Below are positions 1-64,000 of a DNA stretch of 64,000 nt, piece by piece. The translations under genes were made by a program, and so were the position numbers. The notes below the pieces were generated by a model. It was not told the DNA's origin. It worked only from the letters and a program-made list of their open reading frames with translations, and ran no database searches. Numbering within the stretch: the stretch's first letter is position 1; each line of letters begins with the position of its first letter. This DNA is from Candidatus Rokuibacteriota bacterium. GTDB taxonomy: Bacteria > Methylomirabilota > Methylomirabilia > Rokubacteriales > CSP1-6. The stretch spans positions 38,919 through 102,918 of the forward strand of contig QHSI01000098.1 in the NCBI GenBank assembly GCA_003221515.1, read 5' to 3'.

Positions 1-1
1 G

Positions 2-586
2 CTGGACGAGGTCGTCCGCGACGTCGAGACCGCGTACGGCCGCATCACGGATCTGCGCGCCGAGGTCAGCCAGTCGTCCTTCAACAAGAGCCTCAACCAG
101 ACCATCCCGGCCAAGGGCACCGTCTATCTCAAGAAGGGTGGCAAGCTCCGCTGGGAGTACACCGAGCCGACGGCGCAGGAGATCGTCTCGGACGGCAAGA
201 AGCTCTGGGTGTACACGCCGACGCTGAACCAGGCCAACGTGGGCGACGCGCCGGCGGCGCTGGCCGGCCCCGCCGGGAGCTTTCTGGCCGGGCTCGGTCG
301 CCTGCGCGCCGAGTTCACCGTGCGCTTCCTGAACCCGGCGCAGCCGAAGGACGCCGAGGGCAACTGGGTGCTCGATCTCACGCCGAAGCAGCCGCTGCCG
401 ACGCTCAGCCGCCTGATCCTCTCGCTGGAGCCTCGTGGCTGGGAGGCCCGGAAGGCCATCGTGCACGATCAGTTCGACAACACCGTGACGATGAAGTTCA
501 CGAAGATGGTGGTGAACAGCGGGCTGCCGGAGCGGACGTTCACCTTCGTGGCGCCGAAGGGCGTCGCGATCGTGCCCCTCCGGTAG
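2..586 (+). CDS. lolA: Outer membrane lipoprotein carrier protein LolA family (5' truncated by window edge)
   Basis: Frame 2 is open from base 2; translation ..VETAYGRITDLRAEVSQSSFNKSLNQTIPAKGTVYLKKGGKLRWEYTEPTAQEIVSDGKKLWVYTP.. has the LolA pattern. Confidence 0.85.
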   Translation: MDEVVRDVETAYGRITDLRAEVSQSSFNKSLNQTIPAKGTVYLKKGGKLRWEYTEPTAQEIVSDGKKLWVYTPTLNQANVGDAPAALAGPAGSFLAGLGRLRAEFTVRFLNPAQPKDAEGNWVLDLTPKQPLPTLSRLILSLEPRGWEARKAIVHDQFDNTVTMKFTKMVVNSGLPERTFTFVAPKGVAIVPLR

Positions 587-598
587 GCGGAGACGACG

Positions 599-1096
599 AT
601 GGCCGCCGAGAACTCCTTCGACATCGCGTGCAAGATCGACATGCAGGAAGTCACCAACGCGCTCGACCAGGCGCGGCGGGAGGTCTCGACCCGCTACGAC
701 CTCAAGGGCTCGAAGTGCGAGATCACGCTGGAGAAGACCGACATCACGGTGCTGGCGCCGGACGACATGAAGGTCAAGGCGCTCGTCGACATCTTGCAGT
801 CGCGCCTGCACAAGCGGGGCGTGCCGCTCAAGGCGCTCACCTACGGCGACGTCGAGCAGGCCTCGGGCGGGGCGCTCCGGCAGAAGATCTCACTGCAGCA
901 GGGGATCCCGATCGAGCGCGCCCGCGAGATCGTGCGCCTGATCAAGGACACCAAGATCCGGGTCCAGGCGTCGATCCAGGAGGATCAGGTCCGGGTGGCC
1001 GGCAAGAACCGGGATGACCTTCAAAAGATCATCACGCTGCTGCGAGACAAGGACCTCGGCATCGCCCTGCAGTTCACGAACTACCGCAGCGTGTAG
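599..1096 (+). CDS. yajQ: YajQ family cyclic-di-GMP/nucleotide-binding protein (DUF520)
   Basis: [42 protein letters not shown], characteristic YajQ start. Confidence 0.95.
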
Positions 1097-1441
1097 CTAG
1101 ACCTGCTCTTCGAGCTCCTCGGCCTGGAGGGCGGTCCACGTCTCCGAGTTCTCGAAGCGGACCGAGGTGAACTCGATCGCGATGCCCGCCTTGCCGTCGA
1201 GTCGCTCGACCCGCACGACCCGCCCCGCCGCTTCGAGCTGCACCGGCGGCATCGGGTGAAGGTCGTTCAGGATGAGCGAGACGTGCAGCGTGCGGCCGAG
1301 CTCGAGCGGCTCGGCGAGCTCGAAGAACAATCCCGAGTTGCTGATGTTGCGCGCGAGGCCCCGGCCGTTCGGCACCTCGATGGGCGCCACGAGCCGGTGA
1401 CGCGGCGACCGCGTTTGGCGGCGCGTCTTGCGTTTTTCCAT
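1097..1441 (-). CDS. PilZ domain protein
   Basis: MEKRKTRRQTRSPRHRLVAPIEV..GRGLARNISNSGLFFEL: RxxxR plus (D/N)xSxxG-like PilZ motifs. Confidence 0.75.
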   Translation of the reverse strand: MEKRKTRRQTRSPRHRLVAPIEVPNGRGLARNISNSGLFFELAEPLELGRTLHVSLILNDLHPMPPVQLEAAGRVVRVERLDGKAGIAIEFTSVRFENSETWTALQAEELEEQV

Positions 1442-1516
1442 ACTCTTTCAATGGTACCCGGAGCCTCCACCAGGACAAAGGGATCTCGCTCGGACACGGT
1501 ATACTGGCGTCCGGAA

Positions 1517-2833
1517 ATGAACGTCCATTTGACGACGCTCGGCTGCCCCAAGAACCAGGTCGATTCCGAGCTGATGCTCGGCATGTTGACCGAGGCGGGA
1601 TTTCCGCTCGCCGAGCGGGCCGAGGACGCCGAGTGCGTGATCGTGAACACCTGCGCCTTCATCGACCACGCGCGGCAAGAATCGGTCGACACGATCCTGG
1701 AGCTCGCGAAGCTGAAAGAGCACGGCTCCTGCCGGGCCCTGATCGTCACCGGCTGCCTGACCCAGCGCTATGGCGGCGATATCCTCAAAGAAATGCCGGA
1801 GATCGATGGCATTCTTGGAACGTCGAATCTCTCGCGGATCGTCGACCTCGTCCGTCAGGCCGCCGGCCGCCACGACTGGGCGACGTCGGCGCCGCCGGGG
1901 TATCTCTACGACGCCACCACGCCGCGGCTCCTGGCCGCCCGCGCGCCGTACGCGTACGTGAAGATCGCGGAAGGCTGCGACATGGGCTGCACGTTCTGCG
2001 CGATTCCCCAGTTCCGCGGGCGCCATCGGAGCCGAGCCCTTCCGGATATCGTGAAGGAGGTCGAGGGGCTCGCGGCCCGCGGCATCCAGGAAGCGATTCT
2101 CGTCTCGCAGGACACCCTCGCCTACGGGCGCGATCTGCCGGGCAACGGAGACATCGCCGACCTTCTCCTGGCGCTCGGCGAGACGCGGATGCCGTGGATC
2201 CGCCCGATGTACCTCCATCCCGCCCACGTCAACGAGCGACTCATCGCGCGGTGGGCGCGCGCCCGGGTCGTGCCATACCTCGACCTGCCGGTGCAGCACG
2301 GCGACGACGGCGTGCTGCGCGCGATGCGGCGGGCGGTGACCGCGAAGCGGATGAAGGAGATCGTCGGCGCGTTCCGCGAGGCGATCCCCGGGTTGACCGT
2401 CCGGACCACCGTGCTCGTCGGCTTTCCGGGCGAATCGGAGGCGGCATTCCAGAACCTCCTCGAGTTCCTGGACGAAACCCGCTTCGACCGCCTCGGCGTC
2501 TTCACGTATTCGCCCGAAGAGGGAACGCCGTCGCCCGCGTACGCCGACCAGGTGCCCGCCGAGGTCGCAGCCGAGCGCGCCGCGCTCGTCCAGGAGCGGC
2601 AGGACGCGCTGGCCTGGGAGCGCACCGCGGCACTCGCGGGGTCGGTCACCGACGTTCTGGTGGACGGCCCGAGCGAGGACCCCGCGTTCGCGTGGGAGGG
2701 AAGAACCGCCGGCCAGGCACCCGAGATCGACGGCGTCGTCTATCTGCGCGACGCCGACCTGACCGCGGGCCACTTCGTGCGCATTCGGATCGTCGAGGCC
2801 GAAGGGTACGAGCTCGTCGGCGAGCGCGCCTAG
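1517..2833 (+). CDS. rimO: Ribosomal protein S12 methylthiotransferase RimO (radical SAM)
   Basis: MNVHLTTLGCPKNQVDSELMLG.. and radical SAM CDMGCTFCAIP; start moved from the ORF-track start to the ATG at 1517. Confidence 0.93.
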   Translation: MNVHLTTLGCPKNQVDSELMLGMLTEAGFPLAERAEDAECVIVNTCAFIDHARQESVDTILELAKLKEHGSCRALIVTGCLTQRYGGDILKEMPEIDGILGTSNLSRIVDLVRQAAGRHDWATSAPPGYLYDATTPRLLAARAPYAYVKIAEGCDMGCTFCAIPQFRGRHRSRALPDIVKEVEGLAARGIQEAILVSQDTLAYGRDLPGNGDIADLLLALGETRMPWIRPMYLHPAHVNERLIARWARARVVPYLDLPVQHGDDGVLRAMRRAVTAKRMKEIVGAFREAIPGLTVRTTVLVGFPGESEAAFQNLLEFLDETRFDRLGVFTYSPEEGTPSPAYADQVPAEVAAERAALVQERQDALAWERTAALAGSVTDVLVDGPSEDPAFAWEGRTAGQAPEIDGVVYLRDADLTAGHFVRIRIVEAEGYELVGERA

Positions 2834-2843
2834 CCGCCGCGCG

Positions 2844-3299
2844 GCGGTCGATCGTGTCGCGCTCGTCGTCGCCACCGGCTTCGGCACGGGCTATGCGCCG
2901 GTGGCGCCGGGCACCGTCGGGAGTCTCTTCGTGGCCCTGATCATCTGGCTGGTGCCCTTCGCCCACGCCGGGCTCGTGATCTTCTTCGTCGTCGTCACGC
3001 TCGCCGGCACGTGGGCCGCGCATCGTGCCGAGCGCGTGCTCGGCGGCAAGGATCCTAGCGCGATCGTCATCGACGAGATCGCCGGGATGACGCTCGCGGT
3101 CCTGCCGTTTCCACCGACGCTCGCGGTGCTGGCGGTGGGCTTCGTCCTGTTCCGCATCTTCGACGTGACCAAGCCGTTTCCGGCGCGCGCGAGCCAACAA
3201 CTCCGCGGCGGCGCCGGTATCGTGGTGGATGATCTCATCGCGGGGCTGTACGCTCTGATCGTGATCGCCATCCTCCGCACCACCCTCGGCTGGCCATGA
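2844..3299 (+). CDS. pgpA: Phosphatidylglycerophosphatase A family
   Basis: DRVALVVATGFGTGYAPVAPGTVGSLFVALIIW..DEIAGMTLAVLPFPPT; homologous region extends upstream of the ORF-track M, start codon not obvious. Confidence 0.85.
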   Translation, partial: AVDRVALVVATGFGTGYAPVAPGTVGSLFVALIIWLVPFAHAGLVIFFVVVTLAGTWAAHRAERVLGGKDPSAIVIDEIAGMTLAVLPFPPTLAVLAVGFVLFRIFDVTKPFPARASQQLRGGAGIVVDDLIAGLYALIVIAILRTTLGWP

Positions 3300-4519
3300 C
3301 GGCGAGCGCGTATCTCGTCACGGTCGGCGCGGTGCCCTCGGCCGACGGCGATGGCGCGGCGGTCGCGACGGCGCTCGCCGGCGCCGGGGTCGCGGTCGTG
3401 GCCCGCGCCTTCGTCGAGGACGACGAGACCGCGCTGGAGCGCGCGCTCGGCCCGAGCGACGCGCTGACCGTCGTTCTCGCGGGCGGCGGCGGCTCGGCCG
3501 GCGACATCGTGCGCCGCGTGCTCGCGCGCGTCACCGGCACGCGACTGGTGCTGAACGATCGCGTGCTCGGCGCCCTGGAGGAGTGGTACCGACGCCACGA
3601 TCGACCGCTGCCACGACGCGCGGAGCGCCTCGGTCTCTTGCCGCAGGGTGCGAGCGCGTGGGTGACGACCGACGGCGAAGCGGCGTGGGTGCTCGAAAGC
3701 AGCCGCGGCACCTTCGCGGTGCTCGCGCGCGACGCTGGCGTCGAGACGATGATCGCTCAGCACCTGGTTCCCTTCGCCCGCGCGTGGGCCGGTGGACACG
3801 GACCGGTGCTCCTCCGCACCCTCCGAACGGTCGGACTCAGCCCTGTCGAGGTCGAGGAGCGACTCGTCGACTGGCTGGGCCGCGAGGGCGAGGTGACCGT
3901 GTCGACGATTCCGGCGGAGGGCGAGGTCTGGGTGCGGCTGCGCGCGCGCGCCTCCACGCACGCGGAGGCCGCGGCGGCGCTCTCGAAGGTCGAGGCGGCC
4001 CTCGGCGCGGCCCTGGGCGACGACTGCTACGGCCGCGACGGCGAGACCCTCGAGCAGGTCGTCGGTCGAATGCTGCTCGAGCGCAAGCTGACGCTCGCGG
4101 TGGCCGAGTCCGCCACCGGCGGGCTACTGGGCCATCGTCTGACCAGCGTCCAGGACTCGTCCGGCTACTTCGAGCGCGGCGTGCTCGCGCACTCGAACCA
4201 CGCGAAGGAGGAGATGTTGGGTGTCCCCGAGTCCATCCTGAGAGCCCACGGACCGGTGAGCGCACCGTGCGCCGAGGCGATGGCCCGCGGCGTCGCCGAG
4301 CTGGCGAGCGCGACGTGCGGGCTGGCGATCACGGGCGTCACGGGCCCCGACGGCGGCTCGCCGACGAAGCCGGTGGGCACTGTCTTCGTCGGCCTCGTGC
4401 TCCACGGCCGAGCGGTCGGGCGGCGCTTCGTCTTCGCGGGCGACCGCGCGGCGATCAAGTGGCAGTCGACCCAGGCCGCGCTCGACCTGCTCAGACGATC
4501 CCTCGGAGACACGCCGTGA
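3296..4519 (+). CDS. cinA: CinA family protein (MoaB-like N-terminus, nicotinamide-nucleotide amidase C-terminus)
   Basis: C-terminal LLERKLTLAVAESATGGLLGHRLTSVQDSSGYFERGVLAHSN..AITGVTGPDGGSPTKPVGTVF. Confidence 0.9.
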   Translation: MTASAYLVTVGAVPSADGDGAAVATALAGAGVAVVARAFVEDDETALERALGPSDALTVVLAGGGGSAGDIVRRVLARVTGTRLVLNDRVLGALEEWYRRHDRPLPRRAERLGLLPQGASAWVTTDGEAAWVLESSRGTFAVLARDAGVETMIAQHLVPFARAWAGGHGPVLLRTLRTVGLSPVEVEERLVDWLGREGEVTVSTIPAEGEVWVRLRARASTHAEAAAALSKVEAALGAALGDDCYGRDGETLEQVVGRMLLERKLTLAVAESATGGLLGHRLTSVQDSSGYFERGVLAHSNHAKEEMLGVPESILRAHGPVSAPCAEAMARGVAELASATCGLAITGVTGPDGGSPTKPVGTVFVGLVLHGRAVGRRFVFAGDRAAIKWQSTQAALDLLRRSLGDTP

Positions 4520-5574
4520 GGCGCTGGCTGCTCGGCGTGGCCGTGCTGGCCGCGGCCTGCTCCACGGTGCAGCCGCTCGATCGCGGGCTGACGCTTGCTC
4601 GCCAGGGCCAGTACCGCGAGGCACGCGAGGCGTTCGACGAGGCGATTCGTCGGTCACCCGCGTCCTCGGCCGCCCACTCGCATCGCGCCGACGTCCGCCT
4701 GCGCCTGGGTGAAGTGGACGGCGCGATCGAGGACTACACGAAGGCGCTCGCGCTGGCGCTGAACGATACCGACGTCCTCTTCAATCGAGGCGTGGCGCTG
4801 CTCGCGCGGCACGACTACAAGAACGCGATCGACGACTTCAGCGTGACCCTGGCGGTGAACCCTCGACACGCGCGGGCGCTCTTGGCGCGCGGAACCGCCC
4901 GATCGCTGAGCGGTGACACCGAGCAGGCCCGCGCCGACTGGCTCCGGGCGCTCGAGCTCGAGCCCGACCCGCTGCAGCGAACCGCGATGCAGGCGCTGGT
5001 CGACCTGGCGCGGGCGGTGCCACCAGCGGCTCCCGTTCCCTCGGTGTCTCCGGCTCCCAGCGTCGCCTCGCCAGAACCAGCAGCTGTGGGGCCCGCGGCG
5101 CCGCCGGCTCCCAGCGTGGCGACGTCCGTACCTGGTGCAGCGATGCCGCCAGCTCCCGACGCGGCGCCAGCTACCGAGCTCCCTGCTACCGCAATGGCAC
5201 CGCCAGCCCCCGAAGCCATGCCCCCGGCGGCTGCGCCGGCTGTCACCGCGCCACCGCCGGCCGCAGCCGCCGTGCCGCCTGCCACTGAGGCCGCCACGCC
5301 GCGCGCGGACCCGGCAGCCACGGCGCCCGGCACGACCGCTGCGGTGGTCCCCCAACCGACGCCCGTGCCGGCGCCCGCGACGCCTCCAGTTCCCGCGCCG
5401 GCGACTCCGCCACCCCTCGACAGTCGCGCGCTGACGGCTCGCGCTATCGACAAGGCGCTCCGCGGCGACCACTGGGGCGCGATCGCCGACCTTCGCGAGG
5501 CGCTCGTGAGCGAAACGGACGCCGAGCAGCGCCAGGGAATCCAGAATCTGCTGAAGCTGCTGGATCCTCCGTGA
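4516..5574 (+). CDS. TPR-repeat lipoprotein with long Pro/Ala-rich linker
   Basis: GTG start overlapping the upstream stop; lipobox LAAAC; TPR units LARQGQYREAREAFDEAIRRSP; PAP-rich segment at ~5020-5420. Confidence 0.8.
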   Translation: MRRWLLGVAVLAAACSTVQPLDRGLTLARQGQYREAREAFDEAIRRSPASSAAHSHRADVRLRLGEVDGAIEDYTKALALALNDTDVLFNRGVALLARHDYKNAIDDFSVTLAVNPRHARALLARGTARSLSGDTEQARADWLRALELEPDPLQRTAMQALVDLARAVPPAAPVPSVSPAPSVASPEPAAVGPAAPPAPSVATSVPGAAMPPAPDAAPATELPATAMAPPAPEAMPPAAAPAVTAPPPAAAAVPPATEAATPRADPAATAPGTTAAVVPQPTPVPAPATPPVPAPATPPPLDSRALTARAIDKALRGDHWGAIADLREALVSETDAEQRQGIQNLLKLLDPP

Positions 5575-6146
5575 TAGACACGATCCGCTCCTTCGTGGCG
5601 GTCCTGCTCGAGGGCGCCGTGCGGGGCGAGCTCGCGGCAGCGATCGAGAGACTTCGGCCGGTGTCTCGTGACGTGGCGTGGGTGAATCCAGGGAACATCC
5701 ACCTGACGGTCAAGTTCCTCGGGAACGTCGATCGGGATCGGCTCGACCCGATCGTCGCGGCACTCACCGGCGCCCTCGGCGAGGCTGGGGCCTTCGACGC
5801 CACGATTCGCGGCCTCGGCGCCTTTCCCTCGCTCGCTCGCCCTCGTGTGATCTGGGCCGGTGTGACGGAGGGCGCGGACGCGATGGTCGAGGCGGCCGGC
5901 CGCGTGGACGAGGCGCTCGCGGCGGTTGGCTTTCCCCGAGAGGCGCGGCCCTTCTCGCCGCACGCCACCCTCGGCCGGGTGCGCAGGCCCGGGGCGAATC
6001 CGACCCTCGCGAGCGCCCTGCGGGCCGAAGAGGCGAGCGAGTTCGGCCGGATCCACGTGGCCGGCGTTCGGCTCATGCGCAGCGAGCTGTCCCCGCGCGG
6101 CGCCCACTACACCGAGCTGGCCACGGTGGCGCTCGGATTGTCATAG
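5571..6146 (+). CDS. thpR: RNA 2',3'-cyclic phosphodiesterase (ThpR/LigT)
   Basis: Two HxTx motifs: HLTVKFLG and HATLGRVR. Confidence 0.9.
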
Positions 6147-6176
6147 GCGCGCCCCGGCTGGCGGGGGCTGTGTCTG

Positions 6177-6190
6177 AATGTCCGGACATT
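6177..6190. promoter_or_regulatory. Perfect 14-bp palindrome AATGTCCGGACATT upstream of recA (candidate operator)
   Basis: Direct reading; ~91 bp before the recA ATG. Confidence 0.45.
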
Positions 6191-6280
6191 GACGCCGCCG
6201 CCGACCGGCACCTAGAATGCTTGAAAGCGGAAAAATTCGTCGAGCAGCGAGCGATCGGGAGAAGATTCGAGGAGATGCGA

Positions 6281-7300
<1,020 letters not shown>

Positions 7301-7309
7301 GAGCTCTTC

Positions 7310-8470
7310 ATGCCGATGGAATTCGACAAGCTCCTGATCACCGGCGTCGAGCGCGGCGCCTCCGACCTCCACCTGAAGGCCAACACGCCCGTCATCCTCC
7401 GCATTCACGGGCGCCTGGTGCCCCAGGGCGATCTCGGCGTCATCACCGCCGAGGACATGGACGCGATCGCCCGCCGCTGCCTCAGCGAGCGGATGTACGC
7501 ACAGCTCAAGGACGGCCGCGAGGTCGACTCTGCGTACGCCGTGCCCAACTTCGGCCGCTTCCGCGTGAACATGTTCCTGGCCCTCGGCGCCGTGCGGGCC
7601 GTGCTGCGATCGATCCCGTCCAAGAAGCCGAAGTTCGACGAGATCGGGTTGCCGCCGGTGCTCGAGCAGCTCGCCATGGAGCGCCGCGGACTCGTGCTGG
7701 TCACCGGCATCACCGGCTCCGGTAAGTCGACGACGCTCGCGTCGATGGTCGACTACATCAACCGGACGCGGAACGACCACATCATCACGATCGAGGATCC
7801 GATCGAGTTCACCCACGACGACATCGGCTGCGTGGTCAGCCAACGCGAGATCGGCCACGACTCGCCGTCCTTCGCCACCGCGCTCCGCGCCGCCCTCCGC
7901 GAGGACCCGGACGTCATTCTCGTCGGCGAGATGCGCGACCCCGAGACGATGTCGGTGGCGCTCCACGCCGCGGAGACGGGCCACCTGGTCTTCTCGACGC
8001 TCCATACCCTGAACGCGGGTGAGACCGTCAACCGGATCATCGGGACGTTCCCGCCCCACCAGGAGCAGCAGATCCGGGATCAGCTCGCGGCCGTTGTCGT
8101 CGGCATCGTCTCCCAACGCCTCATCCCCAAGATCGGCGGCGAGGGGCGTATCCCGGCCGTCGAGGTGCTGGTCGGCACCGGCGCCATCAAGGACTGCATC
8201 CGGGACGCGAAGCGGACCCCGGAGATCGGCTCGTTCATCGCGCAGGGCCAGTCACAGTACGGCATGCAGACGTTCGACCAGTGTCTGCTGAGGCTCTACC
8301 GCGACGGAATCATCTCGTACGAGACCGCGCGGGAGGCGGCGACCAACGCCGACGACTTCGACCTCAAGGTCCGGGGCATCTTCTCGACGGGCGAGCAGTC
8401 GTTCGAGCAGAAGCGGGACGAGCGCTCCCCCGTCGCGCCGACCGGCAGCTCGTTCTTCAAGAGACAGTAA
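7310..8470 (+). CDS. pilT: Type IV pilus twitching motility ATPase PilT
   Basis: GASDLHLKANTPVILRIHGRL..GITGSGKSTTLASMVDYIN..LVGEMRDPETMSVALHAAETGHLVFSTLHT. Confidence 0.95.
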   Translation: MPMEFDKLLITGVERGASDLHLKANTPVILRIHGRLVPQGDLGVITAEDMDAIARRCLSERMYAQLKDGREVDSAYAVPNFGRFRVNMFLALGAVRAVLRSIPSKKPKFDEIGLPPVLEQLAMERRGLVLVTGITGSGKSTTLASMVDYINRTRNDHIITIEDPIEFTHDDIGCVVSQREIGHDSPSFATALRAALREDPDVILVGEMRDPETMSVALHAAETGHLVFSTLHTLNAGETVNRIIGTFPPHQEQQIRDQLAAVVVGIVSQRLIPKIGGEGRIPAVEVLVGTGAIKDCIRDAKRTPEIGSFIAQGQSQYGMQTFDQCLLRLYRDGIISYETAREAATNADDFDLKVRGIFSTGEQSFEQKRDERSPVAPTGSSFFKRQ

Positions 8471-8967
8471 TCGCGGCCAGGCGCGGTCTGCGCGAGCCAC
8501 TCGACACGCGGGCCGCGCGCCTGGTTGCGGCCGATCTCCTCTCACGCCGTCCCTGGACGACGCGCGATCTGGCGGCGCGCCTGCGCCGGCGCGGCGCGCC
8601 GGCGGCCGTGGCCGCCGAAGTCGTCGCCGATCTCACCGCGCGAGGCTATCTCGACGACGCCGCGTTCGCCCACCACTGGGCGGCCGCGCGCGCGGCCCGC
8701 GGCTACGGTCCGGCGCGCCTGCGCGCGGAGCTGCGGGCGCGCGGCGTCGGCACGCCGCTGATCGACGCGGCGCTCGCCGCGCTCGACCATGACGCCGAGC
8801 TCGAGCGAGCGCGCGCGGTGGCGCGGCGACGTCTGCCGGCGCTCCGGCGCGCCGACCGCGCCCGCACCGCCGCGCGGCTGCGCGATCATCTGCTGCGCCG
8901 CGGGTACGCCGCGGCCGTCGTCGCGCGGGTCGTGCGCGAGAGCGCGGGCGTCGCCCGGGAGGAGTGA
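8470..8967 (+). CDS. recX: RecX family regulatory protein
   Basis: RPWTTRDLAARLRRRGAPAAVAAEVVADLTARGYLDDAAFAHHWAAARAARGYGPARLRAELRARGV; no ATG/GTG/TTG near the start, in-frame ATC overlaps the pilT stop. Confidence 0.85.
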   Translation: MAARRGLREPLDTRAARLVAADLLSRRPWTTRDLAARLRRRGAPAAVAAEVVADLTARGYLDDAAFAHHWAAARAARGYGPARLRAELRARGVGTPLIDAALAALDHDAELERARAVARRRLPALRRADRARTAARLRDHLLRRGYAAAVVARVVRESAGVAREE

Positions 8968-8993
8968 AAGGCGATGATACAATTGGCCTTCCA

Positions 8994-11675
8994 ATGAAGG
9001 GCCACGAGCTTCGCGAGACGTTTCTGAAGTACTTCGAGCGCAACGGCCACACGCGGGTGCGCTCCTCGTCGCTGGTCCCGGGCGACGATCCCACGCTTCT
9101 GTTCACCAACGCCGGCATGGTGCAGTTCAAGTCCGTGTTCCTCGGCGAGGAGCGACGCGACTACGTCCGCGCGACGACCAGCCAGAAGTGCGTCCGGGCC
9201 GGCGGCAAGCACAACGACCTCGAGAACGTCGGCTACACCGCGCGCCATCACACGTTCTTCGAGATGCTGGGGAACTTCTCGTTCGGCGACTACTTCAAAG
9301 CGGAGGCGATCGCGTTCGCGTGGGAGTTCCTCACGCGCGACCTCGCGCTCGATCGGCGACGCCTCATCGCGACCGTGTTCCGGGACGACGACGACGCGTT
9401 CGCGCTGTGGAAGCGGGTGGCCGGCCTGTCCGACGACCGGATCTTACGATTGGGCGAGAAGGACAACTTCTGGGCGATGGGCGACACCGGGCCGTGCGGC
9501 CCAAGCGGCGAGCTCCACTTCCACCAGGGAGACCACATCGCCTGCGCCGAGGTCGCCGCCGGCCGGCCGTGTCTCGGACCCGAGTGCGAGTGCGATCGCT
9601 GGCTCGAGGTGTGGAACCTCGTCTTCATGCAGTTCAACCGCGACGCCGGCGGCACGCTGACGCCGCTGCCGCGACCGTCGATCGACACCGGGATGGGGCT
9701 CGAGCGGATCGCGGCCATCGTGCAGGGCAAGACGTGGACCTACGACACCGACCTGTTCGTCCACGTCTTCGCGCGCATCGAGAAGCTCGCGGGCAAGCGG
9801 TACGGGGCCGGCGCCGAGGCCGACCGGGTGTCGATGCGGGTCATCGCCGACCACGCGCGGGCGACCGCGTTCCTCATCGCCGACGGCGTGCTGCCGTCCA
9901 ACGAGTGGCGCGGCTACGTCCTGCGACGCATCATGCGGCGGGCGATGCGCCACGCGCGCAAGCTCGGCATCACCGGGCCGTTCTTCTGGAACGCGATCGA
10001 GGGCGTGGTCGCCGACATGGGCGACGCGTACCCGGAGCTCGGCAGCGAAAGCGACCGGATCCGGCGCGCCGTCGGTGAAGAGGAAGAGCGGTTCGCCGCC
10101 GTGCTGGACGCCGGCATGAACCGGATCGCGGAGTACGCGACGGCGCAGGGGGCGGGCAACGGTCGCCCGATCGACGGGCGCTTCCTGTTCACGCTCTACG
10201 ACACGTTCGGCTTCCCGCGCGATCTCGCCGAGGACGAGCTGCGCGATCGCGGCTGGATTTCGACGGCGGAGACCGAGGCCAGCTGGCAATCGGAGATGGA
10301 CGCGCAGCGCGAGCGCGCCCGGGCCGGTGCGAGCTTCGCCGTCGGCGAGGGCGCGGACGGCGGCGCCGTCTTCGCGGCGATTCCCCAGACCTTCGGCGTC
10401 CAGAAGTTCCTCGGCTACGAGCAGCTCACCGCGCCGGCGCGGATCTGGGCGATCGTCCGCGAAGGCCCCGCGGCCCGGGCTCGCGAGGCGCGCCAGGGCG
10501 AGACCGTCGAGGTGATCCTCGATCAGACACCCGGGTACGCCGAATCCGGAGGGCAGATCGGCGATACCGGGACGGTCGTGGGACGCGCGGGGCGCGGGGA
10601 GATTCTCGACACCTACTACCGCGGTCCCAAGGTGATCGTCCATCGCGTGCGCGTGACCGAGGGCGTGCTCCGCGAAGACGACGAGATCGCGGTCACCGTC
10701 GACTCGCCGCGACGCCAGGGCCTGCGGCAGCACCACACCGGCACGCATCTGCTGCACGCGGCCCTGCGCAAGGTCCTGGGGACCCACGTGACGCAGGCCG
10801 GATCGCTGGTCGCGCCCGACCACCTGCGCTTCGACTTCTCGCACGGGAGCGCGGTGAAGGATCGCGACATCGCCGCGATCGAAGAGCTGGTCAACGAGCA
10901 GGTCCAGGCCGACGCCGTCGTGACGCCCAGCGAGATGAACCTCGACGAGGCGCTCAAGACCGGCGCGATGGCGCTGTTCGGCGAGAAGTACGGCGATCGC
11001 GTCCGCGTGATCAAGATCGGTGAGTTCTCGACCGAGCTCTGCGGCGGCACGCACCTCGGCCGCACCGGCGAGATCGGGCTCCTCAAGGTCACCGCCGAGG
11101 GCGCCGTGGCCTCGGGCGTCCGGCGCGTCGAAGCGGTCGCGGGTCCCGCGGCGCTGCAGAGCGTCGCCAGGAGCCAGGCGGCCCTGCGCGAAGCGGCGGA
11201 TCTGCTCAAGGTCGGCCCTCTCGAGGTTCCGGCCCGCGTGCAGAAGCTCCTCGAGGAGCAGCGGGCGCTTGAAAAACAGCGCGCCGCGCTCGAGTCCAGG
11301 CAGGCGAGCTCGAAGGCCGAGGATCTTGTGAAGGCGGCGCGCCAGGTCAACGGCGTCGCGGTGATCGCCGGCCGGATCGACGGGCTGGACGCTGACGCGC
11401 TGCGCTCGGTGGCCGACACGCTGCGCAACCGGCTGGGGTCGGGCGTGGTCTGCGTGGGAAGCGTCGTGGACGGCAAGGTGAACCTCATCGCCGCAGTCAC
11501 CAAGGACCTCACCAGCCGCTTCCAGGCCGGCCGTCTCATCCAGGAGGTCGCCAGGGCGGTCGGCGGAGGTGGGGGGGGTCGTCCGGATATTGCCCAGGCC
11601 GGTGGCAAGGACCCGGCCCGTCTGGACGCCGCCCTAGAGTTGGTTTACGCCCATCTGGCACGCGCCTCGGCTTGA
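8994..11675 (+). CDS. alaS: Alanine--tRNA ligase
   Basis: MKGHELRETFLKYFERNGHTRVRSSSLVPGDDPTLLFTNAGMVQFK. Confidence 0.98.
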   Translation: MKGHELRETFLKYFERNGHTRVRSSSLVPGDDPTLLFTNAGMVQFKSVFLGEERRDYVRATTSQKCVRAGGKHNDLENVGYTARHHTFFEMLGNFSFGDYFKAEAIAFAWEFLTRDLALDRRRLIATVFRDDDDAFALWKRVAGLSDDRILRLGEKDNFWAMGDTGPCGPSGELHFHQGDHIACAEVAAGRPCLGPECECDRWLEVWNLVFMQFNRDAGGTLTPLPRPSIDTGMGLERIAAIVQGKTWTYDTDLFVHVFARIEKLAGKRYGAGAEADRVSMRVIADHARATAFLIADGVLPSNEWRGYVLRRIMRRAMRHARKLGITGPFFWNAIEGVVADMGDAYPELGSESDRIRRAVGEEEERFAAVLDAGMNRIAEYATAQGAGNGRPIDGRFLFTLYDTFGFPRDLAEDELRDRGWISTAETEASWQSEMDAQRERARAGASFAVGEGADGGAVFAAIPQTFGVQKFLGYEQLTAPARIWAIVREGPAARAREARQGETVEVILDQTPGYAESGGQIGDTGTVVGRAGRGEILDTYYRGPKVIVHRVRVTEGVLREDDEIAVTVDSPRRQGLRQHHTGTHLLHAALRKVLGTHVTQAGSLVAPDHLRFDFSHGSAVKDRDIAAIEELVNEQVQADAVVTPSEMNLDEALKTGAMALFGEKYGDRVRVIKIGEFSTELCGGTHLGRTGEIGLLKVTAEGAVASGVRRVEAVAGPAALQSVARSQAALREAADLLKVGPLEVPARVQKLLEEQRALEKQRAALESRQASSKAEDLVKAARQVNGVAVIAGRIDGLDADALRSVADTLRNRLGSGVVCVGSVVDGKVNLIAAVTKDLTSRFQAGRLIQEVARAVGGGGGGRPDIAQAGGKDPARLDAALELVYAHLARASA

Positions 11676-11694
11676 AGGCCTCCCCTGGGTTAAG

Positions 11695-12372
11695 ATGGGA
11701 AATACGATGCCTCTGGGGAGAATCTTGGTCGTCGACGATGAAGCACCCATCCGCGAGGTCCTGACCGAGTACTTCGCGACGGAGGGGTACGCCGTCGAAG
11801 CCGCGACCAGCGGCGTTGAAGCGCTGACCGCCATTCGGGGCCGCCGCGCCGATCTGGTTCTCCTCGACGTCCGGATGCCGGGCCTGGACGGCGTCCAGGT
11901 CCTCCGGCGCATTCGCGAGCTGGACGACAGCGTGCCCGTCATCATGGTGACCGCGAACGAGGACGTCGGCCTCGCCAAGGAAACCCTCAAGCTCGGCGCG
12001 TTCGACTACGTCGCGAAGCCGTTCGACTTCGAGTACCTCGACCGCGCGGTGGCCGCGGGCCTGGCGCGCGCCGGCACCAAGTCGCCGGCCGACGCAGACC
12101 CGTGGACGCCCCTGGCGCTCATCGTCTTCCGCATCGCGCGTGGGATGGCGCCGCTCGGCCGGTCGTCCACGGGTGAGCGGTTGGAGTCCGCAGCCCTCGC
12201 GGCCGCCATCGACGGCGCCGCCGGCAGGCTTGCGGCCGCCGGTGGTCGTCTTCCCGAGATCTCGCTGCTCCTCGACATAGCCGCAGCGTTCGGTGATCTC
12301 CCGGCCACGGAGCGGGCGCTCGTGGAATCAGCGCTTGAAGCGGCGCGCCGGTCGCTCCCCGTCGCGGGCTGA
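11695..12372 (+). CDS. Response regulator with CheY-like receiver
   Basis: RILVVDDEAPIREVL..LVLLDVRMPGLDG..VAKPFDFEYL; canonical D and K residues. Confidence 0.88.
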   Translation: MGNTMPLGRILVVDDEAPIREVLTEYFATEGYAVEAATSGVEALTAIRGRRADLVLLDVRMPGLDGVQVLRRIRELDDSVPVIMVTANEDVGLAKETLKLGAFDYVAKPFDFEYLDRAVAAGLARAGTKSPADADPWTPLALIVFRIARGMAPLGRSSTGERLESAALAAAIDGAAGRLAAAGGRLPEISLLLDIAAAFGDLPATERALVESALEAARRSLPVAG

Positions 12373-13666
12373 GCGCCGCCGCCGGCCGTCGCGCGGCCGG
12401 CCCGACGTCGCGCCGCATCTCAAGATCCTCCACACCGTCGCCGAGGCCGTCAGCCGTACGCTCGATGTCGAGGAAGTCCTGCGCACCGCGCTGGACGCGC
12501 TCACCCGCGTCACCGGGCACGAGATCGCGAGCCTCCATCTGCTGTCCGAGGACGGCAAGATGCTCGAGCTACGCGGCGCGCGCGGCATGTCCGCGCGCCT
12601 CCGCGAGGTGAACCAGAGGCTGCCGGTCGGCGAAGGGCTCATCGGTCACGTGGCCGTCACCGGCAAGACCGTCCGGATCGAGCGGAACTACGAGGACCCG
12701 AACGTGCTCCCGTCGGCCAGGGCCGCCGTCCGGCGCGATCACATCCGCGGCTTCGTCTGCGTGCCGATCCACAGCCGCGGGCGGATCCTCGGCACGCTCG
12801 CGCTCGGGCGCAAGACCGCCGACCAGTTCGACAAGCACGAGCTGGCCCTGCTCGAGGCGGCCGCCGACCAGGTCGGCGTCGCGCTCGACAACGCGCAGCT
12901 CTACTCGGAGGTGCAGCGACTCTATTCCGAGTCGCTGCGCCTGCTCGACGAGCACAAGCGTGCCCAGGCGCAGCTCGTCCACGCCGAGAAGCTGTCGGCC
13001 GTCGGCGAGCTTGCCTCGGGCGTGGCGCACGAAATCAACAATCCCCTGACGACGATCCTCGGGCAGGCCCATCTGCTGCTGACCCACCCGGAGACGACCA
13101 CGCACGTGCGCGACCGGCTGGGCATCGTCGCCGAGGAAGCGGGGCGTGCCGCACGGATCGTGCAAAATTTGTTGTTGTTCGCGCGTCACTACACGCCCGA
13201 GCGGCGGCTATGCTCGGTCGCCGACCAGGCCCGGCGCGTGCTGGAGCTCAAGGGCTACCAGCTCCAGCAGGACAACATCCGCCTCGTGACCGACTTCGCC
13301 GCGTGTCCGTACGTGTGGGCCGACGAGAACCAGCTCCAGCAGGTCCTCCTCAACCTCGTGCAGAACGCCCACCAGGCGATGTCCAAGCATCCGTCGCCCC
13401 GCGTGCTGACCGTGCGGGTGTGGCCGTCGGATGGCTACGCGCACGTCGAGGTGCGGGACTCGGGGCCGGGCATCGCGTCCGAGGCGCTGCCGCGGATCTT
13501 CGACCCGTTCTTCACGACGAAGCCGCCCGGCGAGGGGAGCGGACTCGGGCTGTCGGTCTCCTACGGGATCGTCACCGAGCTCGGGGGCCGGCTCCGCGCC
13601 CAGAACTGCGACGACGGAGGTGCCTCCTTCGTCGTCGAGCTGCCGCTCGGGGAGCCCGCCGCCTGA
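12335..13666 (+). CDS. GAF-domain sensor histidine kinase (start uncertain)
   Basis: HxBox SGVAHEINNPLTTILGQ, N-box NLVQNAHQAM, G-box DSGPGI..GEGSGLGLSVSYGI; N-terminal GAF pattern. Confidence 0.9.
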   Translation: MKRRAGRSPSRAERRRRPSRGRPDVAPHLKILHTVAEAVSRTLDVEEVLRTALDALTRVTGHEIASLHLLSEDGKMLELRGARGMSARLREVNQRLPVGEGLIGHVAVTGKTVRIERNYEDPNVLPSARAAVRRDHIRGFVCVPIHSRGRILGTLALGRKTADQFDKHELALLEAAADQVGVALDNAQLYSEVQRLYSESLRLLDEHKRAQAQLVHAEKLSAVGELASGVAHEINNPLTTILGQAHLLLTHPETTTHVRDRLGIVAEEAGRAARIVQNLLLFARHYTPERRLCSVADQARRVLELKGYQLQQDNIRLVTDFAACPYVWADENQLQQVLLNLVQNAHQAMSKHPSPRVLTVRVWPSDGYAHVEVRDSGPGIASEALPRIFDPFFTTKPPGEGSGLGLSVSYGIVTELGGRLRAQNCDDGGASFVVELPLGEPAA

Positions 13667-14703
13667 TCGTCCGGCTCGCGTCGTCGCTCCTGCTCTTCGT
13701 CGTGCTCGCAACCGGCTGCGCCCAGGCCGGCGGTCCCGTCCCCGGAGCGCCCGCCCACCATCGCGAGGGCGGCTACGGCAACGTGAACCCGTCGGCCGAG
13801 CCGGCCGGCAGCTGGAGGCGCTTCACGTTCTTCGTGTCGCGCGTCTGGGCGGCCACGTTCACCCCGCGGACCGCGAGCCTTCCCGCCGTCACCAGCGACC
13901 TCGCCGCGATCCGGGCGGGTCAGGGCCCTCCCAGGGTAACGTGGGTCGGCCACGCGACGCTGCTGGTCCAGCTCGACGGGGTCAATGTACTGACCGACCC
14001 GCAATGGTCCGAGCGCGCGAGCCCGGTGTCGTTCGCGGGCCCGCGACGGGTGTCGGCGCCCGGCCTCAAGCTCGAGGATCTGCCGCCGATCCACGTGGTC
14101 GTGATCTCGCACGACCACTACGATCACCTGGACGAAGCGACGGTCAAGCGGCTCGACGCCGCGCACCATCCCCGCTTCGTCGTCCCGCTCGGGCTCAAGG
14201 CGTGGTTCGCCGACCTCGAGATCACGGCGGTGGACGAGCTCGACTGGTGGGGCGCCGTCACGCTGAAGGGGCTCACATTCACCTGCGTGCCGGCCCAGCA
14301 CTTCTCGGGGCGCACGCCCTGGGACCGGAACCGTCGCCTCTGGAGCGGCTGGGTCGTCGCCGGTCGGAGCAAGCGCCTGTACTTCGCCGGCGACACCGCC
14401 TACTTCGGCGGCTTCAAGGAGATCGGCACGCGGCTCGGCCCGTTCGATCTGGCGGCGATCCCGATCGGCGCTTATGTGCCGCAGATCATCATGAAGGCTT
14501 CTCACACCACTCCCGAAGAAGCGCTACGCGCCTTCGCCGACGTTCGCGGAGAGCGCTTCTTGCCTATTCACTGGGGAACGTTCGACCTCGCCGAGGAACC
14601 GCCGGCCGAGCCGCCCGAGCGGCTTATGGCCGAGGCTCGCCGACTTCAACTCGATCTCTCTCGCGTTTGGGTTTTGAAGCACGGCGAAACTCGGCGCTGG
14701 TAG
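13666..14703 (+). CDS. Metallo-beta-lactamase-fold hydrolase (NAPE-PLD/UlaG-like) with lipoprotein signal
   Basis: VRLASSLLLFVVLATGC lipobox; THWVGHATLLVQ-type and SHDHYDHLD motifs; no canonical start codon. Confidence 0.82.
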   Translation: MVRLASSLLLFVVLATGCAQAGGPVPGAPAHHREGGYGNVNPSAEPAGSWRRFTFFVSRVWAATFTPRTASLPAVTSDLAAIRAGQGPPRVTWVGHATLLVQLDGVNVLTDPQWSERASPVSFAGPRRVSAPGLKLEDLPPIHVVVISHDHYDHLDEATVKRLDAAHHPRFVVPLGLKAWFADLEITAVDELDWWGAVTLKGLTFTCVPAQHFSGRTPWDRNRRLWSGWVVAGRSKRLYFAGDTAYFGGFKEIGTRLGPFDLAAIPIGAYVPQIIMKASHTTPEEALRAFADVRGERFLPIHWGTFDLAEEPPAEPPERLMAEARRLQLDLSRVWVLKHGETRRW

Positions 14704-14715
14704 CACGCTGGGAAG

Positions 14716-14870
14716 CGGGGCGGTGGGGTGCCGGGCGACGGCGTACCCCCCCGGCGCAGCCTGACTGCTGCTTTGCTTTCCGTCGGAGTCCGTCGGTTTC
14801 TGCAGATAACTGAGCTGACTACACAGGCTGCGCCGGGGGGTACGCCGTCACCCGGCACCCCACCGCCCCG
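14716..14870. repeat. Long imperfect inverted repeat (48/47-nt arms, 60-nt spacer)
   Basis: 14716-14763 CGGGGCGGTGGGGTGCCGGGCGACGGCGTACCCCCCCGGCGCAGCCTG; its reverse complement matches 14824-14870 with one mismatch and one 1-nt indel. Confidence 0.9.
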
Positions 14871-15065
14871 TCTGCCGCCACGTCGCGCCACGGCTGGCCC
14901 CGCCGATGAATCTTCGCGTGAGTCCTGCAGGGACGGCCCTCGGCTGTCGATGCTGAGGGCTGCTCCGCAATCAGCGCGCGGAGGCCCCTAGCGACGTCGC
15001 CTCCGCCACCGTCGGCCGCAGCAGCGTCCGTCTCCATCGGCTTGGCGCTTGCGGGGCGTGGAGCT

Positions 15066-16247
15066 TCAGGGGAGTTGGAGGTGGAGGCCCTTCAGGTAGT
15101 GCGTCTCGGGTACGTTCAATAGGACGGGGTGGTCGGGGGATTGGGTGAGGTGCGCGACCACGCGGGGGCGGAGGTGGGCGTCAGCGGCGGCTTCTCGGCA
15201 GATGTCCTCGAAGAGCGAGTCGGAGACGTGGTGGGAGCAGGAGAACGTGAGGAGGTGGCCGCCGGGCTCGAGGATGCGGAGGGCGCGGAGGTTGATTTCT
15301 TTGTAGCCTCGGGACGCGGCGGGGATCGCCGATCGGCTGCGCGCGAACGGGGGCGGGTCGAGGACGATCACGCCGAAGCGGGCGCCCGCGCGCTCGAGGC
15401 GGCGCAGCTCGTCGAAGACGTTCACGGCCTGGATCTCGGCGCGGGCCGCCAAGCCGTTCAGCGCCAGGTTGCGGCGAGCGGCCGTGATCGCTTCCGGCGA
15501 AGACTCGATGCAGACGGCGCGGCGCGCTCCGCCCCGGAGCGCGTGGCCCGCAAATCCCGCCGTGTAGCAGAACGCGTCCAGGACGTCGCGACCGGCGGCG
15601 AGGCCTGCGATGCGCACACGGTTTTCCCGCTGGTCGAGGTAGAGGCCAGTCTTGTGCCCGGTGCCGAGCGTCACCGCAAAGCGTACGCCGTCCTCGTCGA
15701 CCTCGACCGTCTCGGGCCCCGCGCCACGGATCCATCCGCGCACGACTTCGAACCCCTCGAGTCGCGCCGCGGCGTCCTCGTCCGCGGCGAAGACCGGCGC
15801 ATCGTCGAGCAGGCGCGCGAGGGCGTCGGCGATCGCTGCACGCACGCGGGCCATCCCGAGCGTCAGGCACTGCACAATCAGGACGGGCCCGTAGCGGTCC
15901 ACGACCAGCCCGGGCAACCCGTCGGCCTCGCTCCACACCAGCCGGCCGAGCGCCGGCGGCCCGTCCGAGGCGCCGCGCGCGCGAAGGGCGACGGCGCTCC
16001 GGAGCCGCCGCTCGAGCAGGGCGGAGTCCAGAGGCTCATCGGCCCAGGTGACGACCCGGCAGCAGAGGGCCGGACGCGGGTTGTAGAAGCCGCGGCCGAC
16101 GAAGCGGCCGGCGGAGTCGACGACCGTGACGGCTGCGCCCGGCTCCACGTCGCTGACGTCCGCGACGTCACCCTTGAAGATCCAGGGATGATTCCGCGCC
16201 GCGTCGCGGCCCCGCTTGAGCCGCAATGCCGGCTGCCCGCGCTTCAT
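15066..16247 (-). CDS. rlmI: Class I SAM-dependent rRNA methyltransferase (RlmI/PUA type)
   Basis: [69 protein letters not shown]. Confidence 0.88.
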
Positions 16248-16366
16248 GTTGGGCGGCGGTCGGCCGTGAGGGCCCACCGCTGGTGATCGCGCCACCGGCC
16301 GAAGATCTTCAGGTAGCGCGGGGAGAATCCCTCACGCCTGAAGCCGCCGCGGCTTCGCACGCGCGC

Positions 16367-17170
16367 CTACTTCTTGCGGAGGACGACGACCATGATGATG
16401 GGGTGCCGCGCCCGTTCCAGGAGCTGGTGGGGCTTGAAGCCGAAGAACCACTGGACGAACTCGAAGCCGCCGGCGAGCTCCACCACGGTCTTGAGCTCCT
16501 GCGGGAAGACCATCCGGGAGAGGTGAGTCTGCCGGTAGAGGCGGCGCGTGCCGTTCTCGACCGCTTCGAGGGTCATGCGCTCGCGGAAGACCTGGCTCAC
16601 GGGGTCGACGTCGTTGAGCGCGGAGAACGAGGCGCGCACGATCAGGCGCCCGCGGCGCTTGGACCAGGACCAGCGCCGCGCCGGGTTGGTCCACGAGGAG
16701 GCCATGTAACGGTCGAAGATGTAGAGGCCGCCGCGCTTGAGGGACTTCGCCACGGTCCGCAGGTGGGCGACGAGCTGCTCGGTCTTCAGCAAGTGCCCCT
16801 GCGAGTCCTGCATGCAGATCGCCGCGTCGACCGGACGCGCCAGCCGGAAGTCCGTCATGTCGCCGACGACCAGCTCGCCCTCGTGACCCTTGGCGGCGAG
16901 CCGCTCGCGCAGGAACTCGACGTTCCGCGGCGACAGGTCGAGCCCGGACATCCGATAGCCGCGATCGGCCAGTCGCATCAGGTGGGGCCCGGTGCCGCAG
17001 GCGATGTCGACGACGCGCCGGACGGGCCGCCGGGCGAATCGCTTGAAGCAGTAGACCAGGAAGTCGACCTCGCCCTTTCGATTGAGATCGAACGCGATCT
17101 CGTAGAACCTCGGGGCGCTGTACTCCTGGATCCGACTCTTCTCGCGAAGCTTCAGCGCTTGGCTCCCCAC
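16367..17170 (-). CDS. Class I SAM-dependent methyltransferase
   Basis: RRVVDIACGTGPHLMRLADRGYRMSGLDLSPRNVEF. Confidence 0.8.
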   Translation of the reverse strand: MGSQALKLREKSRIQEYSAPRFYEIAFDLNRKGEVDFLVYCFKRFARRPVRRVVDIACGTGPHLMRLADRGYRMSGLDLSPRNVEFLRERLAAKGHEGELVVGDMTDFRLARPVDAAICMQDSQGHLLKTEQLVAHLRTVAKSLKRGGLYIFDRYMASSWTNPARRWSWSKRRGRLIVRASFSALNDVDPVSQVFRERMTLEAVENGTRRLYRQTHLSRMVFPQELKTVVELAGGFEFVQWFFGFKPHQLLERARHPIIMVVVLRKK

Positions 17171-18027
17171 CAGGCCAGGAGCGCCTCGCGGATCACCCAG
17201 GAGGCGGCGATGCCGGTCCGGCCGGTCGGATCCCAGGCGTGCGCGACTTCCACGAGGTCTCCGCCGATCACCTGACAGCCCTCGAGCATCCTGACGATCT
17301 CGACCAGCTCCGGCACTCGGAGCCCGCCGGGCTCGGGCGAGCCCGTCCCCGGCGCCTCGGCCGGGTCGAGGACGTCGACGTCAATTGTGACGTAGAGCGG
17401 ATAACGCCGGAGCTCGGGCAGAAGGCGCCGGACGACCTCGATCGGATGCCCGTTCAGCATCGGGTACATCGGGAAGAAGTGCGGCCGGCGCCGGTGGTAC
17501 TCCTCGCGCGCTCCGGTGCGGATCCCGACCTGATAAACGCGCTCCGGCGACACGACGTCCATGACGCGGGCGAGCGCCGAGGCGTAGTTGTAGCGCTCGC
17601 CCAGGAACTCCTCGCGCAGGTCCGGATGGGCATCGAGGTGGAGGATGCGCAGCTCGGGGAACGCCGGCGCCAGCACCTCGATCACCGACACGGTAGCGGT
17701 GTGGTCGCCGCCGAGCATGAACGGGATCAGCCCGGGCCGCCACCAGGCGGCGATCTGCTCCCGCGCGGCGTCGAGCTGCTCCCGGGGCGGCGCGCCGGCG
17801 GGGAGCTCGCAGTCGCCGATGTCGGCGATGGCCAGGTCTTCCAAGTCGCGGGCGAGCGCGGGCGAGTAGGTCTCGATCGACTCGGAGCCGAGCCGGACGT
17901 CGAGCGGACCGGCGTCGGCGCCCTTGCGGAGGTTCACCCGGCCCTCGAACGGGATGCCGTAGATGACGATACGGGCGTCGGCGAGGGCGAGGTTACAGCC
18001 GATGAAGCTCGGAGACACTGCACGCAT
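17152..18027 (-). CDS. speB: Agmatinase/ureohydrolase family
   Basis: IPFMLGGDHTATVSVIEVLA..LRILHLDAHPDLREE..YVTIDVDVLDPAEAPGTGSPEPGG. Confidence 0.9.
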   Translation of the reverse strand: MRAVSPSFIGCNLALADARIVIYGIPFEGRVNLRKGADAGPLDVRLGSESIETYSPALARDLEDLAIADIGDCELPAGAPPREQLDAAREQIAAWWRPGLIPFMLGGDHTATVSVIEVLAPAFPELRILHLDAHPDLREEFLGERYNYASALARVMDVVSPERVYQVGIRTGAREEYHRRRPHFFPMYPMLNGHPIEVVRRLLPELRRYPLYVTIDVDVLDPAEAPGTGSPEPGGLRVPELVEIVRMLEGCQVIGGDLVEVAHAWDPTGRTGIAASWVIREALLAWWGAKR

Positions 18028-18305
18028 GAATTCTTCGTCACTCTAGCGAGTCGCCGATCGATTGCAAGTGGAAACTGGCGCCTCGAGCGGGCGACGGAGG
18101 AGGCGCGAGGGAGTTTCAGCACCTTCCAGCGGTGCTCGTCGGTGCCACAAAAGCGTTTTTTTCTTGCAATGGGTAAAAACGGATCCTACAGTGAAACAAG
18201 TTTCGTGTGAGAAGCGAAGTTTTTTCGGTCGATTACAGCGACGTGAATGAGCGTCGCAGGAGAGGTGCGGTAGATGAACGGATCGGACAAAGGGGGACCA
18301 ATGGC

Positions 18306-18701
18306 GTGAACGCCTTGGGACGACACCTGCTGCTCGAGATGTTCGACTGCGACCCGGATGCCATCAACAACCTCGAGGCCGTCAAGGGGGCCCTGGTAGA
18401 GGCAGCAAAGCGGGCCCAGGCCACCATCGTCGACGTCGTCTTCCACGAGTTCAACCCGTTCGGTATCAGCGGTGTGGTTGTCATTGCCGAATCCCACCTG
18501 TCGATCCACACGTGGCCGGAATACCGGTACGCGGCCGTCGACATCTTCTCCTGTGGCGATGTCCTCCAGCCCGAGGTCGCCGCCAACTATCTGGTCGAGC
18601 AATTCGCTGCCGAGCGCACCTCGATCGTCGAGATGCAGCGCGGCATGTTCCTCAACTCGGCGGTGCCGATCGTCAACAAGAGCCCGGTCAGCGTCAGTTG
18701 A
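18306..18701 (+). CDS. speD: S-adenosylmethionine decarboxylase proenzyme
   Basis: NALGRHLLLEMFDCDPDAINN..VVVIAESHLSIHTWPEYRYAAVDIFSCG; cleavage motif ESHLSIHTWPE; GTG start. Confidence 0.95.
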   Translation: MNALGRHLLLEMFDCDPDAINNLEAVKGALVEAAKRAQATIVDVVFHEFNPFGISGVVVIAESHLSIHTWPEYRYAAVDIFSCGDVLQPEVAANYLVEQFAAERTSIVEMQRGMFLNSAVPIVNKSPVSVS

Positions 18702-19618
18702 TCCATTCGCAGTCCTATAAGTGGTTCATTGAAACCACGACGCCGTTCGAAGGGCATATGCACGCCATCGCCCGGACGCTCGTCGAGACCCAGACCAAAT
18801 TCCAGCACGTCGAGATTCTCCAGACGGCCGCCTATGGTAAGACCCTCGTCCTCGACGGGCGTATCCAGTCCAGTCAGGGCGATGAGTTCATCTATCACGA
18901 GGCGCTCGTCCACCCGGGGATGCTGGCGGTCGAGGCCGCGCCCCGCAGTGCTCTGGTCATCGGCGGCGGCGAGGGGGCGACGCTCCGGGAGATCCTCAGG
19001 TATTCAACGGTGACCCGGGCCGTCATGGTCGACATCGACCGCGAGGTGGTCGACCTCTGCAAGATTCACCTCTCCGAGATGCACCGGGGGGCCTTCGAGG
19101 ACCGGCGGACCGAGCTCAGGCACGAGGACGCCCGGGCATACCTCGAGGGGACCCAGGACCGCTTCGATTTCATCTCCGTCGACCTGGTCGAGCCGCTCGA
19201 AGAGGGCCCGGCCTGCATGCTCTTCACCAAGGAGTTCTACACGCTCGTGAGGGATCGCCTCACGCCCTGTGGCACCATGACGATGCAGGCCGGGATGACG
19301 AAGGTCGGCGAGCTGGCCTTCTTCTCTTCTATTCACCGGACGCTCCGGGAGGTCTTCCCGGTGGTCGCCGGCTATCAGAGCTTCATCTCCTGCTTCGGCA
19401 CGCCGTGGGGGTTCATCGTCGCCTCCAAGAAGGTCGACCCGACGCGACAGGACGCCCAGACGGTGGACAGGCTCATCGCCGAGCGGGTGAAGGATCCGCT
19501 TGAGTACTGGGACGGCGCCACGCACCAGCACGCCTTCGGCCTCCCGAAGTTCATCCGCAAGGCTGTTGCGCAGCAAACTCGCGTCGTCACCGACGCGAAC
19601 CCCCTCATCGTCTCCTGA
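18698..19618 (+). CDS. speE: Spermidine synthase
   Basis: TAAYGKTLVLDGRIQSSQGDEFIYHEALVHPGML..LVIGGGEGATLREILRY; TTG start overlaps the speD stop (TTGA). Confidence 0.95.
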   Translation: MIHSQSYKWFIETTTPFEGHMHAIARTLVETQTKFQHVEILQTAAYGKTLVLDGRIQSSQGDEFIYHEALVHPGMLAVEAAPRSALVIGGGEGATLREILRYSTVTRAVMVDIDREVVDLCKIHLSEMHRGAFEDRRTELRHEDARAYLEGTQDRFDFISVDLVEPLEEGPACMLFTKEFYTLVRDRLTPCGTMTMQAGMTKVGELAFFSSIHRTLREVFPVVAGYQSFISCFGTPWGFIVASKKVDPTRQDAQTVDRLIAERVKDPLEYWDGATHQHAFGLPKFIRKAVAQQTRVVTDANPLIVS

Positions 19619-19675
19619 CGCTCGGCCGTACACCGCCGGTGATCGCCATCGCTGCGCTTGCTCTCCGTCGCCTCT

Positions 19676-19836
19676 AGTAGGGTCGAGCGGAGCAGGGCGG
19701 GAGGGGTCGCGTGACCACGCGGCGCGCGAGCGCTGCCACTCGACGGCTGGGCTCCATCCGGGCGCGCGTCGCCCGCCGCCGTTCTCAGGGAACGGGTCTG
19801 GTCGACCCCTCCCGTCCTACTCCGCTCGACCCTGCT
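19676..19836. repeat. Long imperfect inverted repeat (34-nt arms, 93-nt spacer) abutting the maf start
   Basis: 19676-19709 AGTAGGGTCGAGCGGAGCAGGGCGGGAGGGGTCG against the reverse complement of 19803-19836, 31/34 identical. Confidence 0.88.
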
Positions 19837-19844
19837 GACGCTGC

Positions 19845-20429
19845 ATGAGATTGGTGCTGGCGTCGGCTTCGCCGCGGCGGCGGGAGCTCTTGCGTCAGAT
19901 CTGTCCGGAGTTCGATGTGGTGCCGAGTGAGATCGACGAGACGTTGGATGGGGGGCCGACTGCGGAGGCGGTCGCTCGGTTGGCGCTCAGGAAGGCGCGC
20001 GCCGGCGCTGCGCACGCGCCATCCGCGATCGTGCTGGCGGCCGACACCGTCGTAGTGATTGACGGGATGGCACTTGGGAAGCCGGCGGGGGCTCAAGAGG
20101 CGAGGGCGATGCTGATGCGTTTGCGGGGGCGAGCGCACGAGGTCGTCACCGGCGTGGCTGTCGTCGAGGCCGGAGCAGGGCGGGAGGCGTCGACCACGGT
20201 CGTGAGTCGCGTGCTGATGGCGTCGTATCCGGACACGACGATCGAGGCGTACGTGGCGTCTGGCGCGCCCCTGGACAAGGCGGGCGGCTACGCGATCCAG
20301 GACCTCGATGGACGACTCGTCGACGCCCTCGTCGGTTCCTACACCAACGTGGTCGGGCTACCTCTGGAGGCGACCCGGCGCCTGCTCGAGGAATTCGGCG
20401 TCGCCGTCAGCGAGCGGGCGGCACCTTGA
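19845..20429 (+). CDS. maf: Maf family nucleoside triphosphate pyrophosphatase
   Basis: MRLVLASASPRRRELLRQI..DLDGRLVDALVGSYTNVVGLPLE. Confidence 0.93.
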   Translation: MRLVLASASPRRRELLRQICPEFDVVPSEIDETLDGGPTAEAVARLALRKARAGAAHAPSAIVLAADTVVVIDGMALGKPAGAQEARAMLMRLRGRAHEVVTGVAVVEAGAGREASTTVVSRVLMASYPDTTIEAYVASGAPLDKAGGYAIQDLDGRLVDALVGSYTNVVGLPLEATRRLLEEFGVAVSERAAP

Positions 20430-21360
20430 TCCGTAGCAGCATCTCCTCAGGGCGTGGGATCGGCACCGCCTGCGGCAGCGGCGTGTGCGCCCGGATGATC
20501 GCGAGCGTCTGCTGAACCTGATCGGCCGAGACGAAACCGTCCGACAGATAGAGAGCACGCGCAGCCTCCAGACGCGCGGCGAAGTCCTCGGGCTCACCCA
20601 CCACGCGCGCCGACAGCTTCGCTGCGAGCTCGCGCGCCGGGGACGACCGTATGCGCTCCTCGGCCCTCTGCAGCGCTCGCGTCAGGGCGAGGAGGTCGCG
20701 ATCCTTGGGCCGGCGGTCGGCGCGTGCGAAGAGCGCCGCGTTCACGGTGCTGGCCCCGAGCGCCTCGGTGACCGCGCGCGGGGTTCGGAAGTCGGCGAGC
20801 AGCTTCACCCGCTTGTCGCCGAGGAGCTGCGTCGCCACCGGCTCGTGGACGAGCGCCGCGTGGATCTCGCCCGAGTCGAGGGCCGAGACGAGACCTCGCC
20901 CGCCGAGGCTGGACACGCGCACCTGGGCCACGCTCAGTCCCGCCCGTGCGAGGAGCCAGCCGAACCAGGCGTGCTCCGGCGCCCCCGGCGTCGTGACCCC
21001 GACCCGCATGGCCGACAGGTCCTCGATCGATCTGACCGTGGCGGCGTGTGGCGCCCCCACGACCAGGGCGACCGGCGGCGCGGCCGTCAGCCCGAACACG
21101 AGCCGCGGGGCCTGGGTGGCCGACCGTGGGCCGAAACGCAGGACCGCCTCCAGCGTCGTCGCGGCCAGATCGACCTGACCCTGGGCCAGCGCCTCGGCGG
21201 CGCCCGATTCGGCGCGGGTCGTCCTGATCGTCACCGTCAGCCCCTCGCGCGCGAAGTGGCCCTCGGCCTCGGCGACGCGGATCGGCATGTACTCCGATGA
21301 GGTCGGCGGCCCGCTCACGGCGAGTGTCAGGGCCTGGAGGAGAACGATGAGCCCTAGCAT
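20407..21360 (-). CDS. ABC transporter substrate-binding protein (NMT1/SsuA-like)
   Basis: Signal peptide; MPIRVAEAEGHFAREGLTVTIRTTRAESGAAEALAQGQVDLAATTLEAVL. Confidence 0.75.
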   Translation of the reverse strand: MLGLIVLLQALTLAVSGPPTSSEYMPIRVAEAEGHFAREGLTVTIRTTRAESGAAEALAQGQVDLAATTLEAVLRFGPRSATQAPRLVFGLTAAPPVALVVGAPHAATVRSIEDLSAMRVGVTTPGAPEHAWFGWLLARAGLSVAQVRVSSLGGRGLVSALDSGEIHAALVHEPVATQLLGDKRVKLLADFRTPRAVTEALGASTVNAALFARADRRPKDRDLLALTRALQRAEERIRSSPARELAAKLSARVVGEPEDFAARLEAARALYLSDGFVSADQVQQTLAIIRAHTPLPQAVPIPRPEEMLLRIKVPPAR

Positions 21361-22081
21361 CGGCTCAGTGCCGCGAGGCCGGGCCCAACGGGGCGCCAGC
21401 CCCGGGCCGCCGCGCGACCCTGCCAAGGGCCGTTTGCTGCGCCTCTACGCGGCGCTGCTCGCCCGCTTCGGCCCTCAGCGCTGGTGGCCCGGCCGAACGC
21501 CGTATGAGATCTCCATCGGCGCCGTGCTCATCCAGCACACCGCGTGGGTCAACGCCGCACGAGCCATCGCCGCCCTCCGCTCCCGGCGACTCCTGGCGCC
21601 CGAGCGCGTCGCCGCCCTGCCAGAGGAACAGCTCGCGCGCGTGATCCGGCCTGCGGGCACCTACCGGCTGAAGGCCAGGCGTCTTCTGGCGCTGACTGGC
21701 TGGCTGCTCGATCGGCACCGCGGGAAGTTCGACGGGATGCGCAAGACGGACCTCCCGGCGCTGCGCGCGAGCCTGCTGGCGGTCCCCGGGCTCGGTCCCG
21801 AAACGGCCGACGCGATCTTGCTTTACGCCGTCGGCCGGCCCGTCTTCGTCGCGGACGCGTACACCCGGCGCGTCCTGGCCCGCCACCGCCTGATTTCCCC
21901 GCACGCGACGTACGAGGAAGCCCGTGCCTGGCTGGAGGCGCACCTGCCGTCCGATCCCGTGCTCTTCAACGAGTTTCACGCCTTGCTCGTTGCCGTCGGG
22001 AAGTCGTATTGCCGCTCGGCGCCCCGCTGCGAGGCGTGCCCGCTTCGGCAAGATCTTCGTGGGCGTCGGCCGGCTCCCTGA
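21347..22081 (+). CDS. HhH-GPD endonuclease III-related protein
   Basis: YEISIGAVLIQHTAWVNAARAI..LPALRASLLAVPGLGPETADAILLYAVGRPVFVADAYTRRVLARH..CRSAPRCEACPL (FeS-like Cys cluster). Confidence 0.88.
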   Translation: MSPSIGSVPRGRAQRGASPGPPRDPAKGRLLRLYAALLARFGPQRWWPGRTPYEISIGAVLIQHTAWVNAARAIAALRSRRLLAPERVAALPEEQLARVIRPAGTYRLKARRLLALTGWLLDRHRGKFDGMRKTDLPALRASLLAVPGLGPETADAILLYAVGRPVFVADAYTRRVLARHRLISPHATYEEARAWLEAHLPSDPVLFNEFHALLVAVGKSYCRSAPRCEACPLRQDLRGRRPAP

Positions 22082-22118
22082 GAGCGCCCGCCGGCCGCGC
22101 GAGCCGGCGGCAGGGGCT

Positions 22119-23276
22119 TCAGGCCTCGCGCCACGACTCGGTGAGGAGCGCGACCAGGCGCTCGGCGGCGTCGGGGATCGCCAGAGTCCGTGCCTGCTCG
22201 CCCATCTGCTTGAGTTTCGCCGGGTCGGCCAGGAGCATGTGCACCCGGCGGACGAGCAGGTTGGGTGTGAGCATCGCCTGGGGAATCATGACCGCTCCGC
22301 CGGCGCGCTCGACGAGCCGCGCGTTCGCCGTCTGCTCGTCGCCCCGAGCGCCCGGTAACGGCACGTAGAGCGCCGGCTTCCCGAGCTGGCAGCACTCGTT
22401 CACGGTGCCGGCGCCCGCGCGCGCCACCACCAGCGCCGCGGTCGCATAGATCTCGGCGAGCTCGGCGCCGACGTAGGGCACGAGGGTGTAGCGGCGCGCC
22501 AGCGCGGGCGGCAGCGTCGCGCGCAGGCCCTCGAGCGCCCTCCGGTCGCCCGTTGCGGGATTGTCGCCGCACTGGTGGATGACCTGCGCGCGCTCGAGGA
22601 GCGGGATGATCGCGTCGGCGACGACCTGGTTGATGCGGTGCGCCCCGAGCGCGCCCCCTGTGACGTACACGAGCGGCAGAGCCGGATCGAGCTGGAAGCG
22701 GGCGATCGCGCTCGCCCTCGAGCCGTCGCGGAGCTCGGGGCGAAGCGGATTGCCAGTTACGGTGACGCCAGAAGAGGCAAAGGTGTCGGCGCTGCCGGGA
22801 AAGGTGACCGCGATGCGGCTGGCGAAGCGGGCTCCGATCCGGTTCGCGAGGCCGGGAACGGCCGTCTGCTCGTGCAGGACGATGGGCAAGCGCAGGAGCG
22901 CGGCACCGAGCACGACGGGCAGCGCGACGAAGCCGCCCGTACCGAAGACGACGCGGGGGTGCAAGGCGCGTAGCGCCCGCACGGCGTCCAGGACTCCCAT
23001 CGGGGCGTTGACGAGCAGGTCGGCCACGTTCTGCCACGCCCAGGAGCGCCGGAGCTTGCCGGTGGAAATCGCGATGTAGGGGATTCCACTCTCCGGGACG
23101 CGCTTGGCCTCGACGCCGGTCCGAGAGCCGATCCAGACACAGGAGTAAGACCGCTGGCGCAGGAGGGTCGCGACCGCGAGACCCGGGCTCGTGTGACCGC
23201 CCGTGCCCCCACCCGCGATGACAACGTGTGGTGGAGCGCTCGTTGGCGGACCTGTCAACCCGAGCGGCTCGTCCAC
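22119..23276 (-). CDS. murG: UDP-GlcNAc--undecaprenyl-PP-MurNAc-pentapeptide GlcNAc transferase MurG
   Basis: HVVIAGGGTGGHTSPGLAVATLL..VVFGTGGFVALPVVLGAALLRLPIVLHEQTAVPGLANR; start chosen at GTG (approximate). Confidence 0.9.
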   Translation of the reverse strand: MDEPLGLTGPPTSAPPHVVIAGGGTGGHTSPGLAVATLLRQRSYSCVWIGSRTGVEAKRVPESGIPYIAISTGKLRRSWAWQNVADLLVNAPMGVLDAVRALRALHPRVVFGTGGFVALPVVLGAALLRLPIVLHEQTAVPGLANRIGARFASRIAVTFPGSADTFASSGVTVTGNPLRPELRDGSRASAIARFQLDPALPLVYVTGGALGAHRINQVVADAIIPLLERAQVIHQCGDNPATGDRRALEGLRATLPPALARRYTLVPYVGAELAEIYATAALVVARAGAGTVNECCQLGKPALYVPLPGARGDEQTANARLVERAGGAVMIPQAMLTPNLLVRRVHMLLADPAKLKQMGEQARTLAIPDAAERLVALLTESWREA

Positions 23277-23296
23277 AGGTCCTCCAGCGCCCGACG

Positions 23297-24424
23297 TCAA
23301 CTCGCCCGGCTCTTGTCCCGGTGACGCTCGAGGGCGAGGGCGATCAGGCGGTCGATCAGCTCGGTGTAGCGGAGGCCGGTGGCTTCCCACATCTTCGCGT
23401 AGCCGCTCGTCGACGTGAAGCCGGGGATCGTGTTGATCTCGTTGATCAGCAACCGGTCGCCCTCGAGAAAGAAATCGACGCGCGCCATCCCCGAGCAGTC
23501 GATCGCCCGGAAGGCGGCGATCGCCAGCTCGCGGACCTGCCGCGTGATCTCCGGCGACACGGGCGCCGGCACCGTGACCCTCGCCTGGCCCTCGAGGTAC
23601 TTCGTCGAGTAGTCGTACCACTCGCTCTCGTACGTGATCTCGCACGGAAGCGACGCGGCCGGCTCGTCGTTGCCGAGCACGCTGACCTCGATCTCGCGTC
23701 CACGCACGGCGCGCTCCACGACGATCTTGCGATCGTGCCTGGCCGCGAGGTCGACAGCGGCGGGAAGCGCCGCGGCGTCGCGGACCTTGCTGATCCCGAC
23801 GCTCGAGCCGAGGTTCGCGGGCTTGACGAAGCACGGAAAGCCCAGCGTCTGGGCGACGCGCGCGGCCACGCGCGCGCGAGCGCTGCGCCACTCGTGTCGA
23901 TGGACGACCACGTACTCGGCCATCGGCAGGCCGTGCGCCTGGAACACGGCCCTCATCGTCACTTTGTCCATGCCGACGGCCGAGGCGAGGACGCTCGCGC
24001 CGACGTAGGGCACGTCGGCCAGCTCGAACAGCCCCTGGATCGTCCCGTCCTCGCCGTAGGGGCCGTGCAGCATGATGACGACCACGTCGAGGCCCTGGCG
24101 AAGCTCGGGAGGAAGGCTGCCGGCAGGCTCGGTGCGGACCAGGCTCTGGCCGGAGGCGGTGTCGACGGCCTCGGCGCGGTCGGCGAGGGCTTTCTTCACG
24201 GCGCCGTCGGCGTCGCCCGACGGCAGTGCGACCCGCGCATCAGCCGCCAGCGCCCGCAGCGGATCTCCGCCGACCACCCAGCGGCCGCTCCGGGCGATCC
24301 CGAGGGGGACGACCGCGTGACCGAGCTCCTCGAGGGCGGCGATGACGGAAGCGGCGGAGGCGAGCGAGACCTCGTGCTCGCCGGAGCGCCCGCCGAAGAC
24401 GACGCCCACGCGCAGGCGTGGCAT
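23297..24424 (-). CDS. ddl: D-alanine--D-alanine ligase
   Basis: [71 protein letters not shown]. Confidence 0.95.
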
Positions 24425-24460
24425 GAAGCTATTCTAGCAGGGGGGTTCGGCCGGCCGAGC

Positions 24461-24901
24461 CTACTGGGTCGCGATCAAAATGGCCTTGGCGATGAGGCCT
24501 ACGAGCTCCCACACCAGCCCGATCCACCAGTCCCGCGCGAGCCAGATCCCGATGACGATGCCGACGTACGCGGCGCCCAGGAAGAACCAGTCCGGCAGTT
24601 GGCGAAATGGCACGAACATCCTGATGATACCGGCACCGATCGCGCCGACGAAGGCGACGACACCGCCGGCGGCGGCCAGCGCCAGCGGCGTGAGCAGCAC
24701 GAACATGAACGAGGTGACGATCGCCTCGCCACGACCTATAGGCGTCGCGAACCTCTCACGTACCGCCGGCTGGTCCGCGAGGTACTGGAGCGCCAGCTCG
24801 ACCTTGCCCCAGCTGACGAACCCGCTGTAGGTGAGGAGGAACAGGACGCTGAACCCCAGCAGGACCCAGTGGCGCTTTCGGAGCAGATTCAGCGGCCACA
24901 T
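24461..24901 (-). CDS. Hypothetical membrane protein (~4 TM)
   Basis: Hydrophobic segments separated by short loops, good start and stop, upstream of ddl on the same strand. Confidence 0.6.
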   Translation of the reverse strand: MWPLNLLRKRHWVLLGFSVLFLLTYSGFVSWGKVELALQYLADQPAVRERFATPIGRGEAIVTSFMFVLLTPLALAAAGGVVAFVGAIGAGIIRMFVPFRQLPDWFFLGAAYVGIVIGIWLARDWWIGLVWELVGLIAKAILIATQ

Positions 24902-24903
24902 GC

Positions 24904-26253
24904 CTATACCCTAGGGCGTCGCCGCTCAGATCGCCAATGTTTCCACTCGGCCAGGCGACGTCCGAGCTCCGCCTCGAGCCCGCGATCGGTCGGCCGATAG
25001 TACTGGCGCCCGCGCAGCGCCTCCGGCAGGTCTTCCTGGTCCACACGCGCCTCCGGCGCGTCGTGAGCGTACTGGTAGCCCGCGCCGTAGCCCAGATCTT
25101 TCATCAGGCCCGTGGGCGCGTTGCGGATGTGCAGCGGTACCGGCTCCGCCGGGCGCTCCTTCACGTCGTCCTTCGCCTCGTTGTACGCCACGTAGACGGC
25201 GTTCGACTTCGGCGCCAACGCCAGGTAGAGCGTCGCCTGGGCCAGCGCCAGCTCGCCCTCGGGATCGCCCAGGAAGTCGTAGGCCTCTTTGGCGGCCAGG
25301 GTCAGCGTGAGCGCGGCGGGGTCGGCGTTGCCCACGTCCTCGGAGGCGAAGCGGACGAGCCGACGCGCGATGTAGAGTCGGTCCTCTCCGGCCTCGAGCA
25401 TCCGGGTGAGCCAGTAGAGCGCGGCGTCCGGATCCGAGTCCCGCAGCGACTTGTGCAGGGCCGAGATCACGTTGTAGTGCTCCTCGCCGCTCTTGTCGTA
25501 GAGGAGCGTGCGCCGCTGCGCCGCCTCGCGGATCGAGGCCTCGGTGAGGTGCCGCCGGCCGCCACTGGGCCGCGTGAGCGACACGGCCAGCTCGAGCACG
25601 TTCAGCGCGACCCGCGCGTCGCCGTTGGCGACGGTGGCGATCGCGACGAGGGCCTCGGGCGCGACCTCCGGGTGGAGCTGGGCGAGGCCGCGCTCACCGT
25701 CGGCGAGCGCCCGCCGCGCGATCGTCAGCAAGTCGTCCGCCTCGAGCCCGCGCAGGACATAGACGCGGCAGCGCGAGAGCAGCGCGGAGTTGACCTCGAA
25801 GGACGGGTTCTCGGTGGTGGCGCCGATGAGCACGATCGTGCCCTTCTCGACGTGGGGCAGGAAGGCGTCTTGCTGGGCGCGGTTGAAGCGGTGAATCTCG
25901 TCGACGAACAGGATCGTGCGCGCGCCGTGACGACCGCGCTCGCGCTCGGCTTCGGCGATCACCTCGCGGATCTCCTTGACCCCCGACAGCACCGCCGAGA
26001 ACGCGACGAAGCGCGCGCCCGTCACGTGCGCCATCAAAGACGCGAGGGTCGTCTTGCCGGAGCCCGGTGGGCCCCACAGGATCATCGAGTGAAGCTCGCC
26101 AGTCTCGATCGCGGTCCGCAGCACGCGGCCGGCCCCCAGCAAGTGCTCCTGGCCGACGATCTCGTCGAGCTGGCGCGGTCGCATCCGATCGGCGAGGGGT
26201 GCCGGCGCCTTCGCGGCGGCGCCCGCGCGCTCCGGCTGACTGAACAGCTCCAT
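24904..26253 (-). CDS. rarA: Replication-associated recombination protein A (RarA/MgsA AAA+ ATPase)
   Basis: [53 protein letters not shown]. Confidence 0.94.
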
Positions 26254-26255
26254 CC

Positions 26256-26924
26256 CTAGCGCCGCCCGTTACCCCGCTCCGCGAGCCACGCGGGCAGGAG
26301 GGCCAGATCGGTGAGATGGGCGATGGGCGTCACGCGCCACCGCTCGAGCTCCCCGGGGCGCGCGCGGTAGGCGACGAACGGGACGCCCACCGCGGCGGCG
26401 GCGAGACCGTCCACCCACGAGTCGCCGACGACGACCGCGTCGCCGGCGCCCTGGCGGCTGAAATGCTCCGAGATCACCCGCCACCCGTCGGGATCGGGCT
26501 TCAGCGCGCGCATGTCGTCGCGCGTCACGACCAGGTCGAATTCGGTGGCCAGGCCCAGGCGCTCGAGCGCGGGCAGCGTCAGCTCGCGCGCGTTGTTCGT
26601 CCAGAGCGCCGTCGCGAAGCCCGCCCGACGGGCGCCGGTGACCGCCGTCAGGGCGCCGGGCTCGAGGGCGGCCACGTCCATCGCGCGCCGCTCGTGGTCG
26701 AGGGCGAGCTCCCAGACGGCGGCCTCGAGCGCGGGAGCCTGCGCTTTGCAGTAGGCGATCAGCTCGCCCACCCGGTAACGCTCGTCGCGGGCCGGCAGGG
26801 GGCCGTGGGTGCGCTCGATGAGCGCCCGCATGTCGAGGGCCATGGTGGCGAGATCGAGCGGGGTCTGGATGAGGGTGTGATCGAGGTCGAACACGCACAG
26901 CGCCACGCTGAGACCGTACCACAA
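26256..26924 (-). CDS. HAD superfamily hydrolase
   Basis: ALCVFDLDHTLIQTPLD..ALWTNNARELTLPALERLGL..VVVGDSWVDGLAAAAVGVPFVAYR. Confidence 0.85.
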   Translation of the reverse strand: MWYGLSVALCVFDLDHTLIQTPLDLATMALDMRALIERTHGPLPARDERYRVGELIAYCKAQAPALEAAVWELALDHERRAMDVAALEPGALTAVTGARRAGFATALWTNNARELTLPALERLGLATEFDLVVTRDDMRALKPDPDGWRVISEHFSRQGAGDAVVVGDSWVDGLAAAAVGVPFVAYRARPGELERWRVTPIAHLTDLALLPAWLAERGNGRR

Positions 26925-26947
26925 GCATGCTACGATGGGCTGTCATC

Positions 26948-28327
26948 ATGACGCGCCGGTTGCTTTCGGTTTCGGCGTTGACGTCGTTTCTCCTGGTCGC
27001 CCTTCCCGCCCCGTCCGCGGTCGCCCTCGACGAGGCTGCGCGGCTGTGGCTCGTCGGCGAGCAGGCGTTCGGCGACGGCCTGCACGCCCTCGCGCGCCGG
27101 ACCCTCGAGCGGTTCGTCGCCGAGAATCCCACCGACGCGCGCATGTCGTCGGCCGTCTTGCTTCTCGGGCGCACCCGGCTGGCCCTGGGCGACGCCGAAT
27201 CCGCGCTCGAGGCCTTCCGCCGGCTGCGCACGCTGCCGCCGGCGGGCGAGCCGATGGAAGCGAAGTTCTGGGAGGCGGAAGCGCTGCTGCGCGTGAAGCG
27301 GCTCGGCGAGGCGCGCGCGGCCTACGACGAGGTCGTCCGCAAGGACGCGGCGTCGCCGCTGGCTCCCGACGCGCTCTACGGCCTCGCATGGACCGATCTG
27401 GAGCTCCGGCGCCCGGAAGCCGCGGCCAAGGAGTTTCGCGACCTGCTCACGGCCTGGCCGAATCATCCGCAGGCCGGCTCGGCCACGTATTCGCTGGCGC
27501 GCGCGCTCGTGGAGCTCAAGCGCTTCGACGAGGCGATCCCGCTGCTGCAGAGCTTCCCGGCGAAGTTCAGCGGGAACAAGCTCATCCCCAGCTCGCAGTA
27601 CCTGCTCGGCTGGGCGCGGGTGACGGCGGGGCAGTGGAAGGACGGCGTCGACGATCTGCGCGCCTTCGTCGCGGCGTATCCGTCGCACGAGCTGGCGCCG
27701 GAGGCTCGACGCAAGATCACGGAGACGCAGGTCACCCACGGCAGCCGCGCCCAGCAGCAGAGCGTCTACACGCAGCTGATGAACCAGTCGCCGCCCACGC
27801 CCGAAGCGCTCTTCGACGCCGCGGGGATCGCGGGCCGGCTGAACCAGCCGAAGGAGCAGGAGGCGGCGTGGCGGCGCCTTCGCAAGGAATTTCCCGACCA
27901 CCCGCTGGCGCTCAACGCCGCGTACGATCTCGCGGCGGCGGCGTTCAAGCGCAAGGACTGGAAAGAGGCGGCCGCCCAGGCCAAGGCGGCAGCGGCCAGC
28001 GACGAGGACGGGCTGCGCGCCCGGGCGCTCCTGATGGCGGGTGAGTCGGAGCTGAAGCTCAAGCGGTTCAAGGACGCCGCCAAGTCGTTCGAGGGCGTCG
28101 TGGCCGTGAAGGGTGTCGAGGCGGACGACCGCTATCGCGCGCTCGCCGGCCTCGGCCTCGCGCGCGAGGAATTGCAAGATTTGCGCGGCGCGCTCGGCGC
28201 CTATGACGCGGTGGCCGCGAAGAGCCCGAACGCCGAGCTGCGAGACTGGGCGCGCAATCGCGCTACCGCGATCAAGGGACGGCTCGCCAAGCCCCCGGCG
28301 CCCGCCACGGGAGACAAGCGCCAGTGA
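26948..28327 (+). CDS. Secreted tetratricopeptide repeat protein (YbgF/BamD-like)
   Basis: Signal peptide MTRRLLSVSALTSFLLVALPAPSAVA; multiple TPRs. Confidence 0.78.
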   Translation: MTRRLLSVSALTSFLLVALPAPSAVALDEAARLWLVGEQAFGDGLHALARRTLERFVAENPTDARMSSAVLLLGRTRLALGDAESALEAFRRLRTLPPAGEPMEAKFWEAEALLRVKRLGEARAAYDEVVRKDAASPLAPDALYGLAWTDLELRRPEAAAKEFRDLLTAWPNHPQAGSATYSLARALVELKRFDEAIPLLQSFPAKFSGNKLIPSSQYLLGWARVTAGQWKDGVDDLRAFVAAYPSHELAPEARRKITETQVTHGSRAQQQSVYTQLMNQSPPTPEALFDAAGIAGRLNQPKEQEAAWRRLRKEFPDHPLALNAAYDLAAAAFKRKDWKEAAAQAKAAAASDEDGLRARALLMAGESELKLKRFKDAAKSFEGVVAVKGVEADDRYRALAGLGLAREELQDLRGALGAYDAVAAKSPNAELRDWARNRATAIKGRLAKPPAPATGDKRQ

Positions 28328-31182
28328 TCCGGCGCGCGCTCTCGCTGGCGCTGTCGGCCGCGCTCCTCGCCGCGCCCGGCTCGACGGCGGCGGCGACGCT
28401 GCTGCCGCTGGTTCCACCGCCGCCCGATCTCACGAACCTCGTGCCGTTCGCCGAAGCGCCGGTCGAGAAGCCTCCGATCGCGGCCCTCGACCTGCCGTTG
28501 CCGCCGTCGCCCGCCGAGCTGCCGCCGATGCCCCTGGCGTCCATCGTGGTGCCGGCGGCGGACAAGCCGATCGCGGCGCTGGCGCCTCCGGGCGCGCTCG
28601 CGTGCGTCGGGGCGGCATTCGGCGTCGCGTCGAAGGCGCTCGAGTGCGGGCGCTCGCACTACGCCAAGGGCGAGTACGAGGACGCCGCGGAGGATCTCGA
28701 GCAGGCGGCGCGCAAGGGCACGGAGCGCGAGCTGATCACGGAGGCCCGGTACTGGCTCGCCGAGACCTATTACCGGCTCAATCGCTTCCAGCAAGCGGAC
28801 CAGCTCTTCCGTCAGGTCGCGCAGGGTCCGCGCGCGGCCGAGTTCACGGTGTGGAGCCTGCACAGCAGCGGCTGGACCGCGCTCCGGCTCGGCGAGTGGT
28901 CGCGCGCCCGCGACACGTTCACTCAGTTCCTCACGGCGGCGCCGTACCCGCTGGAGGCCTGGGCGCGTCACGGCCTCGGGCTCGCGAACTACGCGTTCGG
29001 CCGCCCGGACGACGCCGTGGCGACGTGGACCGCGCTGTCGTCCCGCGGCGTGCCGCCGCTGCTCGCGCGTGACGTGAGTTTCTGGCTCGGCGAATCGCTT
29101 GGGCGCGTGGGCCAGTACGATCGCGCGATCCGTGAGCTGGGCCAGTTCGTGCAAGGCGGCGCCCATCCAATGCTCGAGGCGGGCCTGGCGCGTCTCGGCT
29201 GGTGGAGCCTTGCCGTCGAGCGCTACCCGGAGGCCGCGACGGCGTTTCGCTCGTATCTGGCCTCGCCCCGGAACAGCGGCAACGAGCGCCACTGGGTCGA
29301 GGCGGGGCTCGCGCTCGCGCTGGTCGCCTCCGACCCGGACGGCGCCAGAAGCACGGTGCGCGGGCTCGAAGCGAAGCGCTCGCCGCTGGTGCAGCCGGTG
29401 CTGATCCGCCTCATGCGCGCGCTGGTCGAGGCCAAGAAGTCGACGGACGTACCCCCGCTCGCGCAGGAGCTCCTGGGCGCCACCCTCACGCCGGCCGCGT
29501 CGTACCGCCTGGCCCAGAGCAACTTCGAGCTCCGGGAGTTCGCCCAGGCGGTGGGCGATCTGGCGCGAGTCGTCGCCGCAGCCCCGTCGCCCGACGCGCG
29601 CGCGGCCGCCCTGCTGCTGCAGGGCGAGACCGCCTACTACGGCGGCGATCACGTGATGGCGGCGTCCGCGTTCCGCCGTGTGCTCGCCGATGCTCCGGAG
29701 CACGCGCAGGCGTCGTCGGCCCGGCTCGGGCTCGCGTGGGCGCTGATGCGTCACGATCGGCCCGAGGACGCGCGCCGCGAGTTCCTCGCGTTCGTCCAGG
29801 CGCAGCCGAACGATCCGCGTGCCCCCGACGCGCTCGAGCTCGCTTCGGAGCTGGCGCTGCGCGACGACAAGGATCGCGCGACGGCGCAGCAGCTCCTCGA
29901 CCGTGTCATCGCGGCGTTCCCGCGGGCCCCGCGCACGGAGTTCGCGCGGCTCAACCGGGCACTCTTGCTGATGCGTACCGGGGACGTGGCCGGCGCGCAG
30001 ACGGCGCTCCGCGACTGGATCCGGCGCGCGCCGTTTCCGCCGCTGCTCGGCCGCGCGCAGGCGGCGCTCGGCGCCACCCTGTTAGCGGCCGGCCGTCAGG
30101 GCGAGGCCGCCAACGCGTTCACGCAGGCGCAGGCGGAGGGCGCGGGCCCGCTGAGCGCTCTCGGCCTCGGCTCGGTCGCGCTCGCCCAGAGCCAGCTCGA
30201 CGTCGCGACGGCCAAGCTCACGGAGGCGCGCGACAGCGGCACGGCGGGCGTCGCGGCTGTCGCCGGCTACGGGCTTGCGGCGATCGCCGCCCAGCGCGGG
30301 GCGCTGAAGGAAGTCAAGCCTGCGGCGCTGGCAGCGCTCGAGCGCGCCCCGAAGGGACGCGGGGCGCCGCGGTTGATGTACCTGCTGGCCGGGATCGCCG
30401 TCGAGGAGAAGGACTGGCCGGGCGCCCTCGCGATGGCCAAGCGGCTCGCCAGCGAGTTCCCGGCCGACGACGCGGCGGACGACGGCCTCGAGCGTGTCGG
30501 CGCCGGCGCCGCCGCGGCTTCGGCCTGGCCCGTCGTCAGCGAAGCGTACACGCTGCTCGGGAAAGCGTTTCCCAAGAGCCCCTTCGTCGAGCCGGCCCGC
30601 ATCACGCTGGCGGAGGCACAGGTGGAGGCGGGCCAGGCCGCCCAGGCACGACCCGGACTCGAGGAGTTCGTGACGGCCTCGCCGGCCGACCCGCGGGCGC
30701 CGCGCGCCTGGCTCGCTCTCGCGCGGGCGCGCGAGGCGACCGGGGACCACGCCGGCGCGCTCGACGCCTACACGCGCGCCGTGAAGGATGCGAGCGTAAC
30801 CGCCCAGCGGCCCGAAGCGTCGCTGGGCTACGCGCGGCTGCTCTCGCAGGACAAGCGCTGGGGCGAGGCGCGCGGCGTCCTCGAGCGCGTGATCCGAAGC
30901 GACGACAAGAACGCCGTCGCGGCCGCCGCCGTCGGGATCGGCGAGACCTACCAGAGCGAGGGCGATTTCCTCTCCGCCGCCGAGTACTTCATGACGGCCG
31001 CGTACGTCGCGCCCGAGTCGCCAGCCGGCCGCCGCGGGCTCCTCGGGGCCGGCGCCAGCTTCGCGGCGCTCAAGCAAGTCGACGCGGCGGCGACCGTGTG
31101 CCGCAAGCTCCTCGCCCAGACCGGCGTGACGGCCGAGCAGGCCGAGGCAGCGCGCAAGTGCCTGAAGGACATCGGACAGTGA
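28324..31182 (+). CDS. Large secreted tetratricopeptide repeat protein (952 aa)
   Basis: GTGA overlap with the upstream TPR gene; signal peptide and many TPR-like repeats. Confidence 0.78.
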   Translation: MIRRALSLALSAALLAAPGSTAAATLLPLVPPPPDLTNLVPFAEAPVEKPPIAALDLPLPPSPAELPPMPLASIVVPAADKPIAALAPPGALACVGAAFGVASKALECGRSHYAKGEYEDAAEDLEQAARKGTERELITEARYWLAETYYRLNRFQQADQLFRQVAQGPRAAEFTVWSLHSSGWTALRLGEWSRARDTFTQFLTAAPYPLEAWARHGLGLANYAFGRPDDAVATWTALSSRGVPPLLARDVSFWLGESLGRVGQYDRAIRELGQFVQGGAHPMLEAGLARLGWWSLAVERYPEAATAFRSYLASPRNSGNERHWVEAGLALALVASDPDGARSTVRGLEAKRSPLVQPVLIRLMRALVEAKKSTDVPPLAQELLGATLTPAASYRLAQSNFELREFAQAVGDLARVVAAAPSPDARAAALLLQGETAYYGGDHVMAASAFRRVLADAPEHAQASSARLGLAWALMRHDRPEDARREFLAFVQAQPNDPRAPDALELASELALRDDKDRATAQQLLDRVIAAFPRAPRTEFARLNRALLLMRTGDVAGAQTALRDWIRRAPFPPLLGRAQAALGATLLAAGRQGEAANAFTQAQAEGAGPLSALGLGSVALAQSQLDVATAKLTEARDSGTAGVAAVAGYGLAAIAAQRGALKEVKPAALAALERAPKGRGAPRLMYLLAGIAVEEKDWPGALAMAKRLASEFPADDAADDGLERVGAGAAAASAWPVVSEAYTLLGKAFPKSPFVEPARITLAEAQVEAGQAAQARPGLEEFVTASPADPRAPRAWLALARAREATGDHAGALDAYTRAVKDASVTAQRPEASLGYARLLSQDKRWGEARGVLERVIRSDDKNAVAAAAVGIGETYQSEGDFLSAAEYFMTAAYVAPESPAGRRGLLGAGASFAALKQVDAAATVCRKLLAQTGVTAEQAEAARKCLKDIGQ

Positions 31183-33002
31183 AGGCCTACGGCGGCCGCA
31201 TCCTGCACGTCGATCTGACGACGGGTGCAGCGTGCGTCGAGCCGCTCGGCGAGGACGCCGCTCGCGCGTTCCTCGGCGGCAACGGCCTCGCCGCGCGCCT
31301 GCTCTACGACGCGGTGCCGGCGCAGGCCGATCCGTTCGCGCCGGCCAACGCGGTGGTCTTCGGCGTGGGGCCCATCACCGACACCACCGTGCCCGGCAAC
31401 AGCCGCGCCTGCGTCGCGACCAAGTCACCGCTGACCGGCCTCTTCTTCGACTCGACCTTCGGCGGGCGCTTCCCGGCGACGCTCAAGCGCACGGGCTTCG
31501 ACGCGGTGGTGATCTCCGGCCGCGCGGCCGCGTCGTCCTACCTGCTGGTGACCGAGACGGGCGCCACGTTGAAGCCGGCGCCGCAGCTCTGGGGCAAGAC
31601 GACGCGCGAGACCGTGACGGCGCTGGTCGACGCCGAGGGCGCCGACGCGGACGCGATCGCGATCGGTCCGGCGGGCGAGCATCGCGTGCGCTTCGCCGCG
31701 ATGGCTCATTACTGGCGCAACCGCGAGGGTGTCTCCGGGCGCGGCGGCATCGGCGCCGTCCTCGGCAGCAAGAACCTCAAGGCCGTCGTGGTGCGCGGCG
31801 CCCGCAAGACCGAGGTCGCCGACAACGCGGCGCTCAAGGCGCTCATCGACGAGACGCGCGAGCCGCTCAAGACCGGCACCAAGGCGCTCACGACGTTCGG
31901 CACGCCCTTCCTGGTGGGGCCGATCAACGCCCTCGGCGGCCTCGGCGCCTACAACCTGCGCCAGGAGACGTTCGCCCAGGCGCGCGCGGTGAGCGGCGAG
32001 GAGATGAAGGCCCACTACCACGACCGCGACACGACGTGCCTCAAGTGCCCGGTCGCGTGCGGCAAGCAGTACGCGATCGCCGAGGGCGAGTTCGCCGGCA
32101 CCCGGGCCAAGATGCCGGAGTACGAGACGATCTTCGCCTTGGGACCGATGCTCGGGATCTCGAATCCCGAGGCGCTGATCCTGGCGAACGATCTCTGCGA
32201 TCTGCTCGGGATGGACACGATCTCGCTCGGCGTCACGCTGGCGTTCGTCGCCGAGGCGGTCGAGCGCGGCTGGCTCGGCAAGGACGAAATCGGCGTGCCG
32301 TTCGGCTGGGGCGACTGGCGCGGCATGCTGCGCCTGGTCGAGATGACCGCGCGCCGCGAGGGCTTCGGCGCGCGCATCGCCGACGGGGCCTGGCGGCTCG
32401 CGGCGTCGGTTCATCCGGAGGGCACGAAGCTCGTGTACGCGGTGAAGGGCCTCGAATTGCCCGCGCACTCGGCTCGCGCGCTCAAGGGGCTCTCGATCGG
32501 CTACGCGACCGCGACCCGCGGCGGCAGCCATCACGACACGCGGCCCACGCCGCAGTACGCGCAGGGGTTCGACCGCCGCGGCACGAAGGACAAGCCGGCG
32601 TTCGCGGTGCGGAGCCAGCACTTCACCGCGGTCGGCGACTCGCTCGTCCTGTGCCGGTTCACCTCCGAGCGCGGCTTTGGCCTCTTCGTCGGTGAGCCAT
32701 ACGTCAGGATGGTCCGCGCGGTCACCGGCTGGGACGTGACGGTCGAGGAGATCGAGCGGGTGGGCGAGCGCATCATCAACCTCGAGCGCCTCTTCAACGT
32801 GCGCGAGGGCGTGCGTCGCGCCCAGGACGTGCTGCCGTGGAAGGTGATGCACGAGCCGATCCCCGACGGGCCCTCGGCCGGCATGTATTGCCCGCCGGCG
32901 GAGCTCGATGCGATGCTCGACGAATACTACGCGCTGCGCGGATGGGACGCCGACGGCGTGCCGACCGCCGCGCGCCTGGCCGCGCTCGGACTCAGTCGCT
33001 GA
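31179..33002 (+). CDS. Aldehyde:ferredoxin oxidoreductase family (W/Mo-pterin)
   Basis: GGRILHVDLTTGAACVEPLGEDAARAFLGGNGLAARLLYD..CLKCPVACGKQY (CxxCxxxC) plus a later Cys in ANDLCDLLGMD. Confidence 0.92.
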   Translation: MKAYGGRILHVDLTTGAACVEPLGEDAARAFLGGNGLAARLLYDAVPAQADPFAPANAVVFGVGPITDTTVPGNSRACVATKSPLTGLFFDSTFGGRFPATLKRTGFDAVVISGRAAASSYLLVTETGATLKPAPQLWGKTTRETVTALVDAEGADADAIAIGPAGEHRVRFAAMAHYWRNREGVSGRGGIGAVLGSKNLKAVVVRGARKTEVADNAALKALIDETREPLKTGTKALTTFGTPFLVGPINALGGLGAYNLRQETFAQARAVSGEEMKAHYHDRDTTCLKCPVACGKQYAIAEGEFAGTRAKMPEYETIFALGPMLGISNPEALILANDLCDLLGMDTISLGVTLAFVAEAVERGWLGKDEIGVPFGWGDWRGMLRLVEMTARREGFGARIADGAWRLAASVHPEGTKLVYAVKGLELPAHSARALKGLSIGYATATRGGSHHDTRPTPQYAQGFDRRGTKDKPAFAVRSQHFTAVGDSLVLCRFTSERGFGLFVGEPYVRMVRAVTGWDVTVEEIERVGERIINLERLFNVREGVRRAQDVLPWKVMHEPIPDGPSAGMYCPPAELDAMLDEYYALRGWDADGVPTAARLAALGLSR

Positions 33003-33026
33003 CCAGGGTTAACAGAGGACCTCGAC

Positions 33027-33431
33027 ATGGCACTTGGACAAGACCCTGCCGAACCCACGATGGACCCCGCGGCGCTGTATCGCGAGGACACCTACACCGA
33101 CCGTCGGATCGGCACGATCCGCGTGCTCACCCCGGTCAAACCAGACGGCACGGTCGACCTCGGCCGCAAAGTCCTCTACGCGGGCGAGGCGCAGATCCTG
33201 ACGCAGACCGGTGTCCTGCCGCTCGGCTTCGACATCGAGGCGAGCTCCCTCTCCGACGCCGTGGAGAAGTTTGCCGCCGGCGCCAAGGCCGCGATCGAGC
33301 GCACGGTGCGCGAGCTGCAGGAGCTTCGCCGCGAAGCGGCGTCGTCGCTCGTCATCCCCGCGCGCATGCCTCCCGACCCGCGTGTTGGTCCGGGCGGGAT
33401 GCGAGGCGGCGGGCTCATCGAGCTGCCGTAG
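33027..33431 (+). CDS. Hypothetical protein downstream of the AOR gene
   Basis: Complete ORF, 25 bp after the AOR stop, high-GC3 coding look. Confidence 0.6.
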   Translation: MALGQDPAEPTMDPAALYREDTYTDRRIGTIRVLTPVKPDGTVDLGRKVLYAGEAQILTQTGVLPLGFDIEASSLSDAVEKFAAGAKAAIERTVRELQELRREAASSLVIPARMPPDPRVGPGGMRGGGLIELP

Positions 33432-33662
33432 ACTCGGAGGCAACGGGCGGATAGCTCAGTTGGAAGAGCGCGGGAGCCGGAGCCCGAAATGGGGGGAGCG
33501 CCTCCCCCATTTCCGTCACCGGTCGCCGTCCGCCCCGACAAGCAGCTTGGGCCCACGCCCCCCCAGCTTCCCGTAGTCAGGCCGCCGCCCGCGCGGCCCT
33601 CGCCTCGGTCGGCGCGTCGTCGAACAGGAGCTCCGAACACTTCTCAGGAGGGCGGTGGTTCG

Positions 33663-33710
33663 TTGACCGCCGCGATCTACGCCCGAAAGTCCAACGAGAA
33701 GGGATGGGTG
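33663..33710 (+). pseudogene. N-terminal fragment of a serine recombinase
   Basis: LTAAIYARKSNEKG resembles the AAIYARKS N-terminus of serine recombinases; homology then lost. Confidence 0.5.
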
Positions 33711-33714
33711 TGTC

Positions 33715-33906
33715 ATGCCACAACCGCAGCTCGTCCAGGTAGCGCTCGACGCTCAGGGCCACAACGCCATCGGCGTGGACCGCGACGGTGGAGTCTGGCG
33801 CGGACGGATCCAACGGGATCGGAGCGGCGAGGAGTTCATCGTATGGAAGCACATGCGCTCCGAGTTTCCTGCGGACACACCCACCGAAGGAGAACCGCCG
33901 CGATGA
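33715..33906 (+). CDS. Small hypothetical protein (63 aa) inside the element remnant
   Basis: Complete ORF MPQPQLVQVALDAQGHNAIGVDRDGGVWRGRIQRDRSGEEFIVWKHM.. Confidence 0.4.
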   Translation: MPQPQLVQVALDAQGHNAIGVDRDGGVWRGRIQRDRSGEEFIVWKHMRSEFPADTPTEGEPPR

Positions 33907-33934
33907 AGGACAGCCTCGACAGGAGGAGCCGCTG

Positions 33935-34218
33935 ATGGGCTACCTCTACCGACCAGAAAAGCTTGGGCGACCGCGTGCGCGGCGGCCGCCGTCCCGGGGA
34001 TGTACCGCCACAACCTGCGGCGCACCGCCGTGCGCAACATGGTGGCGGCGGGCGTGAGCGCGCGCGTTGCGATGGAGATCACCGGCTACAAGACCCGGAG
34101 CGTGTTCGACCGCTACAACATCGTGAGCGCGACGGACCTGGCCGAGGCGGCGCGGAAAATGGACTCGGTAGCGTTCCCGGTAGCGTCGGCGCCCGGCGCT
34201 AGGCATCCCGTATCGTAG
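33935..34218 (+). pseudogene. Tyrosine integrase remnant with internal deletion/frameshift
   Basis: N-terminus MGYLYRPEK in frame 2, then KAWATACAAAAVPGMYRHNLRRTAVRNMVAAGVSARVAMEITGYKTRSVFDRYNIVSATDL in frame 1 (HxLRR..GYKTRSVFDRYN catalytic end). Confidence 0.75.
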
Positions 34219-34238
34219 CCGCGTAAGATGCAAAGCAC

Positions 34239-34314
34239 GGGCGGATAGCTCAGTTGGAAGAGCGCGGCCCTTACAAGGCCGAGGTCACAGGTTCGATCCC
34301 TGTTCCGCCCACCA
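34239..34314 (+). tRNA. tRNA-Val(TAC), CCA encoded
   Basis: GGGCGGATAGCTCAGTTGGAAGAGCGCGGCCCTTACAAGGCCGAGGTCACAGGTTCGATCCCTGTTCCGCCCACCA; anticodon TAC at 34272-34274. Confidence 0.96.
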
Positions 34315-34728
34315 TCACGACTCGGTGCGCCGCGTCCTCCCGGTCGTCACGCTCAAGATGTCGGCGATCAGGCGGCGAAACTCCGAGGGGTCGAAGGGTT
34401 TCGGGATGAAGGCAACGGCCCCCGCGAGGCTGAGCTTGTGCACGTCCTCGCCGCCCGCCGAGGTCAAGGCGACGACCGGGATCGGTCCGGTCGAGGCATC
34501 GGCCTTCAGCCGCTGGACAACCTCGTGGCCGGTCATCCCGGGCATGTGGTGGTCGACCAGAATCAGGTCAGGCCGGACCGCCCGGACCGTCGCCAGCCCG
34601 TCTTCGCCGCTCGATGCGCTGAGAACCCGGTGCCCCTCCGTTTGGAGCAGCTCGACGACCATCTCGCGTACCAGCTCGTCGTCGTCAATGACCAGGATCG
34701 TGAACCGCTCGGGGCGAGGCACGCTCAT
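34315..34728 (-). CDS. Single-domain response regulator
   Basis: RFTILVIDDDELVREMVVELLQTEGHRVL..LILVDHHMPGMTGHEVV..PKPFDPSEFRRL. Confidence 0.88.
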   Translation of the reverse strand: MSVPRPERFTILVIDDDELVREMVVELLQTEGHRVLSASSGEDGLATVRAVRPDLILVDHHMPGMTGHEVVQRLKADASTGPIPVVALTSAGGEDVHKLSLAGAVAFIPKPFDPSEFRRLIADILSVTTGRTRRTES

Positions 34729-34792
34729 CGAGCGCGAGTATGGGGGTATTGGCCTCCAGCGAGCAACAACCAGCTTCGGATAGTCGACACCG

Positions 34793-35442
34793 ATGACCGA
34801 ACGCCTGGGCCGCCCGCTCCTCGTCACGCTCGCGGCTGTGGTCAGCGCTCTCACGGCAGGCTTCGCGCCTCGGCCGGGCCCGCTATCGAAATCGTTCTCG
34901 TGGAGAACTGGACGCGACAGCGATTGGACAGCCGAGGGGTCCCCGAGACATGGCGCGCATACGACACGATCGGTGGTCGTCCTGCCTATGACTTCGCCGT
35001 TGTCGAAATCGACGGCGGGCGAGCGCTGCGCATGCGCAGCCATGGTGACCATTCGACCATAGCCAAGAAGATCCAGATCGATCTCAACGCCACGCCGTGG
35101 CTGGAGTGGAGTTGGAAAGTCGTCGCGCTCCCGGACCGGGCCGACATACGTCAGCAAGCGACGTCCGATGCGGCCGCTCACGTCTTCGTCGTATGGCCGC
35201 ACTGGCCTGAGGCGCTGCGGGCGCGTCTCATCGGGTATCTCTGGGACGCAAGCCTGCCGGTGGGCAGCATCCACAAGAGTCAGAAGACTGCAAGCGTGAC
35301 GTTCATCGTGGTCCACTCCGCTGTCGATCGATACGAACGACACGAAGTCCTCCTCGGAGACGTTCATCGTGCAGATACGCTTCCGAAGCAGCGAACGCTG
35401 AATACGTTCGAATTCCGGAAAATCTCTCGCGTTTCGTCTTGA
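34793..35442 (+). pseudogene. DUF3047-like secreted protein, frameshifted after the signal peptide
   Basis: Signal peptide MTERLGRPLLVTLAAVVSALTAGFA in frame 2; domain IEIVLVENWTRQRL..PETWRAYDTIGGRPAYDFAVVEIDGGRALRMRS..PWLEWSWKV in frame 1. Confidence 0.6.
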
Positions 35443-35496
35443 CAGCCCGCGCGAGAGAGACGAAGATCACGCACTCTCTCGATTGCGGAGTCGCAT

Positions 35497-35778
35497 ATGC
35501 GGGCACTCGCCCTGGCCTCTCTCGTCATGCTCCTGCTCGTCCCCTTCGCGTTCGCTGACTCTCGAGCCCTCGACGCGGGCCGCGGCGGATCGATCATCAT
35601 CCAGGGCTTCAGCTTCGGCGCGGGCTCGCAGTGGAGCCAGCCGATCGCGCCCGCCGGCCGGGAGCGGAGCGTCGATCGAAGCCAGGGCGTCTTTCGGTAC
35701 GACGGCCGCGGGTGGAACTACTGGCTCGGCGACGGGCAGAAGTGCTGGGGCACGCGCCAGTACCCGCAGTGTAGCTGA
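35497..35778 (+). CDS. Small secreted hypothetical protein
   Basis: MRALALASLVMLLLVPFAFADSR signal peptide, 93 aa. Confidence 0.6.
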   Translation: MRALALASLVMLLLVPFAFADSRALDAGRGGSIIIQGFSFGAGSQWSQPIAPAGRERSVDRSQGVFRYDGRGWNYWLGDGQKCWGTRQYPQCS

Positions 35779-35918
35779 GCGCCGCTCTCACACGACTTTG
35801 ACACCCCCGGTGCCACCCTGCGCCGGGCGAGGGCCACCCGCGATCGGTAACCCCCAAGCGCTGCTGCGTTTTCGGGGCCGCGACTTCACTGGCACCCCAC
35901 GTGCACTATTTCGAGGGC

Positions 35919-36218
35919 GTGAGACGCACCGTCCTGATCGCGACGATGGTCGCGCTGGCCGTCATGGTCGTCGGATGCGCGACGGCGCCGTTCGACGGCT
36001 ACCAGAACGGCCCGGTCACGCTCTACATCGGTGAGGTGCGCCACATCTGCGCCGCCGGCGCGCTCAACAATCGTGGGTGCACCGTTCGCTACCCGAACGG
36101 CCGCATCGAGGTCTACTGCGCTCGCGACGATTACGAGTGCATCGCCCACGAGCTTCGCCACGTCGCCGATCCGGGGTGGCAGCACGACCTCGACGGCGTC
36201 ACGCTGTCGTCCCGCTAG
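35919..36218 (+). CDS. Small lipoprotein with HExxH motif
   Basis: RRTVLIATMVALAVMVVGC lipobox; IAHELRHVADPGW. Confidence 0.65.
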   Translation: MRRTVLIATMVALAVMVVGCATAPFDGYQNGPVTLYIGEVRHICAAGALNNRGCTVRYPNGRIEVYCARDDYECIAHELRHVADPGWQHDLDGVTLSSR

Positions 36219-36238
36219 CTCCGATCGCAGCTCCTCCA

Positions 36239-36266
36239 TTGACCTGATCGCAAGGGGCGCTGTATA
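36239..36266 (+). promoter_or_regulatory. Candidate sigma70-type promoter TTGACC-N16-TGTATA upstream of the AhpD-like gene
   Basis: Direct reading; GGAGG at ~36301 precedes the ATG at 36312. Confidence 0.45.
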
Positions 36267-36311
36267 CCGCCCTAAGACGCATCCGACGCCGATCGAGCAC
36301 GGAGGACGTCC

Positions 36312-36893
36312 ATGGCCAACGAGCGCGGGCTCTTGCCGAAGGCGCGTCGCGAAGACCTGAGCGACGAAGCCCGAGGACTGCTGGAGCGCTGGTACCGGAA
36401 CGCCTATCAGGACGACAACCTGTTCCTGACCATGGCGCGCCGGCCGGGCTTGCTCGACGCCACGTGGGGCTTCATCCGCTACATCTACGGCGGCGGCTCG
36501 CGCATCGAGTCCGAGCTCTTCGAACTGGTGCGCGTCAAGCTCGCCTGGAACAACCAGTGCGTGCACTGAAGCCTGGCGCGCTCGTCCTCGGCCGTGCGCC
36601 GGGGCGCGACGGAAGATCTGGTCGCCAAGCTCGCCGACTACGAGCACTCTGACCTGCCCGAGCGGACCAAGGCCGCGCTGCGCCTGGCCGACCGTCTCTC
36701 GGGCGACCGGCCCGCCCTCGACGACGCGTTCTACGAGGAGCTGCGCCGGCACTTCTCCGACGACGAGGTGCTCGATCTCGGGATGACGATCTCCTTCGCG
36801 AGCGGCTGGCAGCGCTTCATCGAAGCCTTCGGCATCGTGCCGGATCGCTGGACCGAGGCGGGGCCGTCGCCGTTTCGGGCGCTCGCCGACTAG
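36312..36893 (+). CDS. AhpD/carboxymuconolactone decarboxylase-like protein with in-frame TGA (candidate selenocysteine, CxxU)
   Basis: ORFs 36312-36569 and 36594-36893 share a frame; the only interruption is TGA at 36567-36569 in ELVRVKLAWNNQCVH[U]SLARSSSAVRRGATEDLVAKLADYEHSDLPERTKAALRLADRL. Confidence 0.75.
36592..36612 (+). promoter_or_regulatory. Candidate bacterial SECIS-like hairpin inside the coding sequence
   Basis: CCGTGCGC[CGGG]GCGC(G)ACGG; apical loop begins 31 nt after the TGA. Confidence 0.45.
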
Positions 36894-36976
36894 CGCTCCC
36901 CGGTAGCTTTTACTCAGTAGTTTTTCTCGTCGACCCGGTAGTTTTGTCCGGCGCGCCTGATCGTTGATCCCGCCGG

Positions 36977-36998
36977 CCGGCGATCGATCGATCGCCGG
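36977..36998. repeat. 22-bp perfect palindrome CCGGCGATCGATCGATCGCCGG
   Basis: Direct reading. Confidence 0.9.
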
Positions 36999-37167
36999 AA
37001 CGCTCCGCGAACTCAACGAGAACGCGCCTTTGCTCGACTCGTCGCCCTCGATGGCACGGTCGATGCTCGATCGCGACCCGGCAGTCATCGCGCATCCAGT
37101 CCGTCGCGGCTCCACAAAGGAGGCACCGTGATCGCGCAGCACGTCTCAACGGCGAGCGCGAGAGGCC

Positions 37168-38175
37168 ATGGAAACGCCCGTTCAGATCGTCGTCACGCCC
37201 GGCTCCGGTGACGGCCGCGCCCTCGGGCTGGCCAGACATCTGCGCCGTAGGCTCCAGGCCCAGGGGTACGCGCCGAGTCTGCTCGCCTTCCGCGAGCTGA
37301 ACCAGCTCCGGCAGTGGACGAGAACGTGCGACGGCACCTTCTCGTTTCTCGTCGCCGTCGGCGGTGATGCGTCGCTCAGCGAGGCGGCCGCGGCCGCCGT
37401 CAGGCTCTCGGTGCCGTTCGTGCCGGTGCCGAGCGGCTTCGGCAACCTCTTCACGAGCGTGTTCGAGCACCCGCGTGAGCCCGATGACGTCGTCGAGCTC
37501 CTCGGTCGAGGCGATCTGGTGTGGGCGGACCTCGGTGTGGCCGGGAACCGGATGTTCCTCTCACACGAGAGCTTCGGTTTTCTCGCGCGAGTCCAGCACA
37601 CCGTCGAGCGGATCCGGCGGCACCCACGACAGCACTACATGCGGTTGCTCATGTACTACGGGACCGCCGCGAAGCGCTTGCGCGAAACCTCCCTGGACTC
37701 GATCCAGGTCGAGATCGACGGCCAGCTGGTCGCGGACCGGGCGGCGCTGGTCACGATCGCGAACGTGGAGACCTATCGCGGCTTTCTCAGCCTGACCCCC
37801 GCGGCCTCGCCCCTGGACGGCTTCTTCGACGTGTGCGTCATCCCGCGCGTGACGCGGACGCGTGTCCTGGCGCACTTGATCAAGATGATGCTCGAACTCC
37901 CGGGATGCCGCGAGGGGGTTGGGCTCTATCGAGGTCGGCGCGTCCGTGTACGCGTCAATCGCGGGAATCCACATGACATCCGCATGGTCGTCGGGGCGCT
38001 GCCCCTGATGGTGCCGCTCGGAAGCATGGAACGCCTGGAGGCGCGTCGCACCGATGCCGAGTCCAAGACGCCGGTGGTCACGCTGCTGCCTTCGGGGCGG
38101 GGCGCGCCCCTCGATGCGCCAGGACGAGCACGAGCCCTCCGAGGCCGATCCATACTGCCTGTCGAAGTCGCCTGA
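37168..38175 (+). CDS. Diacylglycerol kinase-like lipid kinase family
   Basis: METPVQIVVTPGSGDGRALGLARHLRRRL..FLVAVGGDASLSEAAAAAV..VPVPSGFGNLFTSVF. Confidence 0.85.
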   Translation: METPVQIVVTPGSGDGRALGLARHLRRRLQAQGYAPSLLAFRELNQLRQWTRTCDGTFSFLVAVGGDASLSEAAAAAVRLSVPFVPVPSGFGNLFTSVFEHPREPDDVVELLGRGDLVWADLGVAGNRMFLSHESFGFLARVQHTVERIRRHPRQHYMRLLMYYGTAAKRLRETSLDSIQVEIDGQLVADRAALVTIANVETYRGFLSLTPAASPLDGFFDVCVIPRVTRTRVLAHLIKMMLELPGCREGVGLYRGRRVRVRVNRGNPHDIRMVVGALPLMVPLGSMERLEARRTDAESKTPVVTLLPSGRGAPLDAPGRARALRGRSILPVEVA

Positions 38176-39046
38176 GCAGGCTGAAGGCCAGCCCGGCCTG
38201 CGCCCCGAGCCCCAGCGCCGCGAACGCGGCGGTGTTGGCACCTTCGAGCGCGCCCAGGCTGCCGGGCACGAAGAAGGTGGCGAAGCGAACGGCCGAGCCC
38301 AGCGTCTCGATCACGAGCGCCGTGGCGAGCGACGCGCGAACCTGAAGCACCCTCAAGAACAGCCATGTCTCCACCACGCCCATGAACCACCCGAGCAGGT
38401 GGAATCCGACTGACACGCCGAAGCGGCGCCACCGTCGCCGATAGAACGCCTGGAGCGTCTGATCGAGATCCTCCGCGGCGGCCAGGGCGCGGAGCGCTCC
38501 GAATCGCGCGAGCCGGCGCGCGCCGCGGCTCACGAGGCCGGCGACCTGCACGATCAAGAATCCGCCTGCCCCGATCAGCTCGACGAGCAGCAGCCAGAGC
38601 ATCGCGCTCACCAGGCGCGCGTCCACCGCCAGCGCCAGCGCGAACCCCACGCCGACCAGCAGGAACAGCGCCTGAGCGATCGTGATCGTGGTCTTGGCGA
38701 TGATGACCGAGGCCACGCTCTCGCGATACGGCACGTACGGCCCGAGGAGCCAGACCTTGACCGCGTCGCCTCCGATCGGGACCACCGCGGTGATCACGTT
38801 CACGGCTTCGCCCGCCATCCGGGCGGCGACCAGTCGGAGAAACGGCACGCGGTCGTCGGCGAACGCGAATCGCCATCCGAGCGTGTCGACGCCCATGATC
38901 AGCGCGAACGGCAGGCACACGAGAAGCGATCGCCAGCCCAGCGCGCGGGCGGTCGCGGCGAGCGCTTCGTCGGTGCCAACCACGCCGACCAGGACCACGA
39001 AGATCGCCGCGCCGATCGCGATCGCGACCCACCGAAAACTGGGCAT
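38078..39046 (-). CDS. Lysylphosphatidylglycerol synthase TM/flippase-like (UPF0104) family protein
   Basis: Multi-TM; MAGEAVNVITAVVPIGGDAVKVWLL..VRFATFFVPGSLGALEGANTAAFAALG. Confidence 0.8.
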   Translation of the reverse strand: MPSFRWVAIAIGAAIFVVLVGVVGTDEALAATARALGWRSLLVCLPFALIMGVDTLGWRFAFADDRVPFLRLVAARMAGEAVNVITAVVPIGGDAVKVWLLGPYVPYRESVASVIIAKTTITIAQALFLLVGVGFALALAVDARLVSAMLWLLLVELIGAGGFLIVQVAGLVSRGARRLARFGALRALAAAEDLDQTLQAFYRRRWRRFGVSVGFHLLGWFMGVVETWLFLRVLQVRASLATALVIETLGSAVRFATFFVPGSLGALEGANTAAFAALGLGAQAGLAFSLLRRLRQAVWIGLGGLVLVLAHRGARPAPKAAA

Positions 39047-39072
39047 CGGGCGTGTCAGGGCAACGCCGGTGC

Positions 39073-39100
39073 CACGAGTGGCATCAGGTGATGCCTCGTG
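39073..39100. repeat. Bulged inverted repeat CACGA-gt-GGCATCA-gg-TGATGCC-TCGTG
   Basis: Direct reading, between divergent genes. Confidence 0.8.
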
Positions 39101-39113
39101 TCATACTCTCGAG

Positions 39114-39836
39114 GTGTCGAGCGAGGACGCCGGGCCGAGCGGGTCGCGGCGGTTGCTGGTCGTGGCGATCGCATCGCTCGCCGGCTTCCTCGGTTTGGCA
39201 GGCGTGGCCGCGACGAAGCACCTCTCCGATCTCGACCTCCTCGCCCGGACGCTCGTCCACCTGGCGCGCAATCCGCTCCTCGATCCGGCGATGAACGGGA
39301 TCTCGGGTCTGGGCGAGAACTACGGGCTCGTTCCGCTCATCGCGCTCGGCGTCGCGGTCCTCTGGCATCGGAGTCGTCGCTGGGCGCTCGCGCTGCCGCT
39401 GCTGATGGCGGGAACCGGCGTGCTCCAGCTCGGCGCGAAGTGGGCGGTGGACCGCCCGCGCCCGAACCTGGCCGCCGGGGGATTCCCGAGCGGGCACGTC
39501 CTGAGCCTCGTCGTGTTCTCTGGACTCGCGATCTATTTGCTCCGCCGATCGACGCTGCCACGACGCCAACGCTGGCTCGGAAGCGCGGGCGCGGCGGCGA
39601 TCGTGCTCGCCGTCGCCTTCAGCCGGCTCTATCTCGAGGCGCACTGGCTGTCGGACGTGGCCGGGGGATTTGCGCTGGGCATCGCCTACCTCTTGCCGGC
39701 GATCTGCCTCGTCGAATGGGTCGCCGGCCACGCGGACGGCGCGCGCGAGGCGTCCGCTCAGAACCTGACGCTGACCTTGCCGACGACGAACGGACCGGAG
39801 CCGACCCTGATTCGATTGGCGTCGCGGTCGGAGTAG
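39114..39836 (+). CDS. PAP2 superfamily phosphatase
   Basis: KWAVDRPRPN, FPSGHVLSLVVFSGLA, SRLYLEAHWLSDVAGG motifs. Confidence 0.88.
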   Translation: MSSEDAGPSGSRRLLVVAIASLAGFLGLAGVAATKHLSDLDLLARTLVHLARNPLLDPAMNGISGLGENYGLVPLIALGVAVLWHRSRRWALALPLLMAGTGVLQLGAKWAVDRPRPNLAAGGFPSGHVLSLVVFSGLAIYLLRRSTLPRRQRWLGSAGAAAIVLAVAFSRLYLEAHWLSDVAGGFALGIAYLLPAICLVEWVAGHADGAREASAQNLTLTLPTTNGPEPTLIRLASRSE

Positions 39837-40771
39837 CTCTCCCCCTCGAAGTAGAAGCGGTCGAACGCGTGGCCGCCGTAGACCTCGAACCCGATGTGCC
39901 GCAGGTCGAATCGCAAGCCCGCCGTGAGTCGCTTCTCGTAGTAGAAGATCTGGTCGTCTTTCTGGTCATGGGGGCGATCGGAGCGGTAGTAGTGATCGTG
40001 GTCCCAGTCGAAACCCACGTAGGCTCGCAGGGGCTGGAAGACCTGCCACGTGACGCGCGCGCGGACCCGACGGATCGGAAAGTACTGCGCCTCCAGCGCG
40101 AGGCTCTCGACCGGCTTGTACTCGATGGACGAGAACGGGAAGCCGATGACGGCATGGAATTGATCCGACGGCAGCCACGCGTACGCGATCCCCGGCACGG
40201 GCAGGGTGTGGCCGAAGATCTGCTCGTCGGTGGCGTAGATCAGCGTGAAGATCCAGGCGTTGCGCTCGCCCTGCGGGACCCGGAGCATGCTGATCAGCCG
40301 AAAGTACATCTCGTCCACGCTGTTGAACGGCTCGTCGCTGGCCGAGCCGACCGTCACGGCCACCCCGCCGATCCAGTTGTTGTCGAACTTGTGGCGATAG
40401 CCGAGCCCGGCGCTGCCGTCCCAGAGCTCGCTGGGGAAGCGGCCGCCCGCGTTGGGGAAGCGCGCGCGCGTGTCGATCTCCTGGGCCAAGGTCCTGGCGG
40501 CCAGCGCGAATTCGTTGGCGGAGTCCTGAGCCAGAGGAAGGAAGAGCGTGACCCGGTGCTCGGTGAGCCGGAAGCCGGAGTCCTGGTCCTTGACCCTCTG
40601 ATCGGGGTAGAGGGTGAACCGGTAGTCCGACCGCGCGATCTGCTTGCCCAGCTCCGGATTGAGCCACGACTGGAACTCACTCTGGGCGCCGGCGGGCAGG
40701 GGAAGTACGACCAGCAGCGCGCCGATGAGGACGACCAACTCCACCAGCGCAGCGGGAAGCATCCGGGACAC
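39758..40771 (-). CDS. Predicted outer-membrane beta-barrel protein, unknown function
   Basis: Signal peptide; aromatic alternating strands; C-terminal VGKVSVRF (terminal Phe). Confidence 0.65.
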   Translation of the reverse strand: MSRMLPAALVELVVLIGALLVVLPLPAGAQSEFQSWLNPELGKQIARSDYRFTLYPDQRVKDQDSGFRLTEHRVTLFLPLAQDSANEFALAARTLAQEIDTRARFPNAGGRFPSELWDGSAGLGYRHKFDNNWIGGVAVTVGSASDEPFNSVDEMYFRLISMLRVPQGERNAWIFTLIYATDEQIFGHTLPVPGIAYAWLPSDQFHAVIGFPFSSIEYKPVESLALEAQYFPIRRVRARVTWQVFQPLRAYVGFDWDHDHYYRSDRPHDQKDDQIFYYEKRLTAGLRFDLRHIGFEVYGGHAFDRFYFEGESYSDRDANRIRVGSGPFVVGKVSVRF

Positions 40772-40837
40772 CTCACCCTGCCGATCTCGTTGGGTGACGA
40801 TGGCCCCAGTTTAACAAGAGGGCGGTAATGTAAGGGC

Positions 40838-42478
40838 GTGAGCGTCGCAGAGCCGGGAGCGCCGCCCCCGATCACCCCCGCCCGCCGCTGGGCGATCACG
40901 TTTTCCGTGATGATGGTCACGGTCATGCAGGTCCTGGACACCAGCGTGACCAACGTCGCGCTGCCCCACATGCAGGGCTCGCTGTCGGCCGGTCTCGAGG
41001 AAATGTCCTGGGTCATCACGTCGTATCTGGCCGCCAACGCGGTCATCATCCCGGCCACTGGCTGGCTCTCGGCCCGCTTCGGCCGCCAGCGGTTCTTCCT
41101 GATCTGCACCGTGCTCTTCACCGTCAGCTCGTTCCTGTCGGGCATCGCGCCGACCCTCGAATTCCTGGTGGTGATGCGGATTCTCCAGGGGCTCGGCGGG
41201 GGGCCCGTCATCCCGATGGCGCAGGCCATCATGTGGGAGATCTTTCCGCTGCGGATGCGCGGCACGGCGATGGCGGTCTGGGGCGGCGGCATCATGCTGG
41301 CGCCGATCCTCGGGCCGACCGTCGGCGGCTGGCTCGCCGACAACTGGTCCTGGCGCTGGATCTTCTACATCAACCTGCCCATTGGCCTCGTGGGCTTCGT
41401 GATGGTCAGCGTGTTCTTGTTCGACAACCCGTTCGTCAAGAAGCCCCGTGGTATCGATCTGGCAGGGCTCGTCCTGATGGTGCTCGGGTTTGGCTTCCTG
41501 CAGCTGGTGCTCGACCTCGGCGAGAAGAACGACTGGTTCGACTCGACCTTCATCATCGGGCTGCTGATCCTCGCGGTGTGCGCGATCGCCGCCTTTCTCA
41601 TCCGCGAGATGATGGCGGCCGAGCCGATCCTCGATCTGACGGTGTTCAACGACCGCAACTTCGCGGTCGGCACCATGTGCATCGCGCTGATCGGGCTCGG
41701 ATTCAACTCGAGCGTGCTGCTGGTCGCGCTCTACACCCAGAAGATCCTGGCGTACGACGCGTGGAACGCCGGGCTCGTGCTGGCCCCCGGCGGCCTCGGG
41801 ACCATGATCTCGCTGATGATCTCGGGCCGCCTGGTCGCGCGCACCGACCAGCGGTTCATGCTGATCGGGGGCTGCCTCCTGAGCGCGGTGGCGACGACCA
41901 TGATGACGAATCTGACGCTCGGCATGGACTACTGGAGCCTCGCGTGGCCACGCTTTCTCCAGGGGTTCGCCATGGGGTTCGTCTTCCCGCCGCTGCAGAC
42001 GCTCACGCTCGCAACCATCCGGCTCGAACGACTGGGGAACGCGACCTCGGCCTACAACGTGGTCCGCAACGTCGCCGGCAGCATCGGCGTCGCCCTGGCC
42101 ACGACGCTCCTGGTGCGGCGGAGCCAGGAGCACCAGAACACACTGGTCGCCCACCTCAACGTCTGGAACGCGGACACGGCAGAGCGGCTCAAGCGATGGA
42201 CCGACCACTTCGTGAGCCAGGGCACCGACACCTACACCGCCAATCGCCGCGCGCTGGCCATGCTGTACCGGAGCACGGTCGAGCAGGCGCAGGTCATGGC
42301 GTACGTGGACGACTTCTGGCTCATCTCGCTGGTCTTCATCGCGGTCCTGCCGCTGATCCCCTTCATGCGCCGCGTACGCACGGAACAGAACGAGCGTGCG
42401 CGCGAGAGGCCCGGCAGGGTCGAGGCGCTGCCCGAGCCCGACAACTCGCCGATCGCGCCCGAGCGCGGGCGGGATTAG
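40838..42478 (+). CDS. DHA2-family MFS drug efflux transporter (EmrB-like)
   Basis: MQVLDTSVTNVALPHMQGSLSAGLEEMSWVITSYLAANAVIIPATGWLSARFGRQRFF. Confidence 0.93.
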   Translation: MSVAEPGAPPPITPARRWAITFSVMMVTVMQVLDTSVTNVALPHMQGSLSAGLEEMSWVITSYLAANAVIIPATGWLSARFGRQRFFLICTVLFTVSSFLSGIAPTLEFLVVMRILQGLGGGPVIPMAQAIMWEIFPLRMRGTAMAVWGGGIMLAPILGPTVGGWLADNWSWRWIFYINLPIGLVGFVMVSVFLFDNPFVKKPRGIDLAGLVLMVLGFGFLQLVLDLGEKNDWFDSTFIIGLLILAVCAIAAFLIREMMAAEPILDLTVFNDRNFAVGTMCIALIGLGFNSSVLLVALYTQKILAYDAWNAGLVLAPGGLGTMISLMISGRLVARTDQRFMLIGGCLLSAVATTMMTNLTLGMDYWSLAWPRFLQGFAMGFVFPPLQTLTLATIRLERLGNATSAYNVVRNVAGSIGVALATTLLVRRSQEHQNTLVAHLNVWNADTAERLKRWTDHFVSQGTDTYTANRRALAMLYRSTVEQAQVMAYVDDFWLISLVFIAVLPLIPFMRRVRTEQNERARERPGRVEALPEPDNSPIAPERGRD

Positions 42479-42487
42479 GAGAGGCGC

Positions 42488-43111
42488 CTAGCCTTCGGCC
42501 GCGAAGGCGAGGAAACCGTCGACGATACGGGCGACGACGTCGGGGCCGGCGCGCCGGGGCGCCCGAAAGAGGTCGTGGGCGGCGCCTTCGATGGGCAGCA
42601 GCGCCGTTCGCGCCTGGATCAGGCCGCGCGCCGCCTCGATCTCGTCGAGCGAGCCGAACGGATCGCGCGTGCCGTGCGCGAAGAGGGCCGGCGTCCTGAG
42701 CTCGGGCAGGTGCGCCGTGCGTAGCTCCGTGCCCTTCCGCGGCGGATGGAGCGGATAGGACAAGAGCAGCAGCGCGTCGACCAACCCGGGATCGCTCGCC
42801 GCCAGCATGCTCGCCTGGCGCCCACCGTATGACTGGCCGCCCATGAACACGCGTCCGGGTACGAGCGTCCGCATCGTTTTCACGGCGCCCCGCAGTCCCT
42901 CGCGGTCCCGGGCGCCGCCCTCGGGCCGTGGCGGGGCTGTGGCGCTCGCCTGGCGGTAGGGGAGGTCGTAGCGGAGCACCGTGACGCCTCTGGCCGAGAA
43001 CGCCGCGGCCAGCGCGATCAGGAACGGGGACCGCGAGCTGCCACTGGCGCCGTGGGTCAGCACGAGCCCGGCACCCGACGGCGCCTCGGGACGATCGAGT
43101 TGTTCGTTCAC
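42488..43111 (-). CDS. Alpha/beta-hydrolase family protein
   Basis: GLVLTHGASGSSRSPFLIALAAAF..VFMGGQSYGGRQASMLAA. Confidence 0.82.
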   Translation of the reverse strand: MNEQLDRPEAPSGAGLVLTHGASGSSRSPFLIALAAAFSARGVTVLRYDLPYRQASATAPPRPEGGARDREGLRGAVKTMRTLVPGRVFMGGQSYGGRQASMLAASDPGLVDALLLLSYPLHPPRKGTELRTAHLPELRTPALFAHGTRDPFGSLDEIEAARGLIQARTALLPIEGAAHDLFRAPRRAGPDVVARIVDGFLAFAAEG

Positions 43112-43130
43112 CGCGATCGGGATCGCCCTC

Positions 43131-43404
43131 TCAAGAGATGCGGCGGTACATCACGTGGCGCCGGTTCGAGGTGTAGGGCCGAACTTGGGCCGGCCAGCGC
43201 CCTTCCTCGACCGCCTTGGCCCAGGCGTCGCTGGTCAGCACCCATCGTCACCGGCTCGCTTTTGAAGCGCGCGACCGCGATGACGCCCGGCACCTTGAGG
43301 AGCGACGGCACGTGCTCCTGGTCGTAGACCTCGTTGAAAATCGCGTCTTTGTCTGCGTGGACGTTCATGGCGGCGCTGAAAAGATAGCGCGTCTGGAGCG
43401 GCAT
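43131..43404 (-). pseudogene. Small dimeric alpha/beta-barrel-like protein, internally deleted/frameshifted
   Basis: MPLQTRYLFSAAMNVHADKDAIFNEVYDQEHVPSLLKVPGVIAVARFKSEPV then frame change to LTSDAWAKAVEEGRWPAQVRPYTSNRRHVMYRRIS*. Confidence 0.55.
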
Positions 43405-43562
43405 GGCGGTCTCCTTTGTGGTGTCAGGCATCGAGCCCCCCAATCCTCGCGCACTGCCCCGGCAAGTCAAGCCCGGTGCCAGGCGGTCACCGTCCCGGAC
43501 GCGCGCGCGGGGTTTTTCGCTCGCGCGAGCCCGAATGCTAGAGTGGTTTCAGGAGGCAATTC

Positions 43563-44126
43563 ATGGGGCTCGGTGGCATCATTTTCCTCCTCGTCTTCGC
43601 CGGTCTCGTCGTGGCGGTCATCGCCGGCTACAACAAGCTCGTGGGGCTGCGCCAGCGGTCGGAGGAGGCGTGGTCGGACATCGACGTCCAGCTCAAGCGG
43701 CGGACCGATCTGGTCCCCAACGTTGTCGAGACCGTGAAGGGCTATGCCGCCCACGAGCGGACCACGCTCGACCAGGTGATCCGCGCCCGCGGCGCCGCCG
43801 TCGCGGCGCAGACCCCCGAGGCGCGGGCCCAGGCCGAGAACCAGCTGACCGGCGCGCTCCGCCAGCTCTTCGCGCTCGCCGAGTCGTATCCTGACCTCAA
43901 GGCCAACCAGAACTTCCGCGACCTCCAGTCGTCGCTGGGCGAGATCGAGGAGACGATCCAGAACTCGCGCCGCTACTACAACGCGGTCGTCCGCGATTTC
44001 AACACGACGATCGACAGCTTCCCGTCGAATCAGGTCGCGATGTTCTTCCGGTTCGCCAAGCGAGGGTATTTCGAGCTCGACCGTCCGGAAGACCGCCAGG
44101 TCCCGCGCGTCTCCTTCGGGAGCTGA
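43563..44126 (+). CDS. lemA: LemA family protein
   Basis: YNKLVGLRQRSEEAWSDIDVQLKRRTDLVPNVVETVKGYAAHERTTLDQVIRAR. Confidence 0.93.
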   Translation: MGLGGIIFLLVFAGLVVAVIAGYNKLVGLRQRSEEAWSDIDVQLKRRTDLVPNVVETVKGYAAHERTTLDQVIRARGAAVAAQTPEARAQAENQLTGALRQLFALAESYPDLKANQNFRDLQSSLGEIEETIQNSRRYYNAVVRDFNTTIDSFPSNQVAMFFRFAKRGYFELDRPEDRQVPRVSFGS

Positions 44127-44130
44127 GCGC

Positions 44131-45852
44131 ATCGGCCGCACCCTCCTGCTCCTGGCGCTCGTCCTCGCGAGCGCTGCCCCGGCGGCGGCGCAGACGCGCG
44201 GCCTGTTCTCGATCGACACGTTCGTCACGAGCATCCTGGTCAACCCCGATGGGAGCCTGCTCGTCCGCGAGGACATCACGTTCGAGTTTCGCGGCGCGCA
44301 TCAGGGCGTGTTCCGACGTATCCCACTGCGCTACTGGCACGGCGGCGTCGAGTTTCCGCTGGCCCTGAGCGGTATCGGCGCCTACGACGAGGCGAATCAG
44401 CCGCTACACTCCGAGGTGTCGTACCCCGATCAGTACGTGTCGATCAGGGCCTGGGTGCCCGGCGCGATCAATACCAAGAAAACCGTCACGTTCGTCTACC
44501 ACGTGCGCCGCGGCGTGCTCGGCTACGCCGAGCACGACGAGCTCTACTGGAACGCCACCGGCAACGAATGGAACGCGCCGATCAACCACGCCGAGGCATT
44601 CGTGACCGTGCCGCCGGGCGTCGCCCACGCCGACGTGCAGACGGCCGGCTTCGCCGGACCGCTCGGCGCCACCGGCCAGGACTACGTCGTCGATCGCGTC
44701 GATCGCTACTGGCGGTTCCGGACGACCCGCGCCCTGCGCCCCCGCGAGGGCCTCACGGTGGTCGTCGGCTGGCCGCCGGGTCATGTCGCGCACGCTTCCG
44801 CGCTCCGGCGCGCTGGCTGGGTCGTTGCCGACTACTGGCCGCTCAGCTTGCCGCTGCTCGCGCTCGTCTGGGGCGGATTCGTCTGGTGGGCCTTCGGCCG
44901 CGATCCCGGGTCGAAGCCGTCGGTGAAGCCCGAGTACGCCCCGCCGCCCGATCTGATCCCCGCGGAGGCGGGCGCCCTCGTCGACGAGCGCGCGCACCCG
45001 CGCGACGTCATCGCCACGGTCGTCGACCTGGCGGTTCGCGGCTATCTCGAGATCGAGCCGATCACGACCGCCTTCGGCGAGGCGGACTTCATGTTCAAGC
45101 GCCTGAAGCCCGTGGCCGGCGACCCCGACCTGCGGCCGTTCGAGCTCTTCGTGCTCGCCAAGATTTTCGGCGCCGACTGGGTGATCAACATGCGCCTGCT
45201 CTCCGAGGTGCGACGAGATTACGAGAACGTGTTCCCGCCGATCCGCGATCAGCTCTATCGGATGATGGTCCGGGACGGCCTCTTTCCAGCCTCGCCCGGG
45301 AGCGTGCGGAAGGGATGGATGCTGGCCGGCGCGCTCACCGCGATCTCCGCGACATTGCTGCCGACGTTCGGCCCCGCCTGGCTCGGCCGCTACGATCCCA
45401 TGCTGCCCATCGGCGTCGTGGCGAGCGGGCTCATCTTCATCGGCTGGGCCTGGTTCATGCCGCGCAAGACCTGGGCCGGCGTGCAGGTCTTGGCTCGGGT
45501 GCGCGGCTTCCAAGAGTTTCTCGAGCGCGCGGAGAAGGATCGGCTCGAGCGGATGCCGTCCGACACGCTCCACCGCTGGCTGCCGTGGGCGATCGCGCTC
45601 GGCGTGTCCGAGCGCTGGATCTTCAACTTCCAGGGCCTCAAGGTGGCGGCGCCGACCTGGTATCAGGGTCGCAGCGACTTTGCCTTGCCGGCCTTCGCGC
45701 ACGACCTGACGGCCTTCGCCCGGCGGACCGAGGAAGCGATTCTCACCACGCGCCGAGGCTACGGCGCCTCCACCGGGAGCAGCGGCGGCAGCGGCTTCTC
45801 GAGCGGATCCTCGGGCGGCGGCATGGGCGGGGGGGGCGGCGGGACGTTCTGA
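44131..45852 (+). CDS. DUF2207-type membrane protein with Gly/Ser-rich C-terminus
   Basis: Signal GRTLLLLALVLASAAPAAAQ; FSIDTFVTSILVNPDGSLLVREDITFEFRGAHQGVFRRIP; tail SGGGMGGGGGGTF; no canonical start codon. Confidence 0.85.
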   Translation: MGRTLLLLALVLASAAPAAAQTRGLFSIDTFVTSILVNPDGSLLVREDITFEFRGAHQGVFRRIPLRYWHGGVEFPLALSGIGAYDEANQPLHSEVSYPDQYVSIRAWVPGAINTKKTVTFVYHVRRGVLGYAEHDELYWNATGNEWNAPINHAEAFVTVPPGVAHADVQTAGFAGPLGATGQDYVVDRVDRYWRFRTTRALRPREGLTVVVGWPPGHVAHASALRRAGWVVADYWPLSLPLLALVWGGFVWWAFGRDPGSKPSVKPEYAPPPDLIPAEAGALVDERAHPRDVIATVVDLAVRGYLEIEPITTAFGEADFMFKRLKPVAGDPDLRPFELFVLAKIFGADWVINMRLLSEVRRDYENVFPPIRDQLYRMMVRDGLFPASPGSVRKGWMLAGALTAISATLLPTFGPAWLGRYDPMLPIGVVASGLIFIGWAWFMPRKTWAGVQVLARVRGFQEFLERAEKDRLERMPSDTLHRWLPWAIALGVSERWIFNFQGLKVAAPTWYQGRSDFALPAFAHDLTAFARRTEEAILTTRRGYGASTGSSGGSGFSSGSSGGGMGGGGGGTF

Positions 45853-45916
45853 CGCGTCGGGTTGACGCGTGGGTGGACGAACCTCCGTCGCCCGGTGTAC
45901 CGTTAGGCCTCGGCTC

Positions 45917-45994
45917 GGGCTCGTGGTGCAGCCTGGTTAGCACACTGGACTGTCAATCCAGAGGTCGCGGGTTCAAATCCCGTCGAGCCCGCCA
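45917..45994 (+). tRNA. tRNA-Asp(GTC), CCA encoded
   Basis: GGGCTCGTGGTGCAGCCTGGTTAGCACACTGGACTGTCAATCCAGAGGTCGCGGGTTCAAATCCCGTCGAGCCCGCCA. Confidence 0.96.
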
Positions 45995-46017
45995 TTCTTT
46001 CCGCGAGGTTCCACACC

Positions 46018-46059
46018 GAGAGTTGGGGTTGCTCTCTCCGAGATAAAGCCCCGACTCTC
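46018..46059 (+). terminator. Hairpin downstream of tRNA-Asp (11-bp stem with one G-U), no T-run
   Basis: GAGAGTTGGGG ... CCCCGACTCTC. Confidence 0.4.
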
Positions 46060-46168
46060 CGAACTCGTGTCGCGGGCCCAGACCGCCGGCCCCAATCCCG
46101 TAGCAATGCCTCGGTCAGCCGGCCCGTCACCCGGGCCGAACCTCACCGCGACCGCGGCGGCCAAGGCC

Positions 46169-47071
46169 TCAGCGCCACCAGTTCGTCAGGGCTGCCGTCA
46201 TGGTGCGGCGAAGCACGAGGAAGATCGCGACCGGCGGCAGCGAGTAGATGATGGCGGCGGCCATCATGGCATTCCACGGCGGGTCGGCGTCGTCGAACAG
46301 CTGCGCCTGCATGACCGCGGCCGTCATGTGTCGTTCTGAGGAGAGCAGCGCAAACTGATAGAGGTAGTCGTTCCAGACGAGCACCAGCGCGTAGGTGGCG
46401 ACCACCGCGAGCGCCGGCGTCGTCAACGGGAGATACACCCGCCGATATACCTCCACGCTGGAGGCGCCGTCGACACGGGCAGCGTCGTCCAGTTCGATCG
46501 GGATCAGTCTCGCGTATTCGAGCAAGATCAGAATCGCCAACGGGCTGGCGAACGTCACCTGCGCCGCGATGACGGCCCAGGGGTTATTGGAGAGGCCGTA
46601 GTCGTGCATGATCCGATGAAACGGGAAGACCAGAAACGATGCGGGAATCGCGTAGGTGAGGAGCGAGGCGTTGCTGAGCACCGCGGCGCCGGTGCGAAGC
46701 CAGCCCTGGCCGAGGCGCATCCGGCCCACGGCGAAGCTTGCCAGCGAGGCGATCAGCACGGTGAGGAACATGGTCGTGAGACCGATGTAGAGGCTGTTGC
46801 CGAGCTGCCGCCAGAAATGCTCAAGATACCGGGCGTCCTGCGTCAGGACCACGCGGAAGCTGTCGAGCGACGGCTCCGGCGGCCAGAGGTTGCCGCTGAA
46901 CTCGACCTCGCCCTCCTCGGGATCGAGCGCGATCAGCAGCATGTTGTAGACGGGCGTCACCGACCAGATCAGCAGGGCGATGCCAAGCATCACCGCGCCC
47001 GCTTCGGTAAGAAGCCGTCGGAGCCGGACGCGCCAAGGCGCCCGCCGGCCGGACGTCATCGCGACGCTCAC
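46169..47071 (-). CDS. Carbohydrate-type ABC transporter permease (MalG/UgpE-like)
   Basis: IPIELDDAARVDGASSVEVYRRVYLPLTTPALA EAA-loop motif; GTG start overlaps the upstream stop. Confidence 0.88.
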   Translation of the reverse strand: MSVAMTSGRRAPWRVRLRRLLTEAGAVMLGIALLIWSVTPVYNMLLIALDPEEGEVEFSGNLWPPEPSLDSFRVVLTQDARYLEHFWRQLGNSLYIGLTTMFLTVLIASLASFAVGRMRLGQGWLRTGAAVLSNASLLTYAIPASFLVFPFHRIMHDYGLSNNPWAVIAAQVTFASPLAILILLEYARLIPIELDDAARVDGASSVEVYRRVYLPLTTPALAVVATYALVLVWNDYLYQFALLSSERHMTAAVMQAQLFDDADPPWNAMMAAAIIYSLPPVAIFLVLRRTMTAALTNWWR

Positions 47072-47985
47072 AGCTGCACGGTCCTCGTCTGGAGCCTGCG
47101 CATCAGCACGATCACGACCGGGACCAGCACGGGGAGCATCGACATCGCCGCCGCGACGCCGAGCGCCGGATTGGCGACGTCGAAGGCGTAGTGGAACCCG
47201 AGCGTCGCCAGCACGTCCGTGGCCCACACCGGCGCGCCGCCGGAGACGAAATACACGGTGGTGAACTCGCCCATCGTCCAGATCGTGGAGAGCAGCGTGC
47301 AGACGAGATAGAGGTTCGCCAGCAGCGGGAGGGTGACGTGGACGAAGCGGCGGGAGCCGCTCGCTCCGTCGACGGCGGCCGCGTCGGAGACGTCCTGGGG
47401 AATCGCCATCCGGCCGGCGAGGAAGATCACGGTCCAGAACGGCATCCATTTCCAGACGTAGGCGACGATGTTGGCTCCGAGCGCGAGCGACCGGTGATTG
47501 AACCAGATCGGGCCGTCGACGCCGAAGAGCACCGACAGCAGGCGGTCGACCAGACCCTCCTCGCCGCTCAGCATCCAGTGGAAGGAGATGCAGGCTTGAA
47601 CCGCCGGCAGCGTCCAGGGCACGACATAGACGACCAGCAGAGTCTTGATCCACCAGCGAGGGCGCATGAAGAAACCGGACAGCAGCAGCGCCAGGAACAT
47701 CTTCACGTTCACACCGATGCCGACGAAAAGCAGGGTGTTGACCACGCTCCGAAGGTAGCGGGGATCGTGGATCAAGTCGGCGTAGAGCGAGGGCGTGCTG
47801 CCCATCCAGAGCGCGTAGCCGATGGGATAGACGGCGAAGGCGACGAAGATTGCTGCGTAGGGGGCGACGAAGGCGATCGCCAGGATGCGATCCGACCCGT
47901 GCAGGCGGCGATGGCCGGGCGGCTGCCCCGGCCCGCTGACCGATACGGACGGGCCGGCTGCGAGAACCTGCTGCGCGCCGCTCAT
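47068..47985 (-). CDS. Carbohydrate-type ABC transporter permease (MalF/UgpA-like)
   Basis: IPQDVSDAAAVDGASGSRRFVHVTLPLLANLYLVCTLLSTIWTMGEFTTVYFVSGG. Confidence 0.88.
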   Translation of the reverse strand: MSGAQQVLAAGPSVSVSGPGQPPGHRRLHGSDRILAIAFVAPYAAIFVAFAVYPIGYALWMGSTPSLYADLIHDPRYLRSVVNTLLFVGIGVNVKMFLALLLSGFFMRPRWWIKTLLVVYVVPWTLPAVQACISFHWMLSGEEGLVDRLLSVLFGVDGPIWFNHRSLALGANIVAYVWKWMPFWTVIFLAGRMAIPQDVSDAAAVDGASGSRRFVHVTLPLLANLYLVCTLLSTIWTMGEFTTVYFVSGGAPVWATDVLATLGFHYAFDVANPALGVAAAMSMLPVLVPVVIVLMRRLQTRTVQL

Positions 47986-48050
47986 CTCCGCCTCCCGGTT
48001 CGCGGCAGTGGGCGGATCGTGCCGCGCGCCCCACATACAGCGGGTGCAAC

Positions 48051-48133
48051 GGACCTGTCAAGGAGTTCAGCTCTCTCAAGATTTCAGCGCTGCGGACTAG
48101 CGGACCTGACAGGTCGGTCGACTTGACAAGTCC
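48051..48133. promoter_or_regulatory. Cluster of three related palindromic sites (consensus ~RCYTGACARGTC) between divergent ABC operons
   Basis: 48051-48063 GGACCTGTCAAGG (reverse complement CCTTGACAGGTCC); 48102-48115 GGACCTGACAGGTC; 48120-48133 GACTTGACAAGTCC. Confidence 0.65.
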
Positions 48134-48225
48134 ACGGCCGCCAGAGTAGAAAATCGCAACTGTTCCGTCGGCAAGGCTCTCGATGCGAACGGCACGACGC
48201 GCGGGACACACAGGGAGGAGCGGTC

Positions 48226-49614
48226 ATGGCTCACCTCACGAGGCGCTCGGTGCTCCGCGGATCCTTGGCACTGGCGGCTGCAGGAACCGGAACGCTCTCG
48301 GCACCGCACATCGCCAAGGCCGCGGCGACCACCGCGACCGTGTGGTTCGCGCAAGGGTTCGTTCAGGACGAGGACGTGGCGTTGCGCAAGGCCGTCGCCG
48401 ACTACGAGAAGCAGAGCGGCAACAAGATCGAACTGAGTATCATTCCCTTCGCGCCGGAACGGCAGAAGATCATCTCGGCGCTCACCAGCGGCGTCGTCCC
48501 TGACCTGTTCGATTCCAACCCGGCGGAAATTGTTCAATTGTACGGCTGGCAGGACCGTTGGGTCGACGTCAGCGACGTCGTGGAAACCCAGCGGAGCCAG
48601 TTCAGCGAAACCGCGCTCTTGGCGGCTCAGGCCTACAACAACGTCACGAAGAAGCGCGCCACGTACGGCGTGCCGCTCAGGGCCGCCGTGGTCCCCTGCC
48701 ATATCTGGAAGTCTTTGGTCGAGAAGGCGGGAATGAAAATCGAGGACATCCCGAAGACCTGGGACGCCTATTTCGACTTCTTCAAGAAGGTGCAGGACAA
48801 CCTGCGCAAGCTGGGCGAGCGCAAGGTGTATGGCCTGGGCTTCCAGGTGACGGCTAACGGGGTCGACCCCTACAATCTCTTCATGGCGTTCCTCGTCGCT
48901 CATGGCGGTCAAGACATCGTCACGAAGGACGGCAAGCTGCACCTCGACGACCCCAAGGTGAAAGCGGCGGCGATCAAGTCGGCGGCCTACCTGGGCGGCG
49001 CCTACCGGGACGGGTACGTGCCACCCAGCGCGATCAACTGGAACGACGCGGACGACAACAATGCGTTTCACGCGAAGCTCATGGTGATGGACGTCGACGG
49101 AACCCTGTCGACGGAGGTCGCGATCAAGGAAAAGCATCCGGAGTGGTACTTCAACGAGATTGTGACTCATGGCACTCCCGGCTATCCGAATGACAATGCC
49201 GGCAAGCCGGTGCCGGCCATCGTCGGGTTCACGAACGGACTGATCCCGAAAGGCGCCAAGAACGTCACGGTGGCCAAGGAATTCCTCAAGTACTTCATCC
49301 AGCCCAAGGTCATCGGCGAGTTCGTCGAACTCGGTCTGGGGCGCTGGCTGCCCGTGATGCCGGCGCTCGCCAAGAGCCCGTTCTGGCAGAACCCGAAGGA
49401 TCCGCATCTCAAGGGATATATTCAGCAGGGCCTCCTCGACTCGACGCGGCCCGACTACTACGTGTTCAACCTGGCGATGGCGGAAGTGCGCTCCCAGCAC
49501 GTCTGGAGCATGGCAATGATCGACGTGGCGAAGGATGGGGCCAAGCCGGAGGCGGCGATCGACAAAGCGTTCAAGCGGATCCAGGAGATCTTCGCGAAGT
49601 ACCCGATGGCGTGA
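48226..49614 (+). CDS. Extracellular solute-binding protein, Tat-type signal
   Basis: MAHLTRRSVLRGSLALAAAGTGTLSAPHIAKA; SBP family 1-like GVVPDLFDSNPAEIVQLYGWQDRWVDVSDVV. Confidence 0.87.
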   Translation: MAHLTRRSVLRGSLALAAAGTGTLSAPHIAKAAATTATVWFAQGFVQDEDVALRKAVADYEKQSGNKIELSIIPFAPERQKIISALTSGVVPDLFDSNPAEIVQLYGWQDRWVDVSDVVETQRSQFSETALLAAQAYNNVTKKRATYGVPLRAAVVPCHIWKSLVEKAGMKIEDIPKTWDAYFDFFKKVQDNLRKLGERKVYGLGFQVTANGVDPYNLFMAFLVAHGGQDIVTKDGKLHLDDPKVKAAAIKSAAYLGGAYRDGYVPPSAINWNDADDNNAFHAKLMVMDVDGTLSTEVAIKEKHPEWYFNEIVTHGTPGYPNDNAGKPVPAIVGFTNGLIPKGAKNVTVAKEFLKYFIQPKVIGEFVELGLGRWLPVMPALAKSPFWQNPKDPHLKGYIQQGLLDSTRPDYYVFNLAMAEVRSQHVWSMAMIDVAKDGAKPEAAIDKAFKRIQEIFAKYPMA

Positions 49615-49631
49615 GACTGGGAGACGAATGA

Positions 49632-50549
49632 ATGATGGACACCGCCTCGGTCGTCGAGATCGGCCGTACGGAGCGAGGGCGCGCAACACTTTGGCGCTTT
49701 CTTCGCGGCAATCTCAAGGGGACCGAGTACACGTGGGCGCTCGCCTTCGTCATCCCCTACGTCGCGGTGTTCGTGACCTTCGTCGCGTATCCGGTTGTCT
49801 ACGGGTTGTGGATGGGCAGCGAGCCCAGTCTGTACCGGGAGCTCTTCGCCGACCCGATCTACCAGCAGACGGTGGTGAATACCGTTCTCTACTTGGCGCT
49901 GGGCGTGAACGTGAAGATGTTCCTCGCCCTGTTGCTCTCCGGCTTCTTCATGCGCCCGGGCTGGTGGATGAAGACGCTGCTCCTGATCTTCGTCCTGCCC
50001 TGGGCGGTGCCGCAGGTCTCGACGTTCATTTCGATTCACTGGATGCTGAACGGCGAGTGGGGCTTCCTCAACAACGTGCTCTACACGCTCTTCCACATCG
50101 AAGGGGCGCACTGGCTCAACGACCGCTGGACGGCTCTCGGCGCGGTCATCGTCTCGCACATCTGGAAATGGACGCCCTTCTGGACGCTGATCCTGCTCGC
50201 CGGCCGCATGGCGATCCCTCTCGAGATCCGTGACACCGCCAGGGTGGACGGCGCGACCGGAGTCCGCGGGTTCGTCCACATCACGTTCCCGCTGCTCGCC
50301 AACCTGTACCTTATCTGCACGTTGCTGTCGACGATCTTCCTGCTCGGCGACTTCAACACGGTGTACTTCGTGTCTGGCGGCGGCCCTGCGAACTCGACGC
50401 ACGTGCTCGGCACGCTCGGCATCCGCAACGCCTTCGACATCGCTCAGCCGCGCCTGGGCGTGGCGGCGGTGATGTCGGCGTTGCCGATGGTGATCCCGCT
50501 CGTGATCGTGCTGATGCGCAAGCTGCGCACCACGGAGGTGCAGCTATGA
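49632..50549 (+). CDS. Carbohydrate-type ABC transporter permease (MalF/UgpA-like), paralogue of 47068-47985
   Basis: IPLEIRDTARVDGATGVRGFVHITFPLLANLYLICTLLSTIFLLGDFNTVYFVSGGGP. Confidence 0.9.
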   Translation: MMDTASVVEIGRTERGRATLWRFLRGNLKGTEYTWALAFVIPYVAVFVTFVAYPVVYGLWMGSEPSLYRELFADPIYQQTVVNTVLYLALGVNVKMFLALLLSGFFMRPGWWMKTLLLIFVLPWAVPQVSTFISIHWMLNGEWGFLNNVLYTLFHIEGAHWLNDRWTALGAVIVSHIWKWTPFWTLILLAGRMAIPLEIRDTARVDGATGVRGFVHITFPLLANLYLICTLLSTIFLLGDFNTVYFVSGGGPANSTHVLGTLGIRNAFDIAQPRLGVAAVMSALPMVIPLVIVLMRKLRTTEVQL

Positions 50550-51454
50550 GCACGATCGCGAAACATGCCACACTTGCTTCAGCCCCGGCGGTGTCGCGGG
50601 CGCTCCGGGCCGTCCGGTACCGGCGATATCTGAGCAATGCGGGCGTGGCGGCGCTGTCGGTGATCCTCGTGGTGTGGACGATCACGCCGATCTACAACAT
50701 GGTGCTGATCGCGCTCGAACCCGAGGGCGACGTGTTCACCGACCACATCTGGCCGAGGGTTGCGTCGGTCGAGAGCTTCTGGGGCGTGCTGACCCAGGGC
50801 CACTGGTATCTGGAGCATTTCTGGCGTCAGTTCGCCAACAGCATCTACATGGGCGCGATGACCACGATCCTGACGCTGGCGATCGCCTCGCTGACCAGCT
50901 TTTCGATCGGTCGGATGCGGATCCGCCACGGCTGGCTGGTGAGCAACGCCGCGCTGCTGACCTACGTGATCCCTGCGTCCTTCCTCGCGATCCCGTTCTA
51001 CCGGATCATGCAGAACTACGGGATGGCGAACAATCTCTGGTCGGTGATCGCCGCCCTGGTGGCGTTTGCGACCCCGTACGCGATTTTCGTCTTCCAGGAG
51101 TACGGCCGAAGCATTCCGATCGAAGTCGACGAGTCGGCGCGCATCGATGGCGCCTCGCCGCTGCAGATCTACCTGCGGATCTATCTGCCGCTCATGTCGC
51201 CGGCCCTCGTCGCGATCGGCACGTACGCAATGCTTCTCGCGTGGAACGAATACCTTTACCAGTTCCTGCTCCTATCGTCGAAGTCGAGCATGACCGTGCC
51301 GGTGGCGCTCGCGCAATTCCTCAGCAGCGATCAGTCGCCATGGAACTACATGATGGCGACCGCGATCATCTACGCGCTGCCGCCGGTCGCGATTTACTAT
51401 GCGTTCCGTCGCCGCATGACCGCCGGCCTGACGATGGGCGGGGTCAAGGGCTGA
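50546..51454 (+). CDS. Carbohydrate-type ABC transporter permease (MalG/UgpE-like), paralogue of 46169-47071
   Basis: IPIEVDESARIDGASPLQIYLRIYLPLMSPALVAIGTYAMLLAWNEYLYQFLLLSS. Confidence 0.9.
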   Translation: MSTIAKHATLASAPAVSRALRAVRYRRYLSNAGVAALSVILVVWTITPIYNMVLIALEPEGDVFTDHIWPRVASVESFWGVLTQGHWYLEHFWRQFANSIYMGAMTTILTLAIASLTSFSIGRMRIRHGWLVSNAALLTYVIPASFLAIPFYRIMQNYGMANNLWSVIAALVAFATPYAIFVFQEYGRSIPIEVDESARIDGASPLQIYLRIYLPLMSPALVAIGTYAMLLAWNEYLYQFLLLSSKSSMTVPVALAQFLSSDQSPWNYMMATAIIYALPPVAIYYAFRRRMTAGLTMGGVKG

Positions 51455-51982
51455 TCTTCGGGAGTCGCCCGCGCCGCGATCGTCGACCGTGATCCTCGCG
51501 CCATGCGCCCGCGCCGATGTTGCGGCCCTTCGCGCGGAAGACGATGAGGTTGGGGTTCACCGTGCAGACGGCGAAGAACGGGGCCCAGGCCCTGCCCAAG
51601 ATTCGCGGGGGCTCGCATGGAGCGGAGCTGGCCGGTCTCCTGAAGCGCCGGATCTTCTGACGGGCGATGCGTTGGGCCCCCTGAGCCCCGCGTCCACGTG
51701 ATGCCGAAGCTGAGCCACCCATTGATCTCGCGCTGGCCCGTGCCGGACGATCCGACAGGCGTGTTCGGCGCCGTCCGCAGCGGCCATCCCCGAGGGGGCG
51801 CTCGGGCAGATCCGCACGACGACGCCAACCCTGCGTGCGCGCCTCGACGAGATCGAGGCCAACCTCGCCGACAGACGCGCCTCGCTGGTGGAGGCCTATG
51901 GACGCTGGACGCGGGCTCTCGACGAGTGTTCGGTGTGTGAAGGGCGGTTGACTCTGTGACCACCGGTGACTACCATCGCTGT

Positions 51983-52285
51983 ATGAAGTCCGTCGGCGTG
52001 AAGCAGCTCAAAGCCCGCCTCTCGGAGTATATCCGACTGGTCAGGACCGGCGAAACCGTACTGATCACGGACCGCGACGAAGTTGTTGCAGAGTTGCGCC
52101 CCGCGCACCGGCACGGACGCGCTGGGCTGTCTGTCGAGGAACGACTGCAGGCCCTGGCCGACAAGGGGGAACTCGCCCGCCCGAGCCTGCCTAAGGGCGA
52201 CTGGACCTGGACGGTCAAGGGGCTCGGGCTGCCCCCGGGTACAGCGGCCCGATTGCTCGACGAGGTTCGTGGCGATCGGCACTGA
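51983..52285 (+). CDS. Phd/YefM-type antitoxin
   Basis: MKSVGVKQLKARLSEYIRLVRTGETVLITDRDEVVAELRP. Confidence 0.85.
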   Translation: MKSVGVKQLKARLSEYIRLVRTGETVLITDRDEVVAELRPAHRHGRAGLSVEERLQALADKGELARPSLPKGDWTWTVKGLGLPPGTAARLLDEVRGDRH

Positions 52286-52718
52286 CCCGGTTCCCGGCAC
52301 ACTGCTGTATCTCGACACGTCGGCGGTGCTTCGGGCAACACTCGAAAGCGGAACCGCGCCGGAAATCGAGCAGCGGATTCGATCGGCGCGCGTCCTCGTG
52401 TCGTCGCGTCTGTCCCTGGTGGAGTCGTGCCGCGTGCTCATCAGGCTGCGCGCGCTCGGTGTCGCGCAAGAGGACCGGCTCGCCGACGCCGAGAGAGATA
52501 TCGCCGCGGTCTGGGCTCGGTGCGAGTTGTGGGAGATCACTCGGCGCGTCTGTGAGATGGCATGTGACGTCGCCCACGGCCGAGTGTTGCGTGCCCTGGA
52601 CGCTATCCACCTCGCCACCTTTGTGCTCGCCCGACGCGAACTCGAGGGACTCGAGCTGGTGACGGGCGACGAGCGCCTCCTGGCCGCAGTGGCGGGACAC
52701 GGTGATGCCGGCCCATAG
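52269..52718 (+). CDS. PIN-domain toxin (VapC-like)
   Basis: LLYLDTSAVLRATL..HGRVLRALDAIHLATFVLARRELEGLELVTGDERLLAAV. Confidence 0.85.
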   Translation: MAIGTDPVPGTLLYLDTSAVLRATLESGTAPEIEQRIRSARVLVSSRLSLVESCRVLIRLRALGVAQEDRLADAERDIAAVWARCELWEITRRVCEMACDVAHGRVLRALDAIHLATFVLARRELEGLELVTGDERLLAAVAGHGDAGP

Positions 52719-52734
52719 CATCCCGTCGCCCTGC

Positions 52735-52860
52735 TGCGGGCGAATTACGAGATCGATGTCCGCCATATCCTGCCGTCGATTCACCTGCCGACCCTGATCC
52801 TCCATCGGGTCGGCGACAACCTGATTCCAATCGAGGCCGGCCGGTATCACTCACGCCGCG
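52735..52860 (+). pseudogene. Fragment of an alpha/beta-hydrolase (often fused to adenylate/guanylate cyclase)
   Basis: LLRANYEIDVRHILPSIHLPTLILHRVGDNLIPIEAGRYHSR, then homology lost. Confidence 0.5.
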
Positions 52861-53196
52861 CAACAGCGTGCAACTGGCCGCCACTTCGCGCGACGTGGAC
52901 TGCTTGATCTCGGGAGGGTTGCTCGTCGGGATCACTGCAGGAAGGGCGGGCGCCATGTGAGCCCGTCTAGCGTGCGCCCGGGCGTGGCGAAGCGATAGAG
53001 TTGCCTCAGGCCGCCCATCGGGTTGGCGATCGCCACAATCTCCGGAAATCGGACGAACAGCGACGCCCCTTTTCTAGCCGGGTCCGACCTCTCTTCTGGT
53101 TCGGTTCTTACCGCCCAGACGGTCCTCCCGAGGACACTGGCGAGTCAATTTCCGGTTATAAGCTCCCGATTTTACCGTCGCTCTTCGATCACGACG

Positions 53197-53934
53197 ATGG
53201 TGTTGGTATTCCGCTTGCTCACCTCCATCTGCATGGCGAAGGAGGCGTCTGGACGGGACCTCAGAACGGCCTGGAAACTGGTCGTCGCGAGCTCGGACCT
53301 CTCCCTGCGGCGGCGGCTCGCCTTCGGCCTGCGGCACACCTACGGCATCGCCTCGGTCCATCAGGCGAAAGAGAGACCCGAGCTGGAGCGCCGTCTCCTC
53401 GAACACCGAATTTCGATTGTTCTCCTGGCGCTGCCTTTGCGGGGATTCGTCGAGCTCGAAGCGCTCAGAACGATTCGGGAGCTTGCTCCGGAGAGTCGAA
53501 CGATCGTCATGGCCGAAGCCCCGGCGGAGGCGGCCGCCGTCGACGTGCTGAAGCTGGGCGCGCGGGGCTACTGCGCGCTCACGACGGAGCTCGCTGTCAT
53601 CGGCAAGGCGATCGAGCTCGTCCAACAGGGGGAAATCTGGGTCGCGCGCAACGTCATGTCTCAACTTGTCGACGAGCTGACGGAGCAGCACACCGCTCGA
53701 AGCGCAAAGCGTGACGCCGAGCTCCAGCTCCTCACACCGCGCGAGCAGCAGATCAGCGAGCTGATCGCCGTCGGCGTGAGCAACAAGGAAGTCGCAGACA
53801 AGCTGTCCATCGCCGAGCGGACGGTGAAAGCGCACCTGACCCACATCTTCCGCAAACTCGGTGTCTCCTCGCGCCTGCAGCTCGCCCTCCACGCCCTGCG
53901 TCCAAGCCCGGCGGCTACGACCGAAGTCCGATAG
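53197..53934 (+). CDS. LuxR/NarL-type regulator with degenerate receiver
   Basis: HTH LTPREQQISELIAVGVSNKEVADKLSIAERTVKAHLTHIFRKLGVSSRLQLALHA; receiver reads IVLLALPLRGF where the phosphoacceptor Asp is expected. Confidence 0.85.
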   Translation: MVLVFRLLTSICMAKEASGRDLRTAWKLVVASSDLSLRRRLAFGLRHTYGIASVHQAKERPELERRLLEHRISIVLLALPLRGFVELEALRTIRELAPESRTIVMAEAPAEAAAVDVLKLGARGYCALTTELAVIGKAIELVQQGEIWVARNVMSQLVDELTEQHTARSAKRDAELQLLTPREQQISELIAVGVSNKEVADKLSIAERTVKAHLTHIFRKLGVSSRLQLALHALRPSPAATTEVR

Positions 53935-54018
53935 ACCGAAGTCCAATAGATCGCACCCCACCAGTTGCGGCTAACTGGGAGTCCGCACCTTCACATCGGG
54001 GCGGAGGAGCAGGGAGCC

Positions 54019-54603
54019 ATGGGGCGTCTGACCACTGTAGTCGTCGGGAGCGCGCGGCAGCGTGCCCTCGGCCGAAGCCTCCTGGCTTCGCCCGACGGCG
54101 GCTCGATCGTGGGCGAGGCACGTACCGTCGTCGAGGCCCTCGAGCTGACTGCCAGTCGTCAGCCCTCCGTCCTGCTCCTCGGGAGTCTCCAAGGTCGCGC
54201 GACCCCGCCGCTCGCGTTGTCGCTGTTCCGCAGTCGGAGCCCACGCACGCGGATCATTCTGTTCACGCCGGGCTCGATCTCCGACGCGGCGATGCTCGCC
54301 GCAATCGAGAGCGGGGCCCGTGGCTGGTTGGATGAAACAGTCGCTCCTCGGGTCCTCGGCAAGGCCGTTCGCGCGGTCGCTCGAGGCGAAGCCTGGGTCC
54401 CGCGGAGGTTAGCGCCCCAGATCCTTCAGCGCCTCGCCGCCGTCGATGCAGTGGCCCCGAAGTCGGTTCAGCCTTTCGCTCCGCGAGCAGAGGCGGTGCG
54501 ACCCGTCGCACTTCCCCTGGCGCAGCGGCCGGGCCTCGTCGCTCGGCCCACTTCCACGACGTGCCGGGAACCCGGGGCACGAGACTCGAAGGAATACCTG
54601 TGA
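54019..54603 (+). CDS. Receiver-like protein without HTH or phosphoacceptor Asp
   Basis: MGRLTTVVVGSARQRALGRSLLA..PSVLLLGSLQG..GARGWLDETVAPRVLGKAVRAVARGEAWVPRRL. Confidence 0.65.
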   Translation: MGRLTTVVVGSARQRALGRSLLASPDGGSIVGEARTVVEALELTASRQPSVLLLGSLQGRATPPLALSLFRSRSPRTRIILFTPGSISDAAMLAAIESGARGWLDETVAPRVLGKAVRAVARGEAWVPRRLAPQILQRLAAVDAVAPKSVQPFAPRAEAVRPVALPLAQRPGLVARPTSTTCREPGARDSKEYL

Positions 54604-54638
54604 TCGAACGCGCAGACTCTGCGCAAAGAGGGAGCAAG

Positions 54639-55907
54639 ATGAGAAGGACCTGGCTCATGGTGTCTGCACTGGCGTTGGTTCTCTGTGCGACCTCCGGCGT
54701 CGCCTTCGCCACACACTCGCCGGCCGCGCAACGAGAGGCCGTCGTCGAATACGACCACGCGCAGTATGCGCTCTTCCTCCCCTACCGCTGGAACGGGGAT
54801 TTGGTCGTCTACGCCCACGGCTTCGTCGATCCCGCGGCGCCGGTCGCATTGCCGGATGTCGCGCCGATCGACGTCGCGCCGTGGGTCGTGGAGCTCCGGG
54901 AGCGCCTGCTGCAGGCGGGATACGCGGTCGCCTATTCGAGCTATTCCGAAAATGGCTGGGCGGTGGACGACGGCGCGCAGCGGACGCGGCTCCTGCGGCC
55001 GCTCTTCTCCTGGTACTTCGCCAAGCCCGACCGGACCTACGTCATCGGCCGGTCGCTCGGCGCGCTGACCACGATGCTGCTCGTCGAGAAGTACGCGATC
55101 GAGTCCAGCTTCAGCATCTCGCTCCTCGGAATCTCGCTGAGCGGAAGCAGCGACCGCGCGATCGACGGCGCCCTCGCGCTGTGCGGGCCCGTGGGCGGAG
55201 GGCGCAAGCAAACGGACTACGTCGCCCACACGCGCGTCCTCTTCGACTTCTTCTACCCGATTGGCGTCGACGGGAAACCGGTCATCCCGGGAGACGTCCT
55301 GCACGTCCCGGCGGGGCTGGACTACTCGAGCACGAGCCCACAGGTTCAATCCATCGTTGGAGCGATCCTGGCGAACCCGCAGGCGGCGGTAGCCCTGGCC
55401 TCGGTCGATCAGGTCGAGCTGCCGTGGACGAGCTTCCCCGAGCTGATCAACACGATCGTCCGGGTGCTCGGCTACAACATCCTGGGGACGAATGATCTGC
55501 TGGCGCGAACGGGCGGCACCTCACCCTTCGAGAACCGGAGCACCGCCTACACGGGGCTCGGAGCCTACGACGCCGTGGTCAACGCCAGCGTCGACCGGTT
55601 CGCGGGAAGCACGCAAGCCTTCAACTACCTCAAGGCGTACTACCAGCCTACGGGGAACCTGAAGGCCAACGTCCTGACCCTGCACACGACGCTGGACCCG
55701 GACGTGCCGTTCACCCATGAACAGGCGCTGAAGGACATCGTCGTCAAGTACACGAAGGATTCGACTCCGAACAAGCTCGCGCAGCAGCACTACAACCGAT
55801 ACGGCCACTGCAACTTCACCCCGGCCGAGACGGTCGACGCCTTCGTCCGGCTCGTTAACTGGGTCGAGCGCGGCGTGAAGCCCGTAAACGGCGCCCTGGC
55901 GCCGTAA
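54639..55907 (+). CDS. Secreted alpha/beta-hydrolase-fold protein
   Basis: Signal peptide MRRTWLMVSALALVLCATSGVAFA; LVVYAHGFVDP; nucleophile elbow VIGRSLGALTTML. Confidence 0.75.
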   Translation: MRRTWLMVSALALVLCATSGVAFATHSPAAQREAVVEYDHAQYALFLPYRWNGDLVVYAHGFVDPAAPVALPDVAPIDVAPWVVELRERLLQAGYAVAYSSYSENGWAVDDGAQRTRLLRPLFSWYFAKPDRTYVIGRSLGALTTMLLVEKYAIESSFSISLLGISLSGSSDRAIDGALALCGPVGGGRKQTDYVAHTRVLFDFFYPIGVDGKPVIPGDVLHVPAGLDYSSTSPQVQSIVGAILANPQAAVALASVDQVELPWTSFPELINTIVRVLGYNILGTNDLLARTGGTSPFENRSTAYTGLGAYDAVVNASVDRFAGSTQAFNYLKAYYQPTGNLKANVLTLHTTLDPDVPFTHEQALKDIVVKYTKDSTPNKLAQQHYNRYGHCNFTPAETVDAFVRLVNWVERGVKPVNGALAP

Positions 55908-55995
55908 GGCCCCGCACGTCAATGCCCGAGTCGATCAATATCGCCCGCGAAAGCCAGAGCGCTCGCTTCGAGCACTCAGAGGGAGAACAATACAC

Positions 55996-56628
55996 ATGAA
56001 CGGGCCACGAAAGGCGGTATGGCCGCTGCTGCTCCTGCTCGCCTTGGCGATCGGGCCGAGGCCGGCCGCCGCCGCCGACGCAAGACTGTACGAGTTGTTC
56101 GAGAACATGTCGATCGTCCAGGAGGACGGCCGCACCTATCGGCAGGCCTGGGCGGCGCTCGACGGGACAGCGCGTCCCGGTACGCTGCTCTGCCCCTTCC
56201 CGGCGACGTGCACGCTCCACGGCTGGGGCTTTTCACACGTGGACATGGCCACCGGGAAGGGAACCTTCAGCGGCTACATCTCGGTGGTGGTCGATGGCGA
56301 TAACGCCGTTGATGGGCCTGAGGCCGTGGTCCAGTCGGGCCGGTTCAGCGGGACGATGGATTTCACTCCCGCCTTCCGGGTCGACCAGCCCCTGCCGTAC
56401 GGCACCGTCGTCGGCAAGGCGACCGTAGGCAACGGTAAGACGGCTCAAGACTCCGCGTTCACGGGCACCTTCTACCTGCCGTTCGTGTTTCCGGGGGACC
56501 CGTCCAATACCCCGTACTATCTGAGTTTCACCGACGCGAGCGGGGTTGCGCCGGTCGGCGATGAGGAGCGAGCATTGAAGCGACCGACCGTGAAGTTTGA
56601 GATCTGCCTCGGATCCAGCTCGTGTTGA
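55996..56628 (+). CDS. Secreted hypothetical protein
   Basis: MNGPRKAVWPLLLLLALAIGPRPAAAADARLYELFENMS, 210 aa. Confidence 0.65.
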   Translation: MNGPRKAVWPLLLLLALAIGPRPAAAADARLYELFENMSIVQEDGRTYRQAWAALDGTARPGTLLCPFPATCTLHGWGFSHVDMATGKGTFSGYISVVVDGDNAVDGPEAVVQSGRFSGTMDFTPAFRVDQPLPYGTVVGKATVGNGKTAQDSAFTGTFYLPFVFPGDPSNTPYYLSFTDASGVAPVGDEERALKRPTVKFEICLGSSSC

Positions 56629-56725
56629 TTTGAGCGACATCTGGGAGGCTCGGGTCACCGCGTCGGCCCGGGCCTTCTGGGTGGAGCTCCGCGCCGTCCC
56701 GTCGAGCCCGCCATACATCAAGAAC

Positions 56726-56757
56726 TTCGGTGACGGCCCTCGTGGGCTGTCACCGAA
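56726..56757. terminator. Strong hairpin, 14-bp stem and TCGT loop
   Basis: TTCGGTGACGGCCC-TCGT-GGGCTGTCACCGAA, one G-U pair, no T-run. Confidence 0.6.
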
Positions 56758-56797
56758 ATGTCCCCTGAATCGTCACTGAGGGAGTGAAGGCTGCACG

Positions 56798-57196
56798 CTA
56801 TCGAGATTGAGTCGTGACTCGCGGCGTGAACCGTACAACCGTGTAGCCGAGCGAAGAGACCTCGCCTTGCCGAAGCCGCCGCGTTCTCAATAGTCGGCGT
56901 TCGTCGCTCACGGGACCCTGCGCCCAGCGGCGGTCAGCCACCCGACGGTCCATGACTACGCTGACGCCAGACACGCGGGCGAACGACCGCTGGCGCTCGT
57001 AGAGCGCTGTGTCGTTTCGGCGCACGACGATGAGCGACTCGGCATCCGGAAATGACTTCGATGGAAGGAGTTCGAGGAGCCGTTCTCGGTGACGTGCGCA
57101 GATGCAGTGGGTCGGCGCGGGATTCTCCAACGGCTCGCGCTCGCCTAGATTGCCAGGCCGACCCTCGCTCTCGCACCACGCGCAGATTGCTTTCAT
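56798..57196 (-). CDS. Hypothetical Cys-containing protein (132 aa)
   Basis: MKAICAWCESEGRPGNLGEREPLENPAPTHCICARHRERLLELLPS (CxxC ... CxC). Confidence 0.6.
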   Translation of the reverse strand: MKAICAWCESEGRPGNLGEREPLENPAPTHCICARHRERLLELLPSKSFPDAESLIVVRRNDTALYERQRSFARVSGVSVVMDRRVADRRWAQGPVSDERRLLRTRRLRQGEVSSLGYTVVRFTPRVTTQSR

Positions 57197-57237
57197 GCTA
57201 TCGATGCGACTGTGCCGACAGTCCTCCCTGGCTCTCG

Positions 57238-58908
57238 CTAGATGTACTGTCCGGTGTTGACGACTTTCTCGACGCTGCGAAGCGTTTCCGTCGTCTCGCC
57301 CATGAGGGGCTTGACGTACACGATCCGCTCCCCCTTCTTGCCGGCGATCTTCGCCCAGTCGTCGGGGTTGCTGGTGTTGGGCAGGTCCTCGTTCTCCTGG
57401 AACTCCTCGCGGACGGCGGTGAGCAGGTCGTCGACCATGATGCCCTTTGGGCCGCCGGCGATGTAGCGCTTCAGAGCGAGCTTCTTGGCCCGACGCACCA
57501 CGGACTCGATCATGGCGCCGGACGAGAAGTCCTTGAAGTAGAGCACCTCCTTGTCGCCGTTGGCGTAGGTGACCTCGAGGAAGCGGTTTTCCTCGCTGAG
57601 GCTATACATCGTCTCCACCGTGGTCGTGATCATGGACGGGATCGCCGCGGCGACGTCGCCGCCGCGGGTCTCGGACTCGGCGAACGGAATGTCGGCCGTG
57701 AGGTACTTGGCGAAGATGTCGGCGGCGGCGCCGCGGTCCGGCCGCTCGATCTTGATTTTCACGTCGAGCCGCCCCGGTCTCAGTATGGCCGGGTCGATGA
57801 GGTCCTGCCGGTTGGAGGCGCCGATGACGATGACGTTCTTCAGGCCCTCGACGCCGTCGATCTCGGCGAGGAGCTGCGGCACGATCGTCGTCTCGACGTC
57901 GGAGGAGATGCCGGTGCCGCGCGTGCGGAAGAGGGCGTCCATCTCGTCGAAGAAGACGATGACCGGGACGTCCTCGGCGGCCTTTTCCTTGGCCTTGACG
58001 AAGATCTCGCGGATCTTGCGCTCGGTCTCGCCGACGTACTTGTTCAAGAGCTCGGGGCCCTTGATGTTGAGGAAGAAGCCCTTGATCTTCTCGCCGCGTT
58101 TCTCGGAGATCTTCTCGGCGAGATTGTTGGCGACGGCTTTGGCGATCATGGTCTTGCCGCAGCCGGGCGGGCCGTAGAGGAGCACGCCCTTGGGCGGGGT
58201 GAGCTTGTGCTCCTTGTAGTAATCGGCGTAGAGGTACGGCAGCTCGACGGCGTCCTTGATGGCCTCGATCTGATCGCCGAGACCTCCGATATGGTCGTAA
58301 CCGATGTCGGGAACTTCCTCCAGGGTCAAGTCCTCCACTTCAGTCTTTGGGAGTTTCTCCAGGAGGTATCCGCTTTTCGTGTCGAGCAGCAGATGGTCGC
58401 CCGGCTTCATCCGTACCGCGCGCAGGGGCTCGGCGATGATGCCGACGCGCTCCTCGTCGGCGCGGAGGGTGATGAGGGCGCGCTCGGGGTCGAGCTGCTC
58501 TTTGAGGATGACGACCTCGCCCTGGATTTCGTAGGCGACGGCCTCGATGACGTTGAGGCCCTCGTTGAGGATGAGCTCCTGGCCGGGCTTGAGGGTCTCG
58601 GGCTTGATCGAGGGGTGGAGGTTGACCTTCACCTTGCGGCCCTGGGAGAGGATGGTGACGGTGTTGTTCTCGTTGGCGGCGAGGTAGACGCCGTAGGTCG
58701 AGGGCGGCGCGCAGAGCTTGTCGACCTCTTCCTTGAGCGCCGTGATCTGCTCGCGCGCCTCGTAGAGCGCGTTGACGAGCTTCTCGTTCTGGTTGAACGC
58801 CTGCACGAGCTGCCGGTTCGCCTCGCGCCGCTTGTCCTCCTCGAGGGCCGGGGAGTGGTTCCCGTTCCCGTCGAGGTCGGGGTCGAGCGTGGGGGATCGC
58901 CATTTCAT
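57238..58908 (-). CDS. arc: Proteasome-associated AAA ATPase (ARC/Mpa family)
   Basis: Coiled coil, OB domains, [39 protein letters not shown]-terminus ..[11 protein letters not shown]. Confidence 0.93.
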
Positions 58909-59159
58909 GGCTGTTGCCTCCGGACGCTGCGATGCAACCATGCGCACCAGGGGCGGTTCGTCTCGGCAATGGCTTCGCCAGCCGAGCTCCAAGCGGTCCG
59001 ATCGACGCTCGCCCTCGCGTCCTCGGCGCCCTCACACGTGGGCCGGTGTTCGTCACACCAGCAGATTGTCAAAATCTCGCGAAGGGGATCACGCTCAGGG
59101 GCGCAGCCAGGACAGTACGATGAGGCGAGGTTGGGGGTGTCGACGAGCTCGCTACCCAT
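58905..59159 (-). CDS. Small Cys-rich hypothetical protein upstream of arc
   Basis: [44 protein letters not shown]..; TGA overlaps the arc ATG (ATGA). Confidence 0.5.
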
Positions 59160-59166
59160 GGCCGCC

Positions 59167-59385
59167 TCAGCTCCAGGGAGACTCGATCGTGCCGTCAGCA
59201 ACCGCCGGGCGCACGAGCGCGCAGAGCGGGAGCCACACTGACTCGGCGCACGTGAGGCAGTAGCACTGCAGTTCCTCCGTGCTGCGGCCTTGCGCCATCA
59301 GTCGCCGGCCACACCGCGCGTGGTGAAGGCTGCCGTCGACTAGCCGATACACGGTCGCGATCTCAGCGGAGACCGTGATGGCCAT
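59167..59385 (-). CDS. Small Cys-containing hypothetical protein (72 aa)
   Basis: MAITVSAEIATVYRLVDGSLHHARCGRRLMAQGRSTEELQCYCLTCAESVWLPLC. Confidence 0.45.
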   Translation of the reverse strand: MAITVSAEIATVYRLVDGSLHHARCGRRLMAQGRSTEELQCYCLTCAESVWLPLCALVRPAVADGTIESPWS

Positions 59386-59759
59386 CGCCGTCCCCCTTCT
59401 TTCAGCGGGCAACGACTCCAGCGAGCTGCGCCCTGACATCGTTGCCGAAATGTCTGTCACCCTGCCGCGGGCCTTCACCATCCCTGTTCCCTCCGAGATG
59501 GTCTGAAGTCTAGCTGTTGGGAGCGGAGCGGGAATTGGGTAAACGCCGCTTCTGAGGCCAGTAAATCCCTGCTTGCGGGTTCTCGAAACTCTAATGCCGA
59601 TTCCGGAAATTCTGGCCGGGCGCCGAGTCCACGCGCGGTTCCACATCCCGGCGCGAAAACCCTTCAGGTTCGGCGGAGGAGGAAGTTATTGAGAACACGG
59701 GCAAGCGGGCAGTCCGGTGGCTTCCGTCACCGCCTTCACTTTGCCCAAACGTGGGCGGG

Positions 59760-59930
59760 TTAGCGGAGAGGCCCTCGGACCGTCTGCACGCTCGATGGCC
59801 TCATGGCCTGCAGATGAAGTTCGATGTTCACGAGTGACTTCGCGATCTGCTTCATGGCCGACACAAGGTCGCCGGTGTCCGCGAAGGTTTTGCTCAAGTT
59901 CTGGATCGCTGTTTCAGTCTCCGCGTTCAT
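59760..59930 (-). CDS. Small hypothetical protein (56 aa), below the ORF-track length cutoff
   Basis: MNAETETAIQNLSKTFADTGDLVSAMKQIAKSLVNIELHLQAMRPSSVQTVRGPLR, read from the complement. Confidence 0.4.
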   Translation of the reverse strand: MNAETETAIQNLSKTFADTGDLVSAMKQIAKSLVNIELHLQAMRPSSVQTVRGPLR

Positions 59931-60119
59931 GTGCGCTCCTTCAGCGAGATCCTCAGCGATTCAGTCTCCGTGGAGGGCAATCGAGCCCTCGGCGTTTGGG
60001 GCCGATCCCCCTCGGTGCGGGGCCACCATCATCAACACGCCGGTCTCGTCCGGCGAGAACACCTGCAGGCAACGAGGCCACTTCGGCTCGGTCGTCATCT
60101 CAACGGCTGGAAGCGCTGC

Positions 60120-60420
60120 AGGATAGCATAGGGCGGCACGACGTCGTGAGCCCGAGTTCCCCGCTGTTCGTTCTCCCTTTTTCCTGCAGAAACCCGATGG
60201 CGATTCCGTACTGGCCGACGCAAACGAACGGTCGCGAGAAGCCGGCGAAGACCGTCGAAGCCGTCATCGCGGTGATCGCGCCGGCGTAGATCATCGCGGG
60301 CACGGTCAGCTGACCCAATCCGGGTGCCAGTGCCAGCAGCTCGTCACCACCCGACTGTAGATCAGGACCAGCGCAATGAGGATCAGCTGGCGGCCGGTGG
60401 GAGGTTGCTGACGATCGAGA
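60120..60420 (-). pseudogene. Possible lysoplasmalogenase (YhhN)-like fragment
   Basis: LILIALVLIYSRVV.. and GQLTVPAMIYAGAITAMTASTVFAGFSRPFVCVGQYGIAIGFLQEK in broken frames. Confidence 0.3.
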
Positions 60421-60696
60421 GCAGCAGCAGCCCTCCGTCGAGCCGCCTGAAGTTCCGCAGACGGCCGAACGTCAGGCGGTGCAGAGTCGACTCGCGGTTG
60501 CGCGAAACATGTTCACCGAGCCCGCGGACGCTACCCGACCTTTCTTCATAGCGTGTAACTCTCTCCGGTGATATCTGCCGCGTCGGCTTGCCCTCGCCCC
60601 TCGCGACCCTCGCGTATTCGCACCTTTCCCGCGTTGCCCGTCTTGGCAGGAGCCTTGCTCGCGCCCCTCGCAGGCAACTCACAAGGAGGGTCATCA

Positions 60697-61005
60697 ATGA
60701 AGAAGCTCCTTCTCGCGGGTCTGGTCATCGTCATGGGTCTCGCGCCGGCATTCGCCGCGGCTCAGTCACCGTCGGGCAGTGGCCCACGCACCCCGTCCGG
60801 GACGGGTGGCACGGATTCCGGCACCGGGACGCCGGGTACCATCAGCCCGTCGCCCGCGCCGTCCATGCCGTCGGCCCCGTTGGACCGCGGCGCCACGCCG
60901 CCGGCCGCGAGCCCGTCGACCTCGGACATCACCAACAAAGCCGACTGTGATCGCGCAGGGGGCAAGTGGTTGGCGTCCACGATGAAGTGCGACTTGACCA
61001 AGTAG
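60697..61005 (+). CDS. Small secreted Pro/Ser/Gly-rich protein
   Basis: MKKLLLAGLVIVMGLAPAFAAAQSPSGSGPRTPSG..NKADCDRAGGKWLASTMKCDLTK. Confidence 0.65.
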   Translation: MKKLLLAGLVIVMGLAPAFAAAQSPSGSGPRTPSGTGGTDSGTGTPGTISPSPAPSMPSAPLDRGATPPAASPSTSDITNKADCDRAGGKWLASTMKCDLTK

Positions 61006-61114
61006 CCTCGTAAGGCCTCAGCGGTCTGGTGCATTGGCGCCAGACCGCTGAGCTGTCCACGGCGCCGCGTCGACACGCGCGGGAAGGCGCGTGTGCGCGA
61101 ACCCGCGTGGGCCA

Positions 61115-62110
61115 TCAGCGAGTCCCGGCACCGAGGAGTCCTGTCTTTGCGTACTTCAGGTCGCGATAGTCGCCCGAGAGAACCGACGCGTGCCGAGCCC
61201 GGCCCTGCGAGGGCAGACACTCGATCAGCGTGTCGTAGTTGGGATGGCTGAAGAACGCGATCGAAAGGCGCGCGGCCCCCGAGCCGGCGGCGGCCGGAGG
61301 ATTCACGACGCGGTGCATGTTCGAGAGCCACCGATCGTTGGTCCAGCGCATGAGCAGATCGCCGATGTTCACGACGAAGGTCGTGGGTGACGTGGGCACG
61401 TCGATCCAGCGGCCGTCGCGCGCCCGGACCTGCAAGCCGCCCGGCACGTCCTCGCCGCTCAGCACTGTGAAGGCGCCGTAGTCGGTATGCGCGCCGGCGC
61501 GCAGCTGGCCCGGCCGCGGGGCCGTCGCCTGGGCCGGGTAGTAGTTCAGGCGCATCGTACCGATGGACCGGTCGACCTTGTCGTCGAAGAACGCTTCGTC
61601 CACGTCGAGGGCCAGGGCGGCCAACCGCATGAGCGACACGACCAGGCGGCTCATCGTGCGGTAGTACGATGTCGCGGCTTCCTCGAACCCGGCGGGCGCC
61701 CCCGGCCAGAAGTTCGGCTCGAAGTGCCGCCGCCCGGCGGGCGCCGTGTAGTAGGCCGCGCCGGTGACGTCGACGGGGCCGACGTGGAAGAACTCCTTCA
61801 GATCCGGCGGCGCAACGTCGTCGTTCGCCGTCGCGAGCGCTTCGCCGCCGACGGGATGATAGCCGCGGTTGGTGCCGGCGACCGGATGACGAGCCTTCAG
61901 CTTGTCGGGGAGCGGGAGCGCGAAGAACTCGTGGGCACGCCGCCGCAAGCCTTCCACGAGACCATCGGGCACGCCGTGGCCTCTGACGGCGAAGAAGCCG
62001 ATCTCACGACAGGCTTCGTCGATGGCGCGCGCGACGGTCAACCGCGCGGTTCGATCGCCGTGCCGCGCCGGCGCTAGATCGATCAGCGGGACCTCACCGT
62101 CCGGACGCAT
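61115..62110 (-). CDS. Isopenicillin N synthase-like 2OG-Fe(II) oxygenase
   Basis: VPLIDLAPARHGDRTARLTVARAIDEACREIGFFAVRGHGVP..HTDYGAFTVL..HRVVNPP. Confidence 0.9.
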   Translation of the reverse strand: MRPDGEVPLIDLAPARHGDRTARLTVARAIDEACREIGFFAVRGHGVPDGLVEGLRRRAHEFFALPLPDKLKARHPVAGTNRGYHPVGGEALATANDDVAPPDLKEFFHVGPVDVTGAAYYTAPAGRRHFEPNFWPGAPAGFEEAATSYYRTMSRLVVSLMRLAALALDVDEAFFDDKVDRSIGTMRLNYYPAQATAPRPGQLRAGAHTDYGAFTVLSGEDVPGGLQVRARDGRWIDVPTSPTTFVVNIGDLLMRWTNDRWLSNMHRVVNPPAAAGSGAARLSIAFFSHPNYDTLIECLPSQGRARHASVLSGDYRDLKYAKTGLLGAGTR

Positions 62111-62153
62111 CTATCGCGCGAGCATAGACGACGCTCCGGAGGGCGTCAACGCG

Positions 62154-62217
62154 ACCGGTATCCAACCGGTATCCAACCTCTTGACGGCGCGCGGGTCGTG
62201 GGCGCACGATCCGTCAA
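62154..62217 (+). promoter_or_regulatory. Repeat-rich divergent regulatory region (11-bp tandem repeat plus nested inverted repeats)
   Basis: ACCGGTATCCA x2 (62154-62175); TTGACGG (62181-62187) / CCGTCAA (62211-62217); TCGTG-GGCG-CACGA (62196-62209). Confidence 0.6.
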
Positions 62218-62278
62218 CGTGTGTTCCCCGGTGCGGGGGCGAAGTTCCCGGAACGTGGAGGCCAGGGAGAGAGAGCGA

Positions 62279-63829
62279 ATGTTACTGACCCGCGATCAGA
62301 TCCGCCAGGACAAGTCGTTCGACCTGCTCACCGACGCCATCCTCGAGCGCGACCAGCCGCGCACGGCGGATCTGTTTTTCCGGATGGTCGCCCGCCACGG
62401 CCGCTCGATGGGCGACGCGCTCAGCGTGGTGACGGCGGCCGAGGCTCCGTTCGTCCAGGTCCCGAGCCACATCAACGTACGGGACGGACAGATCACGCTG
62501 GTGAACAACGACCACACGATCCTGGGGCTCCGGACGTCGATGAGCCTGGTGCCGTACGTGCCCCAGGAGTATCGCCTGCTCCCGATGCTCCAGAGCGTCT
62601 GGTACATCCCGGCCGGCCTCGATATCTGGAACCAGCTGCTCGGCAAATACCCCGGCCGCTACGCGACGATGAAGGGCATGAACGTGCCGCCGCCCAGCTA
62701 CGGGCCGGCGTTGTGGAACCAGGACCAGCCGCCCATCATGCCGGAAGGCTCGACCGACGAGAAGCTTCAGGCGCACATGGTCGCCACGATCAGCGGCGAC
62801 GCGCGGCAGTCGTACGGCCTCTTCCTCGGGCTGGCGGCCGACGAGACGATTCGCCAACGCCTGGCCGATCACCTGTTGTTCCTGGGGCTCATCGACTTGC
62901 AAGACACGGTCGTCGGCCGCAAGGCCCGTAACACCGGCCACAAGGCGCTCCGCGCGCGCGCCGTCATCGAGCTCGCGGACTTCATCGGCTGGGAACGGGC
63001 GCACGGCGTCTACTATATCGGCGTGCCGGACATGGCCATCGGTCCGCTCTACTACTCGCTCTATGACGCGGCCTGCGTGACGGTGAGCGCCGATCTGCCC
63101 GACGCCGGGAAGCAGCTCAGGCAGACGAACCAGACGCCGCTGACGCCGGCCGAAGTCGAGGAGATGATCCAGCGGCTGATGACGGCCGACGGGCCGTCCG
63201 TCTGGTCCCAGCTCACGACGCACCTGCGCAACGGCAAGTCGCTGACGAGCCTCGGCGACACCATCCAGATCGCGGCCGCCGAGCTGATTTTGCGGACCAC
63301 GGTGCCGCGGAACTTCACCGACGGTCAGCATCCGTTCGACTACTGCAACACGGCGAACTACTGGATGCGGCGGACGCAGAGTCCCTATCAGGCACGCGTG
63401 CTGTACCTGATGGCGAACTTCGTCAACGACGTGGCGCGCTCCAACAAGCTCTTCACGTCGCTGATCGAGAAGGAGTGCGCCGGGTTCAGCCTGGACGATC
63501 GGACGCCGCAGTCGCTCCTCATCGAACTGGACGAGGCCATCCTGGCGTACGACGTCCCGCGCACCACCGCGATCGCCGACGCCTACCTGCGCTCGGGCGC
63601 CGACCGCAAGGCCTACCAGGCCACGGTCGCGATCGCGGCGTGCAAGTTCCAGGACGATCCGCACAATCAGAAGATCACGCACTCGACGTTCGAGGAGTAC
63701 GCGCACAACTCGACGCACCTGCGGGATCGTCTGCTGCTCGCCACCGTGCGGCTGCTCGCCGGCTGGCCGAAGATGCCGGGCGAGCGCGACTGCTACGCCC
63801 GCTTCATGAGCGACTGGATCAACTCGTAG
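62279..63829 (+). CDS. Hypothetical protein, 516 aa, no recognised family
   Basis: Complete ORF MLLTRDQIRQDKSFDLLTDAILERDQPRTADLFFRMVARHGRSMGDAL..; GGAGAG-type RBS region upstream. Confidence 0.75.
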   Translation: MLLTRDQIRQDKSFDLLTDAILERDQPRTADLFFRMVARHGRSMGDALSVVTAAEAPFVQVPSHINVRDGQITLVNNDHTILGLRTSMSLVPYVPQEYRLLPMLQSVWYIPAGLDIWNQLLGKYPGRYATMKGMNVPPPSYGPALWNQDQPPIMPEGSTDEKLQAHMVATISGDARQSYGLFLGLAADETIRQRLADHLLFLGLIDLQDTVVGRKARNTGHKALRARAVIELADFIGWERAHGVYYIGVPDMAIGPLYYSLYDAACVTVSADLPDAGKQLRQTNQTPLTPAEVEEMIQRLMTADGPSVWSQLTTHLRNGKSLTSLGDTIQIAAAELILRTTVPRNFTDGQHPFDYCNTANYWMRRTQSPYQARVLYLMANFVNDVARSNKLFTSLIEKECAGFSLDDRTPQSLLIELDEAILAYDVPRTTAIADAYLRSGADRKAYQATVAIAACKFQDDPHNQKITHSTFEEYAHNSTHLRDRLLLATVRLLAGWPKMPGERDCYARFMSDWINS

Positions 63830-63831
63830 AG

Positions 63832-63857
63832 TCCGGGGAGGGACCTCCCTCCCCGGA
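63832..63857. terminator. Intrinsic-terminator-like hairpin
   Basis: TCCGGGGAGGG-ACCT-CCCTCCCCGGA, perfect 11-bp stem, directly after the 62279-63829 gene. Confidence 0.7.
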
Positions 63858-63908
63858 GTTGTTGCGCTTGCCCCGGCGCTCCCAGGATTTTGGGGATTTG
63901 AGGCGACC

Positions 63909-64000
63909 GTGAAGCCATTCATGTTTGGTGCACTGCTCGTGGCGGCATTGGCGGGTCCCGTCGCCGCGCAAGTGCGGATCGATATCGGCGTGCAACTGCC
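63909..64000 (+). CDS. Secreted protein N-terminus (truncated by window edge)
   Basis: GTG start, MKPFMFGALLVAALAGPVAAQVRIDIGVQL signal peptide. Confidence 0.5.
   Translation, partial: MKPFMFGALLVAALAGPVAAQVRIDIGVQL

Follow-up and report, generated by a model that had tools for sequence, protein, structure and literature searches.

A conserved in-frame UGA in an AhpD-like gene of Rokubacteria is very probably read as selenocysteine

Organization of the gene

In the 64,000-nt stretch of a Rokubacteria genome analysed here (hereafter the window), two open reading frames on the + strand share a frame and are split only by a TGA, which raises the question of whether that codon ends a protein, marks a damaged gene or is read as selenocysteine (Sec). 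The original prediction joined the two frames, and they are indeed the halves of a single 193-aa frame (positions 36312–36893, + strand). This frame starts with an ATG at 36312, has the TGA as its single interruption and closes at a TAG (36891–36893), the first stop after the TGA; the second open reading frame as listed begins at an internal GTG (36594). Our reading of the sequence places a Shine-Dalgarno-like GGAGG at 36301–36305 (+ strand), with the ATG 6 nt further on. The in-frame TGA (36567–36569, + strand) occupies residue 86, and the active-site motif of the read-through product is C83-V-H-U86, with the Cys83 codon at 36558–36560 (+ strand).

Gene anatomy by itself is weak evidence for a selenoprotein: the window contains 13 TGAs that are flanked by open frames and lie three residues from a Cys. 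What lifts this candidate above chance is that 50 distinct loci show homology before and after the TGA and all have it at this very residue, and that purifying selection acts on either side.

Fold and family assignment

The read-through protein matched PF02627 (CMD) with an E-value of 2e-4 and 21.6 bits, just below the cut-off of 23. Its best NCBIfam match was NF053654 (GroundWater_YciW, “YciW-related (seleno)protein”; E 2.7e-12, 46.8 bits vs an equivalog cut-off of 310), and it also matched TIGR01926 (peroxid_rel; E 4.5e-10, 39.6 bits vs a cut-off of 81.8) and NF041238 (AhpD_rel_CFYUT; 14.8 bits vs a cut-off of 175). Across 20 orthologues, the best E-values were 1e-14 for NF053654, 7e-15 for TIGR01926 and 2e-4 for NF041238. 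The protein thus reaches the curated cut-off of none of these three named NCBIfam families. NF053654, whose Sec members abound in the window’s bacterial family, represents a paralogous subfamily, and the window protein falls far under its cut-off. NF041238 likewise describes an AhpD-related (seleno)protein with CxxU; however, its model is longer (357 positions), and the window protein matches it only in part (residues 64–184).

Searching the PDB with phmmer identified PA0269 of Pseudomonas aeruginosa (2ijc; E 8e-11), in an alignment that spans the TGA and places this codon opposite the second Cys of CAYC. An AlphaFold2 model built from 20 orthologues reached a pLDDT of 82 and a pTM of 0.81, with segment 90–96, shortly past the Sec, poorly modelled. 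The best Foldseek matches were the AhpD-core structures 2prr (E 6.8e-7), 3c1l and 6k40 together with Bmp8 and PA0269. By fold and sequence, the protein is AhpD-like (CMD superfamily, peroxidase-related branch). The TGA had been proposed to replace the second Cys of the AhpD/CMD CxxC motif, and both PA0269 and a distant Cys-form relative (L109) have Cys at that column.

PA0269 (2ijc/2o4d/7xw1) shares the fold of the window protein (2o4d: Foldseek E 3e-5, TMt 0.82) as well as the spacing of the Glu and the CxxC motif; however, it has Cys, His55 and Tyr50 where the window protein has Sec86, Arg90 and His85, respectively. Bmp8 (6ohi/6ohj) and 2prr have the same fold and a similar length (TM about 0.73–0.77), whereas their identity to the window protein is about 20–26% and the window protein bears no sign of a halogenated substrate.

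Active site and proposed chemistry

The AhpD proton relay consists of Glu, Cys, (His/Tyr), Cys and His, and the residue equivalent to His137 has been called invariant among AhpD-like structures (PMC3141380). The window protein keeps Glu71, Cys83, His85 (equivalent to His132 of Mycobacterium tuberculosis AhpD) and Sec86 as the second Cys. Glu71 (36522–36524, + strand) corresponds to AhpD Glu118 and PA0269 Glu36, has PA0269-like spacing (PMC3141380) and is Glu in 55/55 ortholog-group rows (50 distinct loci); Cys83, the resolving Cys of CxxU, is invariant in the group. The position of AhpD His137 and PA0269 His55 is held by Arg90 (36579–36581, + strand), and all 55 ortholog-group rows have either R (36) or K (19) there, with H in none. 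The AhpD relay is incomplete in that its His137 equivalent is lacking, so canonical AhpD relay or peroxidase chemistry is not assured; the fold assignment is unaffected. Arg also occurs at this position in most Sec paralogues and in the Cys-form L109, indicating that the replacement of His is not strictly tied to Sec.

Most likely, we infer, the protein acts as a thiol/selenol oxidoreductase, with Sec as the attacking residue and Cys83 as the resolving one. The Sec86 selenolate would attack a peroxide or disulfide substrate to give a selenenic acid or a mixed selenosulfide, Cys83 would resolve this intermediate into an internal Se–S bond, and a cellular thiol donor would then reduce that bond. 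The candidate substrates are a peroxide, a disulfide or, by analogy with Bmp8, perhaps a halide. No gene neighbourhood was conserved beyond close relatives, so gene context gives no operon-type clue to function.

A selenoprotein other than a peroxidase, such as a Bmp8-like reductive dehalogenase or the dedicated redox partner of another enzyme, is a rather unlikely alternative. The debrominase Bmp8 is among the close Foldseek matches (6ohj: E 4.5e-6, TM about 0.77), and the exchange of the relay His and the lack of a conserved neighbour that would indicate a pathway also fit such a role; however, peroxidase-related AhpD-core proteins are equally close by fold and sequence, and nothing suggests a halogenated substrate. 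The thiol/selenol oxidoreductase described above is the reading that we prefer.

Conservation of the TGA and selection on the flanking sequence

We drew relatives from 99 related genomes, an 85,462-species collection and the 398 genomes of an Acidimicrobiales member’s order; after removal of five repeats, 26 loci and 24 further ones gave 50 distinct ortholog-group loci covering residue 86. The codon at this residue is TGA in 50/50 of these loci and Cys in none, and the translated orthologues carry U there in almost all of 26. Aligning relatives at residue 86, as the original prediction had advised, thus gave TGA in every orthologue and Cys in the solved relatives and in L109. Most of these loci come from Rokubacteria or from Actinomycetota records, Acidimicrobiales among them; a Chloroflexi MAG (L060, 64%) and a Desulfobacteraceae MAG (L061, 61%) contribute one each. 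The ortholog group is united by the blocks MAN-x-x-G-x-x-PKA (N-terminal), DDNLFLT and GWQRF-x-EA and has the signature E-x11-C-x-H-U-S-x2-[RK]. Distant Rokubacteria paralogues likewise have TGA at the aligned position.

The pattern hits from the 85,462-species collection included no Cys orthologue, and none occurred in 398 genomes of the Acidimicrobiales order of G109, 110 genomes of the class of G105 or 86 genomes of the class of G106. The sole Cys hit was L109 (95 bits, CRSC), which is a member of another subfamily.

Residues directly following the TGA are conserved like the rest of the protein, with S87 and S91 invariant and R90 nearly invariant. Based on comparisons with seven Rokubacteria orthologues, dN/dS is 0.11–0.24 before the TGA and 0.16–0.44 after it, the latter range indicating that the downstream part is selected as protein.

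The original prediction had kept open a nonsense mutation or a base-call error, meaning that the codon is really TGC or that the gene is dead. TGC and TGA do differ by one base, and a related Rokubacteria copy (L035/L066, genome G007) is frameshifted just past its Sec codon; however, conservation of a same-residue TGA in 50 distinct loci from independent assemblies and several phyla, with TGC or TGT in none, makes a base-call error or lone nonsense mutation untenable. Purifying selection past the TGA and a complete set of Sec machinery also speak against a pseudogene. The explanation is already refuted for the family as a whole, and for the window copy its probability is negligible. The frameshift in the G007 copy lies ~15 codons past the Sec codon and reflects either decay of this copy or an error in the assembly.

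Selenocysteine machinery

The Rokubacteria MAG that contains the window (5.1 Mb) holds all four components of Sec decoding for which the original prediction had proposed a search. To judge by the match between L024 and L053, this genome belongs to the genus of the Rokuibacteriota MAG AR22. The hits to selA (567 bits), selB (359 bits) and tRNA-Sec(UCA) (69.8 bits) each exceed the curated cut-off and are grouped on contig C184, and ARAGORN confirmed the tRNA-SeC (tca) in this genome. The selD hit (339 bits, L076) is also above its cut-off and is located on another contig (C150:27763-28707); this selD gene carries one in-frame TGA and is itself probably a selenoprotein gene. The G+C content of the selA, selB and tRNA-Sec loci (0.70–0.72) is nearly equal to that of the window (0.69) and gives no sign of contamination. 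In addition, selA was found in 18/18 other gene-bearing genomes tested, 17 of them with hits above the cut-off and one with a partial hit.

It is hardly credible that the UGA is a programmed stop yielding an 85-aa N-terminal protein, with the second half made separately from the GTG at 36594: many orthologues do offer a GTG or comparable start codon in frame at +25 or +28 nt, but the split would sever both the catalytic CxxC and the two-helix core of the AhpD fold, conservation right behind the TGA equals that of the remaining protein, and every tested genome with the gene has selA.

A probable SECIS hairpin downstream of the UGA

Most orthologues outside the window clade, together with the compared paralogues, have a hairpin at +14 to +30 past the UGA, with a 7-bp stem and a 3-nt loop that usually opens with G. 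Across 27 distinct sequences, 85.7% of cells in this hairpin were paired and the covariation score was 0.615; by comparison, slid pairings scored 0.09–0.19, and 0/500 shuffles reached the observed value. The window clade, along with L059 and L060, has its hairpin at +17 to +35 instead, a downstream shift of 3–4 nt relative to other members, with the stem CCUCGGC/GCCGGGG and the loop CGUGM or CGUGG. In the window itself, this putative SECIS hairpin spans 36586–36604 (+ strand) and has the loop CGUGC. Its 7-bp stem is formed in 14/14 clade loci, where 99% of cells are paired vs 32–58% when the pairing is slid. Covariation of the window-type hairpin was not found within these 14 loci, in which the stem hardly varies.

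Codon usage also bears the mark of the element. Synonymous codons +7 to +12 are frozen across 11 Rokubacteria. Among 16 copies from Acidimicrobiales, 5/7 codons are frozen within the hairpin block vs 0/15 elsewhere (Fisher p 0.0008); invariant residues outside the block use several codons in these copies. Covariation and codon freezing thus support a SECIS element at the family level, and the window’s own copy likely has one, judging from the conserved hairpin of its clade. The folding energy of the window copy past the UGA was not lower than that of synonymous-codon shuffles (z -0.16, p 0.43), in a stretch that is GC-rich; the same test was significant for some paralogues only. The sole Rfam match in 36200–37000, which we attribute to chance, was to an lncRNA family with no relation to SECIS elements.

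A sister clade from Acidimicrobiales-order genomes (L093–L108) has CFHU at the active site. Its post-UGA codons AGC GCA TCG TTG GTG CGC are frozen almost without exception, whereas those around them vary, so that the constraint imposed by a SECIS on coding sequence is plain to see; the Acidimicrobiales copies provide a clean example of a SECIS element freezing synonymous codons. Three other Acidimicrobiales copies (L070–L072) have a SECIS-like hairpin that is shifted again, with the stem GTCATCA/TGATGAC, indicating that hairpin position drifts inside the ortholog group. The shift in the window clade, too, illustrates that the SECIS elements of a single orthologous group can change position.

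We propose that SelB and Sec-tRNA-Sec would recode the UGA at codon 86, guided by the SECIS hairpin within the next ~35 nt, to yield a 193-aa all-helical AhpD-like oxidoreductase with a Cys83-x-His-Sec86 active site. Conserved recoding (TGA in 50/50 loci), the decoding machinery, family-level SECIS covariation, the fold and the active-site layout, all observed computationally, bear out the CxxU selenoprotein first suggested for this locus. We are highly confident that the gene encodes a genuine selenoprotein, an AhpD-like oxidoreductase whose UGA86 is recoded under SECIS guidance.

Relationship to known AhpD-like selenoproteins

AhpD-like selenoproteins have been known since 2005, in agreement with the original prediction (PMC1088965, PMC2398784, PMC13188914). 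AhpD-like/CMD-domain CxxU selenoproteins were reported from Sargasso Sea data in 2005 (PMC1088965), the families AhpD-like 1 and 2 from GOS in 2008 (PMC2398784), and several AhpD-like/CMD selenoproteins, including TIGR01926- and PF02627-type entries, are listed in a 2026 review (PMC13188914). The abundance of selenoproteins in Methylomirabilota is also known, and one MAG of this phylum is predicted to hold 63 selenoprotein genes (PMC13188914). Like the window group, these AhpD-like families have CxxU in an AhpD/CMD fold and a UGA decoded with a downstream SECIS, and they derive from metagenomic bacteria. Whereas the earlier families have many Cys homologues (PMC2398784), the window group was found only with Sec in the searches made; it also differs in having its own signature and in scoring below the TIGR01926 and PF02627 cut-offs.

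The finding opens no new kind of biology, since this kind of protein is already known. As far as could be checked, what is new is a subfamily of patchy distribution that is apparently Sec-only, falls under every NCBIfam cut-off, seems to lack a curated model of its own and carries Arg/Lys in place of AhpD His137. The group is named nowhere in the literature on selenoproteins of Rokubacteria and Acidimicrobiia that we covered. We suggest, tentatively, that it may be a distinct Sec-only family without a Cys form that has passed between distant Sec-decoding hosts (Rokubacteria, Acidimicrobiales, a Chloroflexi and a Desulfobacteraceae genome). In such a family, Arg/Lys and the low pKa of Sec might jointly replace the relay His and support a chemistry of its own. 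Annotation pipelines would split such a gene at the UGA or label it a pseudogene, so this conserved redox enzyme can easily escape notice in Acidimicrobiales and in Rokubacteria from soil.

With this group, Methylomirabilota gain one more Sec-only branch in their already large set of AhpD-like selenoproteins. In a survey of 95 genomes of the phylum, almost every genome of one family (f1) had several AhpD-like genes with one in-frame TGA, and the phylum’s other families had few or none, making this expansion of paralogous CxxU selenoproteins unusual. The window’s genome also contains a second AhpD-like gene (L002; G000 C112:32581-33054) with 33–35% identity to the window protein. In this gene, too, the aligned position is an in-frame TGA, within the motif CRYU, and its SECIS hairpin (AUGCCGG/CCGGCAU) forms a perfect 7-bp stem.
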